This document shows positions 1-49,439 of a stretch of 49,439 nt of DNA, piece by piece. Numbering within the stretch: the stretch's first letter is position 1; each line of letters opens with the position of its first letter. The DNA comes from Acidobacteriaceae bacterium (lineage in GTDB: Bacteria; Acidobacteriota; Terriglobia; Terriglobales; Acidobacteriaceae). Where the stretch lies: assembly GCA_025361625.1 (NCBI GenBank), contig JANYKL010000151.1, positions 1 to 49,439 of the forward strand, given 5' to 3'. A model generated the notes under the pieces. It had not been told where the DNA came from, did not search any database, and saw only the letters and a program-made list of their open reading frames with translations. The translations under genes and the position numbers were made by a program.

Positions 1-1
1 G

Positions 2-601
2 GACGCAAAATTTGACAAGGTCATTGAGGTCGACGCTTCGTCGCTTGCACCTTTTGTGACTTGGGGCACGAATCCAGGAATGGTTGTGGCGGTCAACGGG
101 CATGTGCCTGAGCTAAGCAGTTTTCCGGACGACGGTGAGAGGCGCGCTGCCGAGCAGGCGCTAGCGTACATGGCGCTAAAGCCGGGCATGCGGATTGAAG
201 AGATTGCGGTCGATCGCGTATTTATTGGATCCTGCACTAACTCTCGCATTGAAGATCTAAGGGCGGCGGCGAAGGTGGCCCGAGGACAGCATGTGAATTC
301 AAAAGTCCGTGCCATGGTGGTGCCGGGGTCGCAGGCGATCAAGCGCGCGGCTGAAGCAGAAGGGCTGGATCGAATTTTTCTGGACGCTGGATTTGAGTGG
401 CGCGAGTCAGGGTGCTCGATGTGCCTCGGGATGAACCCGGATATTTTGCAGCCCGGGGAGCGGTGCGCCTCCACGAGCAACAGGAATTTTGAAGGGCGGC
501 AGGGGCGGGGAGGGCGAACTCACCTTGTCAGCCCCATGATGGCTGCCGCGGCAGCTATTGCCGGACACTTTACCGACATTCGAAACTGGCAGTTCCAATA
601 G
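2..601 (+). CDS. leuC: 3-isopropylmalate dehydratase large subunit, 3' part
   Basis: This is the C-terminal 199 residues of LeuC; the reading frame is open to the left edge, so the gene starts outside the window. LeuC and LeuD together isomerise 2- to 3-isopropylmalate in leucine synthesis, in the cytoplasm. The aconitase-family 4Fe-4S ligands are visible: Cys in GSCTNSR and the pair in CSMCLGMNP, with the conserved WGTNPG stretch before them. The stop lies 15 bp before leuD, so the two are almost certainly co-transcribed. No truncation other than the window edge. Confidence 0.97.
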
Positions 602-616
602 AAACTCGACAGGAAT

Positions 617-1231
617 ATGGAACCTTTCCGCAAACATACTGGCATCGTGGCCCCTCTCGACAAGGTCAACGTTGACACGGATCAGATCATCCCCAAGCAG
701 TTTTTGAAACGCATCGAGCGCACAGGCTTTGGAGAATTTCTTTTCTTCGATTGGCGGCTTTCGGGAGAGGGTAAGAAGAGGCCTGACTTTATTTTGAACG
801 ATCCGCGGTATGCGGGAGCTTCGATTCTTGTCGCGGGCAAGAATTTCGGCTGTGGCTCTTCGCGCGAGCACGCGGTCTGGGCGCTGGCCGATTACGGATT
901 TCGCGTGGTCATCGCTTCGTCGTTCGCTGACATCTTCGCCAACAACAGCCTGAAGAACGGCTTGCTTACGGTTCGGCTGACCGATGAGCAGGTGGCGGGC
1001 ATCACGTGGCGGTCGGGCGAGATCGATAGTTACAAACTGACCGTCGATCTCGAATCGTTGCGAGTGGAAGATGGCCGGGGATTCTCGGCGGAGTTCACCA
1101 TGGACGAGTTTTCGCGCCACTGCCTGCTGAATGGTTTGGACGACATTGGTCTCACGATGCAGCAGGAAAAAGAGATTGCCGCGTATGAAGCGAAACATCC
1201 GGTTCGCGCGGATATTGCAGCAATGCTTTAA
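617..1231 (+). CDS. leuD: 3-isopropylmalate dehydratase small subunit
   Basis: LeuD, 204 aa, the usual length. It supplies the swivelling domain that completes the isomerase active site with LeuC. The N-terminus reads [20 protein letters not shown], followed by [13 protein letters not shown] and the substrate-loop signature [11 protein letters not shown], all typical of the family. An AGGA lies 5 bp before the ATG, and leuC ends 15 bp upstream, so translation is likely coupled. The TAA stop is part of the first unit of a 15-bp tandem repeat that fills the gap to the next gene. Confidence 0.97.
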
Positions 1232-1270
1232 TTTGTAATCCCGTAATTTGTAATCCTGTAATTTGTAATC
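1229..1270 (+). repeat. 15-bp tandem repeat, 2.8 copies
   Basis: The unit TAATTTGTAATCCYG is repeated at 1229, 1244 and 1259 (the last copy 12 bp). The first copy contains the leuD stop codon. The array ends 18 bp before the ATG of the peptidase gene, so copy-number change would alter only the leader. Seen directly; function unknown. Confidence 0.85.
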
Positions 1271-1288
1271 GAGGAATTCATCAACCAC

Positions 1289-3670
1289 ATGTCTAAAGCT
1301 AGCGGTGCAGTGGCGTGGAAATTTTCTGCAAGTGTCAAATTCCTTGTCGTCTTTCTTGTCGTCTTTCTTGCCGTCGCCGGTTTCATGCTGGCGTTCGTTA
1401 CGTCCAGTGCCCAGGCGCAGGTTGCCAATGCCAAAAAACTTACCATCGAACAAATCTTTGCTGAGGGCGGCGTGACGGGGCGGGCACCGGAGGCGATCAA
1501 GTTCAGCCCGGATGGAACCAAGGTTTCTTTCGTACAGCGCGACGATGAAGGTGAGCACGGCGAGTTGTGGTATGTGGATGTCGCGACGGGTGAAAAGAAA
1601 GTGCTGGTGAGCGAGAGCAAGCTCGGGCAGCTTGCTCCGCCGAATAACAAGATTCAGAATGAGCGCGAGAAGGAGCGGGTAAACCGTTATCACGTCGCCG
1701 CATATTTGTGGGCTCCGGATTCGCAGCATCTTCTATTCGACGCTCACGGGCAGCTCTGGTATTACAGCCTCGACACGGGCACGGGCGTGCAGATCACGAC
1801 TTCTCCAGACGCGACCGGGGACCCGAAGTTTTCTCCCGACGGCAAACGGGTCGCGTTTGTCCGGAAACACAACTTGTATGCCAAGGCGCTGTCAGGCGAA
1901 GAAGGCGATCATGGGCTGACGCGCGACGAGAATAGAGATCGGGATAAAGACAAGGACAAAACGGAAGACAACATCCTGAACGGCGAGGTCGATTGGCTTT
2001 ATGCTGAAGAACTTGCGGTCCGGAGTAATTATTTCTGGTCGCCGGAAGGCCGCGAAATTCTGTTTCTGCAAATGGATGAGACTCGCGTGCCGGAATATCC
2101 CATCACCGATTGGTTGCCGACGCACCCGCATGTCGATCAGGAAAAATATCCAAAGGCGGGAGACCCAAATCCGGTGGTGCGCCTTGGAATGGTCGGTGGA
2201 AACGGCGGCAAAATTCATTGGGTCAAACTCACGGACGATGAAGACACCTATATACCGCGCTTTGGCTGGATCCGCGAAGGCTGGGCATGGGCGCAGGTTT
2301 TGAACCGCAAGCAAGATCGGATGGACCTCTATTTCATCGATGCGAAGTCTGGTAGATCGCGCAAAGTGCTGAGTGAGTCGGAGCCCGACGCTTGGGTGAA
2401 CGTCAATGATGACTTCAGGGTGCTGAAGTCAGGCGATCGCTTTTTGTGGACAAGCTGGCGGGACGGCAACACCCATATTTATCTTTACAGCTTTAACAAG
2501 TCTGACCCTATGGGCGGGGACGCAAAGTTGGAGCGGCAACTGGAGAAGGGCGATTACGAGGTGATCGCGATCGATGGAGTTGACGAGCCGGCATCGACGG
2601 TTTACTTCAGGGCTAATAAGAACGATCCCCGGCAGGAGAAACTTTTCTCGGTGAAGCTCGACGGTTCGGGGATGCAGGGGATCTCGCCGGCGGATGGAAA
2701 TTACACGGCGACGTTCGCCGACGACGGGAAGCATTACGTCGAGACTTACTCTGCCACTCTTTCTCCACCAAAGATTTCGATCTGCGCGCCGGGCGGGCAA
2801 CGTGAAAAAATCTGGGAGGCTCGCAGCATCGCCGGGTATAACCCGACCGCTCCGAAGGCAATGGAGTTCAAGGCCGAGGATGGCACTACCCTTTATGGGT
2901 ACCTGATTTTGCCGCGAGCTTCGGAGGGGGGATCCGAGGGCAAGGCAGAGGGCGGGCCGAAGAACGATCGAGTGTCTTCAATTTCTGCCCCAAGTTCCAT
3001 CCCTCTGATCGTCAATGTTTATGGAGGTCCGGCGGGGCAGACGGTCCAGAACGCGTGGGGTGGAACGAATGCGCTGTTTCATCAGATTTTGGCGAGAGAG
3101 GGATTCGCGATTTTTTCGGTCGATAACCGAGGCACACCCAACCGGGGCAAGAAATTTTCGGCTTCGTTCCGCTTGCAGTCTGGCGGGATCGAACTCAAAG
3201 ATCAGCTTAGTGCGCTTGAGAAATTGTATGGAGAGTATCCGCAGCTTGACCGCGCGAGAACGGGAATATGGGGATGGTCGAACGGCGGATCGATGACGTT
3301 ATACGCGCTCACTCATTCCGACCGATTTAAGGCTGGTATTTCGGTCGCTCCAGTCACGGATTGGCATGATTACGACTCCACTTACACTGAACGCTATATG
3401 GGTCTGCCGAAGGAACATCCGCAGGGCTATGACGATTCGATCGTGTCTGCCGCGGGCAAATTGCACGGGGAGTTACTGCTGGTGCATGGAACGAGTGACG
3501 ACAACGTCCACTTTCAGAATACGATCCAGATGACCAACGCCCTGATTAATGCGGGAAAGCAATTCCGGCTTATGGTGTATCCGGATAAGACGCACGGCAT
3601 TTCGGGAGCGGCAACGCGCTCGCAGCTGTTTCACATGATGGAAGATTTCTGGAATAAGGAGTTGAAGTAG
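1289..3670 (+). CDS. S9 family peptidase, dipeptidyl peptidase IV type, secreted
   Basis: A 793-aa serine peptidase of the prolyl oligopeptidase clan. Residues about 18-42 form a hydrophobic signal or anchor ending AQAQ, then a beta-propeller (repeated FSPDG and WSPEG strands, residues about 60-520) and a C-terminal alpha/beta hydrolase. The nucleophile is Ser664 in GWSNGG; Asp737 or 738 in GTSDDNVH and His769 in DKTHG complete the triad. Such enzymes clip dipeptides from peptides in the periplasm or outside the cell. An Asp/Lys/Arg-rich loop (DRDKDKDK) interrupts the propeller. It follows leuCD on the same strand but has no pathway link to it. A second S9 peptidase lies at 40.2-42.4 kb. Confidence 0.93.
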   Translation: MSKASGAVAWKFSASVKFLVVFLVVFLAVAGFMLAFVTSSAQAQVANAKKLTIEQIFAEGGVTGRAPEAIKFSPDGTKVSFVQRDDEGEHGELWYVDVATGEKKVLVSESKLGQLAPPNNKIQNEREKERVNRYHVAAYLWAPDSQHLLFDAHGQLWYYSLDTGTGVQITTSPDATGDPKFSPDGKRVAFVRKHNLYAKALSGEEGDHGLTRDENRDRDKDKDKTEDNILNGEVDWLYAEELAVRSNYFWSPEGREILFLQMDETRVPEYPITDWLPTHPHVDQEKYPKAGDPNPVVRLGMVGGNGGKIHWVKLTDDEDTYIPRFGWIREGWAWAQVLNRKQDRMDLYFIDAKSGRSRKVLSESEPDAWVNVNDDFRVLKSGDRFLWTSWRDGNTHIYLYSFNKSDPMGGDAKLERQLEKGDYEVIAIDGVDEPASTVYFRANKNDPRQEKLFSVKLDGSGMQGISPADGNYTATFADDGKHYVETYSATLSPPKISICAPGGQREKIWEARSIAGYNPTAPKAMEFKAEDGTTLYGYLILPRASEGGSEGKAEGGPKNDRVSSISAPSSIPLIVNVYGGPAGQTVQNAWGGTNALFHQILAREGFAIFSVDNRGTPNRGKKFSASFRLQSGGIELKDQLSALEKLYGEYPQLDRARTGIWGWSNGGSMTLYALTHSDRFKAGISVAPVTDWHDYDSTYTERYMGLPKEHPQGYDDSIVSAAGKLHGELLLVHGTSDDNVHFQNTIQMTNALINAGKQFRLMVYPDKTHGISGAATRSQLFHMMEDFWNKELK

Positions 3671-3675
3671 TTTCA

Positions 3676-3710
3676 GCGCTCGGCTGTCGGTTCATGCTGC
3701 CGGCGAGCGC
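3676..3710 (+). other. hairpin before the MBL gene
   Basis: GCGCTCG (3676-3682) pairs with CGAGCGC (3704-3710) just after the peptidase stop and 5 bp before the ATG at 3716. There is no T-run, so it is a weak terminator candidate; it could also affect initiation of the next gene. Confidence 0.4.
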
Positions 3711-3715
3711 ATACT

Positions 3716-4572
3716 ATGCATCGCACGACGCTCGGCGATTTCGAACTTACCGTGGTTTCGGATGGAACTTACTTTCTTGATGGCGGAGCTTTCTTCGGCG
3801 TGGTTCCGAAGACGTTGTGGTCAAAAAAGTCACTCCCGACGATCAAAACCGGCTCGATGCAGGGTTGAACTCCCTTTTGATTCGCACGGGTGACACGAAC
3901 ATTCTGGTGGAGACGGGGATTGGAAATAAGCTGCCGGAGCGGTTAGTCCAGATTTTCAAGCAGCCCGCGAAACTCCTCGATAATCTGCACTCGGCTGGAG
4001 TTGCGCCGGAAGATATCGACATCGTGATCAATACGCATTTGCATTTCGACCATTGCGGTTGGAACACGGTGAAGCGCGCGGGACAGGTAGTTGCGACCTT
4101 TCCCAAGGCGAAGTATTACGTGCAGAACGGCGAATACGAGCATGGCCGCAAGCAACTGGAGCGGGACGCGATCAGCTACATGAGTCCGAACTATGATCCG
4201 TTGCTCGAGAACGGGCAGATGGTGCTGGTTGATGGGGATCTCGAGATTTCGCCCGGTATCTCGGTGCGGGTTTTTCCGGGACACACTGCAAACATGCAGG
4301 CAGTCGTGATCGAGAGTGGAGCGCCCGACGAAAATGGCCGGAAGAAAACCGCGTGCTATATCTCCGACCTGATTCCCACTGCGAATCACATTGACCTGAC
4401 CTGGGTCATGGCGTTCGACGTGCTTCCATTGGACACGATCAAGAGCCGAAAGAAGTACTATGCCTCAGCGATTCCGGAAAAATGGTTGACCGTGTTTACC
4501 CACGACGATCGCACTCCGTGGGGATATATCGAGCGTGATGAGCGCGGGAAGTTTTCAGTAAAGACGGTTTGA
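3716..4572 (+). CDS. MBL-fold metallohydrolase, frame broken by one base
   Basis: A metallo-beta-lactamase fold hydrolase in two frames. The ATG at 3716 opens a frame reading MHRTTLGDFELTVVSDGTYF, which runs to KTLWSKK and then stops at 3866-3868 after 50 codons. The main body continues in the -1 frame from 3823 (VTPDDQNRLDAGLNSLLIRT) to 4572, carrying the zinc motif HLHFDH at about 4036-4053 and the later GHT. Joined at the A6 run the protein would be about 285 aa, a normal length. A GTG at 3817 gives an intact 251-aa ORF, but that form lacks the first strands of the fold. The break is at a classic -1 slippery heptamer. Substrate unknown. Alternatives: sequencing error, recent pseudogene, or programmed frameshift. 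Confidence 0.8.
3823..3829 (+). promoter_or_regulatory. A AAA AAG slippery heptamer at the frame switch
   Basis: In the zero frame from ATG 3716 the codons read TCA AAA AAG, so the heptamer is A AAA AAG, the strongest bacterial -1 slip site (as in dnaX). A -1 slip here gives exactly the continuous MBL protein. I see no strong stem-loop 5-10 nt downstream and no clear upstream Shine-Dalgarno-like stimulator. Confidence 0.5.
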
Positions 4573-4619
4573 ATGAATCACGACCGGCCGCGACGTAGAG
4601 ATCGATTGGTTGTTGACGT

Positions 4620-5678
4620 TCAAATCAATTCGACAGCGGGGGCGGAGAGTTTACTTTCAAAAAAGTCTTCTACTTGGATGAGTATCTCAGGGCCGCTCTT
4701 TGCCTCGTATATCGCCTTCCGCAGGGCGGCTCCTCCGGGGACGCCATGGGTGAACCACGAAGCAAATTGCTTCATTTTGCCTTCCGTTCCCGGCATTTCT
4801 TCTTCGAGCAGCATTTGAAAATACTTGCGGATCATTTGATAACGATCAGCTTCGGCGGGTTCGTCGTAGCGGGATGCGACGGTGTATTGCCGAATCTGGC
4901 GAAAGATCCAGGGATTCGACGGGGCCATGCGTCCGATCATGACGGCATCGCAACCAGTCTCGGCTACGATCGCGCAGGCGTCTTCAGGGGTGCGGACATC
5001 GCCGTTCCCGATGACCGGGATTTTTACGGCCTGCTTGACGGAAGAGATCCAGTCCCAGTTGGCATTTCCGCTATAGCCCTGCTCGCGAGTGCGGGCATGC
5101 AAGGCAACCGCGCCGAGGCCGCAATCTTCAGCCATCCGCGCGAGGTCGACGCAAACGATTTCGTCGTCGTTCCATCCCGCGCGGAACTTGACGGTGAAGG
5201 GGATTTTCACGGCGGCGCGGACGGATTCGAAAATTTGGCGAATAAGCGGCAAGTCGCGCAGCAGGCCGGAGCCTCCATTGCATTTCACAACTTTCTTCGC
5301 CGGGCAGCCCAGGTTGAGGTCGACCAGGTCGAAGCCAAAATCTTCAACCAGACGAGCAGCGTCCGCTAAGACTGCGGGGCTACTGCCGAAAAGCTGGGCC
5401 GAGATGGGGTGCTCGTCTTCGTAGAAGTGGAGATAGCGGCCGCGAACGCGCTTATCGCGCAAGAGTCCGTCAGCGGAGGTAAATTCGGTCATGATCAGGC
5501 CGCAACCGCCAAGATTCTTGATGAAGCGGCGAAAGACGGTGTCCGTGACTCCAGCCATGGGAGCGAGAACGGTTGGCGGGGAGATGCGGACGTTGCCGAT
5601 GGTGAAAGATTTGGGGAAGGCGGCAGGATCGGGCGCTCGGTTCCGCGCTACTTCGGGATTTTCCCAGAACTTTCCCAC
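4620..5678 (-). CDS. dusB: tRNA-dihydrouridine synthase, DusB type
   Basis: A 352-aa FMN-dependent tRNA-dihydrouridine synthase, which reduces uridines in the tRNA D-loop. The TIM-barrel start reads PTVLAPMAGVTDTVFRR, the active-site region LNLGCPAKKVVKCNGGSGLL holds the catalytic Cys, and later FMN-binding strands (KFRAGW, LHARTREQGYSG, VIGNGDV, VMIGRMA) are all in order. Length fits the family, with a short C-terminal helix. It converges with the MBL gene, leaving 47 bp. Whether DusA, B or C specificity applies cannot be decided beyond overall similarity to DusB. Confidence 0.93.
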   Translation of the reverse strand: MGKFWENPEVARNRAPDPAAFPKSFTIGNVRISPPTVLAPMAGVTDTVFRRFIKNLGGCGLIMTEFTSADGLLRDKRVRGRYLHFYEDEHPISAQLFGSSPAVLADAARLVEDFGFDLVDLNLGCPAKKVVKCNGGSGLLRDLPLIRQIFESVRAAVKIPFTVKFRAGWNDDEIVCVDLARMAEDCGLGAVALHARTREQGYSGNANWDWISSVKQAVKIPVIGNGDVRTPEDACAIVAETGCDAVMIGRMAPSNPWIFRQIRQYTVASRYDEPAEADRYQMIRKYFQMLLEEEMPGTEGKMKQFASWFTHGVPGGAALRKAIYEAKSGPEILIQVEDFFESKLSAPAVELI

Positions 5679-5703
5679 AGTTTGATTTTAGCTGGTTTTC
5701 TCT

Positions 5704-5738
5704 GAGGCAAAAGGAAAGCCTCCCGATTGGGGAGGCTT
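5704..5738 (-). terminator. Rho-independent terminator of rpmE
   Basis: AAGCCTCCC (5716-5724) pairs with GGGAGGCTT (5730-5738) around a 5-nt loop. On the minus strand it follows the rpmE stop and is followed by TTTCCTTTT, so it ends rpmE and separates it from dusB. Confidence 0.85.
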
Positions 5739-5763
5739 GTATTCCCTGAATCTATATAACGGA

Positions 5764-6015
5764 TTACTTCTTGGCTGCTGCCTCGGCCTTGGCTGCTTCG
5801 GCCTTGCCGGCATCGCTTTTCGCGTACTTGCGGCGGAAGCGTTCAACCCGGCCGGCGGTGTCCATAAGCTTCTGCTTTCCGGTGAAAAAGGGATGGCAGG
5901 CGGAGCAGATTTCGACGCCGATATCGCCCTTGTGCGCCGAGCGTGTAACGAACGCGTTTCCGCAAGCGCAATGGACGCGGATTTCATGGTAATTGGGATG
6001 GATGGCTGCTTTCAT
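5764..6015 (-). CDS. rpmE: 50S ribosomal protein L31
   Basis: An 83-aa L31, a small protein of the large ribosomal subunit near the central protuberance. It starts [19 protein letters not shown] and has CxC and [10 protein letters not shown], the zinc-binding form of L31. The last 20 residues are an Ala/Lys-rich tail beyond the usual end, a style also seen here in RsfS and the DinB-fold protein. It stands alone between two terminators. Confidence 0.96.
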
Positions 6016-6176
6016 ACGGCTCCTAACCTCGACTCAGACATTCGATTCTATAGGAGGGGCCGAGGATTCAGCAAGACTGGTACGGGGTTGAAGCTTAGGT
6101 TTTCGCTTAGATAAGCTTGGCTCAAACGGAAGAAAGAGAAAGACAGGAGTGAAAGAAAAAGCTAGGGTGAAAGAGA

Positions 6177-6205
6177 AAACGGCAAGGCCGACCTCCCTGC
6201 CGTTT
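6177..6205 (-). terminator. Terminator of hup
   Basis: AAACGGCA (6177-6184) pairs with TGCCGTTT (6198-6205). On the minus strand the hairpin lies 24 bp past the hup stop and runs into TTTCTCTTTC. The tract just beyond (6120-6180) is strongly purine-rich on the plus strand (GAAAGA repeats). Confidence 0.75.
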
Positions 6206-6229
6206 GTTCGGTTCAAATGCTTGGGTTGG

Positions 6230-6511
6230 TTACTTGCCTCGGTTGACTACCTTTTTTAGTTCGTTACCGGGGGTGAACTTTGCAACTTTTCGGGCGGCTA
6301 TTTTGATCGTGGCACCTGTCTGCGGGTTCCGGCCATTGCGGGCCTTGCGCTGCGAGACGGAAAATGTTCCGAACCCGATCAATGCGACCCGGTCCCCTTT
6401 GCGAAGGGCAGAAGTAACGCTGTCCACGGTGGTATCTATCGCGGTCGATGCTTGTGTCTTGGAAATGCTGCAAGCTTCGGCGATCCGGTCAACCAGATCA
6501 GCTTTATTCAT
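6230..6511 (-). CDS. hup: HU-family DNA-binding protein
   Basis: A 93-aa HU-type histone-like protein that bends and compacts DNA as a dimer. It starts MNKADLVDRIAEACSISKTQ, has the core GFGTFSVSQRKARNGRNPQT and ends in the DNA-binding arm region GATIKIAARKVAKFTPGNEL. A strong Shine-Dalgarno, AGGAGAAAG, lies just before the ATG. Single gene with its own terminator. HU versus IHF: the RNPQTG arm and lack of partner nearby favour HU. Confidence 0.95.
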   Translation of the reverse strand: MNKADLVDRIAEACSISKTQASTAIDTTVDSVTSALRKGDRVALIGFGTFSVSQRKARNGRNPQTGATIKIAARKVAKFTPGNELKKVVNRGK

Positions 6512-6900
6512 GTCTTTCTCCTGACACTAGTTTAAGTGCGGCACTCGCGCGTCAGCCGGGGAGGGGTAGCTCAATCGCGAGCACCGGCGATGCCAATTTT
6601 CGTCGATGCCACGGGAATGTCAATGGGAAACAGGTGCCGGTTGCCGGATTTGACACCTCGCGTTCCTGAAATGGCTGCGCCGCGGGCGAAGTCAAGGCGG
6701 ATAACGCCAAACGCCTTGCTGAGCGGCGAAAGGCGAATGGGCAACTTGCACGCGTTGTCCACACGGGAGTCTTCTCCTCCACAGGATGTGCACAGGTGGA
6801 TTACGATTTCGGGTTGCGGGGATTGCCGGTTCGGGTGCAGAGTTGAGAGGCGCGGATCGTTTTATTACTGCGGAGCATTTTCATTACTGCTGACCATTGT
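6512..6900. other. 388-bp divergent intergenic region
   Basis: Lies between the divergent hup and DnaC-like genes, so it must hold both promoters, but I could not fix a -35/-10 pair for either. Short ORFs here have no recognisable protein features. Some TTGTCCACA/TCCACA-like words occur near 6755-6790 but do not meet the strict DnaA-box consensus. Confidence 0.6.
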
Positions 6901-7683
6901 GTGTCTTGTCTTATGAAAACAGAAGCTGAAGTTTGCCCAAACTGTTCTGGCTCGGGCTGGAAGCTGGTGCCGCAGGCTCCGGAACGCGGAGTGATGCGAT
7001 GCGACTGCCAGTTGCGGGCGCGCGGAGGCACGTTACTGACGGCGGCGTGTATCCCCAAGAGGTACGAGCATTGTGAATTATCGAACTTCACCACCGACTT
7101 TCCGGGAGCGGACCGTTCGGTTTCGTTAGCGCAGATCAGCGCGGCGCGTTTTGTACAGGAGTTCGATCCACGGGATGGCAGGGGATTACTGCTGGTGGGC
7201 GGAATCGGCACGGGCAAGACCCACCTTGCAGTCGGAATCTTGAAAGAGCTGATGGCGGCGCGCGGCAGCGGATGCATGTTCTGCGATTATCGGGAATTGC
7301 TGAAGCAGATCCAGAATTCTTATAACGATTCGGTCAAAGCAACCGAACTGCAAGTATTGCGTCCGGTGTTCGAAGCCGAAATATTGCTGCTTGACGAACT
7401 CGGCGCGGTGAAGCCGAGCGAATGGGTTTGGGACACGGTGAGCCTCATCCTGAACACGCGCTATAACGACAATCGCACCACGATCATCACGACCAATTTT
7501 GCGGACGAGCCGGCTGCCGGTGTAATGAGGTCAATGTCGACAGCGCGTGCGGCGGCGCGCGAAGAAACGCTCGGTGACCGCATCGGCGAGCGCATGCGCT
7601 CACGGTTGCATGAGATGTGCCGCATCGTGAGGATGGATGGCCCCGACTTCCGTCAGAAATTCAAGAGCGCCAGCTTCGGCTAA
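6901..7683 (+). CDS. DnaC/DnaI/IstB-type AAA+ ATPase with zinc ribbon
   Basis: A 260-aa ATPase resembling the helicase loaders DnaC/DnaI. The N-terminus has a zinc-ribbon pattern CPNCSGSGW followed by MRCDCQ. The Walker A motif GGIGTGKTH puts the Lys at residue 106, Walker B LLLDELGA puts the Asp at 165, and TTNF is sensor-1-like. Family members load DnaB onto DNA or assist transposases (IstB); no transposase is adjacent, and dnaB is on this contig at 30.3 kb, so a helicase-loading role is plausible. Start is GTG 6901 or ATG 6913. The next gene starts 68 bp on, same strand. Confidence 0.88.
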   Translation: MSCLMKTEAEVCPNCSGSGWKLVPQAPERGVMRCDCQLRARGGTLLTAACIPKRYEHCELSNFTTDFPGADRSVSLAQISAARFVQEFDPRDGRGLLLVGGIGTGKTHLAVGILKELMAARGSGCMFCDYRELLKQIQNSYNDSVKATELQVLRPVFEAEILLLDELGAVKPSEWVWDTVSLILNTRYNDNRTTIITTNFADEPAAGVMRSMSTARAAAREETLGDRIGERMRSRLHEMCRIVRMDGPDFRQKFKSASFG

Positions 7684-7751
7684 TGCCCCAGTAGTTATAG
7701 CGGTGTCGTAATTTTCTCGGCTGCGAGATGAAACCGCTTTAGAATCGCGTA

Positions 7752-8966
7752 GTGTTCAGCCAGCGCATTGAGTTTCATCCGGAGGCGGACGGGGCGCTCT
7801 TTTCTTCGATCGCCGCGGCACCGGCTGTGTTTGCGCTTCGCGGCGATGAACTGCAAGCGGAGCCGTATGTCAGCAAGACTGCGAACCTTCGGCGACGGCT
7901 GCAACGATTGCTTGCAAGTCCCGAGGGCCTAACGAAGCGGCTGAATCTGCGCGACCGCGTCCGGTGGATTGAATACACGTTTACCGGTTCCGATTTCGAA
8001 TCGGGGTTCGTGCTTTATCGGGCTTTGCGCTCAATTTTTCCTGAGTCCTACTCCAAGAGACTGCGCTTTCGTCCTGCCCCGCTGATCAAGTTCCATCTTG
8101 AGAACGAGTTTCCCCGCGCGTCTGTGTCGACGCGCCTGGGCAAGCGCTTCGACGATGATGGCGCTCGCGTAAATCTACATTACGGGCCCTTCGCGTCGAA
8201 GGTAGCGGCCGAGAAGTTCATGAACGACGCACTCGATTTCTTCAAGATGCGGCGGTGCGTGGACGATTTGCACCCCGACCCTAAGTTTTCGGGCTGTGTT
8301 TACTCCGAAATGAAGATGTGCCTGGCGCCGTGCTACGGCGGTTGCACTGACGAAGATTACCGCTCGGAGGTAGCGCGGGTGGCCGAATTTTTGGATACGC
8401 GGGGCGAGTCGTTGTTGCGGCAGATTGCGCAAGAACGCGAGGCGGCATCGGCCGGCATGGAATTTGAATCTGCCGCGGCGCTTCACGTCCGCCATACCAG
8501 GGTTGCTTCGATGTTGCAGCACCTGCCTGAGTTCTTCGGCCGTATCGATCGGATGCATGCAGTGATTGTGCAGAGGTCAGCGTTAACGGAAAGCGAAGAT
8601 TCGCCGGGCGCGAAACCTGTGGCGAGTGTCGCGCTGTTCCGGGTGGATGCAGGGGCGATTGCCGGCCCGCTGCTGTTCCCGATCTCATCGACTGAGCACA
8701 CAAAATCGCAGTCGATGGAGGCACGCATTGAAGAGGCGCTGGCCTCGTTCCCGAAACCTGCGGTGGCGAGCGCGGTCGAACGGATGGAGCACCTCGCAAT
8801 TCTGAAGCGCTGGTGTTATCGCGGAAGCCGTGAGGGCGAGATTTTTTATGCCGATGAGCACGGCCAACTGCCGATGCGGCGGCTTGTGCGCGGAGTTGGA
8901 CGGGTTTACAAGGGGGAATCTAACGACGAAGAAACGGCCATCCCCGCGGCTGCCCCAGTCGATTGA
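7752..8966 (+). CDS. UvrC-like protein without the C-terminal nuclease
   Basis: A 404-aa relative of the N-terminal half of excinuclease UvrC. A GIY-YIG-like start (AVFALRGD, then YVSKTANLRRRLQ) is followed by a UvrC-type cysteine block with Cys169, 182, 190, 194 and 198 (CLAPCYGGC), then a UVR-like helical pair (LEFERAA-like: MEFESAAALHVRH). The RNase H-like endonuclease and helix-hairpin-helix of true UvrC are absent, so it resembles Cho in layout. The first GIY tyrosine is Phe and the position of the catalytic Glu reads FVLYR, so nuclease activity is doubtful. Start is GTG; an in-frame TAG lies three codons upstream. Probably a repair-related or regulatory paralogue of UvrC. Confidence 0.85.
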   Translation: MFSQRIEFHPEADGALFSSIAAAPAVFALRGDELQAEPYVSKTANLRRRLQRLLASPEGLTKRLNLRDRVRWIEYTFTGSDFESGFVLYRALRSIFPESYSKRLRFRPAPLIKFHLENEFPRASVSTRLGKRFDDDGARVNLHYGPFASKVAAEKFMNDALDFFKMRRCVDDLHPDPKFSGCVYSEMKMCLAPCYGGCTDEDYRSEVARVAEFLDTRGESLLRQIAQEREAASAGMEFESAAALHVRHTRVASMLQHLPEFFGRIDRMHAVIVQRSALTESEDSPGAKPVASVALFRVDAGAIAGPLLFPISSTEHTKSQSMEARIEEALASFPKPAVASAVERMEHLAILKRWCYRGSREGEIFYADEHGQLPMRRLVRGVGRVYKGESNDEETAIPAAAPVD

Positions 8967-9029
8967 CGGGGCTACTACGCAGTTTACTGCATTTCTCGGC
9001 GCCGGTCCATTTCATAGAATTGGTACATT

Positions 9030-9590
9030 ATGGCGAAGAAAAAGGCGGCGAAGAAGTCCGAATTAAGGCCGGTAAAAAAAACGGTGGCTAAATCGGTTAA
9101 GCATCGTCCGGTGGGTAGTGCGGCGACGGACGCCGGCCTTCGTGAGCATTTGATTTCCATGCTCAAGGGCGAAGGAGCTCACGCCAGTTTCGACCAAACG
9201 TTAGAAGGCTGGCCGCTCCAGTTTGCGGGAATCAAAGTCGCGCAATTTCCGCACACGGCGTGGATGCTGCTCGAGCATATTCGCCTGGCGCAGCTCGACC
9301 TGCTCGAATTTAGCCGGAATTCCAAACACGTTTCTCCGAAATGGCCGGATGGGTATTGGCCCGAGACAGCGGCGCCTCCCAACGAACAAGCCTGGACTGG
9401 GAGCATTGAAGCGTGCAAAAAAGATTTGAAGGCGATGCAGCAAGCGGTTAAGGATCAGAAAACGGATTTGTTTGCCAAAATTCCTTGGGGCGACGGGCAA
9501 ACGATTTTGCGCGAGGCGATCATCATGGCTGATCACAATTCGTATCATGTGGGCCAGTTGATGATGCTGCGGAAGAGCCTGGGCTTTTAG
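9030..9590 (+). CDS. DinB-fold protein with basic N-terminal tail
   Basis: A 186-aa DinB/YfiT-like four-helix-bundle protein. Metal-ligand histidines appear as PHTAWMLLEHI in the middle and DHNSYHVGQ near the end, the usual three-His pattern. Family members include thiol transferases, but most have no known substrate. The first 29 residues are a Lys/Ala-rich tail (MAKKKAAKK...KKTVAKSVKH) not needed for the fold and reminiscent of DNA- or RNA-binding tails. It follows the UvrC-like gene by 63 bp, on the same strand. Confidence 0.88.
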   Translation: MAKKKAAKKSELRPVKKTVAKSVKHRPVGSAATDAGLREHLISMLKGEGAHASFDQTLEGWPLQFAGIKVAQFPHTAWMLLEHIRLAQLDLLEFSRNSKHVSPKWPDGYWPETAAPPNEQAWTGSIEACKKDLKAMQQAVKDQKTDLFAKIPWGDGQTILREAIIMADHNSYHVGQLMMLRKSLGF

Positions 9591-9693
9591 CGGAGTGGTA
9601 ACCTTGGTCGGAGCTAGGCTCAAGCAACGCCACACACGACTCTGCACTTTGTTCGGCATTAATGACGGACAGCGCTTCGCCTGGCATGAGCCA

Positions 9694-9711
9694 AATCGCT
9701 GGCCAGCGATT
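9694..9711. repeat. 18-bp perfect palindrome in a 361-bp gap
   Basis: AATCGCTGGCCAGCGATT is a perfect 18-bp palindrome about 100 bp past the DinB-fold gene, in a gap (9591-9951) with no convincing gene. It could be an operator for a dimeric regulator or a cruciform. No T-run follows. The rest of the gap shows nothing I can name. Confidence 0.6.
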
Positions 9712-9951
9712 AACGAACAGCGAACTAACGGGTAAAGAATCCTCGCCTCGCTACGAAACGACAGGAACGGGGGAAACCCAAGTCCCCTTCTAATCCTTGT
9801 CGGAAGATTTCGGTTTTCTCTGGGAAGCATTAGGTTTATCCTTCTGCTTCCCTTTTTCGTTTTTGGCCTGGGAACCTTGAACAAAGCCGTCATTCCCCTT
9901 TCAAAGTTCCCTAGTGCTTCCGGGCCTTCGATGTATTCGGGTTGGTTCATA

Positions 9952-10743
9952 ATGGACTTCCTTGACAAGAACTGTATCGCAGCACTCGACCGCCTAGGAG
10001 AAGAAGTCTTAGCACTGCGCCAGAGCATAGATGGCTCCCGCTTTCGGATCGGGGGCGAAATAGATGCAACCATCCATGAAACAAGAGCAGCAGAGAACGA
10101 TAAGCGCACCCGAGATAACAGAAACTTTTGGCTCCAAGTATTTCTTACTTTGGGAACTTGGCTCGCGTTCGTAGCTGCTGGCATTTATGCTGGACTTGCC
10201 GCTGTGCAGACCGTTCAGACTAGGGAAGCCATAAATCAAGCTACACGCGCGGCCAATTGTTCTGAACAAGCTAACAAAGACGCCAATATTAGATTCCATG
10301 AAGACATTCGTCCGTATGTGTGGATAACAGCTCCCACGGAACAAATGGGTAAAACTGGAGAGGTATTCAGTTGGAACGTGCATTACCGCAATTTTGGAAA
10401 AAGCCCAGCCATTCGGGTGCGCTCCCACTTCTACGTGGCGATGGCTCCACATGCTATGGATAAAGTGAAAACCGTCGGTAAAATTCCTTTGGGTGGTAAG
10501 CGCGGAGAAAGCATCGAGCCGCCTGGAGCGGATGACAAAACCGCCGATTGGATTAGCAGCGAACCAGTGAAACTCACCGACGATGAGATTAGGCACTTTT
10601 ACGGTATCGAAAATGGCTTAATAGTATATGGACGGATAGACTACCTCGGCACCGACGGCACTGAATACTGGTCTCTCGCTTGCTTTGGCAGGCAAGCTAA
10701 TGGTGCGATTGACTGGTGTCCGCACCACAACGAAATACACTAA
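9952..10743 (+). CDS. unknown single-pass membrane protein
   Basis: About 263 aa from ATG 9952 (MDFLDKNCIAALDRLGEEV); a longer form from TTG 9877 or ATG 9931 is open but looks less likely. One clear membrane segment at residues about 59-85 (WLQVFLTLGTWLAFVAAGIY), preceded by a charged helix and followed by a helical stretch and a soluble beta-rich domain with RPYVWI and NFGKSPA, a pattern I know from many uncharacterised bacterial membrane-anchored proteins. Function unknown. Lower GC and different codon use than neighbours suggest accessory origin. It converges with the next gene (72 bp). Confidence 0.7.
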   Translation: MDFLDKNCIAALDRLGEEVLALRQSIDGSRFRIGGEIDATIHETRAAENDKRTRDNRNFWLQVFLTLGTWLAFVAAGIYAGLAAVQTVQTREAINQATRAANCSEQANKDANIRFHEDIRPYVWITAPTEQMGKTGEVFSWNVHYRNFGKSPAIRVRSHFYVAMAPHAMDKVKTVGKIPLGGKRGESIEPPGADDKTADWISSEPVKLTDDEIRHFYGIENGLIVYGRIDYLGTDGTEYWSLACFGRQANGAIDWCPHHNEIH

Positions 10744-10815
10744 CCTTGTCACCGCAACTGCGAGTTACCCAAAAATGTGAGCCGGGTACATAGTTGCACG
10801 TTCCGTCCTTCCGCC

Positions 10816-12372
10816 TCAGGCGGATATGGCGAGTTGGGGCGGTGGCACCTTCCCTCTCAAAGGCTTTTTTCGAAAAATTACTTTGATCTCTTCGCGCCAA
10901 CTTTCCCCGATCCCGATTACCTCCCAGTCGATCTCTGGCGAAAGGTAGCGCAGGATGGTGTCGGTCGTCGGGTGAACGTGCAGCGCGGGCGCGACGAGCA
11001 TCAGGAGTGGTTTTTCGGACGAAAGCTGGCGGCCGGGGAAATAGCCGAACTTGCTCAGCTCTCCGCGGCCTTGATGCCAATTTACGCGCGACCAGTAGTC
11101 CACGCCTTGCAAGGGCAGATGAATATCCTCGTCGGCTTTGAGCTCGATGACAGCGAGCCTTCCATCTTGCGTCTCGCCCAGAATATCGATCATGGCGCGA
11201 TCGGCGGCGGCGAAAGCGGGAACCTGAGAATAAACGCATTCGGTTCGAAGTCGGCCATCGAGCGCGGCAAGATTGGCCGTTATTGATGACTCAAGCCAAC
11301 GCTCCGGGTCTTTACGCCAGAGAGGATGATTCTTGGGGCCGTTTTTGTGGCGCACGGCTGCAGCGAGACGAATCAAGTCAGCGAAATCCGGCTCATTGCC
11401 GACGGTTAAGACACGCTCTTCGGCGCCCACGCCGAAGATAACTTCTTCATTGCTTTGGAAAGTTAGTGGGTCATGTGCCATGCGGGCCTGCGCAAACTCA
11501 AGCCCATGACAACGAAACGAGATCTCGGCAGTGGACAACGCGACCACTTCGGCCAGCGGAAGGATTTGGCGAATTCGGGCAACAGATTGAGCGAAGCGTA
11601 TGCGGCTCGCTGCGGTGTCGATCGAATGAACCAGCCGCGTAGCCAGGTTTCCACGATCGCTCAGATCGGATTGGTTCATTACATTTTCGCTCTGATCGAA
11701 TTCATACAATGTCCACTTGGCGGCCGCAGGATGAAGTTGCGCCATGCGCTGCTGCGTTAAAGTGCCGGTGCCGTCGGGGACGACCATGACCAAACCTTCT
11801 ATCGATTGCCGCGCCTGTTGCGCCAGGCGGCAGGCGTCAAGCCAAAGGATTCCGGTGGTCAGAGCGCCGTCAATCGTCGACTGACTTTCCTGGTTGTTGA
11901 CGCCAACGATGGCAAGGGCGCGCTGGCCCTGCCGCATCCATCCGCGCAGGTAAGCCGGACCGAAGGAGTGCTCGAGATCGGTGCTGGTGGTGAGGCGGAC
12001 GACGGTCCAGCCGTGAAAATATTTTTCAAGAGCGCGGCGCAAGCGAGGCTCGTAGGCGGCGCGGGCTGAGCGACGCGCGGCAGGAGAGCGATGGTCGCGA
12101 TCGCGGCAGAAATCCAGGTGGGTCGGCCTGGTCTGACCCATTTTCTGGACCTGTAACCGCAGCGTGGTTCCTTTTACTTCTGCATCGAGCACACGGCGCA
12201 CGGCGTTGCGGTCGTTCGACCACAAATGGATGAGGCATTTGTGAGTCTCTCCGCTGATGGAGTACTTCGCGTCGGCAAGGTCGAACGCGATGCCGCCGTC
12301 TTCAATCACCACTGCCGCTCGTGCGGTCATAAGAAAGTCGGAGAGCATCCGGCTGAGCGAATCGGGGGTCAT
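10816..12372 (-). CDS. unknown protein with PD-(D/E)XK-like signature
   Basis: 518 aa, no signal peptide. The C-terminal third carries Asp396 (AMIDILG), 13 residues, then Glu410-Leu-Lys412 (AVIELKADED), the layout of a PD-(D/E)XK nuclease core (D...ExK), followed by QGVDYW, a helix common after that core. The N-terminal 330 residues match nothing I recognise; they are mixed alpha/beta and Arg-rich in the middle. I think it is an uncharacterised family with a nuclease-like fold acting on nucleic acid; role in repair or defence is open. No restriction methylase or helicase is next to it. Stands alone, divergent from tldD. Confidence 0.75.
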   Translation of the reverse strand: MTPDSLSRMLSDFLMTARAAVVIEDGGIAFDLADAKYSISGETHKCLIHLWSNDRNAVRRVLDAEVKGTTLRLQVQKMGQTRPTHLDFCRDRDHRSPAARRSARAAYEPRLRRALEKYFHGWTVVRLTTSTDLEHSFGPAYLRGWMRQGQRALAIVGVNNQESQSTIDGALTTGILWLDACRLAQQARQSIEGLVMVVPDGTGTLTQQRMAQLHPAAAKWTLYEFDQSENVMNQSDLSDRGNLATRLVHSIDTAASRIRFAQSVARIRQILPLAEVVALSTAEISFRCHGLEFAQARMAHDPLTFQSNEEVIFGVGAEERVLTVGNEPDFADLIRLAAAVRHKNGPKNHPLWRKDPERWLESSITANLAALDGRLRTECVYSQVPAFAAADRAMIDILGETQDGRLAVIELKADEDIHLPLQGVDYWSRVNWHQGRGELSKFGYFPGRQLSSEKPLLMLVAPALHVHPTTDTILRYLSPEIDWEVIGIGESWREEIKVIFRKKPLRGKVPPPQLAISA

Positions 12373-12554
12373 TGCACTGCATTGTTACGGCTCGGTCGCG
12401 GCCTGTCAGTGATCATGGCACCCGGCAATTGTTTGGTTTAAGTGGCGAGATATGAGTGTCGCTTTGATGGCGATAGAGCGATGATCCGCGAGTGATCGTG
12501 GGATAATCTAGAAAACACCAACCGAGTCGTTTACCAGTCGAAAGCATCAAAATT

Positions 12555-14015
12555 ATGGTGACCAATCATCAAGAGCATTTCTTCTTTGAGCACTACGGAC
12601 TGACCAATAACGCGCTTGAAACCTATCTGGGGGCCGCGCTTTCAGCGGGCGGAGATTATGCCGACCTCTACTTTGAATATCTGACATCGACTTCGCTGAG
12701 CATGGATGAGTCACTCATCAAGTCAGCGTCGCAGGGAATCTCGGGTGGATGCGGGGTGCGCGTTGTTTCCGGGGAGCGAACGGGATACGCCTACACCGAC
12801 GATCTTTCTCCGCAGAGGATCTTGCACGCGGCTCGAACGGCTGCCTTGATCGCCAGCGCGCCGTCGAAGACAACGGTTGCCGGATTCCAGCAAAAGCCTG
12901 CCCGCAGTTTGTATCCCGTAAGCCTGGCTTCGGTCGATGCCGAGTTGACTTCTAAAGTCGAACTTCTGATGAGAGCCGATCGCACTGCGCGCGAATACGA
13001 TCCAAGAATTCGCGAAGTACGGGCGAATTACTCAGATGAACTACGCACAATTCTGGTAGTGGGGTCGGATGGGACGTTCGCCGAGGATTCTCAGCCCATG
13101 GCCCGCATGAATGTGTCTTCGATCGCCAAGACTGAGACGACTTCCGGTCGCGGAAGCGCGGGTGGCGGCGGCAGAGTGGCTCTGGATTTCTTTTTTGGAG
13201 AAAAGACTCCTGAGTTTTTCGCGAAAGAGGCGGCACGGCAAGCCGTGCTGCAACTGGACGCGCGCGAGGCTCCCGCCGGGGATATGGAAGTCGTGCTTGG
13301 CCCGGGCTGGCCTGGAGTGCTTCTGCATGAGGCAGTCGGGCACGGTCTGGAAGCGGACTTTAATCGCAAGAAAACTTCGGCATTCGCCGGATTGATCGGC
13401 AAGCGCGTGGCAAGCGAGAAGTGCACGGTGGTCGATAACGGAACCATGCCCTGGCGTCGAGGGTCGTTGAACGTCGATGATGAGGGCCATCCCACGCAGG
13501 AAACGGTTTTGATCGAGAACGGAATTTTAAAAGGTTATCTCAGCGACAAGCTTTCTTCGCGTTTAATGGGCCTTGCCAATACCGGCAACGGACGCCGAGA
13601 AAGTTACGAACACATTCCGATGCCGCGCATGACGAATACTTACATGCTCGCAGGCGAAGACGATCCCGGCGATATTATCCGCTCGGTGAAGAATGGGATT
13701 TACGCCGTGAATTTCGGCGGCGGGCAGGTCGATATTACCAATGGCAAGTTTGTGTTCTCCGCGTCAGAGGCCTACCTGATTGAGGATGGAAAGGTCACTG
13801 CTCCGATCAAGGGCGCGACGCTGATCGGCAACGGGCCTGACGTCCTGACGCGGGTTTCGATGGTCGGCAACGATCTAAAACTCGACGAAGGCGTCGGCAC
13901 TTGCGGCAAGGATGGGCAGGCTGTTCCGGTTGGCGTCGGCATTCCGACTCTCAAAATTGACCGCATGACGGTCGGGGGTACGGCGCGGAAAGAACCGGGC
14001 GGGTTCATGCAGTAA
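12555..14015 (+). CDS. tldD: metalloprotease TldD
   Basis: 486-aa TldD, the catalytic subunit of the TldD/TldE heterodimer that degrades or trims unfolded peptides in the cytoplasm (microcin processing and CcdA turnover in enterics). The zinc site HEAVGH is at residues 258-263 (LLHEAVGHGLEAD). N-terminal domain reads GGDYADLYFEYL, and the C-terminus DRMTVGGTA is typical. The partner gene follows on the same strand 134 bp later. Confidence 0.95.
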   Translation: MVTNHQEHFFFEHYGLTNNALETYLGAALSAGGDYADLYFEYLTSTSLSMDESLIKSASQGISGGCGVRVVSGERTGYAYTDDLSPQRILHAARTAALIASAPSKTTVAGFQQKPARSLYPVSLASVDAELTSKVELLMRADRTAREYDPRIREVRANYSDELRTILVVGSDGTFAEDSQPMARMNVSSIAKTETTSGRGSAGGGGRVALDFFFGEKTPEFFAKEAARQAVLQLDAREAPAGDMEVVLGPGWPGVLLHEAVGHGLEADFNRKKTSAFAGLIGKRVASEKCTVVDNGTMPWRRGSLNVDDEGHPTQETVLIENGILKGYLSDKLSSRLMGLANTGNGRRESYEHIPMPRMTNTYMLAGEDDPGDIIRSVKNGIYAVNFGGGQVDITNGKFVFSASEAYLIEDGKVTAPIKGATLIGNGPDVLTRVSMVGNDLKLDEGVGTCGKDGQAVPVGVGIPTLKIDRMTVGGTARKEPGGFMQ

Positions 14016-14149
14016 CGGCCGGGCCTGAACAGCTTCTCGGCTTCCGCGATCGGTTTTTGGATATTTCGTTGCTCACTGCTTCCGGCTCGCGAGCAGTTTT
14101 CTGCGACAATTTTCGGACAAACAGCGAGTGCACAGGGGAAAGTTTCATC

Positions 14150-15535
14150 ATGACAACGGCATTGGAGAATAACGAAACGAAGATTGCACTCAATCTGAAA
14201 GAAATCGTCGGCGACGTGGTCAGCCGCGCAATGAAGGCGGGGGCGTCTGCAGCGGAGTGCGTCGTCCGCGAAGGCGACGAATTTTCTGCAGTTGTGCGAC
14301 TGGGGCAGGTCGAGACGCTGAAAGAATCAGGATCGCGGGCAATTGGGTTGCGAGTTTTTTTTGGACAACGCGCGGCGAGCACGCATTCCAGCGATTTTTC
14401 GGCGGAGGGCCTTGACCGCATGCTCAAGTCGGCGCTCGAACTGGCCAAGATCACGTCCGAAGACCCGTTCGGTGGAATTCCCGAGGCAGGCATGCTCGGC
14501 TCACTCAAGGGCGAGCTCGATCTTTTTCATCAGGACGTTTATTCGTTGCCGAGCGCGGAGCGCATTGACTATGCGCGGCGCGCTGAAAAGGCTGCACTCG
14601 ACAGCGACCCGCGCATTAAAAACTCTGAAGGCGGCTCGTTCGATGCGGCTTCTGGGCGAAAAGTGCTGGCCAACTCTCATGGCTTCGTGGGCGAATATCG
14701 CCGATCGTATTGCTCAGTGGCGGCGGTTCCAATTGCGCAGGACGAGAGCGGACTGATGCAGCGCGACTACTGGTATTCAGTGGCGCGCAGTCTGGCAAAG
14801 CTTGAGTCGGCGGAATCAGTGGGCAAGGAAGCGGCGCGCCGCACGTTGCGACGTTTGGGCGCGCGCAAGGTGAAGACTGCGCAGGTTCCCGTCGTGCTCG
14901 ATCCCATGGTTTCAAGCTCAATGCTTGAGCACATCTTTGAAGGAGTCAACGGGGATTCGGTGTATCGCGGAGCTTCCTTCCTTGCGGGCAAATTGGGCGA
15001 GCAGATCGCGGCCAAGAATGTCACGGTGATTGACGACGGCACCATTGTGGGGGGCTTCGGCACGACTCCCTTCGACGGAGAGGGGATTCCAACCCGCCGC
15101 ACGGTCGTTATTGAGAACGGAATTTTGAAGTCGTATTTGCTAAATACCTACACCGCCAAAAAACTCAAGCTGGAAACGACCGCCAATGCTTCACGTGGGC
15201 TTGCGGGAACTCCTGGGATTGGGCCCGGAAATTACTTTTTGGAGCGCGGGCAGAAAAGTCCCAAAGAGATGATTGGCGCTATTAAAGATGGGCTGTACGT
15301 CACGGAATTTCTCGGGCATGGCGCGAACCTGGTTACCGGCGACTACTCTCGCGGGGCTTCGGGCATGTGGATTGTGAATGGCGAACTTGCCTATCCGGTC
15401 GAAGAGATCACGGTAGCGGGCAATCTGAAAGAGATGTTCCTTAACATTTCGGAGGTTGGGAGCGACCTCGAATTTCGAGGCAGCGTCGCTGCTCCGACGA
15501 TTCGAATCGACGGCCTGACTGTGGGCGGCGAGTAG
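14150..15535 (+). CDS. tldE: TldE/PmbA protease partner
   Basis: 461-aa TldE/PmbA from ATG 14150, preceded by AGGGGAAAG; an upstream TTG at 14057 extends the frame but adds non-conserved residues. TldE lacks the HExxxH zinc site, as here, and shapes the narrow proteolytic channel with TldD. Visible family stretches: GASAAECVVREGDEF near the N-terminus, and GLAGTPGIGPGNYFL plus TEFLGHGANLVTGDYSRGAS near the end. Gene pair with tldD is conserved. Confidence 0.94.
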   Translation: MTTALENNETKIALNLKEIVGDVVSRAMKAGASAAECVVREGDEFSAVVRLGQVETLKESGSRAIGLRVFFGQRAASTHSSDFSAEGLDRMLKSALELAKITSEDPFGGIPEAGMLGSLKGELDLFHQDVYSLPSAERIDYARRAEKAALDSDPRIKNSEGGSFDAASGRKVLANSHGFVGEYRRSYCSVAAVPIAQDESGLMQRDYWYSVARSLAKLESAESVGKEAARRTLRRLGARKVKTAQVPVVLDPMVSSSMLEHIFEGVNGDSVYRGASFLAGKLGEQIAAKNVTVIDDGTIVGGFGTTPFDGEGIPTRRTVVIENGILKSYLLNTYTAKKLKLETTANASRGLAGTPGIGPGNYFLERGQKSPKEMIGAIKDGLYVTEFLGHGANLVTGDYSRGASGMWIVNGELAYPVEEITVAGNLKEMFLNISEVGSDLEFRGSVAAPTIRIDGLTVGGE

Positions 15536-16076
15536 CTGAGACTTCGGGTATTAAACTTCTTCCGGGCGATCGCTTGGACCATTCTGTAACGAACCCTGTA
15601 GTGAACTCTGTCAAAACAGTTCGGGTAACCGTCAGTACGGTCTAACCCGTTCATAGGGAAGGGCTTGCGTGACGTACTGCAACATTACTGCAAACATCTG
15701 AAAACCTATCTATCTGATTCTTAGGGGACTTTGCTGGAACTTGTTTCGGCCGAATAGATGGCAAGTGATTCACTGCCAAGGAATTAGAGTATTCTCGCGT
15801 CAAAAATATTTACACCACCGATGTCAGTCTGGGGCCATAGAGTGCACCCTTACTTTACTTGTCGAGATTGTGTTCGATAGCACTTATACAACGAAAGCTT
15901 AAGCAAACTTTCTTCCGTTTTGTTGCAGTTAGGTGATCGCCCGTGAAATTCCTGAGTTACTTACGTCACCTCGATTTGTATTAAATTGCCCTCCAGTGTC
16001 TTGAAACTTGCCTAAATGTCTGCACGAGGCGGTATGATGCGCCAACTGGCGGTCACCGAAACTAGCGACACGCCGG
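15536..16076. other. 541-bp region without a clear gene
   Basis: Lower GC than its surroundings. No ORF with protein-like character, no tRNA, no convincing terminator after tldE. Possible home of an sRNA, but I see no family I recognise. Confidence 0.5.
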
Positions 16077-16394
16077 ATGGAAAGCATGCGAATGGGAGAA
16101 TTGAAGCGGGTAAATCTCGTTGAACCTCTGGAACCTCCGCTCGGCAAAGCGGAGCGAATCGAGCCCAAGCCGCAGCCGACATTCCCACCCGAAGTTGAGC
16201 ACGAACCCGAGAAAGACTCGTCAGGCGTTGGATCTGACGCTATTGCGCTCGAATGCCTCCCGGAGAAAAAGCAGTACAAAAACCGATACAAGTGCCTGTA
16301 TGGAAACAATAACTGTGGTGAGAATGCGGTTTACTGTGAGCCGTGCAATAGAAGGTACGAGCATTTCCTTTGGATCATCAATGACGATCGATGA
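16077..16394 (+). CDS. small unknown Cys-containing protein
   Basis: 105-aa ORF from ATG 16077. The N-terminal half is Pro/Glu-rich and probably disordered (EPLEPPLGKAERIEPKPQP). The C-terminal part has CLYGNNNCGENAVYCEPCNRR, with four Cys that could bind zinc. No family recognised. Composition of the first half and the Cys cluster make it more protein-like than a chance ORF, but there is no clear Shine-Dalgarno. Real gene status uncertain. Confidence 0.4.
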   Translation: MESMRMGELKRVNLVEPLEPPLGKAERIEPKPQPTFPPEVEHEPEKDSSGVGSDAIALECLPEKKQYKNRYKCLYGNNNCGENAVYCEPCNRRYEHFLWIINDDR

Positions 16395-16529
16395 GACACC
16401 GCAGTGATGCTCCCGATCTTCCAATAAGGAAAATGCCCGTCGCGTGATCCGGACTGGCGTCTCGGGCGATAGGTTGTTCCATGCATATAGAACAGGCATG
16501 TGAGTCGCCACAAAAGGCGGAAAAAGGTT

Positions 16530-16613
16530 CCTGCACCATTACAATTTTTGGTGAAAAAGCGACTTATTAGAATGTTCGAGATGTAAATTGGCCTGCACCA
16601 TTATTATTTCTGG
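16530..16613 (+). repeat. two 22-bp direct repeats 62 bp apart
   Basis: CCTGCACCATTACAATTTTTGG at 16530-16551 and CCTGCACCATTATTATTTCTGG at 16592-16613 differ at 3 of 22 positions (plus strand). They sit in the otherwise empty 392-bp stretch 16395-16786. Possible twin binding sites or a relic of duplication. Confidence 0.65.
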
Positions 16614-16737
16614 CACAAGCGAGCAGTAGAAGCTACGGCAGAGGTAGTGCAAAAAGTTTACCCGAGGTCCCCTAATCGGGTACCTAGATGCGACTTACAG
16701 CCACCTAAGTCATGGGAAAGAGGAGAGGGACGGAAGT

Positions 16738-16766
16738 TAAGGCGGATGGGGTAACCGTCCGCCTTA
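16738..16766. terminator. hairpin, probable terminator of the small helical gene
   Basis: TAAGGCGGA (16738-16746) pairs with TCCGCCTTA (16758-16766), with further GG/CC pairs inside. It lies 20 bp past the stop of the minus-strand gene at 16787. T-run is poor on both strands, so the call is moderate. Confidence 0.5.
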
Positions 16767-16786
16767 TTCCCGGGGGAGGGCGTGGA

Positions 16787-16987
16787 TCAGGGCATTTCTA
16801 CTACGCGCTGCATTTTGGGTTGTACTGCATTCTTCTCGGGGCCGATGTCTTCGGCGCCCAGTAGACGGGCCGCAATCCGCAAAGCATCCATCTCTTTGCG
16901 AACTCTTAGCAGTTCCTGCTCTTTCATTCGCAAAACGTCGAACGGGTTTTTCATGGGGGAGGGCCTCACTGCTTGTTCGATTTTCAT
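16787..16987 (-). CDS. small helical protein (KNPFDVLRMKEQEL type)
   Basis: 66 aa, or 55 aa from the internal Met at 16954 (MKNPFDVLRMKEQELLRVRK). The core is one long amphipathic helix, likely coiled-coil, ending IAARLLGAED. I know similar short proteins as unannotated genes in Acidobacteriota; function unknown. The shorter start is the one that fits that pattern. Its hairpin terminator follows. Confidence 0.65.
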   Translation of the reverse strand: MKIEQAVRPSPMKNPFDVLRMKEQELLRVRKEMDALRIAARLLGAEDIGPEKNAVQPKMQRVVEMP

Positions 16988-17105
16988 ATGCTGAAGCTAC
17001 GTTATGAGAAATCCGCTCCAGATGGAAGCTCTCAGAGGTACATTCGAGAAAAAAATTTGAGCTCGCCGACAACGGGCCGAGTGGCCCCTGCCCGTTAGCA
17101 AGTAG

Positions 17106-17561
17106 TTAATGCCCCAAATGATAGGGATAGTTCTTCAGAATCGTGAAGGCGCGATAGAGCTGTTCGAGCAGCACGACGCGCGCCAGTTCATGCGGCAGAG
17201 TCATCTTGCCGAGCGAGAGCGTAGCTTGCGCAAGCTGCCGGGTCTCACTGGAGAAGCCGTCAGTGCCGCCGATGGCGAAGAGCAGCGGAACGGCCGCGAT
17301 CTGCTCGCGTTCGATGAACTCGGCTAGTTCTTCGGAGGAAAACTGCTTTCCGCGGGAGTCGAGCAGGACTAGTTTATGCCGGTGGTTGCTGCTGGTCTTC
17401 CTGTTTGACGAGCCAGTCGCGAGCGCGCTGAGCTGTGCTTCTTCTTTCAGAGGGAGGGCTTCGACCTCAGCGAATCTTGAGATGCGTTTTAGATATTCCG
17501 CAGTGAGCGAATCGATGGCTGGTTCTTTTGTCTTCCCAATCCATGCGACTTTGATCTTCAC
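17106..17561 (-). CDS. rlmH: 23S rRNA (pseudouridine1915-N3)-methyltransferase RlmH
   Basis: 151-aa SPOUT-family methyltransferase that methylates pseudouridine 1915 in helix 69 of 23S rRNA on the 70S ribosome. GTG start gives MKIKVAWIGKTKE; the knot region has LLFAIGGTDGFS and the C-terminal signature LSLGKMTLPHELARVVLLEQ then YRAFTI and a terminal YHLGH. Slightly shorter basic insert (NRKTSSNHRHK) precedes LVLLD. Third gene of the nadD-rsfS-rlmH run, 52 bp after rsfS, matching the order seen in many bacteria. Confidence 0.96.
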   Translation of the reverse strand: MKIKVAWIGKTKEPAIDSLTAEYLKRISRFAEVEALPLKEEAQLSALATGSSNRKTSSNHRHKLVLLDSRGKQFSSEELAEFIEREQIAAVPLLFAIGGTDGFSSETRQLAQATLSLGKMTLPHELARVVLLEQLYRAFTILKNYPYHLGH

Positions 17562-17613
17562 GCGATTTTAAATTGAGCAGAAGCTCGAGATTCCAAATTT
17601 TGACGGCGGGAAC

Positions 17614-18063
17614 TTACGCCCGCTTTTTTCGTGGAAGGGCTAAGACAGACTTCTTTGTGGAGGAAGCTTTCGTGGCCACTGCGCGGCGCTTGGGCTTCGC
17701 TAACAATTCGTTGGGCTCAAGGCGCTTGGCCGATTTCCATAGCCGCTCGAGATCGTAGAACTGGCGCGCCTTCTCAGAGAAGACGTGAACGACGAAGTCG
17801 ACGTAATCCAAGAGCACCCACTCCGCCTGCTTGTAACCCTCGGAGTGCGTGACGCGGAGGCCGAGCCGTTCGAGCCGTTCATCGACTGCGTCGGCGATGG
17901 CCTGAACCTGGCGCGGATTCGTGCCGCTGCACATCACGAAGTAATCTGTGAAGGCTCCAGAATCTTTTTCCAGCTCGAGGATGGCAACATCTTCCGCTTG
18001 CTTATCGTGGCAGGCCAGGATGGCTTCATTCACCTGGACTTTGAGGTCATCTTTTTTCTTCAT
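17614..18063 (-). CDS. rsfS: ribosomal silencing factor RsfS
   Basis: 149-aa RsfS (Iojap/YbeB), which binds L14 on the 50S subunit and blocks subunit joining when nutrients are short. Family stretches: DVAILELEKDSGAFTDYFVM, CSGTNPRQVQAIADAV and the C-terminal WVLLDYVDFVVHVF. About 35 residues of Lys/Arg/Ala-rich tail follow the conserved domain (KPKRRAVATK...RKKRA). Lies between nadD and rlmH, the usual operon. Confidence 0.96.
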   Translation of the reverse strand: MKKKDDLKVQVNEAILACHDKQAEDVAILELEKDSGAFTDYFVMCSGTNPRQVQAIADAVDERLERLGLRVTHSEGYKQAEWVLLDYVDFVVHVFSEKARQFYDLERLWKSAKRLEPNELLAKPKRRAVATKASSTKKSVLALPRKKRA

Positions 18064-18126
18064 TACTTATCGATTGTAACCCGCTCGCGTGGTGGCGCGC
18101 TTCGAGGTGGCGCGCTGCGGGCCGGC

Positions 18127-18834
18127 TCACTTTCGACTGAAGAGACTCAGCTTGCGAATGTAATCCGCCACGTGCGGGTCGACCCACCGTGCCAGGGGCT
18201 TACCTGCTGCCGCTGCGGCACGAATCGCGGTAGCCGAAACGCGATAGTTTACGTCCTCGAGCAAATGAAGGGTCACCCCCGGAAGCACGAGGTCGCCGGC
18301 TGCCGGTTGCTTGTGAAATGGAAGTATGACGGGCGATGCCGGCCGCAAACCTTCGGGAAGAGACTCAGCCACTTCGCGCAGGGAATATCCGGGGCGGCTG
18401 GCAACAACGAAGGCGCATTCGGAAAGGAGTGCGGTCGCTTCGCGCCACTTCGCGATGTCGATGAAGGCGTCAATTCCGATCAGAAAGAAGAGACGGTCCG
18501 ACTTTTTTAGCGACGCTTTGAGCTTCCGCACGGTATCGATCGAATAGTTGACGGTCGCCTCTTGTCGTTTGAGCGACGACGAGGTCCGGGGCACGGTAAA
18601 GTCTGGGGCTTCGAGCAGCGACGGTTGAAAACGTTTTTCCCCCTGCGTTGCAAGCGCCACCATTGAATAGCGGTGAATAAAAGGAGTGAGCGAAAGTTTC
18701 GGTTTATGGGGTGGGATATTCGACGGCACGAACAGCACTCGATTCAGCGAGAAGCGAGCAGAGGCGGCCCGCGCCAGCGCCAGGTGCCCATTGTGGATGG
18801 GGTCGAAAGTTCCCCCGAGAATGCCGATGTTCAT
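18127..18834 (-). CDS. nadD: nicotinate-nucleotide adenylyltransferase
   Basis: 235-aa NadD, which makes deamido-NAD from nicotinate mononucleotide and ATP. I choose ATG 18834 because the conserved nucleotide-binding start MNIGILGGTFDPIHNGHLAL begins there; the ORF is open 26 codons further up without similarity. FVPSNIPPHK and the C-terminal ISATAIR-like motif (VSATAIRAAAA) are present. The end is slightly longer than in enterics. First of nadD-rsfS-rlmH. Confidence 0.95.
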   Translation of the reverse strand: MNIGILGGTFDPIHNGHLALARAASARFSLNRVLFVPSNIPPHKPKLSLTPFIHRYSMVALATQGEKRFQPSLLEAPDFTVPRTSSSLKRQEATVNYSIDTVRKLKASLKKSDRLFFLIGIDAFIDIAKWREATALLSECAFVVASRPGYSLREVAESLPEGLRPASPVILPFHKQPAAGDLVLPGVTLHLLEDVNYRVSATAIRAAAAAGKPLARWVDPHVADYIRKLSLFSRK

Positions 18835-19175
18835 GCTTTTTCTGGTTAACAGCCTGTTATTCCGAAGTTCTCGCCATCGCGGTCGGTTTAAACAGCTGTC
18901 CCTACCACGCACTGTGCGGTCCCGACAGTTTCAAGGCTCGGGCGCAGCGATGCAAGTGGTATTGCACGAGTATGTACGTGGTAGCCGATTTTTGCGCCAG
19001 AACTTTGCACAAACTGACGACTCAGACTAGGCTGTGGGCAAGGGTTCTCTTGTTGTTTCATGACCACGCTGAACAACCTGCCCGGATGAGTTGTACCGTG
19101 ACGCATCGCTGCCAAGTGCTTGCGATGCACTGATGTAACTCGCTGTGCGTGAGGTGCTGCGCATAGCATGAATCT
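18835..19175. other. 341-bp divergent intergenic region
   Basis: Between nadD and the histidine kinase gene; should contain both promoters. No clear -35/-10 pair, hairpin or small gene found. Confidence 0.5.
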
Positions 19176-21446
19176 ATGCGAATGAAACTCCCCCTCATCC
19201 GCAGTCTGGTCGTGGCACCATCGCGCGCACCCATTCTGCGTTATGGCGTCGCTCTCCTTAGTACCGTTCTGGCGCTGATTCCCACATTATTTTTTTCTGA
19301 CATCGCCGAAAGCCGCCTGGTAGTGTTTGCCGTTGCGGTCATGGTCAGCGCCTGGTATGGAGGGTGGAAGCCCGGACTGGTGGCTACCTCTTTTGCGATG
19401 ACCGTCAGCGCCTATTATTCGCTGAATGGCCATCCTAGTGGTCCTGAACTCCAGCGGGCGATCGCGCACCTCGCGCTTTTTTTCGCCGTCGCTCTCTTGA
19501 TTTGCTGGTTCAACGCGGCCCTCAGGGCTACGCAGGAAAGCTTGCGTCGTTCCGAGCGAAACTTCAGATCGCTGGTCATGAACTCGCCCTACGGAATCTG
19601 CCGCTGCGATTCGCTTGGAATTCTGCAGACGGCAAATCCCGCGCTGGTAACGATGTTTGGCTACGACAACTCAACCGAGCTAATGGGCAAGCACCTCGGA
19701 AGCCTGTATTCGGACGCACAGCAGTGGTTCCAAACCGCGGATTACTTTCACGCGCGTAAAGAGTTCAACGACCTGACTACGGACTGCATCCGGAAGGATG
19801 GGACGGCGATCGTAGCCAGAATTTCGGGGAGGTCGATTCCTAACGGAAAATCCGGAGGCAGCTTCGAAATCTTTATTGAAGACGTCACGGAAACCCGCAT
19901 TCTAGAGATGCAGCTTCGCCAGTCGCAGAAGATGGAGGCGATCGGACGCCTGGCTGGGGGCATCGCCCACGACTTTAATAATCTGCTGATGGTGATCTCG
20001 GGGTACTCGGAGTTTTTGCTCGAGCGTCTCGGGCCTGATCTTTCTCTAAGAGGTCCGGCGCAAGAAATTGCCAACGCCACGCAACGCGCCACTTCTTTGA
20101 CGCGGCAACTTCTGGCCTTCAGCCGCAAGCAGATGCTGACTCCGAAGCTGCTGGACCTGAATGAAGTCGTTGCTGAAAATCTGAAAATGCTTACCCGCAT
20201 GATCGGGGAGGATATCGATCTCGTCATGGTTCCGGGCGCCGAACTCGGAGCCCTGCGCGCCGATCCCGGCCAGATCGATCAAGTGATCATGAACCTCGCG
20301 GTTAACGCCCGGGACGCCATGCCGCAAGGTGGCAAGCTGACCATCGAAACAGCCAACGTCACGCTCGACGAAAATTTTGCGCGCACGCACTCGCCCATCA
20401 CCGCTGGCGACTACATCATGCTCGCGATCAGAGACACCGGGGTCGGGATGGATTCGGAAACGCAGTCGCGAATCTTCGAGCCATTTTTTACGACCAAAGG
20501 CGCAAAGGGCACTGGACTAGGGCTTTCGACCGTGTACGGGGTGGTAAAGCAGAGCGGTGGATTTATTTTTGTGGACAGCCAGCCGCTTCGCGGTACTGCC
20601 TTTCACGCCTACTTCCCACGGGTCGATGGGCGAGAAGAAGCAGCCTCCACACAGGAGTATCGCGGCCTTCCACGGGAGCAACGCGGGCGCGAAACGATTT
20701 TGCTGGTGGAGGATGAAGTCAACCTTCGCCGTCTCGCAAAACAGTATTTGGAAAATCAGGGCTACAAAATTCTTGAGGCCGAAGACGGAGCAGCCGCTTT
20801 GCAAATCGTGGACGGTCACAAGGGATCCATCGATCTACTTTTAACCGACGTGATCATGCCGGGCATGAATGGTCGGGAACTTGCGAATCACATTAGCAAA
20901 TTGCTGCCCGCCGTTCGCGTCCTATATATGTCCGGCTACACCGAAAATGCGGTGGGGCACGACGGAATGCTTGACCCCGGCATCAACTTGATGCAGAAGC
21001 CGTTCAGCCTGCCTTCTCTAAAGAATCGAGTTCGTGAGATTTTAGATTCCGAGCCGTTCCCCAAGAATCTGGCGGCGCGCTCCGCTGATGGGATCGATTC
21101 GGCCGGTGCTCGCAAGTTGCCGCCATTTCGGGCGCGGCGCTACAACCTGCAGGTGCCGTTGCGGTACCGGCAGCTTGGAGAACAGATCTGGCGAGCCGGC
21201 AAGACCGAAAACATCAGCCGCTCGGGATTGCTGTTTCAAGCCGAAGAGTATCTGCCTCCGAACGCCCAGGTCGAACTCAGCCTTGTGCTCCCGGCCGAAA
21301 TTGCGGGTCTAAGCTCGACCGAGGTAGTGTGCCGCGGTGAGGTGGTGCGGACGCTGGTCGGGCGCGAGAAGGGGCTCAATCCGGCGCTGGCGGCAAAGAT
21401 TCTGCAATATCACTTTCAGCATGGGGCCATGATGGGCGAAGCGTGA
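19176..21446 (+). CDS. hybrid sensor histidine kinase with receiver and PilZ domains
   Basis: 756 aa. Four membrane helices in the first 116 residues (DUF4118/KdpD-like), a PAS domain at about 125-235 (SLVMNSPYGICRC), then HisKA with the phospho-acceptor His265 in GGIAHDFNNLL, and an HATPase domain with N-box NLAVNARDAMPQGG and GxG boxes (DTGVGMD, GTGLGLSTVYG). A receiver domain follows with Asp558 (LLLTDVIMPGMNG) and Lys in MQKPFS. Residues about 650-756 form a PilZ-like domain with NISRSG, but the N-terminal RxxxR arm is RRYNLQ. So the kinase autophosphorylates, can pass phosphate to its own receiver, and may respond to c-di-GMP. Orphan: no response regulator nearby. Confidence 0.9.
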   Translation: MRMKLPLIRSLVVAPSRAPILRYGVALLSTVLALIPTLFFSDIAESRLVVFAVAVMVSAWYGGWKPGLVATSFAMTVSAYYSLNGHPSGPELQRAIAHLALFFAVALLICWFNAALRATQESLRRSERNFRSLVMNSPYGICRCDSLGILQTANPALVTMFGYDNSTELMGKHLGSLYSDAQQWFQTADYFHARKEFNDLTTDCIRKDGTAIVARISGRSIPNGKSGGSFEIFIEDVTETRILEMQLRQSQKMEAIGRLAGGIAHDFNNLLMVISGYSEFLLERLGPDLSLRGPAQEIANATQRATSLTRQLLAFSRKQMLTPKLLDLNEVVAENLKMLTRMIGEDIDLVMVPGAELGALRADPGQIDQVIMNLAVNARDAMPQGGKLTIETANVTLDENFARTHSPITAGDYIMLAIRDTGVGMDSETQSRIFEPFFTTKGAKGTGLGLSTVYGVVKQSGGFIFVDSQPLRGTAFHAYFPRVDGREEAASTQEYRGLPREQRGRETILLVEDEVNLRRLAKQYLENQGYKILEAEDGAAALQIVDGHKGSIDLLLTDVIMPGMNGRELANHISKLLPAVRVLYMSGYTENAVGHDGMLDPGINLMQKPFSLPSLKNRVREILDSEPFPKNLAARSADGIDSAGARKLPPFRARRYNLQVPLRYRQLGEQIWRAGKTENISRSGLLFQAEEYLPPNAQVELSLVLPAEIAGLSSTEVVCRGEVVRTLVGREKGLNPALAAKILQYHFQHGAMMGEA

Positions 21447-21613
21447 CCCAGAGTTTGTGATCTTGAGTTCGTGGCTAGTGTCCGCGACTTCCCCGGAACT
21501 GAAACCAGAGCCAGAAACGCCGGTTACTACCGATATGTCGGTACTTGGACAAACTCGCTTGGGGACTGTTACATTGCGTCCAGTAGATCGCAGCAAGCGC
21601 GAGGCCGACGAAA

Positions 21614-21907
21614 ATGTCCCTGGTAGTGAAACTCGAAGACGATCTTGGTGAGCGAAGTGAGTGGGTGATGATGCACGGAGTCGTGCCTGCCGCCGAAGAA
21701 GCAAAATTTGTTCTGCTTAGTGGCATTGATCCCTTCGGCAAGACCGTTTTCAATCATCTTCAAATGGCGGGATTTTTAAAGGAATGGGAACTCGTTAAAG
21801 ATCGCGTGCACGACGAAACCCAGCGTGAAGCCTGGAATAAAGTGAAGGGAATGGCTGAGCAGTGCCGGGATGATCGCGATCTGTATCTCAGGTTCGTGGG
21901 AAATTAA
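21614..21907 (+). CDS. small unknown acidic protein
   Basis: 97 aa from ATG 21614, reading MSLVVKLEDDLGERSEWVMM and containing SGIDPFGKTVFNHLQM. Soluble, mixed alpha/beta, protein-like composition with a good run of conserved-looking helices at the end (REAWNKVKGMAEQCRDD). No family recognised. It lies between the kinase and ruvA; no clear Shine-Dalgarno. Confidence 0.6.
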   Translation: MSLVVKLEDDLGERSEWVMMHGVVPAAEEAKFVLLSGIDPFGKTVFNHLQMAGFLKEWELVKDRVHDETQREAWNKVKGMAEQCRDDRDLYLRFVGN

Positions 21908-21975
21908 AGCAACCTCGTCTTTATTGAGTAAAGTTTTCATCCAGAAATTGAATTACGTTCCCGCCCAAATATTCC

Positions 21976-22566
21976 TCATCTCGAAAGCGCAGCCAGCGCG
22001 TTGCGAAACATCAGATCGAAATTCTGGGACGGGCCGCTGGTCTTTGCGGTCTGCAGCGCTTTTTCGGCGTTGACGCGTTGGTAACCTAGATTCACCAAAG
22101 CGGAAATCACATCTTCTTCGACGGGAGTTGCGAGAGGAGTCGTCGTTTCCGCCGCTCCAGCTGTTGGCGGCAGCTTGTCGCGCAGTTCGAGAACCATGCG
22201 CTCGGCGGTTTTTTTGCCGATCCCGGGAATGCGTGTAAGGCGCGCCAGGTCTCCGCCTCGAATTGCGCCGATCATTTCGTCGGCGGGCATTCCGCTCAGA
22301 ATTGTGATGGCGAGTTTGGGGCCGATGCCGCTTACGGTCAGCAGCTTTTCGAAAAGATGTTTTTCGGAGAGGCGCAAAAAACCGTACAGGCTGAGCGCGT
22401 CTTCGCGGACGTGGGTATGAATGTGGAGCGCGACTTCGATGCCGGCGGCGGGCATTTCCGAAAATGTCGGGACCGAGATCGCGACGTCGTAGCCCACGCC
22501 GTGGGCCTCCACAATTGCCTGGTTAGGGCGCTTCGACAGAACGATGCCGCGAAGGTGCGCGATCAT
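21976..22566 (-). CDS. ruvA: Holliday junction branch-migration protein RuvA
   Basis: 196 aa from ATG 22566, where the conserved start MIAHLRGIVLSKRPNQAIVE begins; the frame is open 69 codons further up with no similarity. Domain I (HIHTHVREDALSLYGF), two helix-hairpin-helix motifs (VSGIGPKLA, IPGIGKKTAERM) and the C-terminal domain III (ISALVNLGY) are in order. RuvA tetramers hold the Holliday junction and recruit RuvB. Neither ruvB nor ruvC is next to it here. Confidence 0.96.
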   Translation of the reverse strand: MIAHLRGIVLSKRPNQAIVEAHGVGYDVAISVPTFSEMPAAGIEVALHIHTHVREDALSLYGFLRLSEKHLFEKLLTVSGIGPKLAITILSGMPADEMIGAIRGGDLARLTRIPGIGKKTAERMVLELRDKLPPTAGAAETTTPLATPVEEDVISALVNLGYQRVNAEKALQTAKTSGPSQNFDLMFRNALAALSR

Positions 22567-23178
22567 CGGGCTATTGTACGGCAGCAAATGTAGAGGGATT
22601 CGAATGTCGAACGCAGCGGGAGTGAATTTGGAATTTGATTTTCTAGCGCAGGCGTCGGGAATCGATTTAAAGCACCGTTTTTCCTTCCACATCCACAGGA
22701 AGTTGCTTGGCTTCACAGTTTTTACACAGCTGCGATGCAGTTTCGCGTTGCGCAAAGTTATCGACTCAAGCAAAGTTCATTCAGTCAAAGCGTGAGATTG
22801 TTTTTGACTTGTTGCGAGTGGTTCAGCATTGCCGGTGGCTTTCTCGAGAGTGAGTCATCGGGGGAAAATTCGGCGCATGTCCAGTGCGCTGGTGCCCGGG
22901 CTTAGCGGCCTCCTCGAAACCATGCTTCTAACGAAGTGTGGAGATGCTGAATCGAAAGCCTGGAGCGCAAGCTTTGGGTTCGTCATTGATGCGTCTTGCT
23001 ATTGACTCGCGAGAGTCGAGAGCGCGTTCGCGACGATGATTTTTTGCTTCGGCAAAAGACAATAGTCAGAACATCCGCGATAACAATGCGGCTTGGGTGG
23101 CTGGCCCGGGCCGCATTTGTTTTTACAACGACACTCCTCCGACCGCATAATCAATCAGACCTTCGGTTCGGGCTCACG
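22567..23178. other. 612-bp divergent region between ruvA and dnaG
   Basis: ORFs run into this region from both genes but without protein-like features. A short inverted repeat GACTC-GCGA-GAGTC sits at 23004-23017. It must carry the ruvA and dnaG promoters; I cannot fix them. No ruvC remnant seen. Confidence 0.5.
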
Positions 23179-25074
23179 ATGACTTCGCCTTCTTCTGACA
23201 ACTTCAAAGAATCGCTTAAGCAGCAGGCGGACATTGTCCGCATCGTGGGCGATTACGTGAAGCTGCGCAAGGCTGGGGCGCAGAATTTTTCCGGGCTATG
23301 CCCGTTTCACAGCGAGAAGACGCCTTCATTCTCAGTGCACGCCGCGCGGCAGTTTTTTCATTGCTTCGGCTGCGGAGAGTCGGGAGACGTTTTTACCTTC
23401 GTGCAGAAGGCCGAGAACGTGACCTTTCCCGAGGCGGTGAGGGTCATTGCGCAGAAACTCGGCGTGGCCATGCCGAAGGTGACATTCTCAAGTCCGGCCG
23501 AAGCTCGCGACGCGCAGTTGCGCATGGCGCTGCTCGATGTGCATGTGCCGGCGACTGCGTTTTTTCAGGAGTGCTTGCGGCGCCCTGAAGGAGCGAATGC
23601 GCGCGAGTATCTGAAGGGGCGCGGATTGGATGCGGCGACGATCGAGAGCTTTCAGATTGGATACGCGCCTGATTCTGGCTTTTTGCTGCGGGACGCGCTG
23701 AGGCGCGAATTTGGGGAAGATTTGCTGCGCGAGAGCGGCCTGTTCTCGTGGAAGGACGGCGGCCAGGCGGTGGCGGGCGGTTCGAAGGATGCCCGAACTG
23801 CGGGCGCTGCGGCTTCAGCGGCGATTTATTCCAAGTTTCGCAATCGGGTCATGTTTCCCATCCGCAACGATCAGGGGAGGGTGATCGGGTTCACCGGGCG
23901 TACCTTGGCCACTGATGACAAGGCCGGGCCGAAATATCTGAATTCGCCGGAGACCGCCATTTATTCGAAGTCGCGGATCCTATTCAATTTAGATCTTGCG
24001 AAAGAGGCGATTCGAAAGCTTGAGTATTCGATCATCGTTGAAGGGCAGATGGATTGCATTTCGGTCTACGCGGCGGGCTTTCATAACGTGATCGCCAGTT
24101 CAGGCACGGCGTTCACCGAGCTTCAGGCGAAGTTGCTGGGCCGTTTTTCGAAGAACGTCATCGTCAATTTTGATCCCGATACGGCTGGCGCGAGAGCGAC
24201 TGAGCGGACTCTCGGCCTTCTTATTGAAGAAGAATTCAATATTCGGGTGCTTTCGCTCGATGCGGGATTCGATCCGGATTTGTTTATTCGGCGCAAGGGC
24301 AAAGATGCCTATGGCGCGGCACTTAAGGCCTCCCAGAAATATTTCGACTATCTCATCGACCGGGCCCGCGCCCAATTTCCCGCGCGCAATTCTGACAGCA
24401 AGGTGAAGGCGATCAATCATCTGCTGCCACATATTCAGCGGGTGCCCAGCCGAATTGTTCGGGACGAACTGGCGCTCGAGATCTCTCAAAAGCTCGGCAT
24501 CGACTCTACAGTCCTGAGGCAAGAGCTTAAACATGCGGCCACGAACCGCGCGGCGACCAAGGTGAAAGCTCCGACGGAGTCGCAGATTACGGGGGCCGAA
24601 CGCGTGTTGATCCGCGCCCTGGCATCAAAGACCCAAATTCAATCAGCCGATACGCGCACGACGGCCCGCGAGGGTACCGATGAGGAATTTGATCCGGCGC
24701 GGCAAGCGGCGTTCGCGCTTCAGTCAGAACAACTTTATGAAGGTCTCGGCGCACAATCGCTGATCGAGGCGTTACTCGGAGGTGCATCCGAGGACGCAGA
24801 TGTCATGGAACTGCCGAAGACGGATGCGGACCGGCGGCAGTTGGCCGCGATCCTGATGGACGAAGAAGAAGAACTGACGCCGGAGATGGTTGAGGGCGCG
24901 GTGCGGGCTCTGAGGCGCATCTATTTTCGAAGGCGGTTAGAAGAAGTCCAGATGGGGCTGCAGCGACCGGGGATTCCATTGCAGGAACGGCAGGCGCTTT
25001 TACACGAAAAGGTGCGCTTTAAGCGGGCTTTGATGGACCCGGGGCTGGCGGACGCCGCCAGCCAGGCGTCATAA
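23179..25074 (+). CDS. dnaG: DNA primase DnaG
   Basis: 631 aa from ATG 23179 (MTSPSSDNFKESLKQQADIV); the frame is open 61 codons further up without similarity. It makes RNA primers for replication at the fork with DnaB. The CHC2 zinc finger has Cys41, His44, Cys62 and Cys65 (CPFH, CFGCG). The RNA-polymerase core has RVMFPIRNDQGRVIGFTGR and the TOPRIM motif IVEGQMDCIS with NFDPDTAG. The C-terminal helicase-binding region is more variable. Directly precedes rpoD, as in the macromolecular-synthesis operon of many bacteria, but with a 258-bp gap. Confidence 0.97.
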   Translation: MTSPSSDNFKESLKQQADIVRIVGDYVKLRKAGAQNFSGLCPFHSEKTPSFSVHAARQFFHCFGCGESGDVFTFVQKAENVTFPEAVRVIAQKLGVAMPKVTFSSPAEARDAQLRMALLDVHVPATAFFQECLRRPEGANAREYLKGRGLDAATIESFQIGYAPDSGFLLRDALRREFGEDLLRESGLFSWKDGGQAVAGGSKDARTAGAAASAAIYSKFRNRVMFPIRNDQGRVIGFTGRTLATDDKAGPKYLNSPETAIYSKSRILFNLDLAKEAIRKLEYSIIVEGQMDCISVYAAGFHNVIASSGTAFTELQAKLLGRFSKNVIVNFDPDTAGARATERTLGLLIEEEFNIRVLSLDAGFDPDLFIRRKGKDAYGAALKASQKYFDYLIDRARAQFPARNSDSKVKAINHLLPHIQRVPSRIVRDELALEISQKLGIDSTVLRQELKHAATNRAATKVKAPTESQITGAERVLIRALASKTQIQSADTRTTAREGTDEEFDPARQAAFALQSEQLYEGLGAQSLIEALLGGASEDADVMELPKTDADRRQLAAILMDEEEELTPEMVEGAVRALRRIYFRRRLEEVQMGLQRPGIPLQERQALLHEKVRFKRALMDPGLADAASQAS

Positions 25075-25332
25075 CAACAGCAAATATCTTCGCGCCGCAG
25101 AGAGCCGGGAAAGGGCCCATACGGCAAATACCCTATTTTCTTTCGTTTTCTTTCGATTTTGGTTGGAACGGAATAGCATTTACTACCATCTAACTACCTA
25201 ACGGAGAAATAGATAGCGTGTTGGCGTGCTATACTTCTGAAGTTTGTGCGTCCGCGCATAACTCCGTCACAACTCCCACGCTCCATAGTTTGGTTTTCGC
25301 GCAGCTGCGAACGCCTTGAAGGGTAATCTGCA

Positions 25333-27027
<1,695 letters not shown>

Positions 27028-27061
27028 GCAAGAAGGTTAAAGAAGTCTGATTGCAAAAGAG

Positions 27062-27086
27062 GGGCGCGAGCGATCGCGCCCTTTTT
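27062..27086 (+). terminator. Rho-independent terminator of rpoD
   Basis: GGGCGCGA (27062-27069), loop GCGA, TCGCGCCC (27074-27081), then TTTTTC. A textbook terminator 34 bp after the rpoD stop. Confidence 0.93.
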
Positions 27087-27276
27087 CTTGAACGCCTCCA
27101 ATGTTACAAAATGTGCGAAGGAGCCCGTCATAAGCCCCACGGTCTTCAGTCGGCAATCTTCAGCGACTCGACGGGCAAGAGCTGAGTGTCACATGAATTC
27201 AGGACATACTTCTGCTATTTCCAAATACGTTAGGCGCTTGTCCGAGAAGTTTCTGCTGTCTTCACCGCTGGCAGCT

Positions 27277-27708
27277 TCACCTTCGCCGAAACGGATTTCT
27301 GACCCGCACGCTCCCATACAATCGTCCGTGCTCAAAATCCTCGGAGACAATTTCCTCGAGCCCGTAGTGTTCGGCATAGGCCCAGATGTGCGCGTCGAAC
27401 CACGAGATCCGGTATGCAGCCGCGCCCAGGAGCGCTGAATGAAGAACCGCCGCGTTCGGATAAAGGATGGGGAACTGCGTCATGAGCTCTTCCACTTCGT
27501 GGCCGGCTTCGTCCAGGGACAGCAGGGGGTCAGAGCCGACTTTCGTACGCGTCACTACGGATACAAACTCGATCAGGGCCTGGTGCGGAATTCTGGCGGA
27601 GTTATCTTTGAGTCCGCGATGCAGAACATCGCGAGCAATTCGCTGCTTCTCCGGATGACGGGCGTCGAACCGGTAGACGAGCACATTTGTATCAACGAGG
27701 AAGGCCAC
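27277..27708 (-). CDS. PIN-domain ribonuclease (toxin, VapC-like)
   Basis: 143 aa from GTG 27708. PIN-fold RNases cut RNA with a metal site made of acidic residues; visible are Asp6 in FLVDTNVLVY, Glu in ALIEFVSV, and Asp in SWFDAHIWAY, with EDFEHG near the end. The start overlaps the last 17 bp of the upstream AbrB-like gene, so the pair is translated together as in type II toxin-antitoxin loci. The ORF is open upstream to 27819 but those residues are antitoxin sequence in another frame. Confidence 0.88.
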   Translation of the reverse strand: MAFLVDTNVLVYRFDARHPEKQRIARDVLHRGLKDNSARIPHQALIEFVSVVTRTKVGSDPLLSLDEAGHEVEELMTQFPILYPNAAVLHSALLGAAAYRISWFDAHIWAYAEHYGLEEIVSEDFEHGRLYGSVRVRNPFRRR

Positions 27709-28003
27709 GATCGTAAAGTTCCTCTCTCGTCCAACCACGATCCGAGGGCTGGCTAGCAGGGGGATGCTTTTTTCGGAACGCAGCGTTTCGCTCTTGCTGA
27801 CGAGCCGTTCCCTGCTCAAAGAGTCGGAGGCGTTGCTGGAGGGTGGCGGCGTCCGCCCGGCGGGATGTGGACCGCGATCGTTTTACTACTCGTATGGTCT
27901 CCCCCGCCGGCAACCAGTCCAGTTCGTCTCCAGGGCGAATCTTATACTGCTCAGCAATTGCCTTCGGCAGCGTCAACTGCAGTTTGCTCGTGACCTTGGC
28001 CAT
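27692..28003 (-). CDS. AbrB/SpoVT-type antitoxin
   Basis: 103 aa from ATG 28003 (MAKVTSKLQLTLPKAIAEQY); a longer frame from ATG 28039 adds 12 residues. The swapped-hairpin AbrB DNA-binding domain is the first 45 residues (KIRPGDELDW). The C-terminal half is basic and helical (RQQERNAAFRKKH), the part that would wrap the PIN toxin. Such proteins neutralise the toxin and repress their own promoter. Tandem 11-bp repeats lie just upstream and could be the operator. Confidence 0.86.
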   Translation of the reverse strand: MAKVTSKLQLTLPKAIAEQYKIRPGDELDWLPAGETIRVVKRSRSTSRRADAATLQQRLRLFEQGTARQQERNAAFRKKHPPASQPSDRGWTREELYDRGLPR

Positions 28004-28027
28004 TCCATGTAGTGTAGCAAGGATTTC

Positions 28028-28091
28028 ATCCTTGTCCAATCCTTGTTCAATCCTTGTCCAACCTTCTCTAATCCTTGTTCAGCCCTTGTTA
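28028..28091. repeat. 11-bp tandem repeats between antitoxin and lepA
   Basis: ATCCTTGTYCA is repeated at 28028, 28039, 28050 and 28071 with decayed units at 28061 and 28082. A hairpin AAGGAT-TTC-ATCCTT sits at the left edge (28019-28033). The array lies in the divergent promoter region of the toxin-antitoxin pair (minus) and lepA (plus). One 11-bp step is close to one DNA helical turn, as expected for a stack of repressor sites. Confidence 0.8.
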
Positions 28092-28131
28092 AGATAGCAG
28101 CCGCCTTAGCCTGCTAGAATCAACGTATCTC

Positions 28132-29940
28132 ATGGATGCAGCACACATCCGCAATTTCGCGATTATTGCGCATATTGACCACGGAAAATCGACTCTAGCG
28201 GATCGTCTGCTCGAGTTGACCGGATCGCTTGCCATGCGCGAGATGCAAGCCCAGGTGCTCGATTCGATGGATCTCGAGCGGGAGCGCGGCATTACCATCA
28301 AGGCCCATGCCGTACGCATGCTGTATCCGGCGCAGGACGGGGGGATTTATCAGCTTAATCTGATCGATACTCCGGGGCATGTCGACTTCTCGTACGAAGT
28401 TTCGCGGTCGCTGGCCGCCTGCGAAGGCGCTTTGCTGGTTGTAGACGCGTCGCAGGGCGTCGAAGCGCAAACTTTAGCCAACTCTTATCTCGCCATTAAT
28501 CATGGGTTAGAGATTATTCCGGTTATCAATAAGATCGATCTGCAAAGCGCCGACGTTCCGCGAACGAAAGAAATGATTGAGAGCGCGGTGGGTCTTGACG
28601 CGACCGACGCGTTGCTCATCAGCGCGAAGACGGGGTTGGGAGTGCCCGACGTTCTGGAAGCAATCGTAAAACGCGTGCCTCCGCCAAAAGGCGCGCCGGA
28701 GCAGAATCTTAAGGCGCTCCTCTTTGATTCCTGGTTCGACCCTTATCGCGGAGTTGTGGTGCTGGCGCGGGTTTTCGAAGGCACGCTGCGCAAGGGGCAG
28801 AAGATCAGGCTGTGGCACAACCAGAAAGTCTTTCAGGTTGAAGCTCTCGGCGTTCTCACGCCGAAGCCGGTTGAGATCAATGAACTGGTTGCGGGAGAAG
28901 TCGGTTTTATCATTGCGAATATCAAGATAGTTGCGGATACGAAAATCGGCGACACGATCATTGATGATGATCGCCCGGCGCTTGAACCGTTGCCGGGGTT
29001 TGAAGAGATCAAGCCCATGGTTTTTGCCGGGCTCTACACGGTCGACGCTCACGAGCATACCCAGCTCCGCGAGGCGCTGGAGAAGTTGAAGTTGAACGAC
29101 TCATCTTTTTTCTTTGAGCCGGAGAGTTCTGTCGCTCTCGGTTTCGGATTCCGCTGCGGGTTTCTTGGTCTATTGCACATGGAGATCATTCAGGAGCGGC
29201 TGGAGCGCGAATACAATCTCGACTTGATCACGACCGCGCCGGGCGTCCGGTATCTGATCACGAAAACCGACAACACTGTGATTGAAGTGGACAACCCTTC
29301 GCGCTGGCCGGATGTCAGCGAGATCGCGAAAGTGGAAGAGCCCGTCATTCTTGCCGTGATCTTAACCAATGAGGAATATGTGGGCGGCATTTTGAAGCTG
29401 GTGGAAGAGAAGCGCGGCAAACAGAAGAGTTTTGAATATGTCACCGGCTCGCGTGTGATGCTGCAGTACGAGCTGCCGCTGAACGAGATTGTGCTCGATT
29501 TCTATGACCGGCTGAAGTCGGTTTCGCGCGGATACGCCTCTCTTGACTATCATCTTGCGGGCAGGTGGACGTCTCCGATGGCGAAGCTCGATATCATGGT
29601 TGCGGGCGAGCCGGTAGACGCTCTTTCAACCATCATTCACCGCGACTTTGCCTACGACCGCGGACGGATGCTGGCGGCAAAGATGAAGGAATTGATTCCG
29701 AGGCAGATGTTTGAGGTGGCGATTCAGGCCGCGATTGGAGCCAAGATTATTGCCCGGGAGACGGTCCAGGCCATCCGAAAGAACGTGATCGCCAAGTGTT
29801 ACGGCGGCGATATTTCTCGTAAGCGTAAGCTTTTGGAGAAGCAAAAAGAGGGCAAAAAGCGGATGAAGCGGATCGGACGCGTCGACATTCCGCAAGAGGC
29901 CTTTCTGGCGGTCTTGAAGGTGGGCGAGGGCAGCAGCTAG
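28132..29940 (+). CDS. lepA: elongation factor 4 (LepA)
   Basis: 602-aa GTPase that acts on ribosomes in translation initiation/back-translocation and under stress. G1 motif [17 protein letters not shown]2 with RGITIK, G3 [13 protein letters not shown]4 NKIDL are all present, followed by domains II and III/V and the LepA-specific C-terminal end rich in Lys ([16 protein letters not shown]). Length and order are standard. Start ATG 28132. Confidence 0.97.
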
Positions 29941-29952
29941 CTCTTGTCGTTA

Positions 29953-29970
29953 ATGACATGAAAATGTCAT
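29953..29970 (+). terminator. short AU-rich hairpin after lepA
   Basis: ATGACAT-GAAA-ATGTCAT, a 7-bp stem with a GAAA tetraloop 13 bp past the lepA stop. No T-run, so weak as a terminator but may protect the 3' end. The remaining 323 bp to dnaB (29971-30293) shows one DnaA-box-like word, TTTTCCACA at 30210-30218, and nothing else. Confidence 0.45.
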
Positions 29971-30293
29971 GAATGCGAAGAATATCGGTTGTTTTATGGC
30001 CGATGCGTGCCATCTCCTTCCGGAAGATGTGCAAATCTCAAATTCCCGTACAAAAGTGCTAATTTAAAAGCCTTTGAGGCACTTCGTCGCACAGTAGCGG
30101 TTAACCAACTTAGAAACATAGGCTTGGCGGAAGTGCGTCATTGTCAAATTTCTGAGCGGGGCGGCTGTTTCCGACTTGGTCCAAAATCGCCGCCCTAACA
30201 TCCACAAAGTTTTCCACAGCTTCGATCTAACAGAATACAAAGAGTTATGGATGGGGGAGTCATCGCCCAGCCACGGGAGGGCCCGGTTTCGGA

Positions 30294-31682
30294 CTACTCG
30301 CCAGGCTCGTTATTGCCCTCGAGCAAATTGGCAAAGCGGGTCGAATTATGAAGGAATGCCAGGTTGAACTTCCCGATCGGGCCATTTCGTTGCTTGGCAA
30401 TGATGATTTCAGCGCGTCCTCTGAGGTCGGGATCATCCTGCTTGTAGACCTCTTCGCGGAAGATGAACATCACGACGTCGGCGTCTTGCTCGATCGAGCC
30501 CGATTCACGCAGGTCGGATAACTGGGGGCGATGGTCGCCGCCGCGGCTTTCGGGCGCACGACTGAGCTGGGACAAGGCAACGACCGGAACCTGCAATTCC
30601 TTGGCGATTGCTTTCAGGCCGCGCGAGATCGATGAAACTTCTTGCGTTCGATTTTCGAAGCGCTTGCTGCCTCCGGACATAAGTTGGAGGTAATCGACGA
30701 CCAAGAGGTCGAGCCGGCCTTGCGATTGTTTTAAGCGTCGGGCCTTGGCGCGCATTTCGCTGATCGAGATGCCGGGCGTGTCATCGATGTAGATGGGCGC
30801 GTTCGAAAGTTCTTCCATGGCGCGGACGACTTTTTTCATGTCATCGCCCCATAGAGATCCGGTTCGCATCTTGTGTGCGTCGACGATCGATCGCGAACAG
30901 AGAAGTCGTTGCAGCAGGGCCTCGCTCGACATTTCCAAAGAAAAGATGCCGACCACTTTGCCGTCATCGATGGCGGCGTTCTCCGCGATGTTCATGGCGA
31001 AGCTGGTTTTTCCCATGGATGGACGGGCGGCGAGGATGACGAGATCCGATCTCTGGAAGCCGCTGGTCATCTCATCGAGAGCGATGTAATGCGTCTCCAA
31101 TCCGGTGATACGTTGCCCGCGCTGGAGCAGGGCGTCGACCGATCCAAAAGAATTGCGGACGATCTCCTTGATCCCCTGAAAGCCTTTTCCGATACGCTTC
31201 TCTGAGAGGGCGAAGACGGCGGCCTCGGCTTCATTCAGGATTTCGTCGGCCGGGTCTGACTGCTCGCTGGCCTTCGCGATGGCCGAGTTCGCTACGTTGA
31301 TGAGGCCGCGCAAAATTGCTTTATCGCGGACGATTCTGACGTAGTGCTCGATGGACGGGCGATCTGGAACGCCATCGAGCAGTCCGGAAATGTAGCCGAC
31401 GTCGCCGACCGCCTGCAGGTCCTTCTTCTGGTCGAGTTCTTCGACGAGGGTAATGATGTCAATGGGGCGCGACGACTCGGCCAGATCCATCATGCGGGAA
31501 TAGATTCGGCGATGCGAGTCGATCGAAAAATCTTCGGGCCTGAGGTGCTCGGCGGCGTCGTTAAAGGCGTGGTTATCGAGCAGAACTGCGCCAAGAATTG
31601 AGCGCTCAGCGTCGATATTCGCCGGAAGCCGTCCGATGCTTGTTTCGAGAGTCGCCACGATATTTAAGTGAGTACGTTGCAT
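30294..31682 (-). CDS. dnaB: replicative DNA helicase DnaB
   Basis: 462 aa from ATG 31682; the ORF is open 91 codons further up with no similarity, and the conserved start region RLPANIDAERSILGAVLLDN begins soon after this Met. N-terminal helical collar, linker, then RecA-like motor with Walker A AARPSMGKTS, Walker B LDLLVVDYLQLM and the arginine-finger region. DnaB unwinds the fork as a hexamer and binds DnaG. The DnaC-like ATPase at 6.9 kb is a possible loader. Confidence 0.97.
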   Translation of the reverse strand: MQRTHLNIVATLETSIGRLPANIDAERSILGAVLLDNHAFNDAAEHLRPEDFSIDSHRRIYSRMMDLAESSRPIDIITLVEELDQKKDLQAVGDVGYISGLLDGVPDRPSIEHYVRIVRDKAILRGLINVANSAIAKASEQSDPADEILNEAEAAVFALSEKRIGKGFQGIKEIVRNSFGSVDALLQRGQRITGLETHYIALDEMTSGFQRSDLVILAARPSMGKTSFAMNIAENAAIDDGKVVGIFSLEMSSEALLQRLLCSRSIVDAHKMRTGSLWGDDMKKVVRAMEELSNAPIYIDDTPGISISEMRAKARRLKQSQGRLDLLVVDYLQLMSGGSKRFENRTQEVSSISRGLKAIAKELQVPVVALSQLSRAPESRGGDHRPQLSDLRESGSIEQDADVVMFIFREEVYKQDDPDLRGRAEIIIAKQRNGPIGKFNLAFLHNSTRFANLLEGNNEPGE

Positions 31683-31933
31683 CGTAAATTGTCTCGCCCT
31701 GTGAGGGTGTGAGGACTTGACAGGAAAACAGGGTCTCAACTCCTCATTTTTTTTTGAAGAAGGAGCTTGACTCGAAGAAGAGTATGCCACTGGGCGAATA
31801 AAAGGGGAATACAAAATACGAGGATAATGTTGGGCGGGCTGAGAACAACGTCCGCCCTTATGTTGCGCCATCCATTGCAGAGTCGATAAACGCGGCGGAT
31901 ATGGCGATTTGCAAAAATTGGGTTGCGTTGCCG

Positions 31934-32563
31934 CTAGTTGCTCGTCGTTTTCCACGCTTGGATCATCCCTACCACACCGCTGCGAATCTCTACGTACACG
32001 CTGTAGGATGAAGTATAGGGTTCCGCGCGGATAGTCTCTTGGTGTTCGTGCTCGAAATACAAGATATTGCCATATTTAGCAGTAGGCGGACCGAGCCTTC
32101 GAAGCACTTCGGATTCTGTTAAACCGAGGGTGATGCCGGCAGGCAACTCGATCTCAGAGGCCCCTGCTCGGCATCGCCTATCTAGAGTTGCTTTTTCAGC
32201 TACTCGTTGCAGAGCAAAGCCATCGACCAAATGGCCGCCCATTTCATTACTTTCAAGCCACAACACCCGCCGTCCCTTCGCCTCCGAGTCGTGAAAGCAG
32301 ATCCACTCCACGAAATCACCTGCGTGGCCGCTTGATCCAATGATCCCCCCGAGCTTCTTTTGAATATCCTTGAGAGGCGTCTCTTCAAGAATGACCTGCA
32401 CCTTATCCACGCGCAGTTTCGTGATCATCTCCTTGGAGACTGTCGCCTGCGGAAGATTGTCTGGAATACCTTCAAGTTTGGGCGGTTGCCAGACGACGGC
32501 GCCATCTTGAGCAAATACGACCGTGGTGGCGGCGATCAATAAAGTTATAAGAGCACGGGTCAT
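31934..32563 (-). CDS. secreted protein with BamE/SmpA-like domain
   Basis: 209 aa from ATG 32563, starting MTRALITLLIAATTVVFAQD, a clear signal peptide; the frame is open upstream but that part is not protein-like. Near the C-terminus, ITLGLTESEVLRRLGPPTAK resembles the BamE/SmpA fold, which is also found in other envelope proteins. The middle (ETPLKDIQKKLGG) repeats a weaker form of the same helix pattern. Function unknown; envelope location likely. Upstream 120 bp overlaps the left part of a decayed insertion element on the other strand. Confidence 0.7.
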   Translation of the reverse strand: MTRALITLLIAATTVVFAQDGAVVWQPPKLEGIPDNLPQATVSKEMITKLRVDKVQVILEETPLKDIQKKLGGIIGSSGHAGDFVEWICFHDSEAKGRRVLWLESNEMGGHLVDGFALQRVAEKATLDRRCRAGASEIELPAGITLGLTESEVLRRLGPPTAKYGNILYFEHEHQETIRAEPYTSSYSVYVEIRSGVVGMIQAWKTTSN

Positions 32564-32609
32564 GGCTGTTTTAGAACAAAACAAAATAGTCACTGTTGTA
32601 ACCAGATGG

Positions 32610-32974
32610 ATGAGAAGGCCGGTCTCACGGGATGCTGTATGCTCCCAAGTTATCGACGTGCTTAAGGCACAGATAAAAAGGAAAGCGGCAATGAAGAAGG
32701 TTAGCACCAGAGCGGCGGTGCAGAGCAGGAATATTTCGCAGCAGAAACTTACCGTCGGATTGGATCTGGGAGATCGCAACTGTTGGTATTGCTTGGTGGA
32801 TGAAGCCGGCCAGATACAACTCGAGCAGCGAGTCCGGACGAATGCGAAAGTGTTGCGCGAAGTTTTCGGCGCGATGGCGCGCAGTCGGATCGCGCTGGAA
32901 ATCACTCGGCGGGGAGAAGAAAACCTTGTTCAATGAAGCCAGTGAAAAATCTTGACTCCGAACGGCCTTCTCAT
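32610..32974 (+). mobile_element. decayed IS110/IS1111-type element bounded by 12-bp inverted repeats
   Basis: ATGAGAAGGCCG (32610-32621) and its exact reverse complement CGGCCTTCTCAT (32963-32974) flank a fragment with the first part of an IS110-family transposase. IS1111-type members of this family carry short subterminal inverted repeats, so the ends may be intact while most of the transposase gene is lost. The remnant is about 365 bp and lies between two secreted-protein genes. Confidence 0.7.
32691..32936 (+). pseudogene. IS110-family transposase, N-terminal fragment
   Basis: 81 codons. After MKKVSTRAAVQ it reads KLTVGLDLGDRNCWYCLVDE, the DEDD-type N-terminus of IS110 transposases with the first catalytic Asp, and goes on to RIALEITRRG, where the family would read ALETG; it stops soon after. 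About 250-300 residues, including the Ser-containing C-terminal domain, are missing. A GAAAGC leader precedes the ATG. Not functional on its own. Confidence 0.82.
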
Positions 32975-32984
32975 GGAAGCGATC

Positions 32985-34037
32985 TCACTCGCTAAAGGCC
33001 ACGAAAAATGCTGGCCTGTTAGGGCAGGAACCAAGTTTATAGAGCCACGTGTCTCCCAATAACGTTGAGGACGGCCCGGGCAAACCGGTTCCCTGCAGTC
33101 CTCCAAAAAGGAGAAGCGTTCCAGTCTGCGGATCAAGCACCAGCGCCGCATGCCGCCGCACAGGGGGAAGAGTTTGCGCTGGCATTAAAATAAATTGCGG
33201 CGAAGCATTCAACGTCAAATAATCCGTCGTGGCTACGTCCTTCGTGTCGTCGTTGTCGCCTCCAGCTAAAATGAAATCGTCGCAACTCTGGTCAATGACA
33301 TCGCCGAAATGAGCCCTTGCTGCCGCAGTTCCCTTTGGATTCAATTGAGTCCACTGCGCTGCACTGAGATCGTATTTCCATGTTCCCGGAGTTAGACCAT
33401 TAAGATCGTGTCCCCCGAACGTATAAAGAAAGCCTGACAGATAACCGAAAGCCATGTTAGTGCGTGGTGAGGGTAAGTTCTGGCCTTGCGGGAGCATCGA
33501 CCAGGTGTTTGCGGTGAGATCAAACTGCCACAGTTCGTTTACCGGGACGAACCCCTGCAAATAACCGCCATAGAACCACGCATGCTGTCCGTCCGTCGTC
33601 GCGCCGACGTCGAAACGTCCCGGCGGGCCTGTCGGCAATGAAGACCATGTCTGGGTGGCAAAACTAAATGCCCAAGTCTGATCCAGCGCGATCGTCCCCG
33701 CGCCGCCATAGAGAACCATGCGGTCATTCTTGGTGTCTGCGACTGCTCCAGCCGAACTCAGCGGAGGAGGCCCATTGGGAGGATTGATCATCTGCCAGGT
33801 CTGCTGATCGAGCGAATAGAGCCACACTTCACTCCCGCCGCCTGCGCCGCCATAAAGCACGATCTGTCGCCGCTTCGGATCGAGAACAGCAACCGGCGCA
33901 TATCGAGCGCTTGGGCCCGGACCCATGACTTGAGTCCACCCAGTTCCTGGGTTAGATGGTGGTGCGGATCCGCCGCACGCGACCAACAAGCAGACAAGCG
34001 CTGGCACAACGAAACGGAGCACGAGACTCCTCCGCAT
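32985..34037 (-). CDS. Kelch-repeat lipoprotein
   Basis: 350 aa. The N-terminus MRRSLVLRFVVPALVCLLVA then CGG is a lipoprotein signal with lipobox LVAC. The rest is about six Kelch-type blades with VLYGGAGG, WFYGGY, YTFGGHD, LLFGGLQG at regular spacing, so a beta-propeller anchored to a membrane face. Binding partner unknown. One of three neighbouring secreted repeat proteins on this strand. Its stop is 11 bp from the right end of the IS remnant. Confidence 0.85.
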   Translation of the reverse strand: MRRSLVLRFVVPALVCLLVACGGSAPPSNPGTGWTQVMGPGPSARYAPVAVLDPKRRQIVLYGGAGGGSEVWLYSLDQQTWQMINPPNGPPPLSSAGAVADTKNDRMVLYGGAGTIALDQTWAFSFATQTWSSLPTGPPGRFDVGATTDGQHAWFYGGYLQGFVPVNELWQFDLTANTWSMLPQGQNLPSPRTNMAFGYLSGFLYTFGGHDLNGLTPGTWKYDLSAAQWTQLNPKGTAAARAHFGDVIDQSCDDFILAGGDNDDTKDVATTDYLTLNASPQFILMPAQTLPPVRRHAALVLDPQTGTLLLFGGLQGTGLPGPSSTLLGDTWLYKLGSCPNRPAFFVAFSE

Positions 34038-34101
34038 ACTGATCTCCGTGCTTAAGCAAACTTTAGATGCCGATCCCGTCGGCCATTTTGCACGGGCAGC
34101 C

Positions 34102-35160
34102 TTACTTACTGATGTGCGCTATCCAATTGCCGAAGTGGCGCTGAGTGTCGAAGTATTGTCCAGCCAAGGTAGTTCCATCGGCTGAGATGCTATCGGCGGT
34201 ATACAAAGTAGTGCCTGCCGGAATCTTTGCTCCCGATTGGCGTAACATTTTTTCGAGACGCATCATGCCACCCGCCGGTGTCCATATGAAAGCATCGATG
34301 CCGTGGGTCCATGGATCGCCGCTCCAACCGACGATGGTCCCATTATCGGCAATGCTGTTCGCAAGGCTTTGCTCATAAGGTCCCTGCAAGACTGTTCCGA
34401 GGGCCTTGAAGCCGTTGCTGTCTGAGTAAAGGAAAGCGATGCCATTATTTTGTGGGTTGTAATATTGCCCAACTATGGCCCTGCCGTTGCTGCTAACGGC
34501 TGTCGCTTCGCCGAGTGTCTTGTAACCGAGGAACAGGTCATGTTTTCCGGCCACCCATCGCACCGGGCGGCGAGGGCCGGTTACATCCTCCCAGAAGCCG
34601 ACAATTGTCGCGGAGTTGGCTGAGATAGCTGAAGCGCGGCTGCTTTGATTGCCCGCCGGATGCCCGAGCGAAACATTGCCCGTAGCTGCGCTCCAAGCAA
34701 ATCCTTCTGCGCCCTGGTGAGTCCATGCGATTCCGACGGCCATGGTTCCAGTTGCGTTCAGGCTGTAGCCGCTCCCCCAACTGTTGCCGACAGCGGGGCT
34801 TCCATTCCAGGGATGGCCGAGGTCAGTGCGTCCAGTCGACTTCCAGATGGCGGGGCGGCTGTAACCGTCCTTTCCAATGTAACCGCTGATGATGGCGGAG
34901 CCGTCACGCGAGATTCCGATTGAGGATGAGAAGGCGTCGCCAGGGCCGAGATCCTGAAAGCCAGTACTTGCCGTCCAACGATAAATTTCGCCGCCATAGT
35001 TTGCGGCTATGACCTCTCCATTACCCGAGAGAGCAAAATTTGACCACGGGCTGAGAATAGGATCGGCGACGATTTCGAAGGTAGCGGTGGACGCGCTGGC
35101 CGACAAGCAAAGTGCAAGACACACGCACACGAAACCTGAAGTACGAAGGAAGCTGTTCAT
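34102..35160 (-). CDS. secreted HAF-type repeat protein
   Basis: 352 aa with a signal peptide (FVCVCLALCLSASAS). It has repeated segments of the type IS.DG..I.G, e.g. ISRDGSAIISGYIGKDG, ISANSATIVGFW, VSSNGRAIVGQYY, IADNGTIVGWSG, SISADGTTLAGQYFD, each followed by W.A..G...LG, as in the HAF/extracellular repeat family. Probably a beta-propeller outside the cytoplasm. Function unknown. Next to the Kelch lipoprotein, same strand. Confidence 0.82.
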   Translation of the reverse strand: MNSFLRTSGFVCVCLALCLSASASTATFEIVADPILSPWSNFALSGNGEVIAANYGGEIYRWTASTGFQDLGPGDAFSSSIGISRDGSAIISGYIGKDGYSRPAIWKSTGRTDLGHPWNGSPAVGNSWGSGYSLNATGTMAVGIAWTHQGAEGFAWSAATGNVSLGHPAGNQSSRASAISANSATIVGFWEDVTGPRRPVRWVAGKHDLFLGYKTLGEATAVSSNGRAIVGQYYNPQNNGIAFLYSDSNGFKALGTVLQGPYEQSLANSIADNGTIVGWSGDPWTHGIDAFIWTPAGGMMRLEKMLRQSGAKIPAGTTLYTADSISADGTTLAGQYFDTQRHFGNWIAHISK

Positions 35161-35247
35161 TTATTAGGATCCTTGGCTGGAGAGTGAGATCGAAACAAAA
35201 GCCCCTAAGTATACACGAGGCTCTTAGTAAGATTGGCCTTCCTCTGG

Positions 35248-35409
35248 ATGGCAAAAAGTGTAGGTCGTAACGCACTGGACAGGCCAGCCAATGTTCTCGT
35301 GGGGACTTTGGCCGCTGGCGGACTGTGTATCCTTCTGGCGCTCATCCCAGCGTCATGGATTACCAAGGCAGCCACCATACCCTCGAAGACCCTCGGGCGA
35401 GGTCAATGA
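35248..35409 (+). CDS. possible small single-pass membrane protein
   Basis: 53 codons from ATG 35248 to TGA 35407: MAKSVGRNALDRPANVLVG then one hydrophobic helix (TLAAGGLCILLALIPASW) and a basic tail. The topology is that of a small membrane protein, but there is no Shine-Dalgarno and no known relative. The rest of the gap 35161-35458 holds nothing else I can name. Confidence 0.3.
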   Translation: MAKSVGRNALDRPANVLVGTLAAGGLCILLALIPASWITKAATIPSKTLGRGQ

Positions 35410-35458
35410 GTGTAGTGGCGATTTTTGCAACAACTGACACTGAGGGGCAGCGTTGTCA

Positions 35459-36574
35459 CTACTTGGCATCATAAACTTCCAGAATTCCTTTGCGGATTAT
35501 GGCGAGTTTCCGACCGTCTGGCGAAAGTGCGGGGGCAGCTAGGAGTCCGACATAGGGACGTGGGTCCCAGCGCTCTTCCAGTACGACTTTCCCGGTATCA
35601 ACCGATATGATACTGACACTCTCAAAGTTAAATGGCCGCCCGTTGTCGATGTCGAGGAAATTGATAATCGAATTTTGAATTGTATATCCCGCTTGATGCA
35701 AGCAAAATCTGGATCCAGACGATGCTGTTGTTAATTCTGCAAGCTCCCACCTCGCAGTCACGGGTACTCTGAACAGAACAGTGCCATCGCCTCTTGCAAC
35801 AGCGAGTGCCTTATCAGACTCGAAATCTGCGATGGTCTCTTGATTAAGAAAGCGAGCTTCGGGCCAGATACCACCGCCACCGAATGAAAGTGGCTGGTCA
35901 GGCCTCCCTGCGAACCTTATGTGCAGCTTACCATCTTGTCGAATCAGCAAGCCTCTGTCTCCCGGAACGACATTCAAGTTGCCCCAAGGGAATTGATCTA
36001 CTTCGTTCATCTCACCGTCCAAAAGCTTTTGCGGTGTTTTAGCATTGCCCCCGACCACCAGCCTCGCCCCTTGCGGAGACGAGAACAGCGGGCCGCGAGT
36101 AAGAAATAGTAAACTGCATTCAAGATCAAGTGAGCAGCGGTGAAGTCCTGACTCATTCAGGAGAACAAATTGGCCGCCCCGGGTAGCCCTGACTGAACCC
36201 GCAGCCTTCTCCACCGGCATTTCCATGGACTTAACCAACTGCCCGCGCGAGATATCGAATAAGAGAAGCTTTGAAATTGGCTGGTCTGAAAAAGATGGCT
36301 CGAAAGATCCATACATCCGCGTATTCACAGTCACCAAAAGAAGGTCGCTAGATAGAAAATTGATATCAGTGAAGCTCCCTATTGTGCGACCGTGCGCCTC
36401 TGTGATGAATCCGAAAAAATGCAGGTCTTGATAGAAGATCCCCTTTGGTTCGGGAGGTTTACTCTGAACAACGATAGCCGACAGAAGGGAGAACACAAAA
36501 GTGAGCGTTACGAGCCGTCCCCGGTGTTCGAACGCAGCGCGAAGATTCATTTGGTTATTCCTATAGCTCCGCAT
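35459..36574 (-). CDS. secreted unknown protein, propeller-like
   Basis: 371 aa; Met at residue 1 or 9 could be the start. Residues about 20-38 are a signal peptide (LVTLTFVFSLLSAIVVQS). Repeated strands such as LLLFDISRGQLV, VGGNAKT, ALSPDGRKLAIIRKGILEVY suggest a WD40-like propeller. No catalytic motif. Similar in style to its two upstream neighbours. Function unknown. Confidence 0.75.
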   Translation of the reverse strand: MRSYRNNQMNLRAAFEHRGRLVTLTFVFSLLSAIVVQSKPPEPKGIFYQDLHFFGFITEAHGRTIGSFTDINFLSSDLLLVTVNTRMYGSFEPSFSDQPISKLLLFDISRGQLVKSMEMPVEKAAGSVRATRGGQFVLLNESGLHRCSLDLECSLLFLTRGPLFSSPQGARLVVGGNAKTPQKLLDGEMNEVDQFPWGNLNVVPGDRGLLIRQDGKLHIRFAGRPDQPLSFGGGGIWPEARFLNQETIADFESDKALAVARGDGTVLFRVPVTARWELAELTTASSGSRFCLHQAGYTIQNSIINFLDIDNGRPFNFESVSIISVDTGKVVLEERWDPRPYVGLLAAPALSPDGRKLAIIRKGILEVYDAK

Positions 36575-36758
36575 CCTACGCCTAAAGGTCAGCTGTTGTA
36601 AGCACGCGATTTCACTAACTGAGAACTGGCGGACCGTTGTGTAATTAGTGTAATGGCAGATTTTTCACCAAAGAACTGCGGGCCGGCGGGCACTTATTCT
36701 TCCGACGTCTTGTTTTTCGCCAGGCCACCCGTTACCCGCTGTGCTCTAATAGGCTGCC

Positions 36759-37820
36759 ATGCAGCGAATGCTTCTAACTCTGGTCCTTCTGCTGCCTTTC
36801 GGTTTGGCTCTGGCCGGGGCGGACAACGGTCAAGCTCTTGATGCTCCCCACGCATTGCTCCGCATCGAGCGGCTCCAGGCGGGCGAGGCAGTATGTGCTC
36901 TTGTTGACGACGACGGCACCTACCGGCTTGAGAAGTTGTTTCGGGCAAAAGCGGAAATGTACACGGGCAAGGCCAGCAATGACGAGATTGAGCAGCTCAT
37001 TCAGATTTTAGAAAACCCTCAATTGAGAACGTTGTCACAGGAAAAAGTCGTTGGAGAGATGATCTCTGATACTTTGGACGCCCTGGACTTGGCGATTTGG
37101 CGCCAACGCGAATGGCAGACGCTCTCTTTCCATAACCCCTCAAGCCGAAAACCTTTCAAGGATGAGCTTGATCCCCTTTTGCGGTGGTTTCAAAAACTTC
37201 AGAAAGGCCGGCCCGCAGCCGTGAAGGTCGAAGGCGCAGCGAGCCGCTGCGTGCCCGCAAAGGAGCTGCGGCAGGACACCCGGAAAACGGACGAACTCAT
37301 GGGGGCCCCGGCCGGTTCAGAGGCGAAATATTTGTTCCGCTTTTATTCATCAGAATTTGCTCGTGAAAGGGCCGAGAGCAACTGCACCGTCGTCTTCGCT
37401 GATGGCACGTACCGCCGCGAGACACGCTTCCAACCAATCTTTGGTTCCAAGACCGATCGAAGTTACAGTGGACAAGTCAGCACAGATTCCCTTGCGGAAC
37501 TCAAGCATCTCCTCGATTCGCCGGATCTGAAGAAGGCGCATTCTGATCCCGGCAAAGAGCTATTGGCTGGGGATTTAGAGGGTTCCGCGGTGTACATTCC
37601 TCGCGAAAATGAAATCCAACATCTCCGGTTCGCCAGTCAATTCAACACCCATATCCCTCCTCTGAATCTGGGAGGGATGTCGAATATGGCCTATCACATC
37701 GCCGACCACAAGGTGCTCGATCCGCTCAAACACTGGGTAAAGCAACACACCGACAAACTGGAGGGCGGCAGTGAGACCGGAAAAGCCGTTGATAACTGCT
37801 TTCCAGCGAACGGAAAGTGA
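36759..37820 (+). CDS. secreted unknown protein with internal duplication
   Basis: 353 aa, signal peptide MQRMLLTLVLLLPFGLALAG. Two halves look alike: the first has VCALVDDDGTYRLEKLFR, a helix (IEQLIQILENPQLR), a strand before SFHNP, LDPLLRWFQ and ends SRCVPA; the second has CTVVFADGTYRRETRF, LAELKHLLDSPDLK, a strand before HLRFASQ, LDPLKHWV and ends NCFPA. So a domain of about 150 residues is present twice. Function unknown; periplasmic or extracellular. Confidence 0.8.
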   Translation: MQRMLLTLVLLLPFGLALAGADNGQALDAPHALLRIERLQAGEAVCALVDDDGTYRLEKLFRAKAEMYTGKASNDEIEQLIQILENPQLRTLSQEKVVGEMISDTLDALDLAIWRQREWQTLSFHNPSSRKPFKDELDPLLRWFQKLQKGRPAAVKVEGAASRCVPAKELRQDTRKTDELMGAPAGSEAKYLFRFYSSEFARERAESNCTVVFADGTYRRETRFQPIFGSKTDRSYSGQVSTDSLAELKHLLDSPDLKKAHSDPGKELLAGDLEGSAVYIPRENEIQHLRFASQFNTHIPPLNLGGMSNMAYHIADHKVLDPLKHWVKQHTDKLEGGSETGKAVDNCFPANGK

Positions 37821-37951
37821 GATTCAACAACCGCGCCTCAAAATGTAAAAGACGCCCGTTTTTAGGGTAAGTTGTGTCTATTGAGGTCACGACTTACTGA
37901 GAGCGGCCAGTTAGATCCGGGTGCGGATGATGGCCTCATTTTCGAAAAGAG

Positions 37952-38674
37952 CTACTTGAAAGCCTCAGCGTATAGAGAATGGGGCAAATCCTTCGAATCT
38001 GTCGGCTCGAACGACGGAACGCTACTCCCATACAGGCGACTGTTTCCTTCGGCCGATCTTTCAACTTTAGTGAATCCGGCTTCGCGAAGCTCTTCGTCGA
38101 TATAACCGAAGTCAAATGCGGTTCGATGTTGTCCGTCGCAGAAAACAAAATTGGAAAACTTGCCGCCTAGCGAATCAAAGTGACGCGGGAAAGAATTGTC
38201 GAACCAATCGCTGCGCGCTTGAGAGTAGGCCGTGATCGCGCTTTCCAGACTGGGGACCACGATCCGGATTCCGCCATAATTTTTCAAGACACGGACACAT
38301 TCCCGAAGGAGCCGTTTTAATTCGTCAGGATAAAAGTGCTCAAACATGTGAGTCGAATAGATTGAATCAACCGAGTTTGACGGAAACGGGAGGCCATTTC
38401 GAACATCAAGCCATAGATCGATCTTGTTGAACAGATTACCGTCAATATTCACAAACCCCGGCAAGTACTTCATGCCGCAACCAAGATGTAAATGATGAGC
38501 GCGGCTCGCAGGACGCCGACCCGTTACAAAGCGCCGAAGCAGGTAATTTGGGATGGTCGCCTTGGAGATGCCCAAAAACGCCAGGTCTTTATAGCGCTGG
38601 TGAAGCAATTGAACCTCCGCTAATTGAGATTGCCATGCCGGATGATGTAGACCTATGGGAATGACAGTGTTCAA
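37952..38674 (-). CDS. SAM-dependent methyltransferase
   Basis: 240 aa, class I methyltransferase. Motif I HLHLGCGMKYLPGFVNIDGN binds SAM with Asp at the end of strand 2; LPFPSNSVDSIYSTHMFEHF is the motif IV region and ECVRVLKNYGGIRIVVP motif VI. The GCGMKYLPGFVNID form is typical of methyltransferases found near sugar or glycan genes, but no such genes are beside it. Substrate unknown. Confidence 0.86.
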   Translation of the reverse strand: MNTVIPIGLHHPAWQSQLAEVQLLHQRYKDLAFLGISKATIPNYLLRRFVTGRRPASRAHHLHLGCGMKYLPGFVNIDGNLFNKIDLWLDVRNGLPFPSNSVDSIYSTHMFEHFYPDELKRLLRECVRVLKNYGGIRIVVPSLESAITAYSQARSDWFDNSFPRHFDSLGGKFSNFVFCDGQHRTAFDFGYIDEELREAGFTKVERSAEGNSRLYGSSVPSFEPTDSKDLPHSLYAEAFK

Positions 38675-38995
38675 TTATAGAGCACTGATGCAGCCACCAG
38701 AAAAGGGTTTGGATGGGTGCTCTCTCATCGTACTGCGGGATGAGCCGCGGGGACGAGCTGCGGGACGAGAATCGTGTCATTGTCCAATGGTCGAACGGTT
38801 CTCGCGTCAACTGTAAAAGCAAGGTGCGGCGCTGAAGCGACCTTGGCGAGATAGCCAGCCCAACGCAGGGACAACGCGAGTTTGGGCTATCAATACTTCC
38901 CGCGCAGACATGGGAGAAAACAAGTGTAAATCAGCGTATTGTTGGCAGGGAAAAATGATTACACTCGTTAGTGAAATGGGGATATTTCGCGCGAC
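38675..38995. other. 321-bp gap with a short tandem repeat
   Basis: Three imperfect 12-14 bp units with the core GCGGGACGAG lie at 38732-38770. No gene recognised. The methyltransferase promoter (minus) should be here. Confidence 0.45.
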
Positions 38996-39448
38996 TTACT
39001 CAGCGACGCCCTTCAATAACGATTTAGCCCAATGATACATACCGCCCGTTATGGTGCCCGACTCGCCGTTCATTGTGCCGCCTCTGCCAAACCGTTCGAA
39101 ATACACCGACGCGATACGCTGTCCGTTTTGGTCAAATAGAAGCACGGCGGTGCGATGGTCACAACCACGCCCCGACGGCTCCACCGATGTTTCGCGTATT
39201 AGCGCTAGTAGCCGTTGCCATTCTAAGGTTTCACGAACATTTTTAATTTCGAGTTTGTACTGATAACCCTGTTCCAGTCTTTCTGGACTGAGCGCAGCTC
39301 GAACTAAGATTCGCTCAGGAAAATACAGGATTTCAACGCGCTGTACCCGTTCAGGGGCATCGCTTAGCCGCTTCGCAGTTTCTTTCTGGGCGGGGCTTAG
39401 AATCGCGGAGGCAAGCAGGATAAGAACCAAAGCAAACGCGTTCTTCAT
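38996..39448 (-). CDS. small secreted unknown protein
   Basis: 150 aa with signal peptide (FALVLILLASAILSPAQ). The mature part reads RVEILYFPERILVRAALSPE and later GCDHRTAVLLFDQNGQRIAS, a compact alpha/beta domain that I cannot assign. Single gene, ATG start, no partner nearby. Confidence 0.7.
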   Translation of the reverse strand: MKNAFALVLILLASAILSPAQKETAKRLSDAPERVQRVEILYFPERILVRAALSPERLEQGYQYKLEIKNVRETLEWQRLLALIRETSVEPSGRGCDHRTAVLLFDQNGQRIASVYFERFGRGGTMNGESGTITGGMYHWAKSLLKGVAE

Positions 39449-39743
39449 GAAGAAACTCTACTTCAACTATTGTAACTATACGATTCCACTCATTGACCTG
39501 ACGGTATTTTTTCGGTTGGCGTATTTGGGCAAGCCACGGTGCACACATCGTTGCGCAAAGCTGTTGCACCTACAACGAAAAATATCGGCGTGCTGGTCTT
39601 TGGTGTCCTGCTAATGTGGCTGACCTTAATGGCCACACGCAAGAGCAACATAGCGTGGCCGAAATCGAGCCTACTAGTTTTCCGCGAAACTGATTCGGCG
39701 ACCGAGATAGACAACTCTTCGCGAATTTCTGCTAGGCTGCGGC

Positions 39744-40226
39744 ATGGACCACCTTTGGACTCCGTGGCGATATTCATTTGTCACTGGCGCTGACTCTGTG
39801 TCGGGCTGCATCTTCTGCGATCTGGTGAAATTGGACGACAAAGAATCGCGCATCGTCCATCGCGGGGAGCACTGCTTCGTCATTCTTAATACTTATCCAT
39901 ACACGAGCGGGCACGTGATGGTGGTGCCGTATGCCCACTTGGACGAGTTGCAGAAGCTTCCAATCGAAGCGTCGCGGGAGATGATGACGCTGATGCAGAA
40001 AATGGAGGCGGTGCTGCGGACGCTTTATGCTCCGGATGGAATCAACATGGGAATGAATATTGGCCGCGCAGCTGGGGCCGGAGTAGCCGGGCACATTCAC
40101 ATGCATGTGCTGCCACGCTGGATTGCGGACGCCAATTTTCTTAGCGTGGTCGGCGAAACGCGAGTGCTTCCTGAGGCGCTCGTCGTAACCTGGGAGCGGA
40201 TCAAAAAAGAATTGAGCAAAGTTTAG
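39744..40226 (+). CDS. HIT-family hydrolase
   Basis: 160-aa HIT protein. The active site HIHMHVLPRW has His117, 119 and 121, the middle one being the nucleophile known for the family, and N-terminal CIFCDL gives the Cys pair that binds zinc in several members. MDHLWTPWRYSFV at the start resembles the AP4A-phosphorylase/Hint branch. It probably hydrolyses or phosphorolyses dinucleoside polyphosphates or AMP-linked compounds. Confidence 0.93.
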   Translation: MDHLWTPWRYSFVTGADSVSGCIFCDLVKLDDKESRIVHRGEHCFVILNTYPYTSGHVMVVPYAHLDELQKLPIEASREMMTLMQKMEAVLRTLYAPDGINMGMNIGRAAGAGVAGHIHMHVLPRWIADANFLSVVGETRVLPEALVVTWERIKKELSKV

Positions 40227-40242
40227 TCGGTTCTTAGACGCG

Positions 40243-42435
40243 CTATTTCATTTCGCGCGCGAAAAAATCCTCGGTTGCCGCATACGCTTTGATCCAGCTC
40301 TTCCACATCAAAAAGCCATGAATCTCATCTGGAAATACAAGTTGTTCGACATGGACTTTTTGGGCGCGCAGGCGTTGTAACAAATCTACCGTCTCGGAAA
40401 AGTCGACGTTGCGATCGTCGTCACCCTGAATCAAGAGTACTGGGGATTTCCACGTGGCAATGGCCGCGTTTGGAGAGGATTGAAACGCAAGTTTCACGGC
40501 CTCGGCGTGATCAGGGGCGTCGGCGGGAAATTCTTCCTTGAAGTCTGACCAGTCATGCACGCCGTGGAGATCGACGCCAGCGGCAAATATATCGGAGTTG
40601 TGCGCGAGGCCCATCGCGGTCAAATAACCGCCGTAGGAGCCTCCCCAGAGCCCGATTCGTTTGGGGTCGACGTTCGGCAATGCTTGCAGGTATTTTCCGG
40701 CGGCAACAATGTCTTTGTATTCCGCGCCTCCGCGAGGACCGCCGTCTTTCGGCTCGCGGAAGTGGCGGCCGTACATAATTCCGGTGCGATAGTTCACCGC
40801 CAGCACCACGTACCCGCGACTCGCGAGGTATTGGTTCATGGCATAGGCGTTGTGGTAGTAGTCCATGTAATGGAAGCCGAGCATCATCTGCCGCATCGAT
40901 CCGCCATGAATAAAGATCAGAGCGGGATGGGCGATGGCTTGTGCTGACGGTGGCATCGCAGCCTCGAAGAGCTGGCCGTGAATTTCCCATCCATCGTCGG
41001 CTTTGAAGATCACTTGCTTCGGCGTGACCAGACGATCTGCCGGGAATTCTGCCGGCATCGCATTTTTGGCAATCATCTCGCGACCTTGCGACGTGACGAC
41101 GTAAGGCATGGCCGGAGTTGTGGCGGTCGAGCCCAGGCACACGATTTTTCCGGCTACTTCGAGCGGCGCCCATTCCAAAGTCGCGCCGTGGGTTAGCGCT
41201 TCGGGCTTTCCGCCAGCTACATCGACCCTCCATAAGTGGCGGCGGTCGACATCGAGGGGGTCAGATTCGGCCTGATTCGACGAGTAGAGAACTGAATTTT
41301 TGTCTGTGCCAAGAGTTACATCTTCCGTCTCGAATTTTCCCGGAGTCAGCAATGTCGCATCGCCTCCTCCGGTCGAGACGGAGTACAGGTGATTCCAACC
41401 ATCTTTCTCGGAAGAAAAAACGACGCGATTTTTCGCGGCGAAATGGAATGACGCATCTTCCGTTAGCACGGGCAATGAATCATCGAGTTCAAGGCCGCTT
41501 GCCCACACCTGCCTGGCCGAGTCGCCCGCAACGTCGTAGATCCAAATTGCCCAGGGGAGGGGTGTCAGTGGAATAATCGGCTGCTTCATCCGCTTGCCAA
41601 CCATTCGGATGAAGGCCAGCTGGCTGCCATCCGGTGACCATCGCGGAAAGGAATCGCGGTCGGCGCTCGGCGCGACGTAACGCAGCGTGTTTTTTCCAAA
41701 TTCGTAGATGGCGATAAAGCTGTGGTCGCCGCGATCGCTGACGAAGGCGACCTTCTTTCCATCTGGAGACCACTTAGGCTGCGAGCTTTTGCCGCGAATA
41801 AAAGTCAAAGGCTTGGCTTTTTCTTTGTCGTCGCCAGAACCAGACCTCGATCCAGAACTCGAGCCAGAACTCGAGCCAGAGACGGGCGCGATCCAGATTT
41901 GTTTCTTTGCCGACCACAACGCACGCTCCCCGTTCGGCGAGATCTGAATATCTTCGCAGCCCTCCTCGTCGCATCCCATTTCGCCGAGCAGTCGAGGCTC
42001 GCCGCCCGCGACCTCTACGGCCCAGACTTGCTGCAGGCGCTTCTCGACATTGCTGGAGGGGTCGGCAATTTCTCCGGCGGCATTGGCTTCGCTTCCGCGC
42101 GCATAAACTGCTGTCTTGCCGTCGGGCGTAAGCTTCAGGGCGGCGATCGGCATGCCGTCATCGCCCGTGTAGCGCGTGATCTGGCGGGCGTTAAAAGTGG
42201 GAGCGTCCGCGACCCAGACGTTGCGCGCTCCCTTTGCGGAGAACACCCAGGCGATGCGGTCAGATTTGTCGGCACGCACCAGGTTCGTTGGGAAGGGCGA
42301 ACTCAGGACTTGTTCAACTGTGAAGTGGAGAGGCTCAGCGGCGAGCGCGATTTGATTCGCTGAGAAAAAGGCGATGCCAATGAGGCAAGCAGTAAGCGCG
42401 AAGTTAAAGCGAGAATGAATTGCCATGCGCGGCAA
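40243..42435 (-). CDS. S9 family peptidase (acylaminoacyl/DPP type), secreted
   Basis: 730 aa (726 if Met 5 is the start). Signal peptide at residues about 10-32, propeller with KWSPDGKKVAFVSDRGDHSF and RWSPDGSQLAFI, then the hydrolase with Ser600 in GGSYGGY, Asp in GDDDRNVDF and His in DEIHGF. A Ser/Gly/Arg linker (SGSSSGSSSGSRSG) encoded by 12-bp DNA repeats at about 41834-41880 interrupts the propeller. A second secreted S9 enzyme besides that at 1.3 kb; they are not close paralogues by motif (GWSNGG versus GGSYGG). Confidence 0.93.
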   Translation of the reverse strand: MPRMAIHSRFNFALTACLIGIAFFSANQIALAAEPLHFTVEQVLSSPFPTNLVRADKSDRIAWVFSAKGARNVWVADAPTFNARQITRYTGDDGMPIAALKLTPDGKTAVYARGSEANAAGEIADPSSNVEKRLQQVWAVEVAGGEPRLLGEMGCDEEGCEDIQISPNGERALWSAKKQIWIAPVSGSSSGSSSGSRSGSGDDKEKAKPLTFIRGKSSQPKWSPDGKKVAFVSDRGDHSFIAIYEFGKNTLRYVAPSADRDSFPRWSPDGSQLAFIRMVGKRMKQPIIPLTPLPWAIWIYDVAGDSARQVWASGLELDDSLPVLTEDASFHFAAKNRVVFSSEKDGWNHLYSVSTGGGDATLLTPGKFETEDVTLGTDKNSVLYSSNQAESDPLDVDRRHLWRVDVAGGKPEALTHGATLEWAPLEVAGKIVCLGSTATTPAMPYVVTSQGREMIAKNAMPAEFPADRLVTPKQVIFKADDGWEIHGQLFEAAMPPSAQAIAHPALIFIHGGSMRQMMLGFHYMDYYHNAYAMNQYLASRGYVVLAVNYRTGIMYGRHFREPKDGGPRGGAEYKDIVAAGKYLQALPNVDPKRIGLWGGSYGGYLTAMGLAHNSDIFAAGVDLHGVHDWSDFKEEFPADAPDHAEAVKLAFQSSPNAAIATWKSPVLLIQGDDDRNVDFSETVDLLQRLRAQKVHVEQLVFPDEIHGFLMWKSWIKAYAATEDFFAREMK

Positions 42436-42661
42436 TTAAACGTGAAGTGGTGGGCTTTGACAACCAGCTAATCAGGCTGGCGCAGCGGTGATTTGCGGAG
42501 CTTCGCGCGGAGGGTCCGGAGAGTTCGGACAGCGACTCGGGCAGCGACTCGGGGCGGGCGGCATTCGAGCGGGGGCAGAGATGCAGGGCTCTCGCAGCCT
42601 GCGTGATGGTGTAGAATTCAGAGGTTAAACCTCTTCGCCGCCACCCGGCGGCGTATTCCAT

Positions 42662-42738
42662 CGGGACGTAGCGCAGCCTGGTAGCGCACTTGCTTGGGGT
42701 GCAAGGGGTCGCGAGTTCAAATCTCGCCGTCCCGACCA
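42662..42738 (+). tRNA. tRNA-Pro(GGG)
   Basis: Acceptor CGGGACG pairs with CGTCCCG; D-arm GCGC/GCGC; anticodon arm CTTGC-TTGGGGT-GCAAG with anticodon GGG at 42696-42698; T-arm GCGAG-TTCAAAT-CTCGC; CCA end encoded. 77 nt. The C at the first acceptor position matches bacterial tRNA-Pro identity. Confidence 0.97.
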
Positions 42739-42853
42739 ATAAAGTCAGCCTCTGCATTTCATGAAGTTGTGAACGTACCCATGTGAGTTTGAACTAAGCT
42801 CGCAATGCCATTCGTGTCGTCGTCTGTTTTCCTCCGCGCCAAAAGAGCTGCGG

Positions 42854-43954
42854 TTAGTCCCTGTTTCTGTGTTGATCCTCATCTTTCTTGTTCTCGGTGC
42901 GTATGAACCCGTGCCCGCAATTGACCACCCCAATAATTGTCCCAGCAAAGTTGATGCCGGTGGGATCGGTGCCGGTATGGCCCGGAGGATCGAAGATCGT
43001 AAAGGTCCCATTGGGAGCACGCACGAAGCCGTGAGCCGCGCCGTTCGTGTCTTCGAACCACCCCGTGATCTCCCCTTTCGAATTGATGCTCGTCGGGACG
43101 GTCCCGACGAAGGCGTCGCCCGGAACGTCGAAGGTCGTGAATGTGCCGTCGCGAGCGCGCAGAAAGCCGTGGCTCACAGACCCCGCGTCCTCGTAGCTTC
43201 CGGCAACCTCCCCTGCCCGGTTGATGCCTACCCAACTCACGTAGGTGGTGGGGCCGGCGACGTCGAAGGTGGTCAATTTCCCGCCGGGAGCGCGCAGGAA
43301 GCCGTGGGTGTACTGCCCGTCACTATAGGTTCCCACGATCGCTCCCTCAGCGTTGATGCCGGTCGGGGCGGTAACCGGCGCGCCTGGAACGTGGAACGTC
43401 GTATATTTGCCGGCGCGGGAACGCAAGAAGCCGTGAATTGCAATGCTGCCCCCAGCGGTGCTGTGTTCATAAGATCCCGTAATCTCCCCCGCCCCGTTCA
43501 TGGCTGAAGCCCCGGTGCCCGGCCCGCCCGGGTCGCTTTTCGAGCCCGGAGGATCGAGGGTAGTGAAGCTGCCGTCCGGAGAGCGCAAAAAGCCGTGGCC
43601 CACGAACTGTGCGTCAGTGTAGGCTCCCGCAATCGCCCCGACCCGGTTCATGCTTGCCGGGAAGGTGTAGGCCGAGCCCGGAGGATCGAAAGTGGTGAAG
43701 CTTCCGTCCGGAGCACGCAGGAAGCCGTGATTGTACTGCCCGTCACTGTAAGTTCCCGTGATCGCTCCCTCTAGGTTGATGCTCTTGGGCCGGGTGAAGG
43801 TCGAGCCCGGAGCATTGAAGATGATATAGGTAGCTTCTTGCGCATGTGCGCGATGGATCGCCAGCGCGCTGAAGGCAATAAAAGACAGAGCGAGCATGTT
43901 TTTGTGTCGAGTGGTTGGAACATTTTGGACTGCGGAAAGTGGTTGCGTGGTCAT
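42854..43954 (-). CDS. secreted GFLR-repeat protein
   Basis: 366 aa with a signal peptide around residues 20-38 (LSFIAFSALAIHRAHAQ). The mature protein is six full repeats of about 45 residues plus partial ends: each reads HGFLRAPDGSFTTFDPPGS, then a linker with IN..G.I.GTYSDGQ. This is an HAF/propeller-like family common in Acidobacteriota secretomes. Function unknown. It is the first gene after tRNA-Pro on the opposite strand. Confidence 0.85.
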   Translation of the reverse strand: MTTQPLSAVQNVPTTRHKNMLALSFIAFSALAIHRAHAQEATYIIFNAPGSTFTRPKSINLEGAITGTYSDGQYNHGFLRAPDGSFTTFDPPGSAYTFPASMNRVGAIAGAYTDAQFVGHGFLRSPDGSFTTLDPPGSKSDPGGPGTGASAMNGAGEITGSYEHSTAGGSIAIHGFLRSRAGKYTTFHVPGAPVTAPTGINAEGAIVGTYSDGQYTHGFLRAPGGKLTTFDVAGPTTYVSWVGINRAGEVAGSYEDAGSVSHGFLRARDGTFTTFDVPGDAFVGTVPTSINSKGEITGWFEDTNGAAHGFVRAPNGTFTIFDPPGHTGTDPTGINFAGTIIGVVNCGHGFIRTENKKDEDQHRNRD

Positions 43955-44386
43955 GATTCGTCTCCTTTGCAGAGCCTTCGGGGCGGACTAAGTGCGGGGT
44001 AACTGAAGAGTAAACCTCAAGTCAGATTTGTTTGTTGCGGCTGGACCTGCAAGAGTTGCACGCATCATCTGTTGGCGATCAAAGGGCAAACTGTATTGGT
44101 GTAACCGGCCCATATCATCGTGCAAGTCTTTCGGGTGGCCGATAGAGGCGCCTCCCCGCCATGCAGGCGAGCACGTAGGAGCGAAGGGGGTCGGACCAGC
44201 GCGTCGAGCGTTTGCCGCATCCTTCACCTGGAGGATACGAGGGCGGACTGAGGCCGCGCCCTCGTTGGGAGTTCCTCGCCGACCACCATTCGGAAGGGCG
44301 TTGTCTTGCCCGCGCCGTTGGGACGACTAGTCCGACTTTTCGCTGAGATTAAACTGAAAGGAGGCATCCACGAAGGGCAACTGCTT
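43955..44386. other. gap with one hairpin
   Basis: A hairpin ACGAGGGCG (44237-44245) / CGCCCTCGT (44257-44265) without T-run. No gene seen. The palindromic element begins at the right edge. Confidence 0.45.
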
Positions 44387-44608
44387 GGCGGGTGGCCCGG
44401 GTTTCAAACTGCAAAGCCACCACAGATGCGGGTGCCCCGTCCTTCGCGTACTTTGCGAAGGGTGGGTACGACAACGACATAAACAACGGGTAGTTTAAAA
44501 CGGACAAGAGTTGCGCCGGCATCATCGTCACCCACCCTTTGCAAAAAACGCAAGATGGGGCACCCTCCGTGGCAATGGTGCAATGCAAAGATGGGCCACC
44601 CGCCCGGG
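44387..44608. repeat. 222-bp imperfect palindromic element
   Basis: The left arm (44387-44468) and the right arm (44529-44608) are imperfect reverse complements over about 80 bp around a 60-bp loop. Matching blocks: GGCGGGTGGCC, CTGCAAAG/TTGCAT, GGGTGCCCC, and TTTGCGAAGGGTGGGT. The design is that of a miniature inverted-repeat or large REP-like element; the words GGGTGCCCC and AAGGGTGGG recur in intergenic DNA of Terriglobia in my memory. An ORF inside is a by-product. Confidence 0.75.
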
Positions 44609-44621
44609 TCTCAGGCGAACG

Positions 44622-45239
44622 CTATCCGCCATCATAGGACAATTCTTCCAGAATTTTCCCTAAAACGGCATTCCTTGGTTTTATGAAGTCAATCACGTGG
44701 CCATTCTGTTCCGCGACGGGTTTCCCTCCTATGCTGTACGAAAAAGACAGCCCGTTTGCCGCGTTGAATCTGGCGGCGTATGAAGGCCTAACCGTGACCA
44801 AATAGGTGTAAGTTTTAGTCGCCCATGAATCTGCCAACTCCAACAATTCAGGTTTTGGTTCGGCAACGTTACACTGCTGGATTATGCGATTGCCTTCGTC
44901 TAACAAGGCCGTAATCTTATCTTCCACTTCTTTTCGTTTTCTACGTTCCTCGGGCGTGTGGGCCGTGCCTACGCTGATTTGGCTGTTGTCATTGCCAATC
45001 TGAGAATTGTTTCTGTTTCCGCCTTGGTTCACGATTCCTGTAGCGTTGTCATGTCCTTTGACTCGGAGCGTCGGCTTGACTTGGGAATGATCACCGACGG
45101 TAGCTCGTCCTGTTGTTGCCGTCGTTTTTTCCGGTACTGGCAAGAATTCTGATGACGGCTTGCTCTTTTCGGAACCGTTCTGGATAGTGGGGTTATTAGC
45201 GGCTCTTGAGGCCGCAGGCGAAGCACTCGTAGCTACTTT
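44622..45239 (-). CDS. soluble domain, probably the second half of a split membrane protein
   Basis: About 204 residues in the frame that follows the membrane gene at 45233-45565. It starts as a Ser/Ala/Pro linker (VATSASPAASRAANN), then NQGGNRNNSQIGNDNSQISV, an Asn/Gln-rich turn pattern seen between membrane helices and soluble domains in other unknown proteins, then a helix (KRKEVEDKITALLDEGNRII) and a C-terminal alpha/beta part. The frame has no ATG at a sensible place; the first plausible starts are TTG or GTG far inside. So I think it is the C-terminal half of one gene, in the -1 frame. Confidence 0.55.
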   Translation of the reverse strand, partial: KVATSASPAASRAANNPTIQNGSEKSKPSSEFLPVPEKTTATTGRATVGDHSQVKPTLRVKGHDNATGIVNQGGNRNNSQIGNDNSQISVGTAHTPEERRKRKEVEDKITALLDEGNRIIQQCNVAEPKPELLELADSWATKTYTYLVTVRPSYAARFNAANGLSFSYSIGGKPVAEQNGHVIDFIKPRNAVLGKILEELSYDGG

Positions 45240-45565
45240 GCCTTCTGGGTAGGAATCAAGGCGGCAACTAGAATGAGAGCAATCGTCACCAAGGACGTCA
45301 CGATGCCCCCCCAGACCTTTCCCCAATCGGTAACGGTGGTTGATTCGTCGTCGTGACTGACTGTCTGTCGACATTCCGAAAAGTAGTGAACGGCCAGACT
45401 CAGGGAGATGAACGCAAGACTGGCGGGAAGCATACGGTCGGAGAACAAAGCGCCGTGAACCAAAGCCGCCACTAGAAAAACAAAGCCCAACAACAAGAGA
45501 ACTTTCGATAACGTTCCCATCTCTTGAAATGAAGACAGCGGATTTACCCAACTCCCGTCAACCAT
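45233..45565 (-). CDS. three-helix membrane protein, probably the first half of a split gene
   Basis: 110 aa with three hydrophobic segments: KVLLLLGFVFLVAALVHGAL, LPASLAFISLSLAVHYF and GGIVTSLVTIALILVAALIP, ending PTQKAK and a TAG. One extra A in the AAA at 45237-45239 would join it to the soluble domain (QKAK-VATSAS). As it stands the two are separate overlapping frames. Function unknown. Confidence 0.6.
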   Translation of the reverse strand: MVDGSWVNPLSSFQEMGTLSKVLLLLGFVFLVAALVHGALFSDRMLPASLAFISLSLAVHYFSECRQTVSHDDESTTVTDWGKVWGGIVTSLVTIALILVAALIPTQKAK

Positions 45566-46527
45566 GATTGCAAAGTATACGCCTTGGCGAACACAAGGCG
45601 AAAGTTTCTAGACTTATTTGATGGATAAGGGACAGCCCGGGCGGACTCTAAACCCCGTCTGTTGAAAATAGGGTGGTACCTCCCTTAAGGGTTGCCTCCA
45701 TCCTACGGCGATGATGCGATGTAATCAAAACAGAATCGCTTGCGATACTCGCTTCCAAAGTCTCACGCATCAACGTGCCCTGTATATTTCACTTGCGTGG
45801 GTGTCCTCTGTCACTATCGGGAACAGGACGAGCATGAGCGCAGAAAACTCCTTATAACGTGGCACGAGTCGCCGAGGAAACGTGGGCAAACAGCGGATAA
45901 ATAGGGGTCAACGGGGTTGACCACGGGGGCGGCCAAATCGTCGATATTAGGCAGATTCCGCACCCGGGGCGATGTCTAAGTAGGGTGGTAATTCACTTTC
46001 AGCATCAGCTTGAGCAGTCGACAATCATGTCGGCGCTCGGTCCGGCCTGCGTAACCCAACAAGTATGAAGGAAATTGCCAACTTGGTAAGGTGGAACTAG
46101 ATTTAAAAAGCTTGTTATCGGCTGCGCTCAAACCCGAGAACGTCGAAAACGTGTGGAGGATTCACCGCACGCATAATCCCGTCACGGAACGCTCTTCATT
46201 AATTCTGCACTCCCACACTCGAAGTACACCATCCATCGTTCCCGCAGTTTCCGAGCTACTTTTACGTTTCTGCGACGATTCGGAATTATCTTAGACTTCC
46301 AGAATGTCTTATTGCTCTTGAGGTGTGCCTCCCTCATTTCGGGAATGCGCACCCATGGGGCGCTCCCGGCGGGCCACCTATCGTGCTATAGCGTCCGATT
46401 GCATCTCCTTGTCGCAGGCCCGACCCGAACCGAAGTAATAATACATAACTAATAGTAAGTGATACACATATCGTGTACGAAGTTACTACTTACTTCGTAG
46501 CAGGAACCAGCACTAAGAAGGGAAACT
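45566..46527. other. 962-bp region without a confident gene
   Basis: Contains a 67-codon GTG ORF (46091-46294) of doubtful merit, a GGTCAA-CGGGG-TTGACC inverted repeat at 45906-45922, and two hairpins near the next gene. GC falls towards its right end (46430-46500). No RNA family recognised. Confidence 0.5.
46463..46499. promoter_or_regulatory. two adjacent inverted repeats before the secreted gene
   Basis: TACAC-ATATC-GTGTA (46463-46477) is followed by TACGAAGT-TACTACTT-ACTTCGTA (46476-46499), an 8-bp perfect stem. AT-rich, 29 bp before the TTG start at 46528. Likely operator or 5' leader structure. Confidence 0.5.
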
Positions 46528-47034
46528 TTGAAAAATACATTTGTTGTGATGCTCTTTGTCCTTGCGCTCAGTCTGTCTCTGAGTGCTCAATCTTCAAAAT
46601 GTCTTATCGTACGAAGCGCAGAAGGTCACCGCTTCCGTAACTCTATGATTGCTGGGGCGCTCACTGGCGGTGTCGGTTTCGTGGCGGGAGCGGCATTTAG
46701 CGGTGCCAAGTATGAATACGCTGACAGCTTTAACTTTGACGGCACAAAACCGAAGTATAGCGGTAAAGACCTTGAGAAGCTACAGGGGCAAGGGGTGCAT
46801 GTTATTGTCGTCAACAAGAAAACAGCTGGCGCGGAAATGGAATCTGCTCGTAATTCTTGCAAGTCTTCCGGTACTCCCGAGCCTCAAGCGGTTCAATCTG
46901 CTGCCCCGGTTTCGGCTGCTCAAGCGGTTCAGGCTCCCGTTTCCATGCCCGCGAGTCCCAACCGTTCGCCCTGTTTAGCGTCCGCGATTGACACCAACGG
47001 CAACGCAGTCTGCACGAAATACGCTCAGCAGTAA
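46528..47034 (+). CDS. secreted small protein with Ala/Pro/Gln-rich tail
   Basis: 168 aa from TTG 46528 with GAAGGGA just before it. Signal peptide MKNTFVVMLFVLALSLSLSA, then IAGALTGGVGFVAGAAFSGA, a Gly-rich hydrophobic helix like glycine-zipper envelope proteins, then a low-complexity tail (AAPVSAAQAVQAPVSMPASP). Function unknown. A strong terminator follows. Confidence 0.72.
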   Translation: MKNTFVVMLFVLALSLSLSAQSSKCLIVRSAEGHRFRNSMIAGALTGGVGFVAGAAFSGAKYEYADSFNFDGTKPKYSGKDLEKLQGQGVHVIVVNKKTAGAEMESARNSCKSSGTPEPQAVQSAAPVSAAQAVQAPVSMPASPNRSPCLASAIDTNGNAVCTKYAQQ

Positions 47035-47073
47035 TTCGGATGATCTGTGGTAGCCCACGCCTCCTTCCCTGTG

Positions 47074-47105
47074 AAATGCCGCTCGATGTTCTGAGCGGCA
47101 TTTTT
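47074..47105 (+). terminator. Rho-independent terminator
   Basis: AAATGCCGCTC (47074-47084), loop of 8, GAGCGGCATTT (47093-47103), then TTG. 11-bp stem, T-run overlaps the stem end. Ends the secreted small gene. Confidence 0.88.
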
Positions 47106-47286
47106 GCATCCGAATACGTAAGCGTTACGAAAGACCAAGGCCGCAACGGCACGTGGTCACAAAGTTCAACGTCCAGGCCCGCTTCGTTATTCTGGGTGTA
47201 ATTGGGTTGCCAAGCTTGAAACTGACCGCGAACTTGATATGCGCCCGTCCATAATCAGCCAACGCTGGGCCGCCTCAGCGGAAAAG

Positions 47287-47502
47287 CTAGTCTTTTGTTT
47301 TAACATTCCCTTGCCACCCTTCCACCGTCAAGCCGATACCCCGAGTGGATAGGTGGCCTAAGAAAGCCGGAGCGAGATATAACTCGAAACACTTGTCCCC
47401 CTCCTGATCTTGTGGGTATATCGTGTGGTTCAGAATAAGTTCCACTTCTCCGTTGCCAGCTATGAAGTCGCCCCAGAAAGCCGCGTTCTTTTCCAGAAAC
47501 AA
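47287..47502 (-). pseudogene. fragment of an unknown protein next to a REP-like element
   Basis: 71 codons from TTG 47502 reading FLEKNAAFWGDFIAGNGEVE, then IYPQDQEGDKCFELYLAP and GIGLTVEGWQGNVKTKD. The composition is protein-like but there is no ATG or Shine-Dalgarno, and the frame runs straight into the left arm of the repeat element at 47518. I read it as the 3' part of a gene whose 5' end was replaced; it may be a short real gene. Confidence 0.4.
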
Positions 47503-47517
47503 GACGACATTGGGAAT

Positions 47518-47645
47518 AATTCCGGGACAGACGGAACTGACCCCAATTTAGCGAGGGACATACCGCATGCCGTTGGTCAGCCAGCAACACGACGCCCGTT
47601 GCATGACCACAATTGGGGTGCACTCCAATCGTCTGTCCCCGAATT
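47518..47645. repeat. REP-like inverted-repeat element
   Basis: Left arm AATTCCGGGACAGACG (47518-47533) and right arm CGTCTGTCCCCGAATT (47630-47645) are reverse complements with one mismatch; inner blocks ACCCCAATT and AATTGGGGT also pair. About 128 bp. The CGTCTGTCCCC/GGGGTCAGTT words are those of REP-type elements mobilised by RAYT transposases; no such gene is here. Confidence 0.65.
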
Positions 47646-47661
47646 TCTCTCCCCCGTGAAC

Positions 47662-48558
47662 CTAATGCTGCACCGAGAATCCTGACGGCAAAGCTGCCTC
47701 GAGATTGATTTGTTCTCCGGTGATGGGGTGGTGGAAATTCAAAAATTGGGCGTGCAGGAAATATCCTCCATCGCCGGGGAGGCCGGGGAGATTTTCGAGA
47801 GGCTGGCCGGTTGTGCCGTAAAGAGGATCGCCTACCAGGGGATGGCCGATGGATGCCAGATGGATTCGGATTTGATGAGGGCGTCCCGAATTCAGGCTTA
47901 CTTCGAATGTTGTGGTGCTTGCAGTGCGTGAGATCACCTTCGCCAATGACTGTGACGGCTTGCCACTTGGGTCGGCGGCCCACACGGAACCGATGAGCGG
48001 GTGCGGTACGAGTCCAATGGGTGTGAGAATTTCGTAGGCGTCGTGCTTTGCAACGTCTTGCGCCAGCGCTCGGTAGATTTTTTGAATTCTGGGGGTGTTC
48101 CAGTTTGCGAATAGTTTAGAGGCCGCTTGCGGTGTTTGGGCGAAGAGGACGATGCCGGTAGTGGCTCGGCCCAACCGGTGAACAGGGTTTGCGTTGGGAG
48201 TTTGCTTTTGCACCAAGCGCAGCAGAGTGTTTTCCATGAAGCCGCCGCCGGGGAGGGTGGGCAGTCCGCAGGGTTTGTTGACGGCCAACAGATGCGCGTC
48301 ATCAAAGAGGACTTCGAAGTGCTGAGGAGCGTCTGGTTCGATCCAAGGCGGACGGTTCCAGACAAGGGTTTGGCCTGAAGTGAGCGATTCGCTTCCGGTG
48401 GCGGTGACGCCGTTGACGGTGACTTCGCGGTTGTCCAAATTTTGTTGCCAGGCCTGTGGAGTTGAGTGTGGGTAAAGGCTTGCCAGGTGCGAGAGTAGGG
48501 GTTGTCCTTGATATTTGCTGCTGATGATTGTGGTATAGGCATAGCCTCGGTTGAGCAT
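47662..48558 (-). CDS. RluA-family pseudouridine synthase lacking the catalytic Asp
   Basis: 298 aa. An S4-like N-terminal part (NLDNREVTVNGVTATGSESL) precedes the RluA catalytic domain: VLFDDAHLLAVNKPCGLPTL, then PVHRLGRATTGIVLFAQTPQ, then the C-terminal SGRPHQIRIHLASIGHPLVG. RluA enzymes have HRLD, whose Asp attacks the ring; here it is HRLG (codon GGC, one change from GAC). I recall HRLG forms in some plant relatives, so it may be a subfamily. Activity is open. Confidence 0.88.
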   Translation of the reverse strand: MLNRGYAYTTIISSKYQGQPLLSHLASLYPHSTPQAWQQNLDNREVTVNGVTATGSESLTSGQTLVWNRPPWIEPDAPQHFEVLFDDAHLLAVNKPCGLPTLPGGGFMENTLLRLVQKQTPNANPVHRLGRATTGIVLFAQTPQAASKLFANWNTPRIQKIYRALAQDVAKHDAYEILTPIGLVPHPLIGSVWAADPSGKPSQSLAKVISRTASTTTFEVSLNSGRPHQIRIHLASIGHPLVGDPLYGTTGQPLENLPGLPGDGGYFLHAQFLNFHHPITGEQINLEAALPSGFSVQH

Positions 48559-48735
48559 TCTTGTTTGAGTGTAAGCTATGGCATCAGCGGCGGAAGTTGC
48601 CGGTTTCGAGCGGCACTCGATTTAGGCAGTACGCGGATAACCTGCATTGTTTTTTGTTGGCGTTCATCCGCGTTCATTATCCGCATTCATTGGTGCACCT
48701 GCTGGATTCGCCCTGGAAAGACGAAAGACTACGAG

Positions 48736-49353
48736 ATGCGAAAAGGATCGACGAGAGAACCACAAAGGGACGAGCAGCCAGCGACGCCAGTCAAGAACTA
48801 CATCACGCCCGGCGGGCTGCAGCGCCTTAAAGGTGAGCACCGGTATCTGCTCATGAGGGAACGCCCGGCGGTGACGGAGGTGGTGGCGTGGGCTGCGAGC
48901 AACGGCGATCGCAGTGAAAACGCCGACTATCAGTACGGCAAGCGGCGACTGCGGCAGATCGATGGACGAATTCGATTTCTTACGAAGCGGATCGAGTCGG
49001 CAGAAGTGATTGATCCGGAAATTCCGAGATCGGGGAAGGCTGCGACACGAGCATTCTTCGGAGCGACTGTGCGCTATTCCGATGCCGCGGCAACGGAGCG
49101 AGTGGTGAGCATCGTGGGCACGGACGAGGTCGATCTCGACCGCAACCACGTCAGTTGGGTATCGCCGCTGGGGCGCGCGTTGATGAAGTCGGAAGTGGGC
49201 GATCGCGTAGTTCTCCAAGCGCCGGGCGGTACAGTAACCTTGACCGTGCTTGAAGTATCTTATGAACGCATTTCGGTGGAACCGTTCCGTGAACCACCCG
49301 GAGCCGAGGCCTCGGCAAAGGGACTGCCTCGCGGAGCCAATCCGGCTGATTAA
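48736..49353 (+). CDS. greB: transcript cleavage factor GreB
   Basis: 205 aa from ATG 48736; the frame is open upstream to 48502 but the conserved start begins near TPVKNYITPGGLQRLKGEHR. The N-terminal coiled coil has the acidic tip with SNGDRSENADYQYGKRRLRQ, GreB-like in the YQYGK form; the C-terminal FKBP-like domain has WVSPLGRALMKSEVGDRVVL. GreB enters the RNA polymerase secondary channel and rescues backtracked complexes. N- and C-terminal tails are longer than in E. coli. Confidence 0.93.
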   Translation: MRKGSTREPQRDEQPATPVKNYITPGGLQRLKGEHRYLLMRERPAVTEVVAWAASNGDRSENADYQYGKRRLRQIDGRIRFLTKRIESAEVIDPEIPRSGKAATRAFFGATVRYSDAAATERVVSIVGTDEVDLDRNHVSWVSPLGRALMKSEVGDRVVLQAPGGTVTLTVLEVSYERISVEPFREPPGAEASAKGLPRGANPAD

Positions 49354-49439
49354 GGTTAGCGACGACGAAGGTTACTCTGCCCGTCCCGGGGTCCCTCAGG
49401 GGTCCACGGTCACCGTAACGATGTTGGACCTGACCTCGC

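Follow-up and report, generated by a model that had tools for sequence, protein, structure and literature searches.

The window, a stretch of 49,439 nucleotides, corresponds to contig C40 in a draft genome of 3.83 Mb and 196 contigs. Near its beginning lies an MBL-fold, lactonase-like gene that is divided between two plus-strand reading frames. It is flanked by two intact genes, each recognized as an open reading frame with a profile match and used as a control: a DPPIV-type S9 peptidase gene (DPP; 1289-3670, plus strand) upstream and a tRNA-dihydrouridine synthase gene (Dus; 4620-5678, minus strand) downstream. The 5' piece (3716-3868) is an ORF of 50 aa that starts at the ATG at 3716 with MHRTTLGDFELTVVSDGTYFLDGGAFFGVVPKTLWSKK; its 36 codons up to an A run are followed by out-of-frame codons and a TGA at 3866-3868. 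The 3' piece (3817-4572) lies in the -1 frame and forms an ORF of 251 aa from a GTG, with a Lactamase_B match and the metal motif HxHxDH, read from the sequence at 4036-4053. The frame changes at the heptamer A_AAA_AAG (3823-3829, plus strand), whose first A occupies the third codon position in the 3716 frame, which is the slip phase. Its A6 run is the longest homopolymer within the gene. We found no second break within 3817-4572 and no second copy of the gene at E 1e-30 in the same genome.

The two pieces match complementary parts of the NCBIfam profile NF047919, positions 2-34 for the N piece (E 1.4e-9) and 33-256 of 274 for the C piece, and are therefore one gene in two frames. Joined, they give 36 + 249 codons, a protein of 285 aa. 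Sixteen copies from the genus match almost completely; 13 of them have open frames of 280-297 aa, and the other three are longer because their frame runs open upstream. The arrangement is as the original prediction had described it: a frame that stops after 50 codons with its remainder in the -1 frame, a slippery heptamer in the correct phase at the switch, a joined protein of normal length and an intact zinc motif.

The C piece alone scored 62.3 bits against PF00753 (gathering cut-off 22.7), which places it in the MBL superfamily, and its nearest solved structure is 3esh, a metal-dependent hydrolase. An intact orthologue from a relative (L032) aligned at residues 6-258 of the 275 given, and its alignment with 3esh starts at residue 3 of that chain. 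NF047919 is an equivalog profile for YtnP lactonase with a curated cut-off of 425; the orthologue scored 202.6 bits, so the gene is best called lactonase-like and falls short of an exact YtnP assignment. The two window pieces, at 130.1 and 37.5 bits, were also below this cut-off. As judged by sequence comparison, the gene encodes a hydrolase of the MBL fold, lactonase-like and related to the YtnP, AidB and methyl-parathion-hydrolase group. The YtnP-type lactonases, which are quorum-quenching enzymes, and 3esh provide its best profile and best solved relative, whereas the orthologue's score (202.6 against 425) marks the window gene as a distant cousin of them.

Other features were observed elsewhere in the window. 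An imperfect inverted repeat with arms at 44446-44467 and 44530-44551 lies within 44386-44606, pieces of which matched several places in five of the six genus relatives searched (G006 being the exception); by these sequence matches it resembles a palindromic repeat element dispersed in this genus. A tRNA-Pro (GGG) gene is located at 42662-42738, where about 80 bases are identical to places in G002 and G016. The segment 32592-32798, inside the minus-strand ORF 31934-32905, had several matches in G011 and single ones in other relatives, and may represent a gene family or a repeat.

Orthologues were compared at the junction. The search of 101 genomes, counting the one that the window comes from, gave a match at E <= 1e-30 in 82. 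For the comparison, 30 loci of the 82 matching genomes were combined with the best 80 of 335 from named genomes; these 80 listed relatives are, according to their titles, metagenome-assembled genomes of Acidobacteriota. In total 111 loci were entered, and 86 distinct sequences of relatives span the junction. All 86 were open in a single frame over the 36 codons preceding the junction and on across it, and a slip-phase AAAAAAG was absent from all 86 in the interval from -24 to +30 nt. Two sequences (L024 and L105) contain A6-G inside an unbroken frame, so A6 alone does not amount to a break. No stops were found inside the matches of the genome search with the C piece, a query that lies outside the junction. 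Four of 23 genus relatives (G012, G014, G020, and G022; 72-91% complete) lacked a match at E 1e-30, and gene loss in the genus is therefore conceivable. Two copies were considered as further broken cases and rejected: that of G019 falls into two pieces, but its alignment enters unread residues (X) near the break, and the two pieces of the G007 copy share one frame with an in-frame gap. Both are open at the place where the window gene is broken.

These results run against one half of the original prediction, a programmed frameshift at this site: unbroken relatives lacking the slip site are the outcome which that prediction itself had named as a refutation. The other half, loss of one base from an A7 run, fared better in part: a one-base loss is supported, but an A7 ancestor is not established, as 11 of the 86 sequences read AAG-AAG-GTC at the junction place and the missing base may thus come from either the A run or the G behind it. 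Compared with the 12 closest of 23 relatives, the first 36 codons showed 91.7-100% identity; the part after the break showed 74.9-81.6% identity with the 12 closest of 20. Over the C piece, identity to the nearest relatives is about 82%, so none of them belongs to the same species.

Programmed -1 ribosomal frameshifting at A_AAA_AAG, yielding products of 50 and 285 aa in this species, would be in keeping with the phase of the heptamer and with two pieces that join seamlessly on the family profile. The same heptamer in the same phase is used in dnaX and in the -1 frameshifting of IS3-family elements, as described in the available text of PMC4066793 and PMC3711429; unlike those systems as they are presented there, the window gene has no conservation of the site, no SD-like stimulator, no exceptional hairpin, and no second product of known role. 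The 50-aa protein would be the cut-off N-terminus of a hydrolase, with no obvious use. The available text of PMC3711429 (Antonov et al. 2013) also requires a conserved site before a frameshift is called programmed. Our literature search found no published programmed frameshift at a slippery site in a bacterial metallo-beta-lactamase gene. Given that the in-phase site is absent from all 86 inspected sequences of relatives and that their frames are unbroken, we regard programmed frameshifting as very improbable.

The heptamer and its surroundings were also compared with background. AAAAAAG occurs 17 times in the window against 11.57 expected, and 6 of 100 shuffles reached 17; its occurrence alone is not beyond chance. 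Among coding-like ORFs of at least 250 codons in the window and 20 other genome stretches, 9 of 158 (about 6%) carry A_AAA_AAG in phase. SD-like stimulator patterns, placed 6-17 nt upstream by the rule given in the available text of PMC4066793, were sought as GAGG, GGAG, AGGA, GGNGG, or AGGK, and none occurs within 30 nt before the heptamer. The published rule for stimulatory hairpins, as printed in the same text, has them start 4-10 nt downstream. The original prediction had proposed a search for a conserved downstream stem, and a predicted hairpin that agrees with this rule is present 6 nt past the heptamer (3835-3890, plus strand), but it is indistinguishable from those at random positions. 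Among 60 plus-strand control positions between 6000 and 48000 of the window, coding or not and with hairpins of up to 100 nt, the rule was matched at 37, and at 24 the hairpin was at least as strong. The fold of the 80 nt from 3829 was rejected as a stimulator (-20.5 kcal/mol, z -0.39; 64 of 200 shuffles as good). The slip heptamer is probably a by-product of Ser-Lys-Lys, common here in the family, encoded with A-rich codons.

Two further explanations were considered. Slippage of RNA polymerase on the A run could restore the frame in part of the transcripts; an A run is indeed present at the break, but A6 is shorter than the An with n>7 that the available text of PMC3711429 names for programmed transcriptional realignment, and the break is not conserved among the sequences inspected, which makes this explanation extremely unlikely. 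Alternatively, the downstream frame could be a functional separate gene encoding a 251-aa enzyme from the GTG at 3817, which does open the ORF. However, the 36 residues that this enzyme would lack are better conserved than the part after the break, the alignment of the intact orthologue with 3esh passes through them, and the region free of SD-like patterns includes the stretch before 3817. We consider a separate downstream gene scarcely credible.

Selection after the break was examined by counting codons changed only in the window or only in a sister sequence. The window-only ratio of pooled nonsynonymous to synonymous changes (n/s) was 0.36 compared to 0.18 in sisters, a 1.95-fold difference; the triples share sequences, so that pooled counts are non-independent, and the ratios are rough, with synonymous sites near saturation between these species. 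For the intact neighbours the corresponding figure was 2.02 (LeuD), 1.38 (DPP) and, based on 4 of 12 triples, 1.91 (Dus). The window copy is altered at nine otherwise genus-invariant positions, the most of 17 sequences and ahead of a runner-up with six, although the window lineage also holds the larger share of changes in neighbouring genes. In a wider set of 28 relatives, taken from both strands and omitting L023 as too short, the window deviated at none of the 72 positions invariant among these other 28 sequences. As far as substitution counts can tell, there is no gene-specific decay after the break, and the n/s excess is common to the neighbours. Because the gene is no more relaxed than its intact neighbours, the break is either very recent or present only in the assembly.

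These counts bear on two other readings. An old pseudogene, decaying since the break, would account for the nine changed positions, which exceed those of any of the 16 genus relatives. Against this reading stand the lack of a second break in the 3' piece, the unaltered 72 positions, and an n/s shift within the range of the intact neighbours, and it appears most improbable. The resemblance of downstream selection to that of intact neighbours also agrees with programmed frameshifting, and it would be compatible with a newborn recoding site caught before decay, under continued purifying selection downstream, to which we assign a small chance. Such recoding would be restricted to this species: a base recently lost at an A_AAA_AAG already in place, with the loss tolerated because slippage still makes enough full-length hydrolase. 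We hold this course of events to be very unlikely as well.

Other frame breaks were sought by comparison with ORFs of the relatives. The first survey took ORFs of 100 aa or more from 20 stretches of relatives and matches of 45% identity or more. It gave 22 candidate rows, of which nine were the MBL gene, four were the Dus gene of relative G009, and nine others are probably shadow frames. The stricter survey, limited to coding-like ORFs of 90 aa or more and to matches with 50% identity or more and a length of 18 aa or more, covered 35,844 of 347,829 bases (29,617 in the window and 6,227 in 20 sampled stretches from the rest of the genome). It left the MBL break and one row at 11462-12222 on the plus strand; the latter lies over the minus-strand ORF 10816-12372 and was taken for a shadow frame. 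The Dus gene of G009 (L130:3198-4240) was observed in three frames and is thus broken twice in that draft, an example of frame breaks in the genus's draft assemblies. One convincing break in the 29,617 covered window bases suggests that the window's assembly is not riddled with errors.

The gene is, with high probability, an ordinary lactonase-like MBL gene that, in this one assembly, is one base short where the A6 run meets the following G. The loss is unprogrammed: the consensus or assembly is in error, or else an inactivating deletion took place very recently. The frame itself was observed to be broken and those of the relatives to be intact, whereas the cause of the loss is our inference. 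In our judgement, a consensus error and a fresh deletion in the lineage are about equally probable. If the deletion is real, translation would be expected to yield a 50-residue peptide without evident use and, by accidental slippage, at most trace amounts of the full-length enzyme. In the available text of PMC4066793, frameshifting in the absence of stimulators is 2.1-10 times a background of 0.055%, from which we estimate accidental slippage at about 0.5% or less. As A6 is the longest homopolymer in the gene, an indel or consensus error would be expected there anyway. What counts against a one-base loss is the coincidence with a very shift-prone heptamer in exactly the right phase, as well as the single convincing break in the window and the nine changed genus-invariant positions.

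According to the available text of PMC3711429, singleton frame breaks validated by BLASTp are expected to be sequencing errors and not indel mutations. The window gene resembles the singleton frame-broken genes described there in that the protein match spans the break, the site is a homopolymer, and the break is unshared by the inspected relatives; it differs in that complete genomes were used in that study, whereas the window comes from a draft. An in-phase slip heptamer where a gene is broken says little in favour of programmed frameshifting, since indels arise at A runs too and about 6% of the long ORFs sampled from this genome carry this heptamer in phase. Comparison with orthologues separates a programmed frameshift from an indel quickly.
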